Positions 1 to 64,000 of a stretch of DNA of 64,000 nt are shown here, piece by piece. Where the stretch lies: contig JALJCQ010000015.1 in the NCBI GenBank assembly GCA_023091665.1, positions 1,984,001 to 2,048,000 on the forward strand, written 5' to 3'. The position numbers and the translations under genes were made by a program. Each line of letters starts with the position of its first letter. The stretch's first letter is position 1. The notes below the pieces were generated by a model. That model worked only from the letters and a program-made list of their open reading frames with translations, was not told where the DNA came from and did not search any database. The stretch comes from Pythium myriotylum (taxonomy: Eukaryota; Oomycota; Peronosporomycetes; Pythiales; Pythiaceae).

Positions 1-95
1 TTTGTGGGTTTCTCGGACTAGTTCGTTGACGCAAGCGGTGGCTATGTATCTGGCACGCACAACACACACTGCTCTCACCAATACCCAGTCGGTAG

Positions 96-935
96 TCACA
101 TTGTGCCGCGGCGGATGTGTTGGTAGTTCATCAGTTCTGGGTTTAGCTGATCCTTCGAGACAGAAAGCGACCACGAAAGCAGACTTGCGTCGTCCTTGGA
201 CGGCTTGTTCATCTGTTTCACCTTCGCAGCCTGCTGCTCTTTCATATTCCTGATCGCGTTGGCGATCCCGTCGGCGAGCGCATTGACGTTGTCGCCACTA
301 TCGGTACGGAGCACGTCGAGTTTATCCAGCAGCTTATCAAACGCGAGTAAATTTTCTTTCACCATTTTGCGTTCTAGTCGCCGCCTTTCCGACTGCATTG
401 TCGCGAGTTGTTTCTGAAGTCGGTTTACGAGGAATTCTTGCTCTTGCTCGAGTTCATTCTCAAGAAGCACCTTCTCGTTCAGAATCTTGGCAACCTGAGA
501 TTCGAGCGCAGCGCGCACCGTGTTGTCTTCGTGGGCGAGCTCTTGGAGTAGCCTCTCTTTTTCTTCGCGCGCTGCTTCGAGTTGTTTGTGCAGCTTGTTG
601 ACGATATATTCTTGCTCGTGCTCAAGCTTGTTTTCCAGATCGACTTTTTCCTTCTGGAGCTGTTGGAGCTTTTTCACCAAGGAGTTGGTGAGCAGCTCTT
701 CCTCTCGCTCCACTTCGAGTGCAAGCTTCTCTTTCTCTTGTTTAAGGTCGTAAAGGCGTTTGATGAGGCGGTTGGTGATGCGCTCTTCCTCCATCTCCGT
801 GAACTCGCCCATTTGCACGAGCGCCTCTTTGAGCTGCTTCACCTCGCTCTCCAGTGCGGCAGTGCGCTGGCGCTCGAGGATGAGTAGCTCGCGGTCTTCC
901 AGCACCAGCTCTTCGCTCTGCTGGTGGTTCTGCAT
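96..935 (-). CDS. CCDC6-like coiled-coil protein
   Basis: Single-exon gene of 279 residues, ATG at 935. Residues about 15-200 are almost continuous heptad coiled coil rich in Glu, Lys, Leu and Gln. It contains the recurring signature of the CCDC6/DUF2046 family: segments of the type NRLxKxL, LQQLQKEKVDLENKLE and EQEYIVNKL, each repeated with slight change along the rod (EEERITNRLIKRL, EEELLTNSLVKKL, EQEYIVNKLHKQL, EQEFLVNRLQKQL). CCDC6 of animals is a longer, phosphorylated scaffold; this copy keeps the rod and has only a short tail with a KPSKDD-type basic/acidic patch. Function is therefore inferred as a cytosolic or nuclear scaffold. The family call is good; a precise role cannot be read from the sequence. 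The next gene is divergent and 1.5 kb away. Confidence 0.85.
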   Translation of the reverse strand: MQNHQQSEELVLEDRELLILERQRTAALESEVKQLKEALVQMGEFTEMEEERITNRLIKRLYDLKQEKEKLALEVEREEELLTNSLVKKLQQLQKEKVDLENKLEHEQEYIVNKLHKQLEAAREEKERLLQELAHEDNTVRAALESQVAKILNEKVLLENELEQEQEFLVNRLQKQLATMQSERRRLERKMVKENLLAFDKLLDKLDVLRTDSGDNVNALADGIANAIRNMKEQQAAKVKQMNKPSKDDASLLSWSLSVSKDQLNPELMNYQHIRRGTM

Positions 936-2486
936 CGTCGTTCTCTCTCGTCTTCGTGTCTACGCGGTCTGTGTTTGGTTTGCCGCGAATCTGGTCGCCG
1001 CTCCTGCGAGCCGAAAATGTGCCTGTTCTTTTCCTTGCCGCCGTCTGGAACAATCCAAATCGTGCGGGTCTGCACGAGGATCCATGACCCACCCGTGCGA
1101 GGCTTCAGATTCCATTATATAATGTTTTACAGTTGTTTGTAAGTCAAAATGCATTATATGAACAATTATATAGTAATGAATATTAGGTATAACATTCCAT
1201 GTGGCCGCTGGGCCGATTAGCTGCAGGCCCGTTCGGACCGTGGGCCGACTGCGCAGGCTCAGATTCCACGCAGGTGTGGTTTCGCTCCAGAATCTTGCAT
1301 CACCTGCGATTTGTATGGCTTGCCACATTCGGCGTGAAGCCATAGAGTACCGTACTGTCTTACCCGAACTTCAACGTCTTCGACTTGCCCAATCACGAGC
1401 GCTTGTTATCTGCCACGGCGTTCTTGCACTTGATGTCCACTGAATCGCAGCCGGCGCTCCTTATCAGATGAAGTTCATAGGAACGTGCCACAATAATCCC
1501 AATTTCCATCTTCCTTTCATCCAACCACACAACACTTGTGCATCGCGATGGTCGCACTGCAGCGGCTGGCGTCGGATTGATTCGACTCGCGCGACGCTTC
1601 GTAGCAGATAAACTCGTGAGAGAAGCGTTCCCATCCGAAGCATGTAGCGAACCATGGTATGTTCACGCACTCGATGAGATCACGGCGAAAGAGTACGATA
1701 AGTTTGAACAGGGCTCATTTCAGAGGGAGACCCTCTCAGAGGTACTGGTTGCTTCTGTCCAACATCCATGGGTCGGAGTTGGACTCGAACGGATATTCCG
1801 TCAGTGTATGTTAACAGTGCATTCGTGGTTGAATCCGGTCATGCAATCCTGCATCAACACAAGTCTTATGCGCAATGGAAAGCGACGCAGCTGTCATACG
1901 AACAGCGTTGTTGGGCTCTTCGTGCAGTCCAGAAAGCACACAGAAAGCACCGGCGGGTTCCGGCTATTGCGTTTTCCGCTTCTCACCCTGATCCACCAAC
2001 GTGTGTTTGCACAAACTTTGCAATGTTCAGTTATAAGTTGTCACTACGACTTTGCTTCATCGGTCTGATTGAATTCGTTGTGTTCCAAGGATAATCAATA
2101 ATGGCTCGTCATCTCCCGCATCTCAACCATCACGTTGCCCATTAGCAAAGGAAGAGAGCCATTGGATCTAGCAATTTCACTGAAGAGGACATGCGAACAA
2201 ATCCTCAGTTTTGGAAGTTTGGAACTCGATTCAATTGATTTAGCAGGTTCCGAGCAGCCACCTGTGAGTATTTTTGCAGTGATCAAGGTCGGCCCAAAGA
2301 TCGCCGGATTTTTGCTGCCCCCCAAGGCTGTCAGGGCCTTTCACCCTTTCTAATGTGGGCCACCTTGTTTCCTGTGGAAATCAGTGTGGTGCACCTCAAT
2401 CATGATTACAAACTTCAGTCGCCGGTGCGAGAGACCCAACTCTTGGTCAACAGGTCCCGCCGGAAGCCGACCCTCACGCCGTAAGC
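936..2486. other. Gene-poor interval, no supported gene
   Basis: About 1.55 kb between two divergent genes. Several short open frames occur on both strands (for example 1538-2068 and 1768-2094 on plus), but none has a recognisable domain, a consistent splice pattern or codon use like its neighbours. An AT-rich patch near 1100-1200 upstream of the CCDC6-like gene could be promoter. I see no tRNA or intact repeat. Confidence 0.5.
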
Positions 2487-2969
2487 ATGGCGGCAGCTGA
2501 TGCGCCGAGCACGAAGAGCTCCCCAGCGGACCCGTCGATCGAATCGATCAGTGCCGCTGGGCATGCGAACGGAGAGGGCTCGTTCGCGCAGGGAATGTAC
2601 GTGTCGATCTGGCCCAAGATCGAGCGGTGCCACAACTACGTTGCGGTCTTGTTGGCGGCGCAAGAACAGTTACAGGAGACGGTGGACCAACTCATTGCCG
2701 GTACTGTTCCAGTTGCTCAGATATACTTGAGCATGGGTAATTCACTGATGGTGGCCCCCCTTAACAATGAAGGCCTGAGAGAAGCAGAGCAAGCCGAGTC
2801 GAGTTCCCTTGTTGGATACGCCGATCGTTTGAAGCACTTCCCTGGACGTGTGGAGCGGCTACAACATAAACTGGAGATCATTGAAGACCGACTTATTGAG
2901 CTGAGAGAGTCTCGAGCTCGCGCCACGGGTCGATCTGTGGAACCGAACAACTTGTCTCCACTCTTTTGA
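2487..2969 (+). CDS. Small coiled-coil protein, possibly Snapin/BORC-like
   Basis: Open frame of 160 residues, ATG at 2487 in a good context (AGCATGGCG). After a Ser/Ala-rich disordered start (1-35) there are two predicted helical segments. The first contains LAAQEQLQETVDQL (about 55-70); the second contains HFPGRVERLQHKLEIIEDRL (about 115-145). Two amphipathic helices in a protein of this size, the first ending with a Gln/Glu-rich heptad stretch, recall the Snapin/BLOC-1/BORC subunit family that positions lysosome-related organelles. That assignment is inference from pattern only. A short GTAA...AG stretch at about 2736-2780 could be an unrecognised intron, because the translated loop there is uneven. 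The gene itself is moderately secure, the family weak. Confidence 0.55.
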   Translation: MAAADAPSTKSSPADPSIESISAAGHANGEGSFAQGMYVSIWPKIERCHNYVAVLLAAQEQLQETVDQLIAGTVPVAQIYLSMGNSLMVAPLNNEGLREAEQAESSSLVGYADRLKHFPGRVERLQHKLEIIEDRLIELRESRARATGRSVEPNNLSPLF

Positions 2970-3172
2970 CGGAGTAATGTCGTCTCTACCTAAGAACTCA
3001 CTGACTGAGGGTTGTCAGTTTACGAATCCTGTGCATATTTAATACGAGTGGGTACACTCAATCGAAAAATGATCCATTTGAGGCCGCAGCATCGATCTAG
3101 ATATTTCTGCTTTCACTTGGTTACCTTTTGCTTGCTCCTCATGGTGGCTTCGGTGTTCCACGCCCTGATAAC

Positions 3173-3680
3173 TCATCCGGTGTCAACGAATCCGACCGAA
3201 CTGGAGGTGAGAAATATACCATGAATCACATACCCTCGATCTTCGGTTGACACGTTAGGTCTTTTTAACTGAGGAGGAGCAAACGACCTCGTGGTTAATG
3301 CTGCGGTTGCCGTGGATGACTTGGGCTGGCCTTCTCCCCCCTTGAGCCGTTTGGCGTCCGTATCGTCTGAGCCAACATGTGCTGGCCTCTTCTTATTTGA
3401 GTGCTGCTGCCTATTTGATTGTTGCTGTACTCGCAGCGCACTTGAAACGTTCGGCGCGCTAGGGCCGCCAGAAGCGAAGAGGTCGTCCACACTTGGAAGT
3501 TCCTAAGGTATGCAAGTGCTCGACTAGGAGGAAAGCATGCTGCTTCATAGGGGCGTCGCGTACCTCGCCAACAGCCGCTGCGTTTATTGCGCTCGGCTGG
3601 TGAGTATCTACCTCATCCTCTGAGGCTGATGACGCTGAAGAATCGGAGTAGTCGCAGAGCAACGACATGGTACCAATCAC
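3173..3680 (-). CDS. Small conserved nuclear-type protein (two exons)
   Basis: Two exons: 3564-3680 and 3173-3502, joined across a 61-nt GT-AG intron (3503-3563) in phase 0; 148 residues. The N terminus is MSLLCDYSDSS followed by an acidic Ser/Glu stretch. The second exon opens with LPSVDDLF, continues with a Gln/Asn-rich and basic part including NKKRPAHVG, and ends near RSFAPPQLKRPNVSTED. The layout of an acidic DYSDSS start, an LPSxxxLF motif and a C-terminal PPQLxRxNVxTED motif is that of short, mostly disordered nuclear proteins found across eukaryotes, but I cannot name the family. The junction restores one uninterrupted frame, which is the main support for the model. It could end a little earlier through another intron. 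Confidence 0.6.
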
Positions 3681-3913
3681 TTCACGTGGTTCCTGTCATC
3701 AAAAGCAAACCATGGTGTGGTGTACACAACTAGAGAGCTGTCACTCCGGTCGTCAAGACGAGGACACCGCTGAGACAGCGCATGAACTCGGTGTCGTGAA
3801 CCGTGGAGAAGGCTTCAACAATAGCCACGGCACTAATCTAATCCGTTCGATTTCCTCTTATGCCTAGTTCTGTGTTTCTACGTTTGCTCCATCGAGGCGA
3901 AAACGCAAGCTCG

Positions 3914-5236
3914 TTAGATCGCCTTGAAAGCCTCTTGGGCTAGATGGGACAATGTCGTTAGCGCATACAATAATCTGCACTGTAAGCCAACAAACTCACC
4001 AATCTCTGAAAGCTCAGGAGTTGCCTTGGCGGAGTAGAACCGCGTAAGGTAGTCGAGAGCGAAGTTGTACACTCGCTCGTTTAAAGCATTGTCTTCGGCG
4101 TCTCCACCTCGTTGATTGTTGCGGTGGGCAGCGATAGCACGCGTACAGGAAACGAGACCTGCGTATGCCCGCGTATTGCGGTCCTTGTTCAACTCAATCG
4201 AACGACAGTAGTGCTTCCGCGCGACGCGAAGGTTGTCGAGACCACCGATGGTGGCATAGATCTGCTCGAAGAAATTCACGCTCAGAGATCTTGGATAATT
4301 CCAGTAAGCATTCGATACTTACATCGGCAAGGCGGCTGTGTAAGAAGGAATCCATCGGGTTGAACATCACCATCTCTTCGAAGCAAAATGCTCCATACTT
4401 GTAGGCCCCGATGGACAAGTATGTCTCCGCGAGTTCCATCCACTGCACGCACCATTCAGCGGGTCAGGGCGGACTTGACTGTGTTGATATGTATCAAGAC
4501 TTACCGCAGCCTGATCCACCGTGAAGTTTCGCAAGAATTCATTCAGAGCAGCAATGAGCTCTTGCGTCTTGTTTAGAGCCTTCAACACCGCGATCCGTCG
4601 CTTCATGGCCAGTGCATTCGCCGAGTTGGCAGCCAAGATATCAGTGTATACTTGCTCAGCTTTTGCGTACTCGCCCTTTTGTTCCTTTTCCCCACAACCA
4701 TTTCAGACAATCCGCGTAAACGATAGACTCGCGTTGAGACCCACCAACTGCATGCCTTCAAGGCGGCCAACTCGCCAGCTTTTCGGAAACTTTCCTTGCA
4801 ACGCCTACGCAGATCTTAGATTCCATTCCATCGTCAAGCTCCGCATCCGTAGTCATGTTACCGTAAGGCATTTCTACGTGCGATCCAGTGGCGAGGTCAG
4901 CATGGTCAGATCCATTCCATCCTCTCAAAAACCTGCAACGCACCTCTGCCACACCATCCTCGTGCTCGTCCAGCGCGGCAATGAACACTTGTTCGTAGAT
5001 GGTCCAGACTAGAAAGCACCGTGTGAGCCCAGCGCCTCTCGATCCGCTCGCGTCTGCGTACTGTCGCTGCCGAGACGCCACTTGAAATTGTCGATCAGCT
5101 CTCGTCCGTAGCGCAGCACGACGCGCGACACGCGGAGCTTCTCCTTGCGGATGATGGCGAGCAGCTCCACGTAGCTTGTGAAGCTGCCGCTCTTCTCCGC
5201 CAGCGCCAGCTTCTCCTCATACTCGACGATCCCCAT
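3914..5236 (-). CDS. EMC2: ER membrane protein complex subunit 2 (TPR protein)
   Basis: Seven exons, in transcript order 5062-5236, 4944-5008, 4745-4804, 4505-4684, 4323-4442, 4000-4261 and 3914-3939, giving 295 residues; human EMC2 has 297. EMC2 is the cytosolic TPR scaffold of the EMC insertase, which inserts tail-anchored and multipass proteins into the ER membrane. Family landmarks appear in order once spliced: IWTIYEQVFIAALDEHED, KSWRVGRLEGMQL, YAKAEQVYTDILAANSANA, RRIAVLKAL, AALNEFLRNF, WMELAETYLSIGAYKYGAFC, FEEMVMFNPMDSFLHSRLAD, IGGLDNLRVARKHYCRSIEL. Introns are 53-62 nt apart from one of 139 nt. The junction between exons 2 and 3 is the least certain, since a few residues expected by comparison with human are missing. 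The last exon is only 26 nt; the intron before it is exactly 60 nt, keeps frame and has a perfect GCTAAC branch site. Second of three tandem minus-strand genes. Confidence 0.9.
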
Positions 5237-5361
5237 GGTCTCTCGTCTCTCACTCGGCCGGCCAGGTGGACCTCCCCTTGCACAAAACCCTTCATTTATG
5301 ATGATTCAAGAGTCTCAGAAAACGGTGCAACGCGACCTAGAAGAAGGTCGGAATTGAACGT

Positions 5362-7621
5362 CTATTTCATAAAAGGGTTGGTCGCCGTTACGAGCTGTTC
5401 ATGAGGCAACGAGATCCGCTCGGGGTAGAACGTGTGACTTGACGGGTACTCGAGCAAGTTCTCGAGGCGAGCCGAGTAAATATCGACGTATCGTTGCACG
5501 AAGAATGCGAACTGCGAAGGATAGTTGTCTGCTCGGAAGACAGAGCCGAAGTTTGCGTTGATCATCTGCTCCATCCTGTTCTGGAGCTGCTCATGGATTT
5601 CAACGAACTGCCACACGAACTCGGGGCTCTGCACGCGCGCTGCATTGTCGCCACGGGATCTTAGGTCATTTTGAACCTTTCGCATCAGTTCCTCAAGTGC
5701 GCTGATCTGCAAAACCGAGCATTATACAGCAAGATCATTAGTCGTTGACGTCAAGGTGTCATCCCAGAAAGGCTCACTTGAAACGCAAGGAACTGATACT
5801 CTGGCGTACGCTGAACTCTGATCTCATCCTCGAGTTCGCTACGTGCAATCGATCTGATGATTAGGCAGACAAAGATACCGCGCAGTATCGACTTCATACC
5901 GGATGATTGCTCCGGTGCGCCACCCATTAATTCTTGATGGCTCCACGAGGTCTGAGAAAAGACTGTCTCTAAATGAAACCAACGTGTTAACACCGCAAAT
6001 CATCCCCATCATCTCGATCACGACTCACCCGATGTACAAGACGCGATTGCCGCCCCACCCAGTTAGCCGGGTGAGATGATGGAGACTCCCTTGAGTGTAG
6101 ACTTGATTCTTCTTCAGCTCTCGGACTGCTTGCCACTGTGGTGTCGACCATTGAGTGTTAAAAAAATCGCTGCTTCCATGTTCATCCAGAACTCCCCACA
6201 CCTGGACTTGCTTGCGCTCAGGATCAAAAAGGCGGAAGGAACGGTGCCGGGTGTAGAAATTGGGTTTACGGGCGCTCACGAGCACAACGTCAAACAGCTA
6301 TCGAGTAGACTCTCAATCAACCGGAAAAATTGCAAGACAACCACACAAGCATGGCAACAAACCTGGCGCCAATCCTTTCCAATCATAAATTGGAGTCCTG
6401 CGTCGATGTACTGGAATGAACTGTTCGTACATAAGAACATCTTCTTATCGTTCCGCTGGTAGAAGAAGCGACAATTTGTTAGCTCGGACCTGTGGTACGT
6501 GCGCACGAAGAAAAACGTACACGAATGCGTTCAAGCAGCGGTAACAACGTTTCACTCGGCTCAATGTAGCGCGATAGGTCTTGAGCAACTGCTTTGTGCA
6601 TGTTGCCGCTGACGTGAACTTGGGTGACAGCCGCATGAACGTCCTCGACAATAGCGATAGGCTCGTATTCGATGTCCTCATCAATAAGGAACTGCACCAC
6701 ATCCGCAAACAGACACGCATGCGCCACGCTGAAGAGATCATTCAGTGGCTCCATCTTGTGGTCCCGATAGGCGACGGATATGTGTCGAGAACCCTTGTAC
6801 TCGTCCATGATCTGATCACGTGTGAGACGCTTACGGCCGCGAAAGACGCCAGTGTTGCAAAGTTTTTGGTGAGAGCTGACTTTGCAGAGTAATCCTTTCT
6901 CCTTGTCGATAGTGAGTCCACGAATCGCAAACGTAGCGTCAAACTTTAAAGACTGGAGACCAGCTGGGTAGCGGAATTTGTCAACCTGATTCAACACCAA
7001 GTTTAGGAATCTGGTTCGTGATCAACCGCGGAAGCATTCACGAACCAAATAATCACGAGCCATGGAGTAGATGAGATGCTGCAATTCCTCAGTGTAATGG
7101 CATAGTGTATAGTCGTAATCTGAAATGTCGTGCCTACGATGAGTGCCGCTCACATTACACTTGCTAATACACCAAAATCGACCTACCGAATCCGACGACA
7201 TCAATATTCGAGAGCCTGACAGAACACGACTGGCATTATTTGCATCGGTCACGATTCTCACTCTCGCGGCATCTATCTCACCGCAGATGGTTGTTCGCAA
7301 ACACTTCGTTGGAGTCGGCTCGTGGATTCGGCTTGAACTTGGCCACAGTATCCTAATCACTCAATAAAAGGAATGCTAAGCCATTGATTAAACGAAGAGT
7401 AGCCCTTGGCCACGAATACGCACCTCGTACTCATGGACCATAGCGTGTACGTTCGAGAACGTCGGGGGAATGTTCACCTTGAGCTTTGCCATGTGTGGCA
7501 ACGTGGACAGCGTTCGCGCCTCGACTCTTGCTCCTGCGTGTCTACACATCGCTGCGTCGCCGGCTAAGCGCCAAGCACCGTGCTGACGCCCGAGACGCAG
7601 TGCATGGACCATGGCGGCCAT
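5362..7621 (-). CDS. NT5DC-type HAD 5'-nucleotidase domain protein
   Basis: Ten exons, in transcript order 7424-7621, 7282-7352, 7187-7215, 7046-7119, 6521-6985, 6363-6455, 6029-6297, 5900-5968, 5778-5838 and 5362-5706; 557 residues, close to animal NT5DC2/NT5DC3. It belongs to the HAD superfamily, cytosolic purine 5'-nucleotidase branch. HAD motif I is GFDYDYTLCHY (nucleophile D100, acid/base D102); the D100 codon is split by an intron. Later landmarks are DATFAIRGL, the HAD motif II region MFLCTNS, KDWRQLFDVVLVSARKP, the motif IV region LYIGDSLFSDL, and the C-terminal FGSVFR and YPSSHTFYPERISLPHE blocks of this subfamily. The chosen start (7621) begins an Arg-rich, acid-poor 45-residue leader that could target mitochondria; an ATG at 7684 is also open. 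Substrate is not readable from the sequence. All ten exons join in frame. Confidence 0.9.
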
Positions 7622-7770
7622 TCTCGTCCGTCCAAGACTGCGTGTCGACTTGCCGTGATGACAAGGATGACAGGCGATCGTCACTCCTGCATCATCTCAA
7701 TAATGGGCTGTCAACCAGTCGAACGAGGGACTCGAGCTCCATTCGGAACGAGCGTCCAACAAGGATCATC
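7622..7770. promoter_or_regulatory. Short divergent promoter between NT5DC-like and HDAC genes
   Basis: The start codons of the minus-strand nucleotidase (7621) and the plus-strand deacetylase (7771) are only 149 bp apart. Both 5' UTRs and any shared control elements must lie here or inside the first exons. I see no convincing named motif. If the nucleotidase really starts at 7684 the gap is under 90 bp. Confidence 0.5.
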
Positions 7771-9342
7771 ATGGGCGACGAGAACGAGATGTTGCTCCGC
7801 TCGCCCCTGCGCTCGCTCTCGAAGACTCTGCATTCATCATCCTCGCTAGTCCACTCGGCAGCTACCAATCAGGCAGTACCGTCTAGTCTGGCGCTCGGAG
7901 CAGAGAGCAGAGAGCATGTGAAGAGCAGTGTTCTTGACAAGCGAGATTTGTGATCGCCACGACGTGCCCGACCATCCCGAGTGCTTCCAGCGCACGCAAG
8001 TCATTCGCGAACGCATACGAAAAGAGTTCCCGGAGATGGACGTTGTCACAGATATCAAACGTGTAACCAAGGAGCAGTTACTGCTTTTCCACTCGGCAAA
8101 ACACGTTGAGTCGATCACAGGACTTTGCAACCAAGCAACCACAAGATTTAACCGTCCCGACTCCAACGGCAAGTCAGTAATGATCAATATTGACGGCGAC
8201 ACGACAATCATGGAAGGCACCGGAGAAGCTGCAATAGTCGCTGCTGGTGCTGTGTGCCACGCAATCGATCTCGTCATGGATGACTCCACCGAGTTTGTCA
8301 ACGCCTTCTGTGGCGTCCGGCCGCCAGGCCATCACGCGGAGCCCCATCAAGCGATGGGTTTCTGTTTCTTCAATAATATTGGAATAGGCGCGTGTCATTT
8401 GCTGAAAGCATACTCCGAACGGATCAAGAAAGTGCTTATCCTCGACTTTGACGTCCATCACGGGAATGGGACGCAGGCAAAGTTTTCCAACAACTTCCCC
8501 GGAGTATGCTTTATCTCAACTCACCAAGGCCAGTTCTATCCATTTACAGGCTTCGAGAGTGAGAAAGGCAATCACGACAATATCCTCAACGTTCCACTCG
8601 CTGCTCGCACGAGCTCGCAGGCTTATCGCACTCATTTTGAGAACAAAGTGCTACCGGCGATGCATGCATTCGCACCAGATTTTATCCTCGTGTCGGCCGG
8701 ATTCGACGCGCATCGCCTCGACCCACTCGCTGACATCAAGCTGGAGACAGATGACTACTACTGGATCACGAAGCACGTCACAGCTGTCGCATGGAAGTAC
8801 GCGAAAGGAAGGGTAGTCTCGACGTTAGAAGGAGGTTTGCCGTTCGTTCCATATACACACGATTTCAATGGGCTCACGGTTGCCATCTCATTCACAGGTT
8901 ACCACCTCGAAGCTCTCGCGGCAAGTGCTGCAGCTCATGTTCGCGCTCTCCGCGAAGGAGCTACCCCACCTCAACCATCCGACTCGGAAGAATCGTGTGC
9001 ATTTGGTGGAGATGCGGAAATCGACGCTCTCGCGAAATCATTCGCCGTATCAACGATTATCGATGCTCGGCCGGTACAATGCGGTCTCTTGTTTCCCCTC
9101 CTGCACTGGTCCTCATCCGTGTCGCGTAGGAACTCCGTGTGACGGTTCATTTTGAAGCCAAGGACAAGCTTCTGGTCCTCAAAGAGAGATCCGTTCAGAC
9201 GCTGCTTCAGAGCTGCAAGCACAAGTTCCCGAGCCTGAAAAAGAAGGCCAAGACCATCTCAATCCAGGATTCCCACGGCACGGTCGTCACCGACGACATT
9301 CTGGCCGCGATGGCCGCCGACCAGCATCTCTACCTGCGGTGA
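7771..9342 (+). CDS. Class II (HDA1/HDAC6-type) histone deacetylase with C-terminal extension
   Basis: Zinc-dependent lysine deacetylase. Tentative exons: 7771-7885, 7929-8834, 8898-9073 and 9130-9342 (469 residues). The first intron is uncertain, because a stop at 7919 forces one but two donors (7881, 7886) fit poorly. Family signatures are clear: HDVPDHPEC near the start, GVRPPGHHAEPHQAMGFCFF (the catalytic His pair), LDFDVHHGNGTQ and SAGFDAH (zinc ligands), then LEGGYHLEALA. The Tyr in LEGGY is the catalytic tyrosine that class IIa enzymes lack. The 63-nt intron 8835-8897 splits the Gly codon just before it. A last intron (9074-9129) joins IIDARP to a 71-residue exon that opens with LRVTVHFEAKDKLLVL and looks like a ubiquitin/PB1-like fold. 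Likely nuclear or cytosolic. The catalytic domain is certain; the ends are less so. Confidence 0.88.
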
Positions 9343-9887
9343 TAATATACCTCCCATGTTGGTCGTCGCAGCCACTCATTTCCACGCCACACCACCGCGC
9401 CACACCATATTCCAGGACCTGCTCGCTCCCCATCTGCGCGCTTCCCGGCAAATTCGGGAAAGAGAGACATAGAGCACCGCTGCCTCGTCGACGTTGGCTG
9501 GCCAATCTTTTGCTCGTCGGCCTGGCGCTGCACGGGCTGCCTCCACCAGTCCCTCTCCTCCGCTGACTCGTTTCCAACAGTTGGATTCGTTTGCAACACC
9601 ATATGACTTGAAGTCAGTATGTTAAACAACAAAATGGGTTGAAAACACTCGCGCGGCACCGCACACGGCGCATCCCCCCGCTCCACCCGGTTCTGGAAAC
9701 GCGTCCCCTCTTGCGTCCACTATGCTAACCGCATCTGATTGGGTGGTCACCTACCTTGTTTTGGTTCAGTTTCAGCGAGATCTTCAAAAGGGAACTGTTG
9801 ACGGACGGGCGGTTGCCGCGGCTTCTCGCAGCAGAGACTTCGCAATTTGCCGCCGCGCCCCCAAGCCTCCTCCTCCTGCTCTCCGCC
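9343..9887. other. Intergenic region, HDAC to CPS
   Basis: About 545 bp without a supported gene. The right part is the 5' leader of the carbamoyl-phosphate synthase gene and stays open in frame with it from 9756. A C-rich, CTCCTCCT-type stretch lies just before the chosen ATG. Confidence 0.5.
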
Positions 9888-12800
9888 ATGGCGCTCTCCC
9901 CCGTGGCCTCCGACATGGTCTCCGACATGCTCAGCCAGGAGCGAGGCCAGCTCGTGCTCGCCGACGGCTCGGCCTACACCGGCTACTCGTTCGGCGCGCA
10001 CAAGTCCATGTCGGGCGAAGTCGTCTTCAACACGGGCATGGTCGGCTACCCAGAGGCGCTCTCGGACCCGTCGTACCGCGGGCAGATCCTCGTGCTCACG
10101 TACCCGCTCATCGGCAACTACGGCGTGCCCAGCTTCGACGTCAAGGATGAGTTCGGTCTGCCCAAGTACTTTGAGTCGAGCCACGTCCAGATCTCGGGAC
10201 TGATCGTCTCAGAGTACTCGTTCCAACACTCGCACTGGAACGCCGTCACGTCGCTCGGAGAGTGGCTCAAAGAGCACAACATCCCGGCGCTTTTCGGCAT
10301 TGACACGCGTATGATCACCAAGCGTATCCGCTCGCAAGGCGCGGTACTCGGCAAGATCGAGTTCGAAGGCCAAGAGGTGCCACTTGATGACCCGAACAAG
10401 CAAAATCTTGTGGCCATGGTCTCCCCCAAGGAGGTCAAGGTGTACAACAAAGGCGGGGCCACGAAGATCATCGCGTTTGACTGTGGCATGAAGCACAACA
10501 TCGTGCGTTACCTCGCAGGCAAGGGTGTCCAGCTGACGGTCGTGCCTTACGACTACGACCTTCCCAACTCAGACCTCGAATACGATGGCATCTTCATCAG
10601 CAACGGCCCAGGCGACCCGGTTATGGCAGAGAAGACTATCCAGAGCATCCGCTGGGCGATTTCACTGGACAACCCGAAGCCGATTTTTGGGATCTGTCTC
10701 GGCAACCAGATTTTGGCGCTCGCCGCAGGAGCGACAACGTACAAGATGAAGTACGGTAACCGAGGTATGAATCAGCCATGTATCGATATGCGCACAACGA
10801 GGTGTTACATCACTCCTCAGAACCATGGCTTCGCTGTTGACTCCAAATCCCTCCCGATTGGCTGGAAGACATTTTTCATGAATGCGAACGATCACTCAAA
10901 CGAAGGAATCATTCACGAGACGAAGCCATTCTTCTCGGTGCAGTTCCACCCGGAGGCCTGCGGTGGCCCTACGGATACAGCGTTCCTCTTCGACATGTTC
11001 CTGGAGAAGGTCACAGGGGCACCGCAGAAGCTGACGCTTTTGGATACTACTCTGTACGATCGCCCACGATTCACCAAGGTGCTCCTGCTCGGATCAGGTG
11101 GTCTTTCGATTGGCCAGGCTGGTGAATTCGATTACTCAGGCTCGCAAGCCATCAAGGCCCTCAAGGAAGAGGGAGTACAGGTCATTCTTGTGAATCCAAA
11201 CATTGCGACAGTGCAGACTTCTAAGGGTCTTGCAGACAAGGTGTACTTTGTCCCTGTGCGCCGTTCGACAGTGTTGGAAATCATTAAGAAGGAGAAGCCC
11301 GATGGAATTCTTGTCAGCATGGGCGGACAGACGGCGTTGAGCGTCGGAATCGAGCTGTACGAGAATGGCGACTTGGAGAAACACAATGTGCGTGTAATGG
11401 GAACGCAAATCCCAGCGATTATCGACACGGAAGATCGCGAAAAGTTTGCGCAAAAGCTGGCAGAAATCAACGAAACCATTGCGCTTAGCAAGTCGGCCAC
11501 AACAGTCGAAGATGCCCTTGCTGCTGCCAAGGAGATTGGCTACCCAGTGCTTGTACGTTCGGCATTTGCTCTTGGTGGCCTCGGCTCCGGTTTCGCCTCG
11601 AATGAAGAAGAACTCCGAGTGCTTGCGACCAAGGCCCTCCACGGCTCATCCACAGACAACAGTCCCAAGCAGATTCTGATTGACCAAGACTTGCGTGGCT
11701 GGAAAGAAGTTGAGTACGAGGTTGTCCGTGACGCGAAGGATAACTGCATCACCGTTTGCAACATGGAGAACTTCGACCCCCTCGGCATCCATACGGGCGA
11801 CTCCATTGTCGTCGCACCATCTCAGACATTGTCCAACAGTGAATACTTCAAGTTGCGTTCGACTGCGCAGAAGGTTGTGCGTCACTTGGGCATTGTTGGA
11901 GAGTGCAACATCCAGTACGCGCTGGACCCGTACTCGGAGCGATACTGCATCATTGAAGTTAATGCGCGCCTCTCGCGCTCGTCCGCACTCGCCTCGAAGG
12001 CCACTGGTTACCCTCTTGCCTATGTTGCAACAAAAATCTCGCTGGGCATCGACCTTGTCAACATCAAGAACTCCGTGACGAAGACGACTACAGCTTGCTT
12101 TGAGCCATCACTTGATTACTGTGTCGTGAAGATGCCACGTTGGGATCTGAAGAAGTTCTCTCGAGTCTCAAACGATCTCGGAAGTTTCATGTTGTCGGTT
12201 GGAGAGGTCATGTCAGTTGGTCGCAACTTCGAGGAGTGTATTCAGAAGGCTGTGCGCATGGTGAATCCGGTCCTTGATGGTCTTAACGCCAATGTCATCG
12301 ACAACGAGACTAGCACGGCGATCATTGACGAGAAGCTAAAGCATCCGACAGACGAGCGTCTCTTTTACGTCATGGCCGCACTTGATGTTGGATACTCGGT
12401 TGATAAGGTCCACGAGTTGACCAAGATTGACCGCTGGTTCCTGTCCAAGCTCATGCGTATTTCCACGCTACGCAAGTCTCTCTCGAGCTACACACTTCCT
12501 GGTCTCGACGAACGTTATCTGAAGCTGCTCAAGGTGAACGGCTTCTCAGATCGACAGATCGCCGCTGAGATCAAGGGAGCAACAGAACTTGACGTTCGAA
12601 ACCGCCGTAAGGAGCTTGGTGTTGTGCCATGCGTCAAGCAGATCGATACGCTCGCTGCCGAGTTCCCAGCTCAAACCAATTACCTCTACATGACATACTC
12701 TGGATCAGAGGACGACATTCCAAACAGCGACGATGGTGTGATTGTGCTTGGCTGTGGTCCATACTGTATCGGTTCATCGGTTGAGTTTGATTGGTGCGCG

Positions 12801-14351
12801 GTGAGTGCCGTGCGTACCATTCGCGAGCTGGAAAAGCCCGCGATTGTGATCAACTACAACCCTGAGACCGTGAGCACCGACTACGATGAAAGCGACCGTC
12901 TTTACTTCGAAGAGCTTAGTCTCGAGCGCGTTCTCGACATTTACGACCGCGAGCATCCGGAAGGCGTTATCGTCTCAGTGGGTGGCCAGATTCCAAACAA
13001 CCTGGCCATGCCGCTATACAAGAACGGAGTCAACATTCTCGGAACCCACCCGGAGAGCATCGACCGCTGCGAGGATCGCAACAAGTTCTCGGCTCTGCTC
13101 GACTCGATTGGTGTTGATCAACCTCGTTGGGCTCAAGTTCAGGGCCACGATTCCGCCATGACTTTCTCTCGCGAAGTCGGATTTCCTGTGCTCGTTAGAC
13201 CGAGCTACGTGCTGTCCGGTGCAGGGATGATCGTCGCTTCCGATGAAGCTCAATTGCAGACTTACCTTGCGAGCGATGCAGTCAAGATGTCCAACTCAAT
13301 CTGTATCTCCAAGTTCATTTTGAATGCGAAGGAAGTCGAGTTCGACGGTGTCGCGAAGGATGGTCACATCGTCAACTACGCAATCTCCGAGCACGTGGAG
13401 AACGCTGGTGTTCACTCTGGTGATGCAACGCTCGTGCTCCCAGCACAAAAGCTTTACGTGGGTACAATCAAGGCTGTCAAGCGAATCGCCAGTTCCATCG
13501 CTCACGCGCTCAATATCACGGGACCGTTCAACATTCAGCTCATGGCCCGCGACAACGACGTCAAGGTCATCGAATGCAACTTGCGCGCCTCCCGTACGTT
13601 CCCGTTCATCTCGAAGACCTTCGACCTCAACTTTATCAACCTCGCGACGAAAGCGATGCTTGGTTTGCCGGTGAAGTCTGTGCCAATTGCACTCACGGAT
13701 ATCGATTACGTTGGTGTCAAGGCTCCTCAGTTTTCATTCACTCGTCTTCACGGCGCTGATCCTACACTCGGCGTTGAGATGGCCTCGACGGGTGAGGTTG
13801 CTTGCTTCGGCACCGACATGCATGAGGCGTACCTCAAGGCGCTTCTCAGCGCAGGCTTCAAGATGCCAAAACAGAAGAAGGTTCTGATCTCGATCGGCAA
13901 CGCTGACATCAAGCGGGAATTTGGTGACAGTGCGCTTATTCTTCAGTCACTCGGTTACGATATCTACGCAACCCCTGGCACGGCTTCGTACTTGGAGTCG
14001 CTCGGTATCGAGGCTACAGTGTTGCACAAGCCTCTCGCAAAGGACAAGCGCAGCCAACAGCAGTCGCCCAATGCAGTTGACTACATCTCGACGGGCAAGA
14101 TTGAGCTGGTCATTAACGTCCCAGAAGGTTCAAACCATGACGAAATCTCGGCCGGTTACCTCATCCGCCGTGCCGCCGTGGACTTTGGGGTCTCACTCAT
14201 CAACAACGTCAAGTGCGCCGTGCTCTTCGCCCAAGCTATCCAGAAGGTGCGCAAGCTTGAAATCTGCAACATCTCCGAGTACTACGCGATGCCGACGGTC
14301 GGGTGGCGCCCTGGGCAGAAGCTGACGGCTCGCAAAATGTCGATTTGCTAG
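9888..14351 (+). CDS. Carbamoyl-phosphate synthase, glutamine-hydrolysing (fused GATase and CPSase)
   Basis: Makes carbamoyl phosphate from glutamine, bicarbonate and 2 ATP, for pyrimidine and/or arginine synthesis. A single exon encodes 1487 residues from the ATG at 9888 (context GCCATGG). The frame stays open to an ATG at 9756, which would add 44 residues. Order of domains: small-subunit N domain (to about 180); class I glutamine amidotransferase with nucleophile C270 in GICLGNQ and the HPE dyad at 354-356; first CPSase half from about 391 (LLLGSGGLSIGQAGEFDYSG); oligomerisation region; second half (VLGCGPYCIGSSVEFDW); C-terminal MGS-like allosteric domain (about 1330-1487). No dihydroorotase or aspartate transcarbamylase domain follows, unlike animal CAD or fungal Ura2, so the later steps must be encoded elsewhere. 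All GATase catalytic residues are present. Confidence 0.97.
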   Translation: MALSPVASDMVSDMLSQERGQLVLADGSAYTGYSFGAHKSMSGEVVFNTGMVGYPEALSDPSYRGQILVLTYPLIGNYGVPSFDVKDEFGLPKYFESSHVQISGLIVSEYSFQHSHWNAVTSLGEWLKEHNIPALFGIDTRMITKRIRSQGAVLGKIEFEGQEVPLDDPNKQNLVAMVSPKEVKVYNKGGATKIIAFDCGMKHNIVRYLAGKGVQLTVVPYDYDLPNSDLEYDGIFISNGPGDPVMAEKTIQSIRWAISLDNPKPIFGICLGNQILALAAGATTYKMKYGNRGMNQPCIDMRTTRCYITPQNHGFAVDSKSLPIGWKTFFMNANDHSNEGIIHETKPFFSVQFHPEACGGPTDTAFLFDMFLEKVTGAPQKLTLLDTTLYDRPRFTKVLLLGSGGLSIGQAGEFDYSGSQAIKALKEEGVQVILVNPNIATVQTSKGLADKVYFVPVRRSTVLEIIKKEKPDGILVSMGGQTALSVGIELYENGDLEKHNVRVMGTQIPAIIDTEDREKFAQKLAEINETIALSKSATTVEDALAAAKEIGYPVLVRSAFALGGLGSGFASNEEELRVLATKALHGSSTDNSPKQILIDQDLRGWKEVEYEVVRDAKDNCITVCNMENFDPLGIHTGDSIVVAPSQTLSNSEYFKLRSTAQKVVRHLGIVGECNIQYALDPYSERYCIIEVNARLSRSSALASKATGYPLAYVATKISLGIDLVNIKNSVTKTTTACFEPSLDYCVVKMPRWDLKKFSRVSNDLGSFMLSVGEVMSVGRNFEECIQKAVRMVNPVLDGLNANVIDNETSTAIIDEKLKHPTDERLFYVMAALDVGYSVDKVHELTKIDRWFLSKLMRISTLRKSLSSYTLPGLDERYLKLLKVNGFSDRQIAAEIKGATELDVRNRRKELGVVPCVKQIDTLAAEFPAQTNYLYMTYSGSEDDIPNSDDGVIVLGCGPYCIGSSVEFDWCAVSAVRTIRELEKPAIVINYNPETVSTDYDESDRLYFEELSLERVLDIYDREHPEGVIVSVGGQIPNNLAMPLYKNGVNILGTHPESIDRCEDRNKFSALLDSIGVDQPRWAQVQGHDSAMTFSREVGFPVLVRPSYVLSGAGMIVASDEAQLQTYLASDAVKMSNSICISKFILNAKEVEFDGVAKDGHIVNYAISEHVENAGVHSGDATLVLPAQKLYVGTIKAVKRIASSIAHALNITGPFNIQLMARDNDVKVIECNLRASRTFPFISKTFDLNFINLATKAMLGLPVKSVPIALTDIDYVGVKAPQFSFTRLHGADPTLGVEMASTGEVACFGTDMHEAYLKALLSAGFKMPKQKKVLISIGNADIKREFGDSALILQSLGYDIYATPGTASYLESLGIEATVLHKPLAKDKRSQQQSPNAVDYISTGKIELVINVPEGSNHDEISAGYLIRRAAVDFGVSLINNVKCAVLFAQAIQKVRKLEICNISEYYAMPTVGWRPGQKLTARKMSIC

Positions 14352-17236
14352 GCTCGGTTTTACATTCATCTCAGCGCAATATTTCCATTAGTTTTAGTAT
14401 TACCATACCTAATCGTTCACACTTGCAACCGCTTCGCGATTTTTTGATCCATCCAAAATCGAACCAGTATTTATGACTCATTGTTCGATATTTTGGTTCT
14501 TTTCTTCGTCGTTACCGAAAAGCTTCGATATTCCCGTTAGAATCAGCCATCGTGGAAGAATACCAGTCTTCTCCACCCCAAGCGAGACTGTCAGCACGAT
14601 ACAACCGCACCTTAGGTGTGCTGCCCGTTACGCAATTGCAGAGAGTGTCGTTGGGCCGACGGCAAATGGTTCTTTGCTCCTAGTAGAGATTGACGCTTCT
14701 TCAAAATCACACTGCAACATTTGCCTCTGATTAACGGCGATTCTTGGGCTTCGGTTTGGGCACATGATCCTTCCACCAATGAAAGAGCTAGCGTAGCCAG
14801 GCAAATAGCGTAGCCAAGTAAATACCGTCCGAGAAGAGAATACATTAATGTGTGGCTGACGCACCGCTTTCCTCGCTCAGCTGCATTTTCCGATACATAC
14901 AGTACATTAGTAGCAGCTACAACATGAGATCCAAGTCAGCATCGACACCGGTGAGTAATAAACACAGCTTCAGCGTCCAGCGAATGATATGTCGTGCGAC
15001 GACGTGCAATATCCGCGTTGTCAGTGTTATCTGGGGAGAAGTTTTTCGGATACGACGTAGAGGAATTAATTTATTTGCTTCGTTGCCAATCCTCGGGAAA
15101 AGCCGTACTTTTCGTCTCTTTGGCGCAATCCCGTGCGTGATCGTGAGAATGTCCACGAAGAGTCCTCTTGGTGTCCACACCGGAAGACGAGCCAGCGCGC
15201 AGTGGGATAATTGAACTCACCGACGAGTACATTGTGTCCTCGGTTGTCCTCCACAAAATCGTTAGCATCTCACATCATCGAGGACAAGATTCCTTGGATA
15301 TTGCATGGACTCTGAGCTGAAATTTTCACTGACGGTTGGGGATCTATTTCTCTCCATTCTCTTTTACTGAAGATGGCCGAGAGAAGCAAGATGGAGTATT
15401 GGACTGGCTGGAGTGTTGCGTGCGGCTGCGCATCCTTGAGCCATCAGAAGAGGCAGGCACTCTTTCTGGCCACCTGTCACGACATGCCTACTAGTCAGTT
15501 TGCGTGGGATGATCAGGTCACACTTCATGGAGCACAAACAATGCGACGTAATTCCAGTCGCGTGTCAATACGTGGACAACTTCGACGTCCCATCGTGTGT
15601 GCATTCTCTTCGCGACCTTCGAGCCATCCACGGACGACTCTTCATCAGCTGTGCGCCTTGAGGCAGCTCTCCGGTGGGCCACAGCAGAGCGCACGTATGC
15701 GCTTCGTTGGCTTCGCGCCTCTTAGAGAACCGCGCTCGGCGCCGGAGACGGCGCATCATGGTCGATCCCATGGGCACCGCTCAGTCGGCCACCATCAATG
15801 CAGAATTTAAATTCGGGACGGAGGACATAAGATTAGGAACATTCGGGACACATTGGGCAAGACAAGACCTTGAAGACGACTCTGGCATGAAAACAAATCG
15901 GACCAAGAAGCCGAGAACAGAGAGAGCGAGGAAGAGTGAGGGAGAGTGCGGGAGAGTGAATGAGAGTGAGGGTGAGAGTGAGAGAGGGAGGGCAGGGAGA
16001 GTAAGCGAGAGAGAGAGCTGATCCAGTCGTTGACGAGAGACAAAATTTTTATCAACTTCTAACGCGACTCTGTTTTGTTGACACTGTCGCCTGAAACTGA
16101 TCGAGTGAAAGAGATTGGATACTCGGTCAGCAGAACTCTTCGATTGGAGCACACCGTCGCTCTGGAGCACTGGATTTCACAGTTGGCATGCAGCTGCCGT
16201 CGATCTCCAGCGTCTGACCGACGAGGGGTAGCGTTAGCAAGGATTACGTGTCGAAACCGCCAGATGAATAGGCTTGGGGCTTTATGGGATGATGGTCGTG
16301 ACATGCGACAGCGTTTGTTGCTTCACACATGGCCTTTTCTCTCGGGCCTCACCGTGTGGCAGCATCATGATGACAAGGCCGATGCCAGGACGAGTCTGAG
16401 TTCGGCTGGTGCGTCCCTCGTTTGGGAGGTCGAATTCGGATCTGTTCGGAACGTGGCTGCTGGACACCTTGGTGGAGTGTCCACGTTAAGTTCGCACGGC
16501 TCTAACCGTTGCGAACCTCTCCTCTCCTCTCGCGGTAGCTCCCACGGTCTCCACCCCCAACGCCACCAGCTCAGCAGGGTGGTGCCTCTCGGCGCTGGTC
16601 ACACCAATCGGAGCCGAGCCAGTCAGTCGCGAGTGTAGAAAGATCCCGCCTCGACGCTCTCTCGGGCGTCGCGACGGAAATAAGTCGGCAGGCTTCCTCT
16701 ACGTCCCGTGGCTCGCGTGGGGTTGTGGGCCCCCTAGGTTTGGACTGCACACAGCCACGGCGAGTGCGTGTCGAGAGGAGTGCTCAGCTGGTCCGCCCTG
16801 GGGCTCGGGGTTCTCGCTCTGTCGACCTCCCAATTACAGCAGCCTTGTTCTCCAGCTGCAGCCGCTCAGACTCGGCACCCACCTGACTGGGGCTATTGGA
16901 GTTCGAGCTAGGGCCGGACGATGGAGAGTAGCAGACCGAGGAAGTGGAGCGGGTTTTTTGTTTTGCATTCGTGAGCGAGAGCCAAAGGAAAGACTGAGAG
17001 GCAGTGGAGAGGCCTTCCCACAACCACTTGCTTTGGCAGAACTCTACACAGCAGCCGCCCATCGCGCTCAAGCCAAAGACTACACACTCGCCGACTTAAC
17101 ACGCCACCAACCACCGCATCGCGACTTGTTGGGTGACGAGTTGCCGCCCAGCAGACGCGACGGACGCGTAGTACATCACTCTCGCGTGGGGACGACGGAC
17201 GCGCAGACGCCCGACTCGACAGACAAGCCACATAAG
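14352..17236. other. Gene-poor interval with unassembled open segments
   Basis: About 2.9 kb. On the minus strand between 14600 and 15380 several open blocks (one containing EDNRGHNVLVGEF near 15190-15250) are flanked by splice-like sites, but I could not join them into one protein or recognise a domain; a stop lies in the frame near 15270. This may be an unrecognised gene, a relic, or nothing. 16000-17236 is mostly the GC-rich leader region of the next gene. No RNA gene is seen. Confidence 0.4.
15917..16018. repeat. Purine-rich GA/GAGT low-complexity tract
   Basis: About 100 bp made almost only of A and G on the plus strand (GAGA, GAGTGAGG and GGGAGAGT units in irregular order). It is a degenerate microsatellite. 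Open frames across it on both strands are artefacts of its composition. Confidence 0.75.
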
Positions 17237-19427
17237 ATGCAAGTCCAGTCTGTGTTCCGCGTGCTCGAATGTCCACACGACGGACAACCCATGTTCTCTT
17301 CCGAGTATAAGCGAAGCAACCGCACGCGCATGTCCAAGGTGGGCCCTGACGGCGTGTCGTTTTGGCTCTTCTCACGTATGAAACTGATCATTTCGTGGAT
17401 GCATTTAGATCCTCCGGTGTTTCCCGCATTGCTGTCCGACCCACCGACCGCGCAGCTACTGTGGATCAGCATTGCACGTCCATGTGACTCTAATCGGCGA
17501 CGACAGTGAAGAGAAGGAAGGCGAGGATAACGTCAGCGGTGACGACGAACAGCAACCGTTGTGGAAACTGGATGTTCTGTCCCCTGCTCAGGCCTTAAGT
17601 GATTTCGTGGTGTTCGGACGATTTGAAGTTCACGACCCGGACGACCCTTTGAGGTCTGAGTTGCGTCTAGGCCAGCACGTCCGGGCCTCGGATATCACTG
17701 AGAACCGTGATCCAGATGTTATCTGGGTCCCTGGAGGCCAGGCTACGAGCCAGCGAGCCCTTGAGCTCGCAGAGGGGAGAGACTCGGGTCCTTCGCGTGT
17801 GTTCGTCTTAAACGAAGGTGATGGCGAGAGCCACCACTGGGAGTACGATTGGCGTAGTGGTACAAGCCAGCGCAAGCGCGCCAGTCAACACAAGTTTCGG
17901 GCCTACGTCTTCCTTCCGGATGTAGTGGATCCATCTATGTGGCAGGTGGTAGCTATCACCTCTTCGACTCCTTTCACACTCTCGTCGTATCGGAAGCAAG
18001 ATGACGACGATTACGAAGGTGGAGGGGAACTTTCCCTTATTCAGGAGTTATCGGCAGTTGTGACTTCCGGCGGTATTTTACAACCACCTCCATCTGCGGC
18101 CCCTGTCAACGAGATCATGTTACTGCGTCAGAATCAGTTAGTGGTGCGTGACACGACTAAACTGGCCGTGGTGATCAATCTGCTTTCGGTCATTGATGTC
18201 AGTTGGGTGGATGGAGATGTGCTGGCATCGCATGTCGTATCAATACTCCGAACCAATCCAGACACAGCCACCACGTCCCTCGCTCAATACCCCGCTCTTG
18301 ACCAAGAGCTCCACCAGTACGCGACCTCAGTTGTGTTACCTTGCCTAACCGCCCTCAGGGCTGCGTCGCCGCCACCGACATCGGACGCCTGGCTCACGAA
18401 ATGGAGTGGGCTGCTGCAGCTTTGCGTGGACATGTTTTGTCAGCTCATTAAAGATGGGACTCTCGCCGAGTTGCAGGCTCTCGTCCGACGAGCTTCTCGA
18501 GTACAAACAATCACAGACGCGCAAGCTATCACGTCGTTCGTTGATTTCGCGGCCGAATTGGCGCGCCATACTGAACTTGTCGTTCGTCAACTTAGTGACC
18601 ACGCTTCACTGGATTTGTTAGTGGACGATATCGTCTCGTGCCTTTTCGAGGAAGACCCAGAGTTCGAATGGGTGCCAAGGTTCACAAGGGAAGAGGCTCT
18701 GCGCTTGCTGCGAAACACAAGCCTGCTGGGACTGGACAGTTACAGAGAACAGCTTCGACTTTGTGCCGCTGCTACGATCCCAACGCCTGGACTGCAGAGC
18801 GAAGTATCGAGACTCTTCACAGGCACTTGGTGTTGCACATCGGCCGATACGTCTTCTTCTCTATCATTGCCTGCACCCCCTCAGGACTTTGGTTTCTCTG
18901 CTTTGACCGCCATTCAAATACTGACTGCCGCTCAAAGAATTGATATGATCATGGATGCCGACGCGACTGCTTTGCGAGTACGCACCAATTGGAGCTTCTT
19001 CTCAGAGCTTTGGAGCTCCTACGTGTTGGACGGTCGGCAGTATGCCGCTGCACTGCTTCCCAACGGTCTCAGCACCAGCATCTGGAACCAACTTGGAGCA
19101 GGATCAATTGTTGGCGATTACCGTGGGGGTGTGCGTCAAGCCGAAGACGGATCGATTGTCCTCGATCTGGACGTCTTCGTGTACAGTGTTAATGCACCTT
19201 CGTACTTCATCCAGATCGCCATGGTCCCGGCCGTTTCCTCTGGAGAAAGTCCACTTCAGTTGCTCATGCATGTACGAGTCTATCGCAGTCGCTTTGTCGC
19301 CGAAGCGCAGGTGGTGAGAAGAGACGAGCTGTCTCTCATGGCCCCAACTCAGCGCAGCGCACTGGTCGACTTCACTGCTGATGATCTTTTGCTCGCTGCG
19401 ACGATGGTTTACGAGCAGACGCCGTGA
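17237..19427 (+). CDS. Unrecognised 706-residue protein with Cys/His-rich N terminus
   Basis: Two exons, 17237-17338 and 17409-19427, joined over a 70-nt intron that has a CTGAT branch site and a TTTAG acceptor. The long second frame has no usable ATG near its start, so the upstream exon is needed. Joining them produces a Cys/His-rich module with pattern C-P-H...C-F-P-H-C-C-P-T-H...Y-C-G within residues 10-55, which is disrupted if the exons are not joined. The spacing suggests metal binding, perhaps a small zinc module, but I do not recognise it. The rest has an acidic segment (DDSEEKEGED), a helical middle part, and a C-terminal block (about 480-690) with alternating hydrophobic beta-like strands (LDLDVFVYSV, IQIAMVPAV, LLMHVRVY). 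No signal peptide or membrane span is seen. Probably an oomycete-specific conserved protein; function unknown. Confidence 0.75.
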
Positions 19428-22023
19428 GGCCGGGCGAAGTTTTGGTACACCGATTTGTTTCTTGTGTGGATCAGCAGCCAAGCAGACAGTAGAAGGAAAG
19501 TGTACTTGTAGAATAGATTTGCGACTGTTGCCTTTCCTCTTTAACCTAAGCAGGTCCACCCTTTGATCGGATGGAAACTTCAATATTGGGCAGTTCCACT
19601 TATTACTTATGACAGGCAAAGCTGGCGGGACGAAAGCACTTCCAGTCAGAAATGAGTTTCGAATATTTTTTCTGAGAGTTTTTGGGGATTAACGAACTTG
19701 GCAGTCAACATACTACTACTAGTATCACTTAGTACTTCAGACGACGAACAATCCAGGGCCAGGAGGAGCCGGTGCAATTCTCATCGAGGCAGACAATTAA
19801 GGCGAGCAGCTACGATCCTACGGAGCGCTGCCGTGAGCCTTGTTGCCAAGCACGCGACCAAAATCTAGGGGAATATCATGGCTTTATAGCCGCTACTCAG
19901 CTCGGCCTTAGCAGTCTCACTGTCATTGGCGAGAACGCCATAATCATCTACCAACCCAGCAAGCGTATGCTGCCCAAGAACGCCACCCTCCGCGCAAGGC
20001 GCCTCGCCGATAAACTCGACATAACACAGTGGACACGCCACAAGATGGCATATTCACTCGCCACCCTCGCGATGGACTCGGAACACAGCAGCCGAGTGCA
20101 GACCGGGATGGTTGCCCCGATCTCCCGGATATGTTACATAACGATATCGCTTTGTGGCTAGGCCTTTTCGGCGACATAGTAGAGTATTAGTATATCGAGC
20201 GCGCAGAAAGACATCTATTAGGAGTCACCAAGATGAACTCAACAGACTCCCACTTACATCAATCATCACTTCCTACGATAAACAGCTGATTCAACCTCGC
20301 CTCAAATACAGTGTATCTTTTCTAGATTTCACACCATTTTGAGCCAGTTCAGACGGATAACTCTTGTGACGAAGGCCGATGCCGCTAGCGATGTTATTTT
20401 TTAAAAAATGATGACGATTCAGGGAGGCTATGTACATCTTCTGCGCAAAATGTTGCGGAAGAGTCAGAGAGATACGTCAAATACGTCAAATAAAGAGTCC
20501 GTGCAGGTTGGTTTAGTATGAGCTGAACGGTGGTTGTGGAATACTTGGTATGCCCTTCGTCAGGTAGAGTTGGTCTTGAACGAGGCACAGAGGTTTTCGT
20601 GGTTTGTTGGGCATAACAGTCGAGTCAGAAGGTCGCGTGCTTGGTATGGCAGCTGATAGTCCACGAGGTGGTGAAACGGTCATACTGACGTCTAAAAGAA
20701 AGAGTCGAGGTTAGCTGCTCACTTTGGTGGGTTATAGGCGGGGAGGGGGGTGAAGATTTTTGGGTCGTCAAAGCTGGGGCCCACCACCATAAAAAGCGCC
20801 AATATGCAGTGAATCAATTGATGTGAGTTCACCACAGGCCACCCGGCAACTACATATCTCCGGTGTCTACAAATATCGCGTTGAGAATTTGTTTTCGACT
20901 TTGGCACATCCTGATCTTCGATCCCTTGTGCGGCTGTCGCCCTGGATGGAGGCTCTTCAGAAGCCATCGCAACGAACCGCATGCGATTCGAGCATTCATT
21001 GAAGGTAACAGTGGTGCCAATTTTTGTCGCGACCAATGATAGCTTGAGTGGTAGCTTGGTGAGTTTGGAAATGACCGTGTGGCTGAAGAGCAAATGGAGA
21101 CAGAACGAAGAGAAAGAATGACGCGTGCGAGTTATTGGAGTATGATGATATGGCAGTCTTGACGGAAGATCAGAAACATGCCGATCAGATTTTCACCCAA
21201 TCATTGCACAAAATTGAGTTTGAAATCTCAGATTTAAGGCGAGAATCGCCTCAAAGTCCAATCCGCAGTCAGGTTTTGAGAACGGATCTGAGGTATTCCT
21301 CGACAGTTGGCTGGAAGTGGGGGCGAATGGATCAGCAATATCGCCCAACCCTTACAACGGCAAAATAGCCATCGCGCGCGTGGGCTGTCGTGAAAGGCTC
21401 TTTGATCGCTGGTAAATGGTTTGGTTGACCCAAATTTTGAGGACCCTCTTGCTCTAGCAACGAGCCAGGCGCATACGTCAAGAGAAAGGAGTCGGTCCAG
21501 ACGATTGATTCCGTAGTTCGCTCATCGATGGTGAAGTTGAAGTGCTCATTTTCTGAGTCACTGATGATGATCCAAAATGAGCACCAATAATTGGCCAACA
21601 GTGACTGAGGACCAACCAATTATACTGGTGTGCATCGTGGCCGTTGATACCTCTCGTACCATTTCCATCTTTCTTTCGGGAGTCGCGGCAGTTTTAAAGC
21701 TGGTTAGTTTCCGACGATGTGCTCACCAGGCAGAGTCCTGTGGTGAGTGCGCAAAGAAATTCTGATCTGACCAAACTATTCAGTCCACCGCATCAAGTGG
21801 TTTAGTGCTGAACAGATAATATGGGCATTTCGTGCTGAGGAAGACCGTGCTTTTTGTGGAGAAGTATCGTGCTCAAAATACATTTCCCGAATTCCCATGC
21901 CACGACCTGATACCTGGCTGGAAGGCACGCGCAGTTGTGGTATTGGACTAACTCCCAGCATCTTCAACGCGGGCGTGAGAACTCTTGTGGCCACACAGCC
22001 TACAGCGTTCACGCTCTAGAAGA
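19428..22023. other. Gene-poor interval with retroelement relic
   Basis: About 2.6 kb. Apart from the RNase H relic at 19749-20135, open frames on both strands (for example 20719-21093 and 21332-21619 on minus) have no recognisable domain and cannot be chained into a gene. Base composition is more AT-rich than in the flanking genes. A G-rich patch lies near 20738-20755. Confidence 0.5.
19749..20135 (+). pseudogene. Decayed RNase H domain of a retroelement
   Basis: Fragments in different frames line up with a type I RNase H domain: NPGPGGAGAILIE near 19749-19787, then (after a TAA at 19798 and frame changes) GEYHGFIAATQLGLSSLTVI, GENAIIIYQ and finally YSLATLAMDS near 20045-20075. These match the family order: the GPGGAG start of strand 1, the EYxGLIAGL helix carrying a catalytic Glu, the GDSxLVIxQ strand (here GEN, with the Asp lost), and the terminal ADxLANLAMD (here with the catalytic Asp region changed). 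Stops and frameshifts show it is dead. Such a domain usually closes a non-LTR or LTR retroelement polyprotein; I found no reverse transcriptase next to it. Confidence 0.65.
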
Positions 22024-25000
22024 ATGACTCATACTGCCACTAGTGAAGAGACGATGACACCTCTAACAACGACCGTTCCGTCGCTTGAAGTGATAAGCAA
22101 TGTGAGCGTTGATGACGAAGATCTGTTTGTGGCGGAAAGTCCAAGCAGCTCCCATAGCATCGGTACACCACCAACACCAGAGAATCGCAAGTTCGACTGG
22201 CCCCGGTACACAAACGAAATGGTTGCTGCCTCTGAACTTCGAAGCTGTGAACTGACACAGCCAGATCTATCTATCAATGTTTGCACTGGATATGACCCAA
22301 CAAGTGCTGGTAAGGTCGAGGTTGAAAGGAATCCTTGCAGCGTGAGTGAGCTGGCGAATTCTCACGAAGGGGAACTCCTGGCGCTGGCCCCGATTGGTGA
22401 GGATCTTCGAGCCGATGCTGAATACTCCACTTATCCATCTTCCTCATCTATGTCAGCGCCAGAGGGTAAACTCATAACAGAGCGTGGTGAGACTCCAACA
22501 AACCACAACTCAAGCCTCCTGGGGGACTTCTCATCTCACTTTCAGCTGGGAGGAGGGCTAGTGAGTTGGCTACATGGTGACTTAGAACGCGTACACGGCA
22601 ACAAAGAACACAGTGCTCAATCCCCCGGTGATGCGGCTGGAGCCGACACAAAAGTTCTCAGTACCCAGCGGGACAGTGGGAATCCTTCGTCTGGTGAACT
22701 GTCGAAGAAACGAGGCAGCTCTTTGTTCGTCAATCTTTATGACAAAATCAAACAGAAACACGAAGAGCTCGAACTCAAACTACAATTGTTCGATGAGCCA
22801 CCTTATGGAACCACTCAAAGCGCAACACATATTCCTGCATCAACCACAACTCGTTGTTTGGGTGCTCAAGAAACCGACGCTGCAACTAATCTTGCTTTCG
22901 CCAGTGAAATAGCAGCATCTTCCCAACCAAGCAAACACGGATTCCGTCGCGACGTTCGCATCCGATCAGCATCATCGAACGGAGTCTCCAATACCACACA
23001 TTCTGAAGCACCAGCCATCCCAAGAACAAGACTGCGCTCTTTATCATTCGTAGCTCGCAGCCCGAACGTACCCACCGCAACAGACAATGTCTTGGCATCG
23101 GCGGCTGCTTCTCTGTGTGATCCCTTCACTGTTGAGGAGTGCCTAGCTGATCCCAAACTCGCTGCTGAGTTTATCAGCTCAACCTTTCCAGGCGATGAGT
23201 GGCTACTCGCGCTATTATATTCCATCGAAGAGTATGAGGCACTTACCACTGACCTCTCTTCGTCAATGGAGCATCGCCCCGACACCCAAACAAGGATGGC
23301 AACGGCAATTCTAGAGCGCTTCTTATCTATCAAGACTCGTCCAGAGTATTCTGTCCTCCAATTGATGGGAAACGATGTCCGTGACATTATTTCCCAGTGT
23401 CACCGCATCGATTCGGTTCGCCCATCCGTCGGCGTTGAACATGACGTGGGTTTGACGAAGTCTCAAGGAAGGATGCTTCCTCTGAACTTGTTTGAGGGCG
23501 TTTACACCTTTGTGTTTGAGATGCTTCGAAACTCATTCTACAGCAAGTTCAGGCTCACAAGTGAGTATAAACAGTTACTCATTCAGCGTATACGGCAACC
23601 GCAACAAGCTGTGAAGGAGAATTCGTTGCAGCATCTCGTACCGACGTTCGACCAAGTGATTGGGAGCGAATGGTCCTGCACGGTGTTTTGGGTATACCTC
23701 TTTCGTACGTCTCATCACCACCCTCTCAGTTTCATCATGGATGTCAGCTTCAAATTGCGTCATCTCCAACTCTCAGCGCGCGAGGCACAGTCAGGAAGCA
23801 TCGAGTCCGAAAATGCGCTACGGAATTTGAAGAGCGAGCTTCTTCTGGTTTGTCGGCGCTATCTCGGTTGTCAAGCTGCAGTATTGGCTTTGCCGTTGAC
23901 CTCATTCATGCTAGTTCGACTGAGAGATGAACTTCTTGCGGACGCGGCAGCATTGCAAGAGTTAGACCACCCTGATGACTTGGTTATCCAGCACATGATC
24001 GAAAAACTCGATAGACTACTGACGCACATTCGTGTTGACTTCAAACGTATGAGCTTCGATAGGTTTGCTAGTTTCCGCACGAGCACGCTGTATCGCGACT
24101 TCGTCATCGATGCAGGATCCACGACCTCGGCACAGCGCGCCAGAGCAGATGAACTTACTCAGCTACTTCGCATCAGCCGGATTCCTTTTCATCAGACTGC
24201 AGTGAGATCTCCCAGCATACCTGATCTACGTGAGCTTTGCTGTGATGCTGATGATTACCTCTTTGACAACGCAATATCGTGCGTCTTCAGCTTCCTCGGA
24301 GGCGTTGTAAAGAAACAGGGCAATGGCTTACACCATCCTGCCAACCACAAGCTCATCTACGTATCACCAAGAGAAGAGTCCAGTACCTTCGATGCCTCGT
24401 TGAAGAAAGTACTGAGTCTCCTAACTCCAAACCAAGACGTGGATACTTGCTCGGCGCCAGAATTGCTCCCCACATGCTTCAATTTTTTAGCGGGCAGTGG
24501 TGATACTATAGTCTATGGCGCAGTGTGGCGCTTCTCAAGACTTGATCAGGAGCCGCTTGGTGGAGAATGCGATACAGATACGGCGCCTGATGAGACTCAG
24601 AATGGTGTCTGTGTCTTGTCTCGATACCCGCTGATTGATGGTCTTCGTGAGTGCATACGCGTTATTGCTTCACAACAGAATATACAATACCACCTAGCAG
24701 CCGTAGAATCAGATCCCTCTGGCGAAGATCCTACCATGCGCCAGATTTTGTCTGCTATGCGCGATGCACTTGAACACCATCGCCGCCGACTACTTTCTTG
24801 TTCAACTTCACCTTCGAGAGCTCCAATGTTGGACACTTCACTCCAAGATCTGTTCGATTGCCTATCCGTCTCACACGCAGTGCAGCTCTTCTCGCTCATC
24901 CTGCAAGAGAAGAGTATCGTTCTCGTTTCTTCCAGTTACTCCGTGCTGCTGTCAGTCGGCGAATCCCTTCGGGCCATCATCTACCCGCTTGCGTGGAGCC

Positions 25001-25518
25001 ACGTGTATGTCCCTGTGCTGCCGGCATCGATGAAAGCCTATCTGGATTGCCCGACACCGTTCATATTCGGTCTACATACGAGCTGCGCCCGCCACTGCGG
25101 ACTCCTTCAGTATGGTGAGGACCTCGCAGTCGTCAACCTCGACCGAGACTCTATCACGGGCGGCGGGGACGTACACTTGCCTCCCGAGCGCGCAGCGAGC
25201 CTCGGCGACACGCTGTGGCGCCTCTGCAAGCCACGACTGTGCGCGCGTGACCAAATCGAGTTCGATCCCGGCGCGCAGTCGACCGCACCGTTCCCATCGG
25301 ACGCGGTGCGCCGGGCCTTCCAGGATGAGCTGCTCAGCATTTTGGGTCACCTGGAGACGTTCGCGTTCCGCTTCGAGTGCGCCGACCGCACAGTCGCAGT
25401 CGTGGACACGAGCAACAAGTCGCGCCAGTGGCCTCCCGACGCCGCTCGCTTCTACTCGGCGGTTCTCCAGACGCAGGCCTTCTCCACGTATCTTGGAGGG
25501 AGACCCCTCCTAAGTTAG
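22024..25518 (+). CDS. RGS-DENN domain protein
   Basis: A single-exon gene of 1164 residues; ATG at 22024. Residues 1-360 are Ser/Thr-rich and low complexity, with one short Lys/Glu-rich helix (KKRGSSLFVNLYDKIKQKHE). An RGS-like domain follows at about 365-520: it starts DPFTVEECLADPKLAAEFI, contains WLLALLYSIEEYEAL and ILERFLSI, and ends LFEGVYTFVFEMLRNSFYSK then FRLTSEYKQLL, which fits the helical order of RGS proteins. A helical linker (about 540-730) precedes a DENN module at about 750-1030, with the core VQLFSLILQEKSIVLVSSSY, LRAIIYPLAWSHVYVPVLP and DCPTPFIFGLH typical of cDENN. RGS domains speed GTP hydrolysis by G-alpha; DENN domains exchange GDP on Rabs. The same protein may therefore link heterotrimeric G-protein and membrane-traffic signals. 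DENN is certain; RGS is very likely. Confidence 0.9.
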   Translation: MTHTATSEETMTPLTTTVPSLEVISNVSVDDEDLFVAESPSSSHSIGTPPTPENRKFDWPRYTNEMVAASELRSCELTQPDLSINVCTGYDPTSAGKVEVERNPCSVSELANSHEGELLALAPIGEDLRADAEYSTYPSSSSMSAPEGKLITERGETPTNHNSSLLGDFSSHFQLGGGLVSWLHGDLERVHGNKEHSAQSPGDAAGADTKVLSTQRDSGNPSSGELSKKRGSSLFVNLYDKIKQKHEELELKLQLFDEPPYGTTQSATHIPASTTTRCLGAQETDAATNLAFASEIAASSQPSKHGFRRDVRIRSASSNGVSNTTHSEAPAIPRTRLRSLSFVARSPNVPTATDNVLASAAASLCDPFTVEECLADPKLAAEFISSTFPGDEWLLALLYSIEEYEALTTDLSSSMEHRPDTQTRMATAILERFLSIKTRPEYSVLQLMGNDVRDIISQCHRIDSVRPSVGVEHDVGLTKSQGRMLPLNLFEGVYTFVFEMLRNSFYSKFRLTSEYKQLLIQRIRQPQQAVKENSLQHLVPTFDQVIGSEWSCTVFWVYLFRTSHHHPLSFIMDVSFKLRHLQLSAREAQSGSIESENALRNLKSELLLVCRRYLGCQAAVLALPLTSFMLVRLRDELLADAAALQELDHPDDLVIQHMIEKLDRLLTHIRVDFKRMSFDRFASFRTSTLYRDFVIDAGSTTSAQRARADELTQLLRISRIPFHQTAVRSPSIPDLRELCCDADDYLFDNAISCVFSFLGGVVKKQGNGLHHPANHKLIYVSPREESSTFDASLKKVLSLLTPNQDVDTCSAPELLPTCFNFLAGSGDTIVYGAVWRFSRLDQEPLGGECDTDTAPDETQNGVCVLSRYPLIDGLRECIRVIASQQNIQYHLAAVESDPSGEDPTMRQILSAMRDALEHHRRRLLSCSTSPSRAPMLDTSLQDLFDCLSVSHAVQLFSLILQEKSIVLVSSSYSVLLSVGESLRAIIYPLAWSHVYVPVLPASMKAYLDCPTPFIFGLHTSCARHCGLLQYGEDLAVVNLDRDSITGGGDVHLPPERAASLGDTLWRLCKPRLCARDQIEFDPGAQSTAPFPSDAVRRAFQDELLSILGHLETFAFRFECADRTVAVVDTSNKSRQWPPDAARFYSAVLQTQAFSTYLGGRPLLS

Positions 25519-25848
25519 TTCCCTCTCTTGGCGAGAGATGGCTACAGTAGTACTCAGATTCTGAGCCAGGAATTTGCCATTCTCTCCTCGCGCGACCTTC
25601 GTGCAACATAGCCCGTACTCTCTGTCACTCCCGTGTCGTGTGTCTCGCGCTGACCACATTGAGGAGGGAGGAAGTTCCGGCGGAAACGACGGAAAGGAAA
25701 GTGGCCAGAAGAAGCCTCCGCGCTGGACGACTCCCGCCACGCACGGAGATACGCGCGGTGAGAGGAGGTGCGCGAGACCGAGAGGCCGCTGGACTCGCCT
25801 TCCGCGGCTCCGAGACCGGCCGACGAGCCGAGCAATCACTCTGGCGCC
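25519..25848. other. Intergenic and 5' leader, RGS-DENN to PH-VPS9-RasGEF
   Basis: 330 bp between the stop of one large signalling gene and the start of the next on the same strand. The frame of the downstream gene stays open back to 25768 but has no ATG before 25849. Nothing else is recognised. Confidence 0.5.
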
Positions 25849-28800
25849 ATGGAGTCTATTGGACGCTCCTACAGCCGCCATTTCTCAGCGTTTCTCGTCG
25901 ACGAGAACCAGCCGCAGATGCCCTCGCAGCCTGTGCATCAGCCACGACCCTCACGCTCATTCGAGGGCCCTCCGGCAGTGCGCCAGCGGCCTGCGATCAA
26001 CGCGAGGACCACCCGCACGCCCTCGGTCGACGACATCCCCGTGCTCGAAGGCGGCTCATCAACCAAGATGGGTTTCTGCTCGGACGACGACGATGATGAC
26101 GACGAAGACGATGATGATGAAGGTGATGACGATGCCGAGGAGGAGGAGGATGACGATGGTGTTGGCGACGATGGCGACGTTCCTGTTCTCCAAACAGCCG
26201 AGGATGCTGGGAAGCCCAAGAAGAGCAAACGCAAACAGGCAGCTGGTACCCTGCGAAAACTGCGCGATGCCGCAACAACGACGCGTCGGTCACCTGAGAA
26301 GCCGACGAATGGTGGATCGCCCGTCGTTCTGGACCGTAAATCGTCACAGTTGACCACCTCTTCGTCCAATCTGTCGATAACTTCGGTGGGAGATGCAGCC
26401 GTTTTTACTCGATCGTCTATGGCGGGTAATCCAACAATGAATCGCGTGATGGTTCGTAGTGGATGGCTAATTCGCCAAGGTCAGCACCTCAAGACATGGA
26501 AACGGCGATATTTCGTGCTCATCAAACGGACCAATTTGCTTACCGGAGAGTACACTGCATCGCTACAATATTACAAGGGAAGCAATTTCGGCAAACTGCG
26601 TGGTGAAATTCATTTGCATGAGGGTGGACCTCTGACCATTCGATTCGTTGATGCCAGCGAGAGCAAAAAGCCTTTTTGCTTTGGCATTTCACGTGGAGAG
26701 TTCTCGCTCTATTGTCAAGGAAAAGATGACGAAGACGTGAGCGCCTGGGTTTGGCATTTGCAGAGTCTAGCTTCTCCCACGGCATTAGATGGAAGTGTGC
26801 TCGGTGGTAGCGGCTCGTTCAACTCATCGGGGGGGCGAAGCACGTTCGCGGGGATTGGGCTGGCATCTCTTGGAAATCGCGGGATTTTCATCACAGCCGA
26901 GCTTCGGCGGTTACTACACAATTCGAAGTCTCCCGAGGCTTCGAAGTGCAAGAGCTTTGTGAAGAACTTCGAATGTCAGAGCTCGAGTTCATTGCGGCAG
27001 TTACGGGATCTGCATGCTTCTGTAACCGAGTCGATAATGCGCATTCACGGGGCTAGAATTATTGCGATGACCGAAGAAAAGGCACAGATCGAACAACAAT
27101 CAGGGTACGCGAATGGAGGTCACCCTTTAAAACTTTCTGATCTTCGTAGGGTTACCTCTCGTCACGTGGAGGATGTCCTCTACTCTCCTGTTCAAGATGC
27201 TGTATCATCGTTTCTACGGCGTGCGTTTGCTGAAGACGATGCAACATTGAATCGAAAGCTTCGATGGCTTCAAGGCAAGGATCAAACATACTACAATATC
27301 CCTCTTCATCAAGCTTCATGGAAGGATTGGAGAAAAGCATCGAAGTTATTGGCTCAGGCTGCTCAAGTCTCGTCACCAACAGCGAAGTACGAAATTCTTG
27401 TGGCGACCATGAAGGAAATCCAACTGACCTATGCGGAGGAACACGATCAGATCCTTGAGACAGAGAACCCTCTTGAAACCGACGACCTGATACCAATCTT
27501 CACCTACGTTCTGGCAAACAGTGGGCTGGATAATCTGCTCGCGATGAAGTTGCTGCTGAGCGAATTGAACGGTGCATGGGCAGTTGGTGGATCACTTGAT
27601 AATGGCGCTGCTCTGAACGTGTTCAAGTATGCAGTGGATTTCATCGGGACGGTAAGCATCCCTGCTGTTCTAGAGGACATTTTCAAAGACCAGATTACTC
27701 TCTCCATCGACGGGGAATGGCGTCAAGTTCTTGAGCTCGAACTCGAACCCACATATCGTTACGGTGCGGTTGTGCGGCAAATTTCTCAACACGGCATGAG
27801 TACAATCGGCTCGAGCGTTTCGCGGGGCCATGTTCTTGTGACTGTTAATGGACAGAACGTTGTATTGTGGCCATACACAAACATAGCAGCATTACTCAAG
27901 GAATCGTCACCACCACATCGCCTCGCATTCATCCCGTCGAATAGTTACTTCAAGATTCTGACTTCGAACAAAGCGCTATGGAACGTCGCCCTTGTTCATG
28001 CCTGCCAGCGAGGAGATATTGCGAGCGTACAGATGCTTCTTGCGAATGGCGCCGACGTCAACTACGTAGCCCATGAATCTGGAGGAAACACACCTCTGCA
28101 CATCGCCGTCAGTGCACTCCACTTTAATGTTGTGTCTTACATACTGCAACACGGTGCGAAGCCTAGAGCTGTGGGCGAGTACGGCAGGACAGCTCTTCAC
28201 ATGGTTGGTTCTCCGTGCACACTACCATCTTCCTCTCCGTCTGCTTCTTCCACTACCGTGAGTGGAGGGAACTCTCTTCGGCACAGCACAATGAGCAAGT
28301 TCCAACCCACTGACAAAGTCGTGATGATCATCAAGAAGCTGCTAAATCATGGAACTCCAATCGAAGCGCCGGACATTTTCGGCTATACCCCCCTCATGCT
28401 GCTGTGCAAGAAAGGTCTCGTGAACGGGGTGGATGTTTTGGTGGAGCATAGCGGTGGAGATCTTGACTTGAATGCTCGGAATTGGCAGCATGGTATGTGC
28501 GCACTTGCTCTCGCTGCACGAAATGGCCATCTAGATGTTGTAGAAGCATTGCTCGACTATGGTGTCCAACCTGACGTCGTTGATCTGCAAGGAAATACAG
28601 CCCTACACTTTGCAGCGGCGATCGCTGCAAAGGATATATGCCGGGCTTTAATTCAGCGCGATTGCGACGTCGACGTGCGCAATAGAAACGGTGTGACACC
28701 GTTGATGATTGCTGCAGCAAGAACCACAGATCTGTCGACCGTGAATATGACCAAGAGCAAACCGCGCAATCAGGTACCTTCGAGTCGTGTGGACGAACTA

Positions 28801-30995
28801 ACAGTTCATGAGACGATCGATTATCTCATTGAAGCCCAAGCAGATCTGTATGCGGTTTGCAATCTATACCGACTTCCGCTCCATTACGCTGCAAAATTTG
28901 GAGGCAAAGAGATATACGAGTTTATTGCGAAGAAGATGAACAGCGCTGATGTACAACGAAGGGATATATCGGGAACAACAGCTGCAGCTATGGCTGAAGG
29001 AACAAAAGACATCAGTGTGAGCAATGATAGCAGTGAAGACCCTTCATTAGGCGATGAGAACGAAACCCGCGAGTCTCAGATCGAGTCCCAGTCGGATTTC
29101 CAGTTGTTGCTCAGTAGTACGTCCCAAAAGCCCGACGAAAAGATTGAACGGAGAGATGACTTGATTGTGGAAGTGACATCTGACGAACGACATATCGTTG
29201 CCGGAACCCTCATCGCGATATGCAACGAACTGTATCAGGCTGAGTGTTACGATGTGGATGACGTCGCGGCCCTTATCAGCACGTGCACTGTATCGTCGTA
29301 CCGCGTTCTGATCGATTACATGCGGGATGCGCTACGAAAAACGGCAAGTTCGCCGGATGAAGCTCTTTATGTACGTCGGATGGTATTACATTCTGTCGAT
29401 CTCATGGTTCAAAGCTTCATGCAAAAAGTTGAGCTCGACACGGAGATTTGCAGCTGCATCTACAACTTCTGCAATGAATTGTTCCCGTTCAAGTTGGATG
29501 ATGACCCAGCTTGTGGACAGTGGTTAGCTTCATCACTGTTACCCATGTTTGCTGAAGCTGTTCGAATGGGTCGCTTGTTTGATTTGCGAGTGGGATCCCC
29601 GTGCGAGGCTGCATATACATCTCTCCAATCATACCTAAAGACGGCCAAGAAGTTGAATCCCGCTTTAAAGTTTCTCGATGACGATTTATTCGCATCAACA
29701 TTTGGAGTAGAAGTTATCACAGAAAGCATGCGCCGGCGTCTGTCCATTGCCGGAGTGTGGAAGGGTGATGCAAACAAGTCTTTCCTCGTCCGTTCTGAAT
29801 CGAGCGAGTCACCATCAGTTGCTCTATCCAGAAAAACTCTCGCTTCCGTACCTCTGGCGCGTAATCGATCGGGTGTCATTGAGCGAGCGAGCCGTGTGTG
29901 GTAAGATCCGTAACGTGTCTGACGAAAATGAATTAAAGGACGAAATCCTAACCCGAATGAATCTAGGCTCCTAGACATTGATGTGAGTGTTCTGGCCGAC
30001 CAGATCACACTCTTCCAGCACTACTTGTTCAGTCAGATTCGAGGTGCGCCTCGCCCAATATGCATCTTGCAATTTTGATGAGCTCACACCCCTGACTTGG
30101 TCAGTATCGGAGATGCTCGAGTCGAAGCGCTCAGCTGAGAAGACTCCAGCATACGATCGTCTACGGCAGTTCCACAATCACATATCTGTATGGGTCGTGA
30201 ATCAGATTTTGGCTCGCGAAGACGTCGACCAACGAGTTCAGATTCTGTCCCATTTTATCAAGGTATGTGGTAAACTGGTGAACGCGCGATGCCTGGGCAG
30301 CACAATCATTCTATTTTATTTGTGATGAGTTCAGGTCGCCGGGGTTTGCCTCCAGCCCTTGCAAAACTTCGACGGTTTCATGGCAATCATGAATGCAACG
30401 AATGACTCTTCAGTATTTCGGCTGAAGAAGACTTGGAACCGACTATCTCCTCAAGTGCGCGAGCTGTGGCACGAGCTCAAAAAGTTCACCGAGAGCGGGG
30501 CTCGGTACGGAGAGTTGTCGAATGCTCCTGCTCTGGTATAAACTGATTTGTATTCTTGTGTTTCCAGGTCACTCCATAGGCTGATGAGAGATGCAGTGCC
30601 TCCGATGATACCCTATTTAGGAGTGGTGATGCAAAATATCATCGCTATCCAAGAGTTTCCCGACCGCGTTGAAGGAGACCTAATTAATTTCAAGAAGGTG
30701 AGGAGGCCTTATATTTCGCTGGAAGCCAACAGATATTCATTTCGAATTGTGTAGATTCGCCTACTAGGTGGTGTAGTCAAACGATTTTCGTCTCTCCAGT
30801 CCTCTCCATATCTATTGCAGATAGACAAGCGCGTTCTGGTACGTGCAACGATTTCTGATTGACAGCAAGAGTGGACGTTTTAATAGTCACGTTGAATTTC
30901 TGCAGGATCAGATATCGTCTCCACTCCTGTTTCCAGACGCTGACGCTTGCTTCAACCGCTCTCTCAAGGTTGAGCCGCGTATTCCCACCTCGTGA
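25849..30995 (+). CDS. PH-VPS9-ankyrin-REM-RasGEF multidomain exchange factor
   Basis: Seven exons: 25849-29900, 29967-30043, 30105-30262, 30335-30504, 30568-30697, 30755-30838 and 30906-30995; 1586 residues. Introns are 61-72 nt and every junction keeps frame. Domains in order: disordered N terminus with a long Asp/Glu run (about 78-105); PH domain (about 199-307; GWLIRQGQHLKTWKRRYFVL); VPS9 Rab5-exchange domain (about 442-600; TDDLIPIFTYVL); PDZ-like segment (about 617-704; HVLVTVNGQNV); ankyrin repeats (about 707-1053; GNTPLHIAVSAL, GNTALHFAAAIA); REM/RasGEF-N domain (about 1107-1210; AGTLIAICNELYQ); and a RasGEF catalytic domain (about 1351-1586) only visible after splicing: LLDIDVSVLADQITLFQHYL, VAGVCLQPLQNFDGFMAIMN, LKKTWNRLS, PPMIPYLG, and a final SLKVEPR. 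It should act on membranes, loading Rab5-type and Ras-type GTPases. Start chosen for its GCCATGG context. Confidence 0.93.
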
Positions 30996-31794
30996 GGCAA
31001 CTCTCCAATGTTGAAATGAGTTACTGCAAATCAAGTTCGAGAACTTCTGTGTTTCCGTCGTGTTGAATTGCTGCCCACGAGCATCCATTGAAGAGCACAT
31101 TAGTCGATTGTAGCGCTTTGAAGCTGCGAGTTCGATCGGTAGACTTGGTATCGAGCGTTTGTTCACAGTCTAATCTCCTGTCGAGACTGGTCCATCAGGC
31201 TGCTGATCAGGAGAATAGCTGTGCTAGGATCCATCTGTATCGAGCGCAGGCATTGGCAGCCAAGGAAAGTGGACCGACGACAAGTAGTTCAGATGGGTGC
31301 TCCGGTCTACAGCGTTGATGAGATCGATTGGTTCAGAAAGGTGCTAAATTAACGCTAGATCCACACGATTACAGTAGTACGTAGTAAGACCAATGGTTAT
31401 GGTGACGCTGAGATTCCATAACGCATCTCATTAGATTAAAGTTGCCCGGATTCAAAACCATTTCGGAACAATACGCATCCCGTTGGACACACCGAGAGTT
31501 ATCTGCGGCTGCGCAGTCTTGCTCAAACGTTGACACCCACAACGGACTTGGGCGTATCGCACATTGCGACGCTGATTAACAAATCCACAATGAGATACCT
31601 TCTTAAAACAAATATGCGAGAGGTACCAAGTGGCGCAAAAAACCCTGTAGAAACGAATGCAATCATTGACTCTTCTTCCCGGGAGGTGCCACGACAAGAC
31701 TTGCCGAAAGTGGCCACCATGCCTGCCACGACTCTTCGCACATCCCACTAGATGTCACACTCGAATTTGATCAGACCGATCAAGACCAGAGCTT
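30996..31794. other. Intergenic interval
   Basis: About 800 bp with no supported gene. Short open frames on both strands (31088-31318 and 31530-31751 on plus, 31452-31748 on minus) show no domain and no splice continuity with neighbours. Confidence 0.5.
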
Positions 31795-33969
31795 ATGGGA
31801 CTACGACGATGGGTGTTCTTGGCGTGGACCACCATGGTGCTGCAGATACGAGTTGTTCGCTCACTTGCGCTGGACCCGACGATTGTGACGGATCTTCGTG
31901 TCGTTCAAGGAAAGACCGATGCTGAGGCGAGAGACGCATGCGCATCGATGTGCCCGTGCCGTGATACCCTCACTAAATACGTGACGACGAATTGGTTCAC
32001 AGTCGGAGCTAACCTTAACACCAACAATGATGGAGAAGCCACCTACCTGTGTATGCGTCAAGACCGTCGATCAGCAGTGGAGCGCGACGGCGGGACACCG
32101 TTCGTACTCCAGTCAATCGTAGTCGTGGAAGACGCGTGTCCAGGCTCGATGACGACGCTATTCGAGCCGAGACCCGGTGTTTTCGTGTGTCTACAATTGA
32201 TTTCAGCGACACATGCGCTTGCGACGGGGACATACGTGAGCGAAGTGGACGTAGTCGTCACTACATCGGACAACTCGACAAGCTGGATCATGGTCCCGAC
32301 AAGTGTACATACAACTTCATCTAGCACCTCCTTCGTGCACATTCGTTATAAGCGCCCTGTTCGCCCGATCATCGACTTGAGGGTGCTGACCGACCTGAAC
32401 CCCACGACAAGTAGTGCAACGGCGTGCAGGACTCACTTCAATGCGTCGTGGGAGCCGGCAGGTGCAGGTTTTATCCAGAATATGAAAGACAACAAGCGGA
32501 GCATCATCTGCGTCGAACGCGCGTACGCACCAATCGAGGGAGACGTGGGAAGTGTCGTGGCCCCCCGCGTACTCACGGAAATCCGCATCACCTCATCGGA
32601 AGATAGCTGTGGGACAGAGTTTCGCACGCTAAGTGATCGTTGGAATCTCTGCCTCAGCTTCGCTGCCGGATCGTCGTCGCGGTTTATTAGTTACTTGTCG
32701 CTCGTCTCGAGTACCTCGCTGTTATCTCCACCCACACTCCCGGGTTATGGTGCTGTTTCTACAGCGGATCTCAATGGTGGTCTCGGCGGCTGGTCGGCGT
32801 ATCTCGTGGCCCAAGAAGCGGAAGCATATTCAAGCTCACAGACGAATGGACCTGCTCCAAAGACAATTTCTCCACAGGTCAATGCGTTGCCACTCCGTGA
32901 GAAGGCACCGCTGCGTGCACGGCAGGTGATCGATACCAGAGACCCAAACGCAAATCCCCAGCTGGCTTTTAAGATCCTGCAGATCGCTGACCTCCACATC
33001 ACCGGGGATCCTGATCGATATTGTCTCAACCCACCGGTCGATCGCTCAGCGTGCGGGATGCAATGCACCGAGAACCTCACGGTCGCGTTTCTGAACGATT
33101 TACTAGACGAGGAGTCCCCTGATCTGGTCGTCTTTAGTGGGGACACAATCACCGTCCGCAAGTGGGAGCTGAAGGATGCTGCGTTGAACGCTGCGCTGTC
33201 GCCACTTGAGCAACGCAACATCCCGTATGCATGGATCATGGGCAACCACGATGATGACTACGTATACAATCGCCATGAGATTATGGACAAGCTTCTCCAG
33301 CGAGACCTTGCCTACGTTGAGAAAGGGCCTTCGGCGATTCAAGGTGTGGGAAACTATGAGCTCAATATCATACCACCGGTGAACAGTTCGTGGGGACTCG
33401 AGAACGAGACGATTTTCCGTATCTACTTGTTGGACTCGAACAAGAAGCGCAACTCAACATTGTTTCCCCACATCGACTCAACATACGACTGGATTCGAGA
33501 AGACCAGATCGAGTTTTATAGGAAATTATCAATTGGACACAAGAACGAGGCCCCAGACAACAACAGTACAGTGCCTGCTGTCATGTTTTTCCATATCCCA
33601 ATCCCCGAGTATGCTTCAGCGGGCTCCATTTTTGCTCGACACGGGGCCAAGAACGAGAAGACCGAAGGTCCAGGCTATAACAGCCACTTGCTAAAGACAC
33701 TCTCCGAACTCGGCGAGGTCAAGGCCACGTTTGTTGGTCACGACCACACCAACGAGTACTGCTACAAGACAGAGGGCGTGCAGCTCTGCTACGGCGGTGG
33801 TACGGGGTTTGGCGCAGCGCTGGGCGACAGCTACGTCGCGCGACGTGCCCGCGTCATCGAGTGGACCGCCAGTGCCGACAAAAAGCGCGAGATCAAAAGT
33901 TGGAAGCGGCATTTTGGCGCGAAATTCAGCACACGTCAGCTTGAAGAAGTATTGTTCAGCGAAGACTAA
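31795..33969 (+). CDS. Secreted calcineurin-like metallophosphoesterase (Dcr2/PAP29-like)
   Basis: Single exon, 724 residues. Residues 1-26 form a signal peptide (hydrophobic WVFLAWTTMVLQIRVVRSLA). The region 27-330 consists of beta-rich units, each beginning like TDLRVV or RPIIDLRVL and each carrying paired Cys, and resembles MABP-like repeats. The catalytic domain starts at about 390 with KILQIADLHITGDPD (metal ligands D and H) and continues with VVFSGDTITV, IMGNHDDDY, MFFHIPIPEYAS and TFVGHDHTNEYCY, which are all five metal-binding motifs of the family, intact. Fungal Dcr2 and plant PAP29-type enzymes are the nearest known relatives by motif order. Several N-glycosylation sequons (NSS, NET, NST) fit a secreted phosphatase or phosphodiesterase. 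It lies 238 bp upstream of a paralogue in tandem. Confidence 0.92.
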   Translation: MGLRRWVFLAWTTMVLQIRVVRSLALDPTIVTDLRVVQGKTDAEARDACASMCPCRDTLTKYVTTNWFTVGANLNTNNDGEATYLCMRQDRRSAVERDGGTPFVLQSIVVVEDACPGSMTTLFEPRPGVFVCLQLISATHALATGTYVSEVDVVVTTSDNSTSWIMVPTSVHTTSSSTSFVHIRYKRPVRPIIDLRVLTDLNPTTSSATACRTHFNASWEPAGAGFIQNMKDNKRSIICVERAYAPIEGDVGSVVAPRVLTEIRITSSEDSCGTEFRTLSDRWNLCLSFAAGSSSRFISYLSLVSSTSLLSPPTLPGYGAVSTADLNGGLGGWSAYLVAQEAEAYSSSQTNGPAPKTISPQVNALPLREKAPLRARQVIDTRDPNANPQLAFKILQIADLHITGDPDRYCLNPPVDRSACGMQCTENLTVAFLNDLLDEESPDLVVFSGDTITVRKWELKDAALNAALSPLEQRNIPYAWIMGNHDDDYVYNRHEIMDKLLQRDLAYVEKGPSAIQGVGNYELNIIPPVNSSWGLENETIFRIYLLDSNKKRNSTLFPHIDSTYDWIREDQIEFYRKLSIGHKNEAPDNNSTVPAVMFFHIPIPEYASAGSIFARHGAKNEKTEGPGYNSHLLKTLSELGEVKATFVGHDHTNEYCYKTEGVQLCYGGGTGFGAALGDSYVARRARVIEWTASADKKREIKSWKRHFGAKFSTRQLEEVLFSED

Positions 33970-34207
33970 CGAAGTAGGAGAGGTCTCAGTCGGGGACGAC
34001 GAATGGATGGCTCTCTCTCTCTCCCGAGGTTTACGTAATTCGTGCGAGGAGCGCCGCCTTGCGTGTGACACACTTCAAGAGCCGACATGGATGGAACAGT
34101 CGGCTGATTAGTGGCGACGAGTAACTGTTGATAGGTGCCGCGCTGTCGCAGAGAGCGATTTAATCTGGTGAAAAAAAAAGAACCCACTGGGAAACCTCTG
34201 AAACGGA

Positions 34208-36796
34208 ATGTTTAGATGGCTTCGAGAGCCGCCAGTAAACACAGAAGAGACAAAAAAGTCTCTGAAAAGTAATTCGCGGTTGTCCGACGATCTTGAAGAC
34301 CTTCACTCCTGCCCGGGAAGCGTGTCCCAAGGAATGCCGCAGATGATTCTTCTCTTGTGGAGCCACCCTCCGCCTCCGCGCGACGCCCGCGCAGACGACG
34401 GGCCCACGAGCGCGTGGCGTGAGAAGAGGGCGCAGCGTGCTGGTTCATTCCGCAAGCTTCGCACCAGCACCAACAGCATGATGATCCGGAGCTCCTGGCG
34501 CCTGGTGGCGATTGCCGTGGTCGTTGCCACGTGCCTGGTTGTCGCGATCACCATCGCACTCTTGGCTGGCAGCGACAACGAAGCCAAAGGATCGACGACG
34601 CCAGCATCGCTCGGTCAGGCGCTTTCCGTAGACGCTGATCCACTCGTGGTGACGGAAGTGCGGATCGTCCAAGCCGCAACGGACGACGCTGCAAGAAACG
34701 CATGCAACGAGCTCGCAGGCTCTTCGGCATCTGCAGCATCGGCTGAGTGGATCATAGCTGGAAGGAACTTGAACACCACAACGGCCACCGTGAACCAGCC
34801 GTCGAGCAACACAGCCTTCACGTACTTGTGCATGCATCAAGAGCGAACGAAATCCATCACCTCGGGTAACACGACCTCTAACGCAACATCAGTCCTACAC
34901 TCCTTGCGCGTTATTGATGGCACCAACTGTCCCGGAACTCTGAAGCTCGTGTTTTCTCCTCGCTCGAATGTTGCCATCTGTGCGCAGTCCATCGATGCTG
35001 AAATCGCGATTGAAACAGGCATGTACGTAAGTGACGTGACTGTGACGGCTGAGAGCACGTACTTCAGCGCAGTCCCCGGGTGGATCACTGAAGGCAAGAA
35101 CATTGCTACGACTGGCGACTCGAGCTCAGTAAATCCTGTTTACTTGAGCTACAAGAGACCAGTGCGCCCAATCATAGCAACTCGGGTTGTTAATGGTGTT
35201 GCAACCAATCAATCATCCGCGTGCGACTCGCGTCTTGGTGCTGGGTGGGAGCAGGCTGGATACGGAGCAATCAGCACGGACAGTTCCAACACCAACCAGA
35301 CGATCTTGTGCGTCCAACGAGCCAGGCTGAACGACATACAACTAGCAAACCCGCAGCTAGCTCTTCCGACGATGCTCGTTGATATTGCATTCGTCGATGT
35401 GCAAGCGAGCTGCAGCGATGGATTTACGGATCGTCAGGAGCTCACAGCCAAGTGGGCTCTTTGTTTGAAGTTTGCCAACAGCTCTTCGTCCGTAAGCTAT
35501 ATTGGGGAGCTGCGACTGAAAGAGCTACGTACGAATGCAGCTGCAGCTGCTGCGCAGCTGAATCAAAGAGTCTCGGGCGCAAACTACCGCGTCCAGCCGA
35601 TCGACACGTCCAATTCAGATGCACCAGTTATTGTTATCTACCGCCAGCACAGGGGTATCGAGGTGCTTACTTCATCGACGGATTCTTCCTCGTCAAGGAA
35701 TGCTTCGACTTCTATATCGACACTCAACGCAGCTAGCACTTCGAAGCCAGCAGTCAGAGCTCGTGTAGCAAGCTCGACCAGCTCTCTGACCTTCAAAGTT
35801 CTTCAGCTTGCTGATCTGCATTATACGGGAAACCCTTCGCATGAGTGCCGCAACCCACCACAAGAGATGATCGACGCTGGCCAGCTCTGCACGGAGGCTG
35901 ACACAACCAGGTTCGTTGAAAGCGTACTGGATGCTGAAACGCCAGACTTTGTCGTCTTTAGCGGCGATAATGTCGAGGTGCCGAACGGCGGAAGTATGGC
36001 TGCGGCCATCTCGAGCCTTGTCGCTCCTGTAGAAGCGCGGAAGATCAAGTACGCAGTTGTTTTCGGCAACCACGATGACGAAAACGGCCAGTCTCGAGAA
36101 AGCATGGCGAGCATGCTTATCGGTCGCGAGTACTCTTACATGCAGTGGGGCCCAACGTCAATTCACGGCGTAGGCAACTACGAAGTCAACGTTCAAGCTC
36201 CCAGCGCAGGGCCGTGGGGATCCGAGGGCGACAACGTCTTTCGCATTTACCTTCTTGACTCCCTCGGATATCCGCGCAGCGCTGATTATCCAGGTATCAA
36301 ATCAAGCTACGACTGGATCAAGCCGGATCAAGTCGAATACTACAAAGAGATGGCCCTAGCGAATCGAGCTAACTCATCAAACGCCTCCACCGCAGTACCA
36401 GCCATTATGTTCTTCCACATTCCGATTCCAGAGTATGCAAGTGTCGGCACGAGGAGCTTCCGCAGCGGGGAGAAGAATGAGGCGATAATGTCGTCTGAGA
36501 TCAACTCCAACCTGTTCTCTGCTCTGGTGGAGATGGGCGACGTGAAGGCCACGTTCGTTGGGCATGATCACGTGAACGAATACTGCTACGAACGCCAAGG
36601 CATCCAGTTGTGTTATGGCGGCGGGGCTGGCTTTGCGCAGGCGTACGGAAGTTCATCGTTCGCCCGTCGTGCTCGTGTGATAGAGTGGAGCCTCGGTGCT
36701 GACAACAAGCGACGCATCACTAGCTGGAAGCGACATCACGGGACGGCCTTCGCGACACGACAAACCGAAGAAGTTCTGTACACTGAGTCGAGATAA
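34208..36796 (+). CDS. Membrane-anchored calcineurin-like metallophosphoesterase (paralogue)
   Basis: Single exon, up to 862 residues. It shares the whole plan of the preceding gene: repeated RPVRPIIATRVV-type beta units with Cys pairs, then VLQLADLHYTGNPSHEC, FVVFSGDNVEV, FGNHDDENG, MFFHIPIPEYASV and FVGHDHVNEYCYE, all catalytic motifs intact. In place of a signal peptide it has a cytosolic N-terminal stretch and one hydrophobic span (about 98-120; LVAIAVVVATCLVVAITIAL), so it should be a type II membrane protein with the catalytic part outside. The ATG at 34208 is the first in frame; the ATG pair just before the span (MMIRSSW, about residue 91) is an alternative start giving a short cytosolic tail. 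A Ser-rich linker separates the repeats from the catalytic domain. A tandem duplication with changed anchoring is the simplest history. Confidence 0.9.
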   Translation: MFRWLREPPVNTEETKKSLKSNSRLSDDLEDLHSCPGSVSQGMPQMILLLWSHPPPPRDARADDGPTSAWREKRAQRAGSFRKLRTSTNSMMIRSSWRLVAIAVVVATCLVVAITIALLAGSDNEAKGSTTPASLGQALSVDADPLVVTEVRIVQAATDDAARNACNELAGSSASAASAEWIIAGRNLNTTTATVNQPSSNTAFTYLCMHQERTKSITSGNTTSNATSVLHSLRVIDGTNCPGTLKLVFSPRSNVAICAQSIDAEIAIETGMYVSDVTVTAESTYFSAVPGWITEGKNIATTGDSSSVNPVYLSYKRPVRPIIATRVVNGVATNQSSACDSRLGAGWEQAGYGAISTDSSNTNQTILCVQRARLNDIQLANPQLALPTMLVDIAFVDVQASCSDGFTDRQELTAKWALCLKFANSSSSVSYIGELRLKELRTNAAAAAAQLNQRVSGANYRVQPIDTSNSDAPVIVIYRQHRGIEVLTSSTDSSSSRNASTSISTLNAASTSKPAVRARVASSTSSLTFKVLQLADLHYTGNPSHECRNPPQEMIDAGQLCTEADTTRFVESVLDAETPDFVVFSGDNVEVPNGGSMAAAISSLVAPVEARKIKYAVVFGNHDDENGQSRESMASMLIGREYSYMQWGPTSIHGVGNYEVNVQAPSAGPWGSEGDNVFRIYLLDSLGYPRSADYPGIKSSYDWIKPDQVEYYKEMALANRANSSNASTAVPAIMFFHIPIPEYASVGTRSFRSGEKNEAIMSSEINSNLFSALVEMGDVKATFVGHDHVNEYCYERQGIQLCYGGGAGFAQAYGSSSFARRARVIEWSLGADNKRRITSWKRHHGTAFATRQTEEVLYTESR

Positions 36797-38205
36797 TAAG
36801 CTTAATTTATCTAGATCCTCTGGGATAGCAATCAACACTGGAGAAAAATCGCCTTCCAAGGCACTCACCACAGCAATGACAACGATCTGGCCATGATATG
36901 AAGTGACCATAGCAACACCTGACGGGTTCAAACCCTCGACTTAGCAATGTGGCCACACCAATGTAGACCTTTTTCGCCTTGGGCAGTTCGAGCACCAAGT
37001 TGGCGCGTTCGTCGAGTCGATTGGTCCAATTCTTATCAAGGCATTTCTTCAAGAGGTAAATTTGTCAGCGGTGCATCTGCTTTTACTGAAGCGAAGAGTC
37101 AATCCTCTTTGCCGGGTCGAAAACAGTAGCCAACCGTCCATGATTCGGTGACTCCAGCCTCAAGCGCCCGATTCACACAATCATGGCATTTTGAGCGCTA
37201 AAGCCAACGAAGATCAAGATATCACAGCACACCTCGTCGTTGGAGTGATCAATCTTTGCTCACGGGAAATAATGGCTTCAGCTGCAACTTCCCAGTCCCT
37301 CGCCAACACACCTCTAGGAGCTGTTGTTACAAATAATGCCTCCCTGATCATGACGTCAAGTCGACGAACTAGTAGTCTTCGATAACTACTGGTTTCCGAA
37401 CTATCGCTAGGAGTTATCGATCAAAACCAACTCACTTTATCTATCGTACCGTTTCGTGACCGTGGTGGAACACAACTATCAATCATCTTCTACGGTGGGT
37501 TCTTGCATTTGTGTCGTGCCAATCGTGTCACCGGTAGCGTCCGCAGATAATGCTCTGATCGCCGTGTCTAGTTGATTGCATGTACACATTGACTCTTTTT
37601 CCAAAGCTACAAAACGTGCAATCGGGCCTTGTAAGGGCGGAAGGATACAAACAATGCACAGCCCCCCCCCCCCCCCCCCCCTATTTCAGCGAGGTGTAAT
37701 CATGAGAGATTCGTGGGCGGCGCGACGACATCAGTTGCTTGGGATATGTACGGGGTGAGTACGCCACGAAGACTCATAAACTTCGAGAATAATGTCAGAT
37801 TCACCGTCGGCTGCTTAGTGACCGTAGCTTATACGTGAAATGGGGACTATGAGATATCCAACACCTACACACCTGTGTCATCTTTGCAGCTTTGTTTAGA
37901 GGACGGGATGAGTCCATGATCAGGCTCTCATCCTACATCCATCTTTAGCACACTGCCGCTCCATCAGTCGGCAGATCCGTTTTGTAAACAAGCATCACCT
38001 GATCCTGTAGATCCAAGTGCCCATCGAAGCAAGTTCCACGACAATCATAAGACTGCCACGTGGTCTAGGTCGCTTCTCTGTAGCTTTGGATTGTGCGCTC
38101 CTAGCGCTCGACCGAGCCGCCATTGGTTTCGAGGCGTAGTTCTAATCGGAATGGCCAGCAGACCTGCCTGGTGCCATTCGAACTCGTATATTGAATCGTG
38201 ATTCG
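36797..38205. other. Intergenic interval, possible decayed minus-strand gene
   Basis: About 1.4 kb. On minus at 36850-37200 there are adjacent open pieces in two frames, one with CHDCVNRALEAGVTESW and one with LVLELPKAKKVYIGVATLLS. They could be remains of a gene broken by stops, but I cannot name a family. The remainder holds a 20-bp C run and otherwise nothing recognisable. Confidence 0.4.
37662..37681 (+). repeat. Homopolymeric C run, 20 bp
   Basis: Twenty consecutive C residues. Long C/G runs are rare in coding-dense genomes and are hard to sequence, so the length may not be exact. It lies in the gap upstream of the kinase gene. Confidence 0.9.
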
Positions 38206-41200
38206 ATGTCGGACCAATGCATCGCTCAAGTTGTACCGGCAAGCAAAGTGAAAGAGACAACTATCGCAGACGTACAGCTCAACGATGACGGCGCACCCAG
38301 TCAAGTCAACGGCTATCGAGTCCTCAAGCAACTGGGTGAAGGCACGACGTCAAAAGTTTACCACTGCACCGACGACGTTGGACACGAATACGTATAAAAC
38401 GTCAATTCGCCTATCTGGCGCCAACTTTGGCGGTCTAACTACCCCAATAATTACCCTAGGCTCTCAAGATCCTCAATAAGTCATTTCTCAAACGCAAACG
38501 CGAGTACAAGAAAGTTGACGGGAAAATGGTCTTCTCGAACGCCTTCCAAAAAGTTCAAAAAGAGGTCGCGATAATGAAGAAGCTATCGCACAATAATCTT
38601 GTCAAGCTCCACGAGGTAAGTCCACCCGCTGTTTGCTTTGAGGTGTTCATTGCTTTGAGATCTTCCTACCTCCAACATTCATTAGATCATCGACAGCCCC
38701 GCTGACGACAAGATGGTTCTGGTGTTGGAGCTAATTACCGGAGGACAAGTGATGAAGTGGGAAGAGAAAGGCTTTCATTATCGCTGTCCGCGAACGGCAT
38801 CAGGAGTGCTTACGGAAGAGGATACTAGGCGATGTATGCGAAATGTCGTCGATGCGCTAGAATATTGTACGTAGCACCAAATGAAGAGGAGGCTAGATGC
38901 TACGCTCAATCAACCTGTAGTACACAGAAACTTCATCTGCCATCGCGACATAAAACCGGAGAACATTCTTCTAGCTGGCGAACACACATACAAGTTGGCT
39001 GACTTTGGAGTTGCTCACATGCTGGACGAAGGTGAAGACAAGAAGTCGCTGCGCAACACTGAAGGCACGTACCACTTCCTTGCCCCAGAGTGTACTACAG
39101 GCAATCTATATGATCCGTATCGCGTGGATATTTGGGCGTTGGGTGTGACGATGTTCACACTCCTGTTCGGCACATTGCCATTTGGTACGAAAGCGGCATC
39201 GCTTTCTGATGTGATGGACTCTATTCGACTCGATCCGCTTGAATTAGACTCAAGCGCCCTCGATGTAGACTGTGAGGACATTTTACGAGCCATGATGACT
39301 AAAGATCCAGATGAAAGAATCACGATCGAGCAACTCAAGTGCCACCCTTGGATGAATCGCGGAGTTTCTCTTCCAGACTCCGAAGTCGCAGCAGAGCCTC
39401 TGCGGATCGAGGTGACACGTGAGGAGATCGAGGCCGCGTTCACACCAGTCAATAACTTTATTTTGATGGTGCGAATCAAGATGAAGATGGCTGGACGTCT
39501 CGCGAGAGCAAGAAATTCAATCGATGTCGCAAAGAAACGGCCATCACCTGTGGCGAGAGGTAATGAAGTCACTACTCTCGAACAAAAACACTTGGTTGCT
39601 TTTGGGCCAGCAGTGATAGAGGATTTGCCAGCTCTGGATTGTACCACCAAGACTGATGGGCTACGTATGGATGGATTGAAAACCACCACTGTAGCTTCTT
39701 CGATTGCGTCGTCAATCCCAGCGATGGGATCAATACTGACCAGACGATTTTCACTGACAGAAGATGCCGAGAACACCTCGCCCCCAAAGTTGTACGATGC
39801 GGTAGCACCAGTTCTTGAAGCTACCTCAATTTCGAAATCGACGGGCCATTTGAAGGTCAAAAGTGTTCTGAAGGACAAGTTGAGCATTCTAGAACCGACT
39901 CAATTGGAAGGAGCACCTCTTTCTGAAAGTCAACGCGATGTCGAAGAAGGAACAAGTACGCAGGCTTGTGACAGTCAATGTCCGGCGCGAGTACAACCTG
40001 CTCGTCCCATCCACCATCTCTCAGCTGAGTGTTTGCCAAAACTGGACGTGACAACTGCCAGCAGGAGCCCTTCGACATCACCTTTGTCGTCTCCCACTAA
40101 CCGCCGGCTAACACCTCGTTTCTCGAGCAATCATATTGCAGAAACGGAGGATGAAAAGTGTGAAGATTCTGCTATCGTGAAAAAATCGCCCATCGAGAAG
40201 CGTAACAGGGGAGGGAAGTTCCATCAAGGTAGTGTTCATCCGGCTCCCTCGTCCGGTTTAGTCGCATATGACACACTCGGTACGAATGGAGATAGAGACG
40301 AAGACCTCGGACTTGTTTTTTCATCAACTCCACTACCTCCAACAGCAAGTTTTGTCATGAAGAAAAAAACTCAGAACGAAGCCAAAGCGGCAATCGTTGG
40401 AATTGTAAACAGAACGACAACCGATTCCTCATGTCCTAATACGAGTCCAGTGAAGGAACCGTCGGTGATGCTTCATCGACGTAAAAGCAGCAACACGGAG
40501 AGTGCCTACCATGCAAGTATCCCCGGCACAGAACATGGCATATCAAATCATCCGAGTGCCTCACCCCTCCCTATACTGTCGGACCAAGCCAGAAGAAAGC
40601 TCAGGCCTGCTGATCACACGTACGCGAGGGTAAAGTCACTTGCCCCTATCCCCAAGGATGACGAGACTGCACTGAAATCGAACCCGACTGCTTCACAAGG
40701 CTATCATCGGCCACTCCGTACTGAAGCGGAAATCTTTCACCCAAACGAAAGAAGTTTCTGCAGGAATGGGAGGGCCAGCACATACGCGACGGAACACCTG
40801 GTCTCTACAGGGTTCGATGACGATGAACAGGAAGTGAGCGATAGTGAAGGATGTATGCGTTCAGATAACAGCGAAGACCGCATATCCGCAGTCTCACAGG
40901 GGCAAGACCTTGTCTCAATGCAAGGTTGCAAATCAACTCATCGGAAGCCCCACTCTGACTGGAATGAGATGGCAATCGACAAATCCATCGTTCACGCGGG
41001 GTCATCAGCTGCTGGAGCTCATAGAACCGACGGGAGCAGCTCGGCAAAGCTCTTTGGAATTCTCCGGAAGAATAGCAACAGCAATGTGGTGCCCCTTGAA
41101 GCGAATCTTGACACAGTCGATGAAGAGATTGCCGGAACTAGACCAAAGCCGAACGAATGTGAACGCTGCAATGGTCACCAATCTTCCACGGCTCTGCACG

Positions 41201-41571
41201 GCAGCATAGATCTTCCTCTTGAATCGGTTGATGGCGGTCGCGGGCGCCGAGACAGTGCTGGAAGGTCGTCGCCAACGAAGAAGGATTTACCGCAACATCG
41301 GTCTCCAGCTAAGAGAATGCTGTCGAATCGGCGATCCATTCTCGATTCTCAGGATTCAATCAGGCTGATGATAATGCGCCGCTCAGAATCAGTCAAGGCT
41401 CTACTTGGTGGGAAGAAGCTTGACCAGCACTTAGTTGACGGAGCTGTAGCTCGCCATCCGAGTGTGGCTGATCTTCCTCACAGCCACTCCTCCATGGCCA
41501 AGCCCGGTTCACTGCACCGACGCCAACAGCGCAGCACCTCAGTAAAGTCTGCGTCATGCGCAATACAGTAG
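38206..41571 (+). CDS. CaMKK-like Ser/Thr protein kinase with long C-terminal tail
   Basis: Four exons: 38206-38391, 38460-38615, 38686-38866 and 38921-41571; 1057 residues. Introns are 54-70 nt and keep frame. Complete kinase domain at about 37-320: glycine loop LGEGTTSKVY (44-53), ATP lysine K65 in ALKIL, catalytic loop HRDIKPEN (182-189), DFG (202-204) followed by VAHML, then APEC and VDIWALGVTMFTLLFGTLPF. An insertion between the lysine and helix C (KSFLKRKREYKKVDGKMVF) and the overall sequence fit the CaMKK/LKB1-activating group; active residues are all present. The tail (about 340-1057) is Ser/Thr/Pro-rich and disordered, with basic patches (RRKLRPADH, SPAKRMLSNRRS) and no second domain. 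Substrate unknown; AMPK/SNF1-type kinases are the usual targets of such enzymes. The third intron supplies the codon for L175 just before the catalytic loop. Confidence 0.9.
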
Positions 41572-41899
41572 CGTCCATTTGTGCACTCGCTTCAGTCGCT
41601 CGTGACAAGCCATTGGTGTGCTTGTGCTGTCGCAATACGCTGGGGTTTTAGTCGATTGGGTGACCCACACCCTCCGATCTTCTCCAAACGACTTTGCGCG
41701 CCACCGCAAGCGCAGCAATCGAACGACCGGTGGATGGCAAGAACGAAGCTGTCTCACGTGTCCACGACGCTACTGCCAAGGCACGGGTTCCGCCGTTGTG
41801 TGTCCGTCCGATCAAGTTCTGGCTGTGAGAAACGCCAAAGATCGCAACGGTTGACAAGATGGATGAGGTTATATGTCGCACCCAATATGAACGAGGTGA

Positions 41900-42100
41900 A
41901 AATAGAAAAACCCTCTTTCCAATTGTTTATCTGGGGCGCGAAATCGGTAAACACTAGGAATTTGTATGGAGATGCCGGGATTGAGCCGTCGGGTCTGTGT
42001 GCGCGAGTAAAACCTCGTTCAGCTTTGTTTATTCGGGGCTCACTCCTTGTAAACACTTGGAGTTTGTATGGGCGGCAGCATCCGACCTCTTCGTGATGGC
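41900..42100. repeat. Imperfect ~102-bp tandem duplication
   Basis: The 45-bp segment at 41925-41969 recurs at 42027-42071 with roughly three-quarters identity (shared blocks GTTTAT, GTAAACACT and TTTGTATGG in the same order and spacing). Similarity extends upstream through the AAAACC and TTTCC/GTTCA stretch. The period is 102 bp. It is not coding. It may be a decayed tandem repeat or a small element. Confidence 0.65.
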
Positions 42101-42129
42101 CGCTGCTCCGTCTCTCGGACGAATCCAAT

Positions 42130-42173
42130 CGATCGCCCCGACAATCACACTCGATCGCCCCGACAATCACACT
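42130..42173. repeat. 22-bp perfect tandem duplication
   Basis: Two identical 22-bp units lie end to end, beginning CGATCGCCCCGACAATCACA, about 55 bp before the start codon of the first HSF gene. The duplication is likely recent because it is exact. It lies in the promoter or 5' leader. Confidence 0.9.
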
Positions 42174-42226
42174 TGTGTACTTTCTTGACAACGCACAAGT
42201 GACCAATTCAGTAGCTATCGGACACC

Positions 42227-42958
42227 ATGGCCAGCAGTACCACATTGCCACCGACGACTAAGACCGCGTCCATCGCGACCGCATTCACCCGCAAGCTCTA
42301 CCGCATGCTCGATATCGAAGACCCCGCGGTCATCGGCTGGGATGTCTCCGGTCTCTCGTTCTCGATCCGCGACGAAGAGCAGCTCGACGAAAATGTCTTG
42401 CCGCGTTACTACCGAGGTCGAGTCGACGTATTCCGGCAGCACCTTAGCGAGCACGGCTTCCAGCGGACACTAGTGACAGGAGGATCCAGACAAATTGAGA
42501 CTTTCACGCACCAACACTTCATTCGCGGCGAGCCAAACCGATTGAGCCAAATTGTGCGCGTACCGACCAACAAGCGACGGAGATCAAGAATGGGGAAGAA
42601 GCGATCGGCTCCAGGTCCCGCTGCTCCACTATCACAAAAGCGCGAAGAGGTTGCGACCGCAACTCCTTCCTTCGTCGATGACGATGGTTTCGATCTAGAC
42701 AAGTTTCTCCACGAATCTACAACCATGACCCCGCACGCAGCGCCCGGCGTTCAGCAACAGAACAGCGGTTCCAGCGACGATTTGCACGAAAGTCTAGCTC
42801 GGATTCTCGCTCTTCACGCGACAAACCCTGTCGTGGCGTCAAAGGCGATGCTTGACTCCGAGCCAGGGAATTTAACCAAATCCCCCCAGATCGACACCCC
42901 TCTTTTCTCGTTCGACATGATGGCCTCAATGGTTGAGTGGCTCGACACAAGTGCTTGA
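42227..42958 (+). CDS. Heat-shock-factor-type transcription factor, copy 1
   Basis: Single exon, 243 residues; ATG in ACACCATGG context. The HSF DNA-binding domain is at about 18-110: FTRKLYRMLDIEDPAVIGW, SFSIRDEEQLDENVLPRYY, FRQHLSEHGFQR (recognition helix) and a final FIRGEPNRLSQIVR wing. This matches HSF order (FVxKLYxML, VIxWxxxGxSFxI, LPxYF, FxRQLxxxGF). A basic patch KRRRSRMGKKR directly after the domain is a probable nuclear localisation signal. The C terminus is acidic and short. The usual HR-A/B trimerisation coiled coil is not evident, a feature of many small oomycete HSF-domain proteins. A second HSF gene lies 920 bp downstream on the same strand. It probably acts as a DNA-binding regulator; the target set is unknown. 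Confidence 0.92.
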   Translation: MASSTTLPPTTKTASIATAFTRKLYRMLDIEDPAVIGWDVSGLSFSIRDEEQLDENVLPRYYRGRVDVFRQHLSEHGFQRTLVTGGSRQIETFTHQHFIRGEPNRLSQIVRVPTNKRRRSRMGKKRSAPGPAAPLSQKREEVATATPSFVDDDGFDLDKFLHESTTMTPHAAPGVQQQNSGSSDDLHESLARILALHATNPVVASKAMLDSEPGNLTKSPQIDTPLFSFDMMASMVEWLDTSA

Positions 42959-43880
42959 ATCCCCACCAACTAGCAACAGAGAGCGTCATTGCATATAGAG
43001 TAGCTACTTCTTGACTGTACCTTCTAAACCAACATGCCCGTTCCTTCACCGATTTTACAGCTCTGCAGCGATCTCATTCGTACACGTACTAACGACACGG
43101 ACACTGGTGGCACTCGCCCCTGTCAACACTCCGACGCCCCACTCGGCGAGTGGTCAGTCAGTCAGTCCGCAACAACAGCTGCCTCAACTTCAGAGAGCAA
43201 AGGTTGTACGTAATGAAATAGGATAAAACCACGTTAATACCAGTAAGGAACCGGTTTACTGTGGTAGAGTCGGTTTGAACATTCCCAGATCGAGTCGTGG
43301 GTTGATTTTTGACTGGCGTTCAGAATGCAAAATTGAATCGACTTGGTCTTCGTATAGCGCTCATCTCCTTTTGGCGCCGCTGCCGCGACGAAATGGCTGT
43401 CGTTGGCGCGAAGCCTGCCATGACATCCGTCCTCACGGCCGCTCGCGTTTCGCTTCGAGAATGCGCTTCTCGCGCATTCTCGAAACGAGTCCGCGGCTGA
43501 CACGACTAGGTGACGTTGCGACTGACGACTGGCTGCCAGCGAGGAGGGGTGGTATAGTAGGGCTGAGAGTCGGCTAGCGACGCGGAGGGCTGAGCTTTGG
43601 TAGTGGGAAGCTGCCCCCGAGTGGTTCGCCTCTGGGAGGCAAAGAGGAGACTTTGGTCAGTGTAGTTCGCGCCTGGGTGCAGCTGTGCGCGGAGGTTCGC
43701 GCACGGCTGCGGCTTTGCGAATCGGTGGTGTTGCGCCCGCGTCACTCGTGGTTTTGCTGCGGAGGCGCTCGATCAACACGCACCCGACAAGCGCAGGCTC
43801 CCGGTCTAGAAAGCGAGCAAGCGAAAGCGATTTGTGCCAACTCTCTCGTCTTTCCTTGTTGATTCTGTCCCTTCGACGCC
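42959..43880. other. Intergenic interval between the two HSF genes
   Basis: About 920 bp with no supported gene. It contains an HSE-like inverted repeat (43454-43484), listed separately, and a GC-rich leader before the second HSF start. Confidence 0.6.
43454..43484. promoter_or_regulatory. HSE-like perfect inverted repeat upstream of HSF copy 2
   Basis: TTCGAGAATGCGC at 43454-43466 is followed, after a 5-bp loop, by its exact reverse complement at 43472-43484. The arms contain TTCnnGAA pairs (TTCGAGAA and TTCTCGAA), and the loop adds another TTC. Heat-shock factors bind arrays of inverted nGAAn units. The position, about 400 bp upstream of an HSF start codon, suggests autoregulation, but the spacing between pairs is not the perfect 5-bp register. 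Confidence 0.5.
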
Positions 43881-44771
43881 ATGGCGACGTCCACGATGTT
43901 GCCGCCAATCGCGTCCGGCTTCGTGCGCAAGCTCTACTCGATCCTGAACGGCAACCATGCCTCGATCATCTGCTGGAACGAGCTCGGCACGGCGTTCTCC
44001 GTACTCGACTTCGAGCTCCTCGTCGAGCGCGTTCTACCGCTCTACTTTCGTGGCCGGCTGGATGCGTTTCGTCAGCAACTACGCGAGCACGGATTCCAGC
44101 GAGTCGCCGCCAGCGGTCTGCTTGTAGCCCGGCCCGGAGCAGTCGAGACCTACCGCCACGCCCACTTCTTGCGAGGGAATCCAAACGAGCTGAGCTTCAT
44201 TGTGCGCACCCCTCTCCCGAGGAAGCGAACGCGGCGCAAGAAGCCGGGTGTGACTGTCAAAGTGGAGGTAAAGACGGAAGAGGTTCCGTATTCAGATCCG
44301 GTCAAGGCTGAGCCGCTGCCCTTGGAGCCCATGGACACATCGCCAGCGGCCAAAGTCTTGCAAGATCTTGAGATAATTAGCGCTGGAAACAGCACGAATC
44401 CGTTGTTCACCGACGACGAACGATTCGACATCCTGCAGTGGCTTGAGTTGCCTGCAGTTGATGCCCAGGCATCCCTCTCCAGCAGCTACGGCAGCATGGA
44501 CGAGTTGGATCTCTTACTGGCTGACGCCGAGTGCGAAGGAAACACTCTGGATAGGGGCGTGGAACAGTTGACAGAAGATCAGCTCGAGATGTTTATGCGC
44601 CTCTTGGCGTCGCCAGCTTCGGTCGGCGAATGTACACATACGCACGCCACTAAAAGCTCGGCAGTGCCCGCATCTGCAACGTATGTGCGATCTCCTTTGT
44701 GGGACGGGCATCAGTTCTCAGAGGACACTCTCTTTTCGATGATGGAGTGTTTCTCGACAGTGCCGACATAG
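43881..44771 (+). CDS. Heat-shock-factor-type transcription factor, copy 2
   Basis: Single exon, 296 residues; ATG in CGCCATGGCG context. HSF DNA-binding domain at about 12-110: FVRKLYSILNGNHASIICW, AFSVLDFELLVERVLPLYF, FRQQLREHGFQRV and FLRGNPNELSFIVR. A basic stretch PRKRTRRKKPGV after the domain is a likely nuclear localisation signal, followed by short acidic KVEVKTEEVPYSDPVKAE, which resembles sumoylation-type VKxE sites. The rest is acidic with bulky hydrophobics (ILQWLELPAV, DELDLLLADAE), as expected of an activation region. No clear trimerisation coiled coil is present. It is diverged from copy 1 but collinear with it through the domain, so the pair arose by older tandem duplication. 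An HSE-like palindrome lies upstream. Confidence 0.92.
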   Translation: MATSTMLPPIASGFVRKLYSILNGNHASIICWNELGTAFSVLDFELLVERVLPLYFRGRLDAFRQQLREHGFQRVAASGLLVARPGAVETYRHAHFLRGNPNELSFIVRTPLPRKRTRRKKPGVTVKVEVKTEEVPYSDPVKAEPLPLEPMDTSPAAKVLQDLEIISAGNSTNPLFTDDERFDILQWLELPAVDAQASLSSSYGSMDELDLLLADAECEGNTLDRGVEQLTEDQLEMFMRLLASPASVGECTHTHATKSSAVPASATYVRSPLWDGHQFSEDTLFSMMECFSTVPT

Positions 44772-45314
44772 GAGATCTGTTCTTGCAGGCACATTGTGAG
44801 CCATCTCCCGTGAGCTGCGTATGCTGCCCACACATACCTTCGAGCAAAGGTACTGACGTTTCTCGCCTCCGTAGACGAGCTGCTTCATGCAGTCAAGATA
44901 GTCAGAGGAGACTTCGATCGAGTCGACCAAGTGGGTTTATCGTCATTGCAGTCATCCCTTCTGTCCATATCATCTCGACGAGACTGCAAAAGACCAATCT
45001 CCAAGAAAAAACAACCAAGTGCGTTGAAGGTGCCACTACGAAATCCAAAAGAAGCCGCGTCACAAGCCGGTAGCACCATCTCAAGTAGGGGTAGAAGTAG
45101 TTAGTTTATCATTGTGAATAAGTTATCGTTGGTGCGTTGGACCTCAAGAACATCAAACCGTTGCTGTCGTGGAGAGGCCCAAAACGCGGTGGGGGTTGTA
45201 GCCAATGGAAGACAGAGTTCCAGATTCAGGTGGTTGCCCGTCTTCTAATCTGACTCTTTTCGGAGAGACAAGAGTGAGGCAGCACCCCTCTTAGTCACGG
45301 CTTTCCCGACACAA
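44772..45314. other. Intergenic interval
   Basis: About 540 bp between HSF copy 2 and the first M96-like gene, same strand. No gene, repeat or RNA is recognised. Confidence 0.5.
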
Positions 45315-46760
45315 ATGGAGTGGTCAGACGTCTCCGCCGAGTTCGACGCGTGGCCTGATGCGATCCATTCACTCAGCTTTCTCGAGAGCAGCGAGGAGCT
45401 GCTGGGGCTGCTGACTGGGGATCTTGTTCCTGCCAACGCTGAAGCCGACGATTCCAGCGGCTCAGATGCCGTGAACGAGAGGCCAAATGTCGCTGTCGAC
45501 AAAGACATGAGGATCCCGTATTCCCTCAATGGCGTGGATGCGTTGCGCAATACCAGGCTAGATTCACAGACCGAGGATACTCTCCCACGCGCGCAGAAGA
45601 AGCCGAAGAAGAGACGCACTAGTAATCCCGTCAAGCAAAACATTGATCGACTTCGCGATGCTGCGAAAGAAGCTGAAGCTCAACTTGCCCTTTTGCGCTC
45701 TCGTCGCCACCAGTTCGTAAGATCTCGAGTGGAAGGAGATAAGACCGATAGAATACCCGAGCTCGAGGCGATTTCCGTGTGGAAAGATGTCGCTGCGCGG
45801 CAGTACCGTTGGCGAAGGGAAAGCGAGGTACTGAATGAGAAGCTGCGTCGAGTTTTACAAGAGCAGGACAAGACTCTCCATCGCCTCCAGCGACTCGTGA
45901 AACGCAGTCATGCATTGGTGAGTCCTCAATATGTGCGTTTTTCTATTTCCTCTTACTAATGGTGACGCCGAACTCTAGCTCAAATCGTGCACTCCAGTCA
46001 CATACTTTCCGTTTGATGCAGAGGGCACTCGATTCGCCCGCAGAATCAATGAATTGATGAGCATTACAGTTGAAATGCAAACTCATGCGGAGAGCGTCAT
46101 GCTCTCCGAAGTCAGTCCCAGCAGTCATGGCGGAGATATCGTGAATCTGCAGCAACGAATCGTGCCTTGTTCTCCACAGACAGTTGCAGCCGCTGTTTGG
46201 GGATACCTTTCCCAGCCATCGGGCAATCACGACTCGTATTTTCGAGAGGTGAGTGAGCAAACTCCATCGACCATTAATCTTTGGGTATCTGATGTGTGAC
46301 CTGTTGTGTCAAGCAAATTGAGTGTTCTAGTGACTGCATCGTCAAGAGCTTCTTCGTGCACTGGGACTCGGTTGATATGTCTGCCAACCATCGAGGTATC
46401 ATCGTAGCTCGGCGCGTTCGGAGGGAAAGCGGGCTCGAGTTTGTTGTGTATACTGCTGAGCTAGAAGGAGTCACTCCGAGCCATCCACACACGGACGTCG
46501 TGACGAGCCCGCACGGGTTTCGTACACACGGGTGGATTGTTGCTCGGCGTTGTAAAGGTTTGTCAGCGAGTCTCGAGACGAGCGAAGTGTCGACGAAGAA
46601 CGTTGTAAAACCACTGGGAGTGCTCAATACGTCTCACATGTCAGCAGACCCATTTACTTCCGGGAACGCATTGGCTCGCTTCAGTCTCGTTCGACACAAC
46701 GAGCGGGTCCACAGGGCAATTGATAGCGCGTTTATCAGTGTCCCCAGTCAAGTGTGTTGA
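45315..46760 (+). CDS. M96-like bZIP/START-like protein, copy 1
   Basis: Three exons, 45315-45917, 45979-46248 and 46314-46760; 439 residues. Introns are 61 and 65 nt. Residues about 95-200 form a basic region (KKPKKRRTSNPVKQNIDRLR) running into a coiled coil interrupted by the signature VWKDVAARQYRWRRESEVLN. This arrangement, short acidic start, basic-coiled coil, WKxxAxRQ block, then a START-like C-terminal domain (about 230-439), is that of the large oomycete group usually annotated M96 mating-specific family. Some members are described as bZIP-like regulators. The C-terminal part holds FFVHWDSVDMSANHRGIIVA and HGWIVARR, beta-strand-rich as in START folds. DNA binding is inferred only. Two further members lie 2.3 kb downstream on the opposite strand. 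Confidence 0.82.
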
Positions 46761-46900
46761 ACTGCACAACCCCCGGCAATATTCATAATCCAATGCATCA
46801 CATTATGGTTTCCTTTAAATTTCATGCCGTTGACGTCATCAGGAAACCCTTGTCTCATGGCCCCGACCGCGTCAGTTCAAATCTGGTGAGGAGGTCTGCA

Positions 46901-47986
46901 ATGGGCCCCCACGCGCCTTCGACGCGGTTCGCGTTCCCGAGTGCGCTCGAGCGTCCGGAGCTTCGCACCCCCTACGCGTGGTTCCGACGCAACGTGCTTC
47001 TCTTCATTCTCTACTTTCTCTGGATCTGCGGCGTTGGAAGCTTCACAGGCATGTGGGTCTTCTCAGCGCTCTGCGCGGCCCGAGCGGTTGCAACGTTTGG
47101 CGCCGAGCCGTTACCGGCGACTGTGGTCTCGTTCTTGTTATTCATGGCCCTTTACTACTCGTTCCACTACATCGTTTACCACTCAAAACCTCAGGGTGAA
47201 TGGAAGAGCCTCCGAGCATTCGCTCGCCACTCGATGGTTCAGTTCCCGTACTTTCGCCACGTGGTGTGCATATTTGATGGCCGCGAAGAAGAAAGTCTTC
47301 AGAATCCGCTCAAGTCAATGGTACCAGTGAATGACAAGTCCCTGTTCGCCTACCATCCGCACGGTGTGCTGTCGACAGGCATGGCCTACAATGGTGTCCA
47401 CGCGAAACGTTTTGAGGAGAGCGACACGCGTTGGTTGGTCGCAGAGAACCTGTTTTGGTTCCCCCTGTTGCGTGATGTTTTGCGCTGGCTTAACTTTGAC
47501 GACGTCAGCAAGCAAACTTTCGTCAGACACATGAAGCAAAATCGCAACGTGGCACTCATTCCAGGTGGCTTCGAGGAAGCTACGATATACGAACGGGGTA
47601 AGCACCGCGTGTTCATCAAGAAGCGTTTTGGATTCATCAAACTGGCCCTTCAGTTCGGCTACAAGGTCTACCCTGCTTACACATTTGGAGAAGAAGAGAC
47701 GTTTCATGCTCTCCCGTATTTTCTAAAGCAGCGCATGCTCATGAACAAGTGGAAGATTCCTGGAGTTGTGTTCTTCGGTCGGCTGCTGTGCTTCTTCATG
47801 CCGCTCGAGGATGTCGAATTGACAACCGTAATTGGCAAACCAATCCAGATGCCTACGATTCCTCACCCAACGAAGGAAGACGTCGCCAAGTATCACAAGA
47901 TCTACGTGGACGCCCTGAGCGATCTATTCGAGAGGTACAAGCACAAGTACGCGAAGAACCCAGCTGCTCAGCTAGAGATTTTCTGA
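46901..47986 (+). CDS. Diacylglycerol O-acyltransferase, DGAT2 family
   Basis: Single exon, 361 residues from the ATG at 46901; in-frame ATGs also occur upstream at about 46793 and 46805. DGAT2 enzymes transfer an acyl group from acyl-CoA to diacylglycerol (or related acceptors) in the ER membrane to make storage lipid. Two hydrophobic spans near the N terminus (about 27-50 and 70-88) form the usual membrane hairpin. The active-site motif YHPHG is at 151-155, followed by WLVAENLFWFP, NVALIPGGFEEA, KKRFGFIKLALQFGYKVYP (the RxGFxxxAxxxG block) and PIQMPTIPHPTKEDV. All family blocks are intact and the length is typical. It overlaps no other frame and lies 140 bp after the first M96-like gene. 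Confidence 0.95.
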   Translation: MGPHAPSTRFAFPSALERPELRTPYAWFRRNVLLFILYFLWICGVGSFTGMWVFSALCAARAVATFGAEPLPATVVSFLLFMALYYSFHYIVYHSKPQGEWKSLRAFARHSMVQFPYFRHVVCIFDGREEESLQNPLKSMVPVNDKSLFAYHPHGVLSTGMAYNGVHAKRFEESDTRWLVAENLFWFPLLRDVLRWLNFDDVSKQTFVRHMKQNRNVALIPGGFEEATIYERGKHRVFIKKRFGFIKLALQFGYKVYPAYTFGEEETFHALPYFLKQRMLMNKWKIPGVVFFGRLLCFFMPLEDVELTTVIGKPIQMPTIPHPTKEDVAKYHKIYVDALSDLFERYKHKYAKNPAAQLEIF

Positions 47987-48286
47987 GGTAATTGCGAAGT
48001 CTCTCACTCGCATTGTGTATAATTGATCTGGATAGCACAAAGTCCACGAGATCGCTCTGCAAGCAAATAGAGTTGCCCTTCAACATGACAAAAAAAATGA
48101 ACTTGCGTTCTCGATATTTCAAAAATATTGATGACATTTCGAGAAATATCCTCCGTAGGCACGACCTCTTCCTCATCACCATTCTGCGACGAGCACCCCA
48201 GAGGCAACGGCGCAGACTAACGCGACGGAACTGGTGGTTGGGACCCTCGGGCGAGAGCGAGTGCCGAAAGAGGAAGAGTTCGGAAG
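47987..48286. other. Intergenic interval
   Basis: 300 bp between the DGAT2 and SANT/Myb genes on the same strand. It contains an AT-rich patch (48080-48150) and nothing else recognised. Confidence 0.5.
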
Positions 48287-48843
48287 ATGGAAGGCGCGGG
48301 GATCAACACCGGGCTATGGGAACCGGAGGAGCACGAGCGGTATTTGGCAGCCCTGAACCCGTTCGTGTCGTGGGAAGACGTAGCACGTCGCGTCGGCACT
48401 CGCTCTCGCCTCCAGTGTCGCACCCACCACCAGAAAATTGAGAAGAAGCTACGCAAAGCGAAAGAGAAAGGTCTGCGCAAGTCAGTGACGCCCCGTGTCG
48501 AGCATCGCTTGCCGGCGGAGCACGGTGAGTAGATCGCCTGGGCTGAGTGGATCGGCTGCTGTTTAACCAAGTTGAATTTTACATGGCAGAGATGCTCACA
48601 CTATCGGTGCGCTCTAAGATGTGCATCGCGTCGGATCCGACTCATATGAAGCAGCCTATAAGCCCTTCCGGAGTGGATGAGAAGACTCCGAGTGTCATGT
48701 TGACCCTTCCTACCGCAGATGTCCCTACGGTTGACTCGGTCGCCAACGAGGCCATGTTCGATGACTTCACCTTATCCGTCGACGACCTGTTTGTCGGCTT
48801 TGATGAAGCCCAAGTCCTCGAGACCATCCCTCCCTTTGCCTGA
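48287..48843 (+). CDS. Small SANT/Myb-like (SHAQKY-related) protein
   Basis: Two exons, 48287-48524 and 48590-48843, joined across a 65-nt intron in phase 1; 163 residues. Residues about 8-55 form one Myb/SANT repeat: TGLWEPEEHERYLAALNP, SWEDVARRVGTRSRLQCR, THHQKIEKKLRKAKEK. The third helix differs from the plant and oomycete SHAQKYF type (here THHQKI), so it is a divergent member. The remainder is low complexity and ends with an acidic, hydrophobic stretch (FDDFTLSVDDLFVGFDE) that could be an activation tail. Probably a single-repeat DNA-binding regulator. Its 3' end faces the M96-like pair, with an inverted repeat in the gap. Confidence 0.78.
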
Positions 48844-48906
48844 CAACGACAGTTTCTTCATCGCATCAACGAGAGACTCAGCAAGACCTGCTCTTGGATC
48901 GATCAG

Positions 48907-48995
48907 TATCTCTGCACAGTGTCCACTGAAAGCTGGTACACCCCCCTAGGATAGCTTGGCGGGTTTACCAGCTTTGAATGGACACTGCTCAGATA
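48907..48995. repeat. Long inverted repeat (hairpin) between convergent genes
   Basis: An 89-bp imperfect palindrome. Left arm from 48907 (TATCTCTGCACAGTGTCCAC) through AAAGCTGGTACACCC to 48943; right arm 48961-48995 is its near-exact reverse complement; the spacer is about 17 bp. About 25 bp of each central arm differ at only three positions. The size suits a tiny MITE-like element or a strong RNA hairpin. It lies between the 3' ends of the SANT gene (+) and an M96-like gene (-), where a two-way transcription end would be needed. Confidence 0.85.
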
Positions 48996-49072
48996 GTGCA
49001 TCTATCCAACCAAGAAAAAAGTAAAAACAATGTAATCTTCTGTGCTCGAGGGTTGGACGACCGGTCCGCGTT

Positions 49073-50521
49073 TTAACCTATATTCTGTGATTGACAGTCA
49101 ATATGATCACCTGAGTCATCATTTCTAGATCCAACTTGCCCCAACAAGATGGCATCGATACGGCGTTGTTCCTGCTCAACGATGAAGTGGTGGGCTTGAA
49201 CAATGAAGAACTGGAGGACAGAAGCTTGCTCGCTTGTGAGGCTTGCAGGTGCTCCTCTGTGCGAAGGCCTCGACGTCTCGAACTTCACAAGCACTCGCTT
49301 TTGCACGTGGTCGTGCTCATGAGGCTGCACGACTGTCCACTCTCGAAAGTCATAAGCTAGCGCATTGAGTGGAAACGGTGAGTTTGGGTAAGGCCACATT
49401 GAGCCTGTCGTTATTACGACATCGCGATCTTCCTCTCGAAAACGAGCACGAATACCCACACCTTGACAGAGAGTGGAGCCGTACGGCGTTGCAATGTGCA
49501 CCGAGTACACAAAGGATTGACTTGACTCGGTTTCGTCGCGGTGCTGGGACGAAAATGAATAGAGTGAGGAGCCGTGACAAAAACGCAGAACAGAGATCCT
49601 ACCTCGACTTTAAAAGCTTCGCGTGCAGCCTGCTCACTTTGATTGACGTTCCAGAGAAGATCAGCGAGTCCTAACACTGGTTGTGGCACAAGTCTTCCGA
49701 CGCAGGTCGTCGCCAGAATCGAGCCCGGAGGAATGTCCTCGCCATCGTACTTGTTAATTGTAACCTCTCGGAATTCTGGCTCCGCCGTCGTGAACGGACT
49801 TTTTTCGAATACTGAGTCCAGTTCCGTGTACATCTCTGATGTGAGCGAAAAGAGACTTGTTCGTCTCTCTGTGATCATGTCCGTATCGAGGCCAGCTCTT
49901 GATCGAGGGATTACTGACGACGGCAACTACAGTGACGAACAGAAAAGCATTCCTAAGTACCAAATCCAAGTCATCGCCAAGTGAGCAGAATCGCCGAACC
50001 CCCATTTGTGCGCGCTGCACAAGCCGTATCATGCTCTTAATAATTCCCACTTGCCGTTGAACTTGGTCACGGAGCCGCTGATTCTCGGCCTGCACCTCTC
50101 GAAGGTACTTGAACTGGCGTGCAGCCACGCTCTCCCAGATGCCGACTGGAGCAGATGCTGCTTGTGTGGAACCAGCATCATTCCCAACAAGCGCGCGCGC
50201 CACCACTTGCCGTTGTCTGTGAAGTGCAATTAGTGTCTCGAGGTCTTGGACAGACTGGCGAAGTCGTTGGATCTCGTGGTTTGGTCGAGAGGTCCGGACG
50301 CGCTTTCGCTTCACCGGCGTCCTAGATGGAGCGGGCGGTCCGTCGCTGTCGAGTGACGAGTCTGGTGTCGTTGTCGCAGAAGGCGACCCTCCCGCAAGTA
50401 TCGAAGGGGTTTTCTCAGCAAATAGCGCATCCACCAGCTCATCGCTCGTGTCGAACTGGTCCAGCAGAGCGACAAGGGAAAGCCATGCTGTGTCCTTTTC
50501 GGTTGGAGCTGAAGACTCGAT
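49073..50521 (-). CDS. M96-like bZIP/START-like protein, copy 2 (no ATG seen)
   Basis: Three exons in transcript order: 50000-50521, 49603-49926 and 49073-49543; about 438 residues, matching copies 1 and 3 in length and exon plan. The coding frame is open up to 50521, where the codon aligned with the initiator Met of copy 3 reads ATC (ATC GAG TCT), directly preceded by an in-frame TGA. Domains: KRKRVRTSRPNHEIQRLRQS basic start, coiled coil, GIWESVAARQFKYLREVQAE, further coil ending RLVQRAQMG, then START-like part (LPSSVIPRSRAG onward; PPGSILATTCVGRLV). Only about 100 bp separate it from copy 3 upstream, leaving little room for another exon. It may start at a non-AUG codon, have a tiny first exon I cannot see, or be recently inactivated. 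The rest shows no damage. Confidence 0.72.
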
Positions 50522-50625
50522 TCACCGTGACGTCCCAAATACTGGCTCGTTTCATCTCTTCTTCCACATCACTTGAACCGAACTCTCAACAATATCGTCA
50601 CCAAACAACTTGAAGTATATTTTGT

Positions 50626-52041
50626 CTAACCACGGATTTCATTAAGTCTGCCATCGAGTTGCTGCTGCAATTGGAAGTGGAGGAAATGGAGCGTATCGCT
50701 GATAAACCGCCGAAGAATCCCGGCTGGGCCTCCTGAAAGTGCTGGAACTAGAGGCGCGTCAGGCCTCGTCGCCGTGGTTTTGACGGTGATCTGAGAAAAC
50801 TCTTCGGATCCCTCAACTGATTGAATCAGCGATACTGTCTCCATGCGGTATTCTATCGCAGTCATGGGGAACGCGGTGTTCTCTGTTGGGCGCAACTCGT
50901 GCACACCGAGGAAAATGATGCCCACGCCATCTCGTTCAACTCTTCGGCTCATTGCAAGACCGGAATATGTAGCTGAGCCTAAAGGTGTACACAAACCGAT
51001 AGAGTAACTAACAGTCTCGCAATTGCCGGATCGATCTACGTCCTAGGAAGAGCATAACAACGTTGAGCAGTTCATCGAGCTGTCAGCGTGGAGATCGCAG
51101 TTTTACCTTGAAATGAAGGTCTTGGACACGAGAGGTACCTTTGCGGATGCGCTCCCACCAACCGTCAGCTATTGACTGCTGGGAGCGGGGTGCTAAGTAT
51201 CCTGCGTCTGAGGTCGCAAGTAGAGCTCCTGCAAGAATTTCGACGTCATCGGTATGCAATTGCGTATCACGGAAATCTTCATCGACAACTCGCAAAAACA
51301 GGTCGTCGTGAAGCGTCAGCGCGAGCTCTCCCTCCATCCTGTCGATTGCTGCAACCAGACGGCGCCGACGCAAGCTGCGCATCTCTGTGGGGTCTTCACG
51401 AAGGCTGTGCGGAGCAGAGCTCAGCGGTAACTAAAAGGTCGTATGTTTAGAAAGAGGGATATGATAGATGTGAAGATGGCGGAACTTACACCAGCCCGCG
51501 CGCGTCGGATGAGCCGAATAAAGTTTTGGATGATGTTAACTTGAGTCTGAAGCTCCAAGCGCAGCTTGCGGTTCATTGTTTGGGAATCACGCAAATACTG
51601 GTACTGTCGCGCTGCAGCCGCTTTCCATACTTTGGCCGTCGCAGGGGAGCAGTTTGTCTGGGTCTGTGCGACAGAACCGCACAGACGTCGTGACTCTCGG
51701 CGCTTGAGCAACCGGAGAAGCGCCGAGAGCTCTTCGAACGAATGCCGCAACCGGTCAATCTCCTCCTTCGGTCGCGTCTGGGGATATCGTCGCCGAGGTT
51801 TCTTCTTCTCGAGTTGCACGGTGTCGGTCGAGCTCGCCGTCGATGACGAAGTCCTTGGAGCATTCCCCGCAGTTTGGTTGCGTCGCCTGACCAATTGGAG
51901 AGTGCTCGCAGGCGGCGTCGCCGGGTGGAGTAGCGACTCATTGTGTCTATCGCTGAGCAGCGCCTCCAGGAGCTCCTCACCGGTCTCGTAACGTTCGATC
52001 GAAGCGAGCACGGCGCGCCAGGCGGCCTCGCTCACCTCCAT
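50626..52041 (-). CDS. M96-like bZIP/START-like protein, copy 3
   Basis: Three exons in transcript order: 51490-52041, 51107-51430 and 50626-51042; 430 residues. ATG at 52041 (MEVSEAAWRAVLAS). Basic stretch KKKPRRRYPQTRPKEEIDRL, coiled coil, VWKAAAARQYQYLRDSQTMN, coil ending RLIRRARAG, then the START-like half. Both introns (59 and 64 nt) sit at the same places as in copies 1 and 2, and the middle exon is exactly 324 nt in copies 2 and 3 against 270 nt in copy 1. That supports a tandem duplication of 2 and 3 after they split from copy 1. Likely a regulator; no direct evidence of target. The final exon carries AFPMTAIEYRME and ends LNEIRG. Confidence 0.82.
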
Positions 52042-52517
52042 GACGTCGCCCCACCGACAGACTCTTACCTGGCTTTCACCCACTGAGTCTGATCAATTAC
52101 CAGAGTAAGGTGCGACACATATCTCTGTCTTATTTCAAGGTATACCTAGAATCGCGAGAGCAAAGCGACTTCCTGCCCACATTTGGAAGGGCGTCCTTGC
52201 GTCCAAAAAATCAAACATGAAGGTCGCAGCGATCTAAAACCATTCAGGAACCTAATTGACTTGAGGCCTGAGGCTGACCCAAAGTTTTGTTGCGATCCAG
52301 TGAGTCTTCCGGATATTTGTGACGAGCATAGAACCGTAATGGGCGTACGCAGAAAACCTTTGAGGGTGAGCCAATGCCGCGAGCTCAAGCTCAGGACCGA
52401 TTGGGCTCATCTGGGGTTGAAGACAGAAGCGTGGCATTTCGTGTTTGGTTTGAGAACGTAGAAGAATACCCACAATCCTACGGTAGTGTCTACTACGTCG
52501 TACCTTCAGCAGTTCTT
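52042..52517. other. Intergenic interval up to palindrome boundary
   Basis: About 475 bp, no supported gene. It holds the promoter and leader of M96-like copy 3 (minus) and ends at the outer edge of the large palindrome. Confidence 0.5.
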
Positions 52518-52523
52518 AATGGC

Positions 52524-53174
52524 TCACTGTCGCTCACCACTCTCCTTGATCGCGGCTTGCTTGGCCTGCCGCTTGGCCTCTGCCTCACCAAACGCGGTCT
52601 GCTTCCACGCCGATTCAAATTCCTCAATGCTGGCGCCATTCTCTTGACCCAGTAGTGTCTGCTCGTGCTTGCCTTCGTCGCCTTTGTGCATCTTGTTCCA
52701 CACAGTGCGCAGCTTCTTGTCGCCGATCTGGCGCTCGTGGACGGCCTTGAGTCGGCCACTCGAGTCTTCGTAGCGGCGCCGAGTACTGGTGATGCGTTGA
52801 CCCTTGTCGTCGAAAATCGTTGAGCTGGAGAACGAGTAACCAGAGTAGGTGGTGGAAGGAGTCTGGTCGGATTGCCGTTGTTGTTGTTGTTGTTGTTGCT
52901 GCTGCTGCTGCTGCTGCTGTTGCTGCGGCTCCGGTTGTAGTCGTTCTTGGTGCGACTCGCCGTGCTGTGCTTGCTGCTGAGGCGAAGAACGCCGCCGCAC
53001 GGGTAGATCGTTGAAGAAGTCGTCGTCGTCGTGGATATCATGGTCGTGCAACGAGAAATGAGGTGGGGTGGCGAAGATGCTTTCGGTCATACGATCGAAA
53101 TCCATCATGGACTGTTCGATCGAGGCCATTGGGTGCCAGATGCGTGGTCGGACGAGTTCCCAGGGAGTGAACAT
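52524..53174 (-). CDS. MLF-like (myeloid leukaemia factor) protein, palindrome copy A
   Basis: Single exon, 216 residues from the ATG at 53174. The frame stays open upstream to 53288 but has no earlier ATG. The N terminus contains MASIEQSMMDFDRM and HDHDIHDDDDFF; then a Gln-rich part with 16 consecutive Gln encoded by mixed CAG and CAA; then the family core: YSGYSFSSSTIFDDKGQRIT, STRRRYEDSSGRLKAVHERQ, IGDKKLRTVWNKMHKGDEGK and SIEEFESAW. MLF proteins are small nucleocytoplasmic, chaperone-associated factors that act in protein homeostasis and transcription; the SxRRxYxDSxG...RxIGD...FxxxW pattern is what I rely on. Its protein is identical to copy B. The C terminus ends in a basic helix, AKRQAKQAAIKESGERQ. 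Confidence 0.85.
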   Translation of the reverse strand: MFTPWELVRPRIWHPMASIEQSMMDFDRMTESIFATPPHFSLHDHDIHDDDDFFNDLPVRRRSSPQQQAQHGESHQERLQPEPQQQQQQQQQQQQQQQQRQSDQTPSTTYSGYSFSSSTIFDDKGQRITSTRRRYEDSSGRLKAVHERQIGDKKLRTVWNKMHKGDEGKHEQTLLGQENGASIEEFESAWKQTAFGEAEAKRQAKQAAIKESGERQ

Positions 53175-53940
53175 GATGAACACGATCTCGGTTGCAGTTG
53201 TGTACTTGTAGGTTTTGTGCAGTGCCTTGATACCAGCAAATTGCAAACTGAGCGGAGCGGAGAAGAACACACTTGGAGATGAATCCACTCGTTCAAGGCT
53301 GCCGCCACGAGTGTGCGCCAGAGCAACGCGAAAGTTTCGAGAGTCTGCGGTAGATAGATTTGTGAGTGTGAGAGACCATGTCTCAGCACTGCAGGTTGAA
53401 GTTCTACCCTAATCTGGAAACTTCCCGAAAATATCGAAGGAGATGGTGGTGAAGAGATGCATAGTATCGTTGGTTCGATCTCGTCGAAGGTTCCGTAAGT
53501 CTGTGATCAGAGGAGAACTTGGGACAAACCAACGCTTTGAAAGGAGAAAGGGGGCAGCAAAGGCAACCGCGGAATCATAGGGTATGCTGGACGTGCATCT
53601 ACGAAGCTGCACTAGCGAAAAAAAATCGCTTAGTAGACTCTAGACGATTCCATGGCATCCCTTCACCACCATCTCCTTCGATATTTTCGGGAAGTTTCCA
53701 GATTAGGGTAGAACTTCAACCTGCAGTGCTGAGACATGGTCTCTCACACTCACAAATCTATCTACCGCAGACTCTCGAAACTTTCGCGTTGCTCTGGCGC
53801 ACACTCGTGGCGGCAGCCTTGAACGAGTGGATTCATCTCCAAGTGTGTTCTTCTCCGCTCCGCTCAGTTTGCAATTTGCTGGTATCAAGGCACTGCACAA
53901 AACCTACAAGTACACAACTGCAACCGAGATCGTGTTCATC
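53175..53940. promoter_or_regulatory. Duplicated divergent promoter at palindrome centre
   Basis: Both MLF-like copies are transcribed outward from here. Each arm contributes about 290 bp of identical upstream sequence, so both genes have the same proximal promoter. The unique spacer lies between. The pyrimidine-rich TCTCACACTCACAAATC stretch appears in both arms. No specific factor site is claimed. Confidence 0.55.
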
Positions 53941-54591
53941 ATGTTCACTCCCTGGGAACTCGTCCGACCACGCATCTGGCACCCAATGGCCTCGATCGAA
54001 CAGTCCATGATGGATTTCGATCGTATGACCGAAAGCATCTTCGCCACCCCACCTCATTTCTCGTTGCACGACCATGATATCCACGACGACGACGACTTCT
54101 TCAACGATCTACCCGTGCGGCGGCGTTCTTCGCCTCAGCAGCAAGCACAGCACGGCGAGTCGCACCAAGAACGACTACAACCGGAGCCGCAGCAACAGCA
54201 GCAGCAGCAGCAGCAGCAACAACAACAACAACAACAACGGCAATCCGACCAGACTCCTTCCACCACCTACTCTGGTTACTCGTTCTCCAGCTCAACGATT
54301 TTCGACGACAAGGGTCAACGCATCACCAGTACTCGGCGCCGCTACGAAGACTCGAGTGGCCGACTCAAGGCCGTCCACGAGCGCCAGATCGGCGACAAGA
54401 AGCTGCGCACTGTGTGGAACAAGATGCACAAAGGCGACGAAGGCAAGCACGAGCAGACACTACTGGGTCAAGAGAATGGCGCCAGCATCGAGGAATTTGA
54501 ATCGGCGTGGAAGCAGACCGCGTTTGGTGAGGCAGAGGCCAAGCGGCAGGCCAAGCAAGCCGCGATCAAGGAGAGTGGTGAGAGACAGTGA
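53941..54591 (+). CDS. MLF-like protein, palindrome copy B
   Basis: Mirror copy of the gene at 52524-53174: 216 residues, identical in amino acid sequence, including the 16-residue Gln tract and its codon pattern. It starts at the ATG at 53941 and ends 108 bp before the stop of the first P450 gene, which is convergent. The few nucleotide differences between copies are silent or outside the coding part. Identity of this degree implies a very recent inversion duplication, ongoing gene conversion between arms, or an assembly artefact. If both are real, gene dosage is doubled with the same promoter. Confidence 0.85.
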   Translation: MFTPWELVRPRIWHPMASIEQSMMDFDRMTESIFATPPHFSLHDHDIHDDDDFFNDLPVRRRSSPQQQAQHGESHQERLQPEPQQQQQQQQQQQQQQQQRQSDQTPSTTYSGYSFSSSTIFDDKGQRITSTRRRYEDSSGRLKAVHERQIGDKKLRTVWNKMHKGDEGKHEQTLLGQENGASIEEFESAWKQTAFGEAEAKRQAKQAAIKESGERQ

Positions 54592-54699
54592 GCGAATTCT
54601 ATGGTTACACATGGAGTTTATGTAGTGTAGGGAGACTAAGCACTACGTACAATTGAAGCTGCATCTTTAAACTAAGGATCGTGTCTCGCTTTTCTGTGA

Positions 54700-56277
54700 T
54701 CATGGTGTACGGACGCGGACGTTAAGTGGATGCTTCATGACATGAGTGGGGGCATGTATGTAACTGCCATCGTTGTCCGGATCTACCTCGAACCGGAAAC
54801 GGTGAAGGAGATTTGCTACAACGACACGGAGCTCAAGCATCGCAAGATTCATGCCGATGCACGTTCGCGGATCTGCATGGAACGTGAAGAACTTGGACGG
54901 AGGAACTTGGATGAGTTCACCTGTGGTCGGGTTGATCCAACGCTCCGGCTTGAACTCTGCGGCGTCTGGTCCCCAGACCCGTGGGTTCCGCGCCATTGTG
55001 TATGCACTCAGCAGAACAACTTGACCTTTGTAAAGCGGAATATCGCCGCACACTACTGTGTCCCTCACAACACTTTTCACTGTTGTTGGCGCGGCCGGAC
55101 GCAAACGCAAGATTTCTTTGATAGTCGCCTCCAAATAGACCAGATTCCGCGTATGATCCGTCGTCAAGTAGGCTGCCTTGTCGGTGGCAATAGACTCGGG
55201 CAGGCGAGATGTCATCTCTTCTCGTAACGCTTTTTCCACTCGAGGGTTCTTGCTGAGTTCGTAGAACAACCATGTGAGGGTCGTGGCTGTGGTGTCGCGA
55301 GCAGCGATGACAAAGGTCAGGAGAAAGTCAACAAGATCCTCCGAACGAAGTCCATCTGTGTCTGCTTCACTGTTCTGCACAAACAGCTCCACAACGCTTT
55401 TGATCTCGTCTTCTTTAGATGCTTGCTTCTTCACAGAGGCTTCGAGGCTTTGTTGGGTGACTTCATGAAGCCAAGCATAAACCGTCTTCATGTGCATAGC
55501 GAACTCGGCCTCGTGACCGATGTTCAACCATCGGTACAGTTTCCAAACCCATTGCGGTTTACGAAAGCGTTTGACGAGGAGTGGTGATGCCGTGTCGATA
55601 GCGTGCTGGAATGGATGTGGATTCTCAGCTCCGATCCAATGTAATTCGATCCCAAGACCCATCTCCACGAAAGTCTGTAGTGTGAACTCGTGGAAGAGCT
55701 TCTTGAGATCGACCATCTTGCCCTCCGTGTGGCCCTTCTCGATCACCTCGCACACTTGCTCCATGTTCTTGTGCATGCTCTTGGTCATGAAGGCGCGGAG
55801 CGAACGAGCTGAGAAAAATTTGGCGGCGGTTTTCCGCTGATGGTACCAGCGCTCGCCGTCCGAGGCTAAGAGTCCTTCGCCGAAGAGACCAATGATGATA
55901 TCGAGCTGAAATTGCCCTTTCTCGAAGTTCTCGAACTGGGTCACTGTGATCTCCTCGATCGGCTCAGGGGTCGAGAACAAGATGAGCTCTGGTTGTCCGG
56001 GGATCTTCCGCACCCAGGGCTCGTTGTTTAGCTCGAGTGACTGTTCCACGACCCAGTCGAGAACGCGGTGGGCATTCTTGAGGATGTCGAGCGCATTGCC
56101 GAGCAGTGGCAGCGTCGACTTGGGTCGCGGGAGTCGTCGCAGCGGCACCACGTTGCCGTCCTGGTCGCGCCCCTGGAGTCGCGGGCGGGTGAGCCATTTA
56201 TGCGTGAAGCCCACGAGCAGCAGAGCGAGCGCGCCGCCGGTGACGAGGTAGGAGTCGTCTCGAGTGGGCACGCGCAT
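54700..56277 (-). CDS. Cytochrome P450, cluster member 1 (heme motif altered)
   Basis: Single exon, 525 residues. An N-terminal membrane anchor (about 9-28) precedes the P450 fold. Landmarks: WxxxR-type helix C region WYHQRKTAAKFFSARSLRAF, I-helix VIAARDTTATTLTWLFYEL, ExxR in IKEILRLRP, PERF-like region FKPERW, and heme-binding loop FHADPRTCIG with ligand C473. The consensus is FxxGxRxCxG; position 469 here is Asp instead of Gly, while the three other genes in this cluster keep Gly. The fold is otherwise complete. Overall it resembles the CYP86/CYP94/CYP704-type clan of fatty-acid hydroxylases, as do most oomycete P450s; I do not assign a CYP number. Divergent from member 2 across 418 bp; convergent with MLF-like copy B. 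Confidence 0.92.
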   Translation of the reverse strand: MRVPTRDDSYLVTGGALALLLVGFTHKWLTRPRLQGRDQDGNVVPLRRLPRPKSTLPLLGNALDILKNAHRVLDWVVEQSLELNNEPWVRKIPGQPELILFSTPEPIEEITVTQFENFEKGQFQLDIIIGLFGEGLLASDGERWYHQRKTAAKFFSARSLRAFMTKSMHKNMEQVCEVIEKGHTEGKMVDLKKLFHEFTLQTFVEMGLGIELHWIGAENPHPFQHAIDTASPLLVKRFRKPQWVWKLYRWLNIGHEAEFAMHMKTVYAWLHEVTQQSLEASVKKQASKEDEIKSVVELFVQNSEADTDGLRSEDLVDFLLTFVIAARDTTATTLTWLFYELSKNPRVEKALREEMTSRLPESIATDKAAYLTTDHTRNLVYLEATIKEILRLRPAAPTTVKSVVRDTVVCGDIPLYKGQVVLLSAYTMARNPRVWGPDAAEFKPERWINPTTGELIQVPPSKFFTFHADPRTCIGMNLAMLELRVVVANLLHRFRFEVDPDNDGSYIHAPTHVMKHPLNVRVRTP

Positions 56278-56695
56278 CGTGGCGTCGGTCGCCTAATGGC
56301 ACTCGGCTGCGTGGTCGTCTCTCCACCGAAGACGGAGGAAGAGACCGCCATCATCAGGACGACGGCACTCGAGCGTGGCATAATCGCCGTGTTCCCCCAC
56401 CAGCTGGCCGCTCGGCACCAGAAACGGGGCCGCATCGCGATCTGCAATCACCGCCCATCACTCGGCTCTTTTGACCACGACGAATCATACCTGAGTCGGC
56501 GACAGTGGTCCATGGAGCTTCTCACCAGACAGTCCTCTTCATGGAGAGAACGATCGCAATTACGGTAGCAGCACTCGGATCGTGGGTTCAGTCGGAGAAC
56601 CCCGAATCAACACCCCGTACTCTTCTCCCGAGCAGTCAGTTGTCGAATGAGAGGCCCGTCCGGGGCGTCGAGAAGGCAGCAGAATCTCAATCGCC
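56278..56695. promoter_or_regulatory. Divergent promoter region between P450 members 1 and 2
   Basis: 418 bp between two divergently transcribed P450 genes, so regulation could be shared. No named motif is recognised. Confidence 0.45.
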
Positions 56696-58249
56696 ATGGT
56701 GCCGGAGACGCCGCTGCCACTCGCCTTCCAGTGGGTCCTGGCTGGTGGCGTTCTCTTCGTCGTCTACACGCTGGCGAATCGTTCGCGAGACTCGGATGGG
56801 AGCATCAAGAAACCACTGAAACCGCGCAAGATCCATCGACTGGGAACCAGGATCCCCTTCATCGGCGACCTCATCGTGGCCTCACGCAACGCACACCGCA
56901 AGCACGACATGATGCTTGCTATGTGTCTTCGCGTCAAGGGCGAGCCGTGGCAGGTCCACGTTCTAGGAATGCCCACGTTCATCAACATCTCAGAACCACG
57001 CGCGATCGAGGAGATCACGACCACCCACTTCGACCACTTTGCAAAAGGACCATTCCAGATCGGCGTGCTCGCAGATCTCTTGGGGACAGGTATCGTTGCA
57101 AGCGACGGAGAGAGATGGTACCACCAGCGTAAAGCTGCGGTGAAGTTCTTTTCGGCGCGGTCGCTGCGAGAGTGCATTGCCGAGACCATGGAACGCAACA
57201 TGGCCCAAGTTTGCCATGTGCTTGACAGGCACGTAGAAGGCGAACTCGTGAATCTGTCCCAAGTTTTCCACCAGTTTACCCTTCAAACCTTCGCGGAAGC
57301 TGGTCTTGGTGTGGAAATTCCGCTGATCGGCCAGAACGAGGCCAACAAATTTGAGACTGCAATGGACGCGGCGATGCCCATCGTGTCTCGGCGTGGGCGC
57401 TTGCCGCCATTTGTGTGGAAATTCGAGCGTTGGATGGGGATCGGCCAAGAGAAAATCCTTGCCGATTCGATGAAGACTATTCGAAGCTGGCTTCGCGAGA
57501 CGATCGACCTCAGCCTCGAAGTTATTGGGCGCCGCCAACGAGAAGGACAAACCACCGGTAGGTCAAAGAGTATTGTCGCTCTCTTCGCAGAGAATAGTGA
57601 CGAGCATAAAGCTGGGATGCGTGCGGAGGACCTGGTCGACTTCATCCTCAACTTTGTGTTTGCTGCCCGTGACACCTCTGCGCTCACGCTGAGCTGGTTC
57701 TTCTATGCGTTAAGCAAGAACCCAGACGTTGAGAAAAACATCAGAGCGGAAATGGTCAAGAAGATCTCCCCTGACGCCACATACGTCACCCCAGACGATG
57801 TCAAGAAGTTGACGTATTTGGAAGCAACAATCAAGGAAACGTTGCGACTCTACCCGGGTGCACCAAACACCGTCAAACAGGTAATGCGCGATACAGTCAT
57901 CTGTGACGATATACTCTTGCGTAAAGGCCAAATGATTGGTATCTCTGCCTACGTGCTCGCACGCAACCCACTTGTGTGGGGTTCGGATGCAGCTGAGTTC
58001 AAGCCAGAGCGATGGATCGATGCTGCAAGTGAAATCATTCAGTTCCCGGCAGCGAAATTCTTCACCTTTCACGCGGGGCCTCGATCATGTGTAGGTATGA
58101 AGCTTGCGATGCTAAACTTGCGAGTCGTGACAGCAAACTTGCTGCATCGCTTCAAGTTCGAAGTGGATCCTGCCAACGATGGTAGTTATATCAACGCACC
58201 AACTCTGGTCATGAAACATCCACTCCTCGCTACCGTTACCCATGCCTGA
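56696..58249 (+). CDS. Cytochrome P450, cluster member 2
   Basis: Single exon, 517 residues; ATG in CGCCATGG context. It has an N-terminal membrane anchor (about 8-25), then IPFIGDLIVASRNA, WYHQRKAAVKFFSARSLREC, I-helix VFAARDTSALTLSWFFYAL, ExxR in IKETLRLYP, FKPERW and the canonical heme loop FHAGPRSCVG with ligand C465. All residues needed for a working monooxygenase are present. The reaction is expected to be NADPH-dependent hydroxylation of a lipid-like substrate at the ER, by family resemblance only. Closest in sequence to member 1 (shared WYHQRK, FFSARSLR and AARDT blocks), as expected for a duplicated pair. Confidence 0.94.
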   Translation: MVPETPLPLAFQWVLAGGVLFVVYTLANRSRDSDGSIKKPLKPRKIHRLGTRIPFIGDLIVASRNAHRKHDMMLAMCLRVKGEPWQVHVLGMPTFINISEPRAIEEITTTHFDHFAKGPFQIGVLADLLGTGIVASDGERWYHQRKAAVKFFSARSLRECIAETMERNMAQVCHVLDRHVEGELVNLSQVFHQFTLQTFAEAGLGVEIPLIGQNEANKFETAMDAAMPIVSRRGRLPPFVWKFERWMGIGQEKILADSMKTIRSWLRETIDLSLEVIGRRQREGQTTGRSKSIVALFAENSDEHKAGMRAEDLVDFILNFVFAARDTSALTLSWFFYALSKNPDVEKNIRAEMVKKISPDATYVTPDDVKKLTYLEATIKETLRLYPGAPNTVKQVMRDTVICDDILLRKGQMIGISAYVLARNPLVWGSDAAEFKPERWIDAASEIIQFPAAKFFTFHAGPRSCVGMKLAMLNLRVVTANLLHRFKFEVDPANDGSYINAPTLVMKHPLLATVTHA

Positions 58250-58672
58250 CTCAAGCCTGGGAATCTCCGCACTCCTTCATCGGTCAAGCCGCTTGGCCGA
58301 TGAGGGTGCGCGAATATTCTTTGCGCATTGCTAGCATGTTCAATCCTCTTACTACCAATTCCAGAACATGCAACGACCGTATCAAACAACCGCTAGTTGC
58401 CAAGAATATCTATCACGAGTGGCTCGTTGGCTTCAAACAGTCGTTTTGTGAATTTGAACCGTTGTAGTATCCCATTTCACGCTCGACCCGTGAACATTTG
58501 GTTCCACGCTGCTGCCCCGCGCATTCGCCGTTGGTACGGTAACGCCGCTAGCAGCAGGACGCACATCAGCCCCCAACGGACGATACAAGCCAGCCAGAGG
58601 CAACTCCTATGTTCAGGCGGGTGGTCATTATCCAACCTTCCGATTCCTTCGGACTGAGCGAGAAAGCGAGCC
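58250..58672. other. Intergenic interval
   Basis: About 420 bp between P450 member 2 and the CAP gene on the same strand. No gene or repeat is recognised. Confidence 0.5.
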
Positions 58673-59279
58673 ATGGCGTATAGGCATCTATCAGTGCTCT
58701 CCATATTTACGGTCTGGTGCTTGTTGGGTATCGTGCATGGCATTCAGTACCCAACCCTGAGGGGACGGGTCCTTGCGGTGCTTCCGGTCATCGCAGACTC
58801 TTGGCAGGAGGATCTGTTGACAGCAGTGAATGCGGAGCGATCAAATGCAGGTCTCCCAACTCTCTGTATGAACGAGTAAGTTTGAGCATTCTGGTTTTGG
58901 AAGCTGGAAGTGTCTGACGATGTGTTAAATGGAAACCAGTAAGTTGACCAACGCCGCACAGAAGCACACAACCGATATGGCACAGAACAACTTGTTTACC
59001 CATGACGGTTCTGATCTGTCAACACCAGCTACTCGCGTCATGAGTGAAGGCTTCCAATACTCTGCAGTTGCTGAGAATATCGCTGCCGGTCAGCAATCGG
59101 TGGTGGCGGTGATGGACTCATGGATGCGCTCTCCAGGCCACAAAGCAAACATTTTGGGCGACTACCAGTATCTAGGTGTCGGTCTAGCGCAGAACCCAAA
59201 ATCCGAGTACGGCACCTACTGGACACTGACCTTCGGTTCAAGCTTATCGGAGTCCTGCGCGTGCATACTTCAGAGTTAA
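58673..59279 (+). CDS. Secreted CAP/PR-1-like (SCP) protein
   Basis: Two exons, 58673-58875 and 58940-59279, joined over a 64-nt intron in phase 2; 180 residues. Residues 1-23 form a signal peptide (LSVLSIFTVWCLLGIVHG). The CAP domain then shows the family order: LLTAVNAERSNAGLPTLCMN, KLTNAAQKHTTDMAQNN, FTHDGSD, VAENIAAGQ, VMDSWMRSPGHKANIL (the conserved HxxN of the domain) and VGVGLAQNP. The His and Glu of the usual CAP cavity (H in FTHDG, E in AENIA, H in SPGHKANI) are present. CAP proteins are extracellular; roles include sterol or lipid binding, and oomycete members are often expressed during infection. The product ends with ESCACILQS. It sits within the P450 cluster but shares no obvious pathway with it. 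Confidence 0.92.
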
Positions 59280-60636
59280 AGCCTATGTAGTGTAACATTG
59301 GATGCGTTAACTACCCACAGATGCCGTCCAACATTTCTCTGGTCAATTCTTTCGTCCGCAGTCGTGTCGGTCGAACAGAGATGCAGCATCTTTCACGGCG
59401 AGGCTGCGTTTTTTGAACAGGGTACAAGGGACAGCGTCATCACAGGGCGAACTCCACACTCACTCTCTATTGATGACATGTTTGCTTCACGAAGCAATCG
59501 CCGCCTATAGGATTACATCCCGAATCACCGAAGACTCGCGATAAAGTTTGACCTGATGGCGACTGCAATTTAGCTGTCGCTGCTGGCTGCACCATCTTCA
59601 GTAGAGCAGATGACTGATACCCACACGCGACATAGGCATTAAATTCTCTTAGTCAGTGACCACTATATTAAAGCATCGCTGCGTATCGACCACCGCCACG
59701 ACCGCTGTCGTGGACTCGTATCGATGGACTGTATCTCCCCCATTCGGAATAAATGTTCTCTCAACAAGGCCACATGGTGATGCGCGGGCTGAGGTGGAAC
59801 ATGACGCCAGTGTAGGATGAGCTAGACCTCCACGTGACAAGGTAATTTGCGTAACTATTGTACACGAAGCCGCCATCCTTCGACGTCACGGAAGATGAGA
59901 CTCGAGACGACGCAATTCCAGCCCGTGATTGGCGTTGCTTCGGAGAAGTAGGTATGCTCGTAATCTTTGCACAGACCCAGAGAAGATAATCGATCCCAGT
60001 TGGGATTACGTGAAGCTTGAGATGGCCCACACGCCAAGATCCTTGTTAGTTAGGTTCTGAGGCTCGTGGGCATGTTTCCTCCGCTCCTAGTAGACGTTCG
60101 AATTCGACTTCGAGGGCGAAGTGAGCTACATGAACATGATGGATGTGTTCGTGGCGAATTTGTTCCGGATCAGTGATTGCTTAGGCAGGAATCTTGGCAC
60201 CGATCAATTCACTATCGTCTCACGGAGAATCCTTGGAAGCAATAACCATTACAAAGTGTTAATCAGTCTTTATCTTAGATCTCAAGAATCAACTACCAGC
60301 CAAGATTCCTCCTCAGATTTACTTGCGGGACAAAGAAAACCGAGATCCTCTCGAAGGAAAAGATAACGATCCAATACTGAAGATGAAATCGGTGACTGGA
60401 GCTACCTCGCCGATACCTCTGTGTGATGCTCCGAGGGGGTCCGCACCATCCTCGGGCGGCTATTTGTCGAACGGAAAGGTTGCTCAACTCGCTCCCTTAG
60501 ATCGCGCGACACATTATCCGCCGCTTGCCTGGTCGGATTGAAGCCGACGATTTGAGACTTCGGAGTTCTCACAATCCAACCTACTCCTTGCTAGCACCAA
60601 CTTCATCGGCCTTCGCAACCTTCTCCGCCTTCAGTC
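59280..60636. other. Gene-poor interval inside the P450 cluster
   Basis: About 1.36 kb. Small open frames on both strands (for example 59761-60030 on minus with FVYNSYANYLVTW) have no recognised domain. No RNA gene or repeat is seen. The right end is the leader of P450 member 3. Confidence 0.45.
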
Positions 60637-62214
60637 ATGTTCGTCCTGGATCCAGCGGTGCTGTCTGTCGCTTGGCCCGTCGTCCTTGGCGCAGCGTTTG
60701 CCGTCTGTGCCTGGCTTTCCAAGTCACCACCGCCAACACTCGGGTCCTCGACCAAGCCACAAAAACTTCACTCACTTGGTACCAAGATTCCTTTCATCGG
60801 CGACGTCCTCGAGGTCGTCAAGAATGCCCACGTCTGCCATGACTGGCTCTCCATCCAAAGCGCACGTTTCAACTACGAGCCATGGGCAATCAACATCCCG
60901 GGTACACCAGCCGTCATCGTTGTGACTGACCCGTCGGCTGTCGAAGCCATCATGACGACTCAGTTCAACAACTTTGTCAAAGGCCCTTTGCACACCGACA
61001 TCCTTCATGATCTCTTCGGCGACGGCCTCGTGGTAACGGATGGAGACCAATGGTACCATCAGCGCAAAACCGCGGCCAAGTTCTTCTCCACGAAGACATT
61101 ACGGGTCTGTATGATGAAGACGATGCAACGCAACATGCGGCAGGTCTACACCGCACTGGATGCCCAAAGCGCCAATGGCCAGTTCGTCGACATAGCACTC
61201 GTCTTTCATCAGTTTACATTGCAGAGTTTCGTGGAAGTCGGCGTTGGCATCGAGTTCCCCCTCATTGGCAGGACGGATCCGCATCCGTTCGAGAAGGCAA
61301 TCGACACGGCTGTTCCTTTGATCTCCCGTCGCCGGTTATTGCCGCCATTCGTGTGGAAACTCCGTCGCTGGCTCAACATCGGACCAGAAAAAGCTCTTAA
61401 AGACGCAATGGTTGTTGTCCATGGCTACATCAACGACATGATCTCCCAGAGCCTTCAGGACATCGGAGGCAACGCAATCCACAGTGACACTGTGGAAGAC
61501 CCTACCACGATTCGCAGTGCTGTGAGTCTCTTCGTTGAGCACAGCAATGAAGACAAGGCTGGCCTGCGACCTCGAGATATTGTTGATTTCGTGCTCAATT
61601 TCGTTGTGGCCGCGCGCGATACATCGTCCACGACGATCCAGTGGTTTTTTTACGCAGTGGGTACGAACCCTCGTGTTGAAGACTTGATTCGGAAAGAGTT
61701 CACCGAAAAATTGCCCGCCCTCGGCGTTGGTCCGGACGGTTACATCACTGCCGATCGCGTCAAGCAACTCGTTTATCTGGATGCCACAATCATGGAAACC
61801 CTCCGCTTGTACCCAGCTGGCCCGTTCCTCATGCGTCAGGCAGTGGACGACACGATTCTCAATGGTGACGTCTTCATTCGGAAACACCAGGAAGTTGCTA
61901 TCTCGATCTATGCCATGGCTCGTAACCAGAACGTCTGGGGACCTGATGCCTCCGAGTTCATGCCCGAGCGATGGATCGACCCCAAGACTGGCCAACTGAT
62001 TCCAATTTCCGGGACCAAGTTCTTCAGCTTTAGCACTGGACCGCGGGCTTGCATCGGCATGAAGCTCGCGATGCTCAATCTTCGAGTTGTCACGGCCAAC
62101 TTGATGCATCGGTACAAGTTTGAGATCGATCCCAATAACGATGGGAGCTACTTGAACGCGGCCACGCTTATTATGAAGCACGAGCTGCTGGCTAAAGTTC
62201 ATCGCCTGAAGTGA
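60637..62214 (+). CDS. Cytochrome P450, cluster member 3
   Basis: Single exon, 525 residues. N-terminal membrane anchor (about 4-28), then KIPFIGDVLEVVKNAHVCHD, WYHQRKTAAKFFSTKTLRVC, I-helix VVAARDTSSTTIQWFFYAV, EtLR (ExxR) in IMETLRLYP, FMPERW and heme loop FSTGPRACIG with ligand C472. All diagnostic motifs are intact. It is closer to member 4 than to members 1 and 2 (shared blocks such as HDWLSIQS/HDWMTAQS, FTLQSFVEVGVGIEFPLIG/FTLQTFMEVGVGVDFPIIG), so the cluster consists of two sub-pairs. It is convergent with member 4, with 255 bp between stop codons. Function is predicted as lipid-type hydroxylation at the ER. Confidence 0.94.
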   Translation: MFVLDPAVLSVAWPVVLGAAFAVCAWLSKSPPPTLGSSTKPQKLHSLGTKIPFIGDVLEVVKNAHVCHDWLSIQSARFNYEPWAINIPGTPAVIVVTDPSAVEAIMTTQFNNFVKGPLHTDILHDLFGDGLVVTDGDQWYHQRKTAAKFFSTKTLRVCMMKTMQRNMRQVYTALDAQSANGQFVDIALVFHQFTLQSFVEVGVGIEFPLIGRTDPHPFEKAIDTAVPLISRRRLLPPFVWKLRRWLNIGPEKALKDAMVVVHGYINDMISQSLQDIGGNAIHSDTVEDPTTIRSAVSLFVEHSNEDKAGLRPRDIVDFVLNFVVAARDTSSTTIQWFFYAVGTNPRVEDLIRKEFTEKLPALGVGPDGYITADRVKQLVYLDATIMETLRLYPAGPFLMRQAVDDTILNGDVFIRKHQEVAISIYAMARNQNVWGPDASEFMPERWIDPKTGQLIPISGTKFFSFSTGPRACIGMKLAMLNLRVVTANLMHRYKFEIDPNNDGSYLNAATLIMKHELLAKVHRLK

Positions 62215-62469
62215 GGTCTTGTAGCGTAATCTCCAGCTTATCCGGTTGCTGACCTTATCCGGTTGCCTTCCGTTCAGTCGAGTGTACAACGCTCACGAGA
62301 CAATGAGTATTAGATTATGCCAGAAAACCTTTCAGTGGCCAGCCATGATTTTAAGACAAAGTTGCCTCCGACGAGCAAGTCTTTTGTGTGTGAACATGAG
62401 AATGCGAGCTTTTGTTAGACGTTTGTTAGCTAATCGCTCGATTTGGCGGACTTCTCGGTAGCTGATACT

Positions 62470-64000
62470 TCAAGTTCGGTCCACTTTAGCAAGCAGAGGG
62501 TTTTTCATGAGGAGGGTAATCGAGTTGAGGTAACTGCCATCATTGCTAGGATCGAGCTCGAACTTGTACCGATGCAACAGATTAGCAATCATGACACGAA
62601 GATTGATCATCGCGAGGTTCATGCCGACGCAAATGCGAGGTCCTGAACTGAAAGTTGCGAACTTCGTTGATGGAACCGACAGCAACTCACCGGAAGTCGG
62701 GTCAATCCACCTTTCGGGCTTAAACTCGGCGGCATCCGGACCCCAGACAGTTGGGTTACGGGCCATGGCGTAAACGGACACAGCCACAACCTGTCCTCGG
62801 CGGATGAATAGGTTCTCATCAATCACGGTATCTTTTAGAGACTGGCGGATGAGGAGAGGACCTGAGGGATAGTATCGTAGAGACTCCTTGATTGCTGCTT
62901 CAAGATACACGAGTTGCTTCACGTGGTCGGCGGTGACGTAGCCGTCGACGTCAACACCAAGAGACGGCAGCTTCGCTGCGAGCTCTTCCCGAATCTTAGC
63001 TTCAACTAGGGGGTGCTTGCTGAGTGCGTAGAAGAACCATGCTGTCGCTACTGAAGATGTATCACGTGCTGCGATGACGAAGTTGACGACAAAATCAACC
63101 AGATCTCTTGGTTCGAACCCAACTTGGTCGGCTTGGTTGTGTTCAACAAAAAGTTCGATTGCGCTGCGAACACGCTCACCGGATTCGTCGGATTCTGCTT
63201 CAGCGTCAGATTGCCTGTTGAGACTCTTCGTGATCAACTCATTGAGCTGGCTGTGGATCGTAGCCATCGCCTCTTTCAATCGTTTCTCCCTACCGATATT
63301 GAACCAGCGCTCGAGCTTCCAGATAAAAGGGGGCAGCAGGCGACGGCGGGTAACGATGGGCAATGAATCCTCTAGAGCAATCTCGAAAGGAAGTGCCTCA
63401 GCGTTACCGATTATCGGGAAGTCAACCCCCACGCCGACCTCCATGAAGGTCTGGAGTGTGAACTGGTGGAACAAAAGTGACAAATCCACCAGATTCCCTT
63501 TCCCACTTTGGCTGTCTAGCACGTTGTACACTTTCTTCATGTTGCGTTTCATTGTCCGCATCATCATGAGGCGTAGCGTCTTGGCCGAGAAAAATTTAGC
63601 AGCAGTCTTCCGCTGGTGGTACCAATGCTCACCATCGGAGTTGACAATGCCGCCGCCCAGCACGTCCTGCAGCACGTATCGGTGCGTGGGTCCTTTCACA
63701 AAATTGTCGAATTGGGATGTTGTGACAGCCTCGAGGCCAGCAGGATTCGCCAACACGACCATAGCCGGCGTGCCCGGGATGTTAATTTGCCACGGCTCGA
63801 AATTGAATCGGCGACTCTGCGCTGTCATCCAATCGTGGCGCACGCCTGCGTTCTTAAGCACCTCGAGGACATCACCAATAATCGGAACGCTTGTCCCCAG
63901 CGAGTGGATCAATCGGGGCTTGACTGGTACAGCCTTGCCATCTCCTTGCGCCTTCTTGGAAGCCGCCCGGCCGAGCAGCACAACTCCGAGGATCGCGCCA
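62470..64000 (-). CDS. Cytochrome P450, cluster member 4 (5' end outside window)
   Basis: The open frame runs from the stop at 62470 to the right edge of the window, so the start codon and the first part of the membrane anchor are missing; at least 509 residues are visible. The hydrophobic AILGVVLLG at the edge is probably the end of the anchor. Landmarks: IHSLGTSVPIIGDVLEVLKN, WYHQRKTAAKFFSAKTLRLM, I-helix VIAARDTSSVATAWFFYAL, ExxR in IKESLRYYP, FKPERW and heme loop FSSGPRICVG. All are intact. Closest relative here is member 3, convergent with it. It is expected to be a working ER monooxygenase of the same broad fatty-acid-hydroxylase clan. Confidence 0.93.
   Translation of the reverse strand, partial: GAILGVVLLGRAASKKAQGDGKAVPVKPRLIHSLGTSVPIIGDVLEVLKNAGVRHDWMTAQSRRFNFEPWQINIPGTPAMVVLANPAGLEAVTTSQFDNFVKGPTHRYVLQDVLGGGIVNSDGEHWYHQRKTAAKFFSAKTLRLMMMRTMKRNMKKVYNVLDSQSGKGNLVDLSLLFHQFTLQTFMEVGVGVDFPIIGNAEALPFEIALEDSLPIVTRRRLLPPFIWKLERWFNIGREKRLKEAMATIHSQLNELITKSLNRQSDAEAESDESGERVRSAIELFVEHNQADQVGFEPRDLVDFVVNFVIAARDTSSVATAWFFYALSKHPLVEAKIREELAAKLPSLGVDVDGYVTADHVKQLVYLEAAIKESLRYYPSGPLLIRQSLKDTVIDENLFIRRGQVVAVSVYAMARNPTVWGPDAAEFKPERWIDPTSGELLSVPSTKFATFSSGPRICVGMNLAMINLRVMIANLLHRYKFELDPSNDGSYLNSITLLMKNPLLAKVDRT

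Follow-up and report, generated by a model that had tools for sequence, protein, structure and literature searches.

The gene at positions 25849–30995 (forward strand) of the window, a stretch of 64,000 nucleotides from Pythium myriotylum, comprises seven exons with a spliced product of 1586 amino acids. As read from its one spliceable frame, the gene is predicted to encode a single multidomain polypeptide that carries both a VPS9 and a RasGEF domain, a new pairing inside the known class of multi-GEF proteins. This pairing would directly link a Rab5-type module to Ras activation in one polypeptide, and through it the gene may connect endosomal trafficking with Ras signalling. The exons and introns, all in the spliced model, are as follows.

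25849–29900, + strand: exon 1, an open frame from Met1 to residue 1350 containing the PH, helical bundle plus VPS9, PDZ, ankyrin repeat and REM-like parts
29901–29966, + strand: intron 1, 66 nt
29967–30043, + strand: exon 2, where the RasGEF (CDC25) domain begins; also from alignment of relatives
30044–30104, + strand: intron 2, 61 nt
30105–30262, + strand: exon 3, RasGEF; also from alignment of relatives
30263–30334, + strand: intron 3, 72 nt
30335–30504, + strand: exon 4, RasGEF; also from alignment of relatives
30505–30567, + strand: intron 4, 63 nt, donor GTACGG; also from alignment of relatives
30568–30697, + strand: exon 5, RasGEF catalytic hairpin; also from alignment of relatives
30653–30655, + strand: codon of E1515, in exon 5
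30698–30754, + strand: intron 5, 57 nt
30755–30838, + strand: exon 6, RasGEF; also from alignment of relatives
30839–30905, + strand: intron 6, 67 nt
30906–30995, + strand: exon 7, end of RasGEF, closing with SLKVEPRIPTS and a stop; also from a PDB match and alignment of relatives

The start of exon 1 was checked against the relative P0001. A seeming frameshift between exons 2 and 3 vanishes because the 61-nt intron 2 lies between them. GTACGG was taken as the donor of intron 4 because it held the register with all 15 relatives displayed; two donors downstream of it, GTCGAA at a distance of 12 nt and GTATAA farther on, which would leave an intron of 32 nt, were judged by eye and dropped in its favour. 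At the point of intron 6, the models of relatives P0017 and P0021 diverge from the family. All six junctions were in register in nine of the 15 relatives displayed in the alignment, one of the nine being a single open reading frame on a 5.2-kb contig, most simply explained as a spliced transcript. The initial annotation had likewise placed six short exons after a long first exon.

A wrongful joining of two neighbouring genes would be suggested by nothing beyond the long first exon and the short later ones, and is very improbable given the fused models across many genera, the P0006 contig, the shared junctions and a gap of just 66 nt between exons 1 and 2. Retention of intron 1 would give two products from one locus, a 1351-residue protein without RasGEF and, upon full splicing, the fusion. 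Indeed, reading past the intron 1 donor leads immediately to a TAA; the Aphanomyces astaci gene model P0124 stops exactly at this point, and P0027 and P0034 extend fewer than 15 residues beyond it before a stop. However, P0124 is a gene model, P0027 and P0034 resemble unspliced open reading frames and may only mark the intron, and the RasGEF mark was found in 34 of the 44 best relatives, so that a shorter second product is considered unlikely. The spliceable frame, the fused relatives and the shared junctions instead favour one polypeptide with VPS9 and RasGEF, as the initial annotation had proposed.

The domains follow the order PH, helical bundle plus VPS9, PDZ, ankyrin repeats, REM-like fold and RasGEF. 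The positions of those encoded by exon 1, and of the VPS9 aspartate discussed below, are as follows.

26452–26769, + strand: PH domain, residues 202–307 (Pfam PF00169, E 1.2e-8, above the cut-off)
26884–27693, + strand: helical bundle and VPS9, residues ~346–615 (Pfam VPS9 at 494–599)
27481–27483, + strand: codon of D545, which corresponds to the aspartate-finger residue D313 of Rabex-5
27688–27960, + strand: PDZ-fold domain, residues ~614–704
27979–29043, + strand: ankyrin repeats, residues ~711–1065, outer limits approximate (Pfam)
29179–29748, + strand: REM-like helical domain, residues ~1111–1300, starting IVAGTLIAI, end approximate

A Pfam search of the 1586-residue product recovered PH, VPS9, ankyrin (Ank_2, E 3.5e-38; Ank, E 1e-30) and RasGEF (PF00617, 1.5e-40), and missed REM. 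Together, the Pfam marks and fold comparisons agree with the domain list first read from the sequence, including the hard-to-see REM and PDZ parts. SH2, RA, RasGAP and RhoGEF gave no Pfam row in the window protein at a maximum E value of 10, and neither did REM. RasGAP appears to be absent, as no unassigned stretch beyond the low-complexity N-terminus seems long enough for it.

Sequence searches recovered 48 relatives, all the named ones oomycete, and 33 of the 48 carried both VPS9 and RasGEF Pfam marks. The pairing occurs in oomycetes that include Pythium, Phytophthora, Albugo and Saprolegnia, and as judged from these sequences the PH/VPS9/PDZ/ankyrin/REM-like/RasGEF layout has been kept together in many members of the group. 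The layout is already present in databases, where the title of a Plasmopara entry mentions pleckstrin, VPS9 and Ras-like GEF. Among the matches listed, VPS9 and RasGEF occurred in one protein in these relatives and in no others, and the matches listed in open-licence literature likewise held no described protein of this kind, in keeping with the earlier statement that none was known. Literature searches found no work on oomycete Ras exchange factors.

The best PDB match of the RasGEF domain was RasGRF1 (2e-35). The catalytic-hairpin glutamate, E1515, was present in all 35 aligned rows having the RasGEF domain, window included; P0031, which lacks the domain and aligned there by a stray tail, was left out of this count. 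REM gave no Pfam row in six relatives tested (maximum E value 5), and when the REM-like stretch was set against ten RasGEF proteins by profile comparison, a single weak match resulted (E 0.15, probability 0.4%). As read, that match falls at the REM-start motif of P0125. The REM assignment was retained solely on the strength of a relative's predicted fold: in the model of P0022 (mean pLDDT 69.1, built on a gene model without part of the ankyrin region), REM plus CDC25 aligned with RasGRP2, Cdc25 and SOS1. Because of this fold and the invariant hairpin glutamate, the RasGEF half looks competent; the same genome encodes a Ras-type GTPase (L032).

The VPS9 module could be placed by its predicted fold, which matched active VPS9 structures; structural alignments to Rabex-5, Vps9 and AtVPS9a showed 11–15% identity. 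Because the VPS9 part of the P0022 model has low confidence (45–70 in most blocks of residues 171–310), only another model was used to judge this module. A phmmer comparison of the VPS9 stretch with PDB sequences gave one chance row (E 0.91), and the fold comparison settled the assignment. At the D545 position, 44 rows (counting the window) have a residue aligned; 42 of them have aspartate and two, both Albugo copies, glutamate. P549 was kept in 44 of 44 such rows. The YxxT site of Rabex-5 is taken to be Y354/T357, with counterparts at 587 and 590, where the window protein has A587 and N590. Neither Tyr at 587 nor Thr at 590 occurred in any of the 45 aligned rows, 18 rows having Ser and 17 having Asn at the latter position. 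In P0044, a Tyr lies at 588, one residue beyond the canonical place. Apart from this module the genome has 13 VPS9 domains, and 12 of them retain the canonical Tyr, some as judged from weak alignments. This Tyr presumably carries functional weight; the literature was searched for Tyr mutants of Rabex or Varp, with no result on the residue. The same genome encodes a Rab5, a canonical Vps9/Rabex-like gene (L005) and a second paralogue with this domain layout (C16), whose VPS9 has lost both Asp and Pro.

The preferred reading, with a probability of about 0.5, is that of a Ras exchange factor recruited to membrane, in which the VPS9 module would bind, and possibly activate, a Rab5-family GTPase. 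The PH domain and VPS9 module would place the protein on a phosphoinositide-bearing, Rab5-type endosomal membrane, and the REM-RasGEF half would be the working enzyme, loading GTP onto oomycete Ras. The ankyrin and PDZ modules may bind partners, or keep the protein inactive until recruitment. With its aspartate finger kept, the VPS9 module probably still binds a Rab5-family GTPase, and this binding would thereby couple a Rab5-positive membrane to Ras activation in one molecule. Counting against this mechanism are the presence of L005 in the genome, the absence of the VPS9 Tyr and Thr from all 45 rows, and a REM unseen by Pfam, with a weak profile match and a relative's model of modest pLDDT.

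A VPS9 module that is folded, and may bind a Rab or another partner, but has no exchange activity is plausible at somewhat below even odds; the protein would then amount to a Ras exchange factor in which a VPS9-derived part serves for docking or autoinhibition. Such a pseudo-enzyme is suggested by the disappearance of Tyr from its place across the whole aligned family, the loss of Asp and Pro in C16 and the Asp-to-Glu change in the two Albugo copies, but near-invariant Asp (42/44) and Pro (44/44) would be unexpected in a dead site. It is rather doubtful that both modules catalyse, so that GTPases of the Rab5 and Ras types would be activated on the same membrane. The family-wide D545 and P549 argue for such dual exchange, and retention of the aspartate finger despite divergence suggests use, since the D313A mutation eliminates the activity of Rabex (PMC3919270). 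The match to active VPS9 folds, the Ser that stands in for Thr in 18 of 45 rows, the displaced Tyr of P0044 and the precedent of SOS as a dual GEF (PMC6767298) point the same way. Against it, the Tyr missing from all 45 rows persists in 12 of the 13 VPS9 domains found elsewhere in the genome, some by weak alignments, and C16 lacks the aspartate too. Activity on both Rab5-family and Ras GTPases throughout oomycetes by a VPS9 without the usual Tyr, with the second paralogue acting on Ras only, is a tentative proposal. If dual activity is true, endosome identity and Ras activation would be a single event. The window, C16 and Albugo copies form a natural series bearing on the question of which VPS9 residues are needed.

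RIN proteins combine SH2 and Ras-binding (Ras-association) domains with VPS9, GAPVD1 combines RasGAP with VPS9, and ALS2 combines DH-PH with VPS9; the dual exchange factors known to us, SOS, RasGRF and ALS2, combine exchange on Ras or Rab5 with exchange on Rho. The window protein resembles RIN1–3, GAPVD1 and ALS2 in having VPS9 plus a Ras- or Rho-related module, and to our knowledge none of these carries RasGEF. With Rabex-5, Vps9, AtVPS9a and its own genome's L005 it shares the helical bundle and VPS9 fold, the aspartate finger and P549, but unlike them it lacks the Tyr and Thr of the YxxT site. In PMC9507130, VARP and Vrl1 are described as having VPS9 together with an ankyrin repeat domain, and Vrl1 an additional PX-BAR module C-terminal to it. 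The window protein likewise has VPS9 followed by ankyrin repeats, as in VARP/ANKRD27 and yeast Vrl1, whereas it adds PH, PDZ and a C-terminal REM-RasGEF. SOS is described as a dual GEF with DH-PH plus REM-Cdc25 (PMC6767298). SOS1 shares with the window protein the REM-RasGEF half and a chain holding two GEF modules, each directed at a different GTPase family. RasGRF1/2 are similar to SOS1, RasGRF rows having mostly RhoGEF, PH, RasGEF_N and RasGEF marks; the second module of SOS1 and RasGRF1/2 is DH (Rho type), whereas that of the window protein is VPS9 (Rab5 type).

The gene lies in an assembly of 55 contigs and 58.7 Mb, within G000:C15:1984001-2048000, and its product combines VPS9 and RasGEF domains:
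25849-30995, + strand, VPS9-RasGEF gene, seven exons

Splicing across introns of 66, 61, 72, 63, 57 and 67 nt, all GT-AG, gave 4761 nt encoding 1586 amino acids plus a stop codon, reproducing the product length and six short exons proposed in the initial annotation. Fifteen relatives were displayed at the six junctions, and nine (P0001, P0006, P0007, P0008, P0016, P0026, P0037, P0041 and P0043) were in register at all of them. At intron 4, the weakest donor, register was kept in 15 of 15, where the window protein reads GAR followed by SLHRL across a split Arg codon and the relatives read GARPLNKL and similar. The other six left register at at least one junction: P0017 and P0021 at 1, 2 and 6, P0003 at 2, 3 and 6, P0004 and P0005 at 6, and P0044 with an insertion at 2 and sequence lost from 5 onward. 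Several of these departures, at shared positions, resemble introns that were retained or misjoined. A single 1603-aa ORF on the 5170-bp contig of P0006 runs through all six junction points and shares 86% identity over 1393 columns with the Phytophthora boehmeriae protein P0020; a spliced transcript is the likeliest origin of this contig.

The Aphanomyces astaci model P0124 stops at the intron-1 point, and P0027 and P0034 end fewer than 15 residues past it. Retention of intron 1 in the window gene is predicted to give an immediate stop (29901-29906) and a 1351-aa protein without RasGEF. In P0029, P0030, P0035, P0039, P0040 and P0122 the ORFs depart from the family within the REM-like stretch (DFLRV, DILRV or NFLKV), which suggests an additional intron there that is absent from the window gene.

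The best-matching relatives, proteins of Pythium oligandrum (64%) and of Pythium insidiosum (62%), place the gene in an oomycete close to Pythium. A whole-protein search scored 7984 candidates; among the best 120 of 333 matches, 44 were family members (P0001-P0044) and 76 had ankyrin marks but lacked those of VPS9 and RasGEF. By precomputed Pfam, 31 of these 44 bore both marks, ten lacked RasGEF (nine of them from contigs; one of the ten, P0034, lacked VPS9 as well), and three more lacked VPS9 alone. A second query, the VPS9 region, yielded 46 proteins, exclusively family, and added P0121-P0124. Both marks were then present in 33 of 48 relatives. Named sources were Pythium, Globisporangium, Lagenidium, Phytophthora, Nothophytophthora, Peronospora, Hyaloperonospora, Peronosclerospora, Plasmopara, Albugo, Saprolegnia, Achlya, Thraustotheca and Aphanomyces. 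A third search, with the REM-RasGEF region, returned 51 proteins: 31 family members and 20 RasGEF proteins from outside it, largely RasGRF; a VPS9 mark was present in 0 of these 20. Since these searches reached only relatives of similar length sharing exact words, a VPS9-RasGEF protein may still exist outside the family.

The RasGEF region matched 28 PDB sequences at E up to 0.001, led by RasGRF1 (2e-35) and followed by SOS1/2, RasGRP2, Epac2, RalGPS1, RasGRP1, Cdc25, RasGRP4 and RGL2. Residue E1515, which we take to be the counterpart of SOS E942, was kept in all 35 rows possessing the domain, window included; one row with only a stray tail at that column was left out.

In the VPS9 half, D545, aligned with the Rabex-5 aspartate finger D313, was D in 42 of the 44 rows that have a letter there; the two others, P0043 and P0044, have E and represent a second, more divergent copy in Albugo laibachii and A. 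candida; P549 was conserved in 44 of 44. Rabex activity is abolished by D313A (PMC3919270). The next helix begins without the canonical Tyr and Thr (A587 and N590 in the window protein): Tyr occurred at 587 in 0 of 45 rows, P0044 alone having Tyr at 588, and Thr at 590 in 0 of 45 (Ser 18, Asn 17). This Tyr carries functional weight in canonical VPS9 domains. At the 13 other VPS9 places of the genome, four of them weakly aligned readings (L006, with Tyr in a neighbouring frame, L012, L047 and L048), the Tyr position was Tyr in 12 and Phe in one (L048), and the finger position D in 12 and E in one (L046). A profile from four of the genome's other VPS9 domains matched the window protein (E 1.2e-13 in a small search set), the match stopping short of the Tyr/Thr site. 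The module is thus a true VPS9 relative with an altered active-site edge. A VPS9 module that binds without exchange would fit this edge, a tentative reading a little short of even odds. True exchange by VPS9 and RasGEF alike is possible and rather doubtful.

Architecture, conservation and key residues are established, with the folds as predicted. PH and VPS9 may bring the protein to a Rab5-type membrane, where REM-RasGEF would switch on Ras, and the ankyrin and PDZ modules would bind partners. A Ras-family survey of the genome covered 117 places, 30 loci being read by motif. L032 (G000:C28) has the Ras hallmarks PTIEDAY and LDTAGQDDF, and the best 60 of its 369 PDB matches were Ras, R-Ras, M-Ras and Rap proteins; L037 (C29) is Rab5, with RABF2b and Rab5B as top matches; and L005 (C17), which matches AtVPS9a (1.6e-27), is a Vps9/Rabex-like gene of canonical type. 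The genome thus encodes GTPases of both substrate types as well as a separate canonical Rab5 GEF.

RasGEF was found at four places in the genome. That on C12 sits in a 905-aa frame where Pfam finds REM but not VPS9, and on C30 RasGEF is the sole domain of a 929-aa frame. The C16 place is a second gene sharing the window gene's layout:
L052 4626-8700 (G000:C16), end approximate, paralogue carrying PH, a degenerate VPS9, a PDZ-like segment, ankyrin repeats and RasGEF

Its 4626-7262 frame matched the family profile in PH and again across a stretch comprising the helical bundle, VPS9, PDZ and ankyrin (E 1.2e-74); short frames after it matched RasGEF (best 4.3e-11); Pfam on the 4626-7262 frame detected PH and ankyrin, and not VPS9. 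Identity to the window protein was 25% over 874 columns, with Q, T and A at the places of D545, D546 and P549 and a D one place earlier; as aligned, the aspartate finger is missing from this VPS9.

Precedents exist. SOS, like the window protein, joins two GEF types, its second type beside REM-Cdc25 being DH-PH (PMC6767298), and Vrl1 is likewise a VPS9-ankyrin protein with a further module behind (PMC9507130). A dictyostelid GEF survey counts 18 VPS9 proteins, and its available portion contains no mention of RasGEF pairing with VPS9 (PMC8923023). The initial annotation knew of no described protein with both domains, and no account of the pairing, oomycetes included, appeared among the papers listed from an open-licence library; the combination is already in databases under automatic names. 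Given these precedents, the database entries and no account among those papers, VPS9-RasGEF is a new pairing in a known class.

The gene has two neighbours on the same strand:
21985-25518, + strand, about 330 nt before the start codon, DENN-domain protein (PF02141, E 4e-36) with a weak RGS-like match (E 0.042)
31795-33969, + strand, downstream, calcineurin-like phosphoesterase (PF00149, E 2.3e-12)

The DENN domain is another Rab-GEF type.
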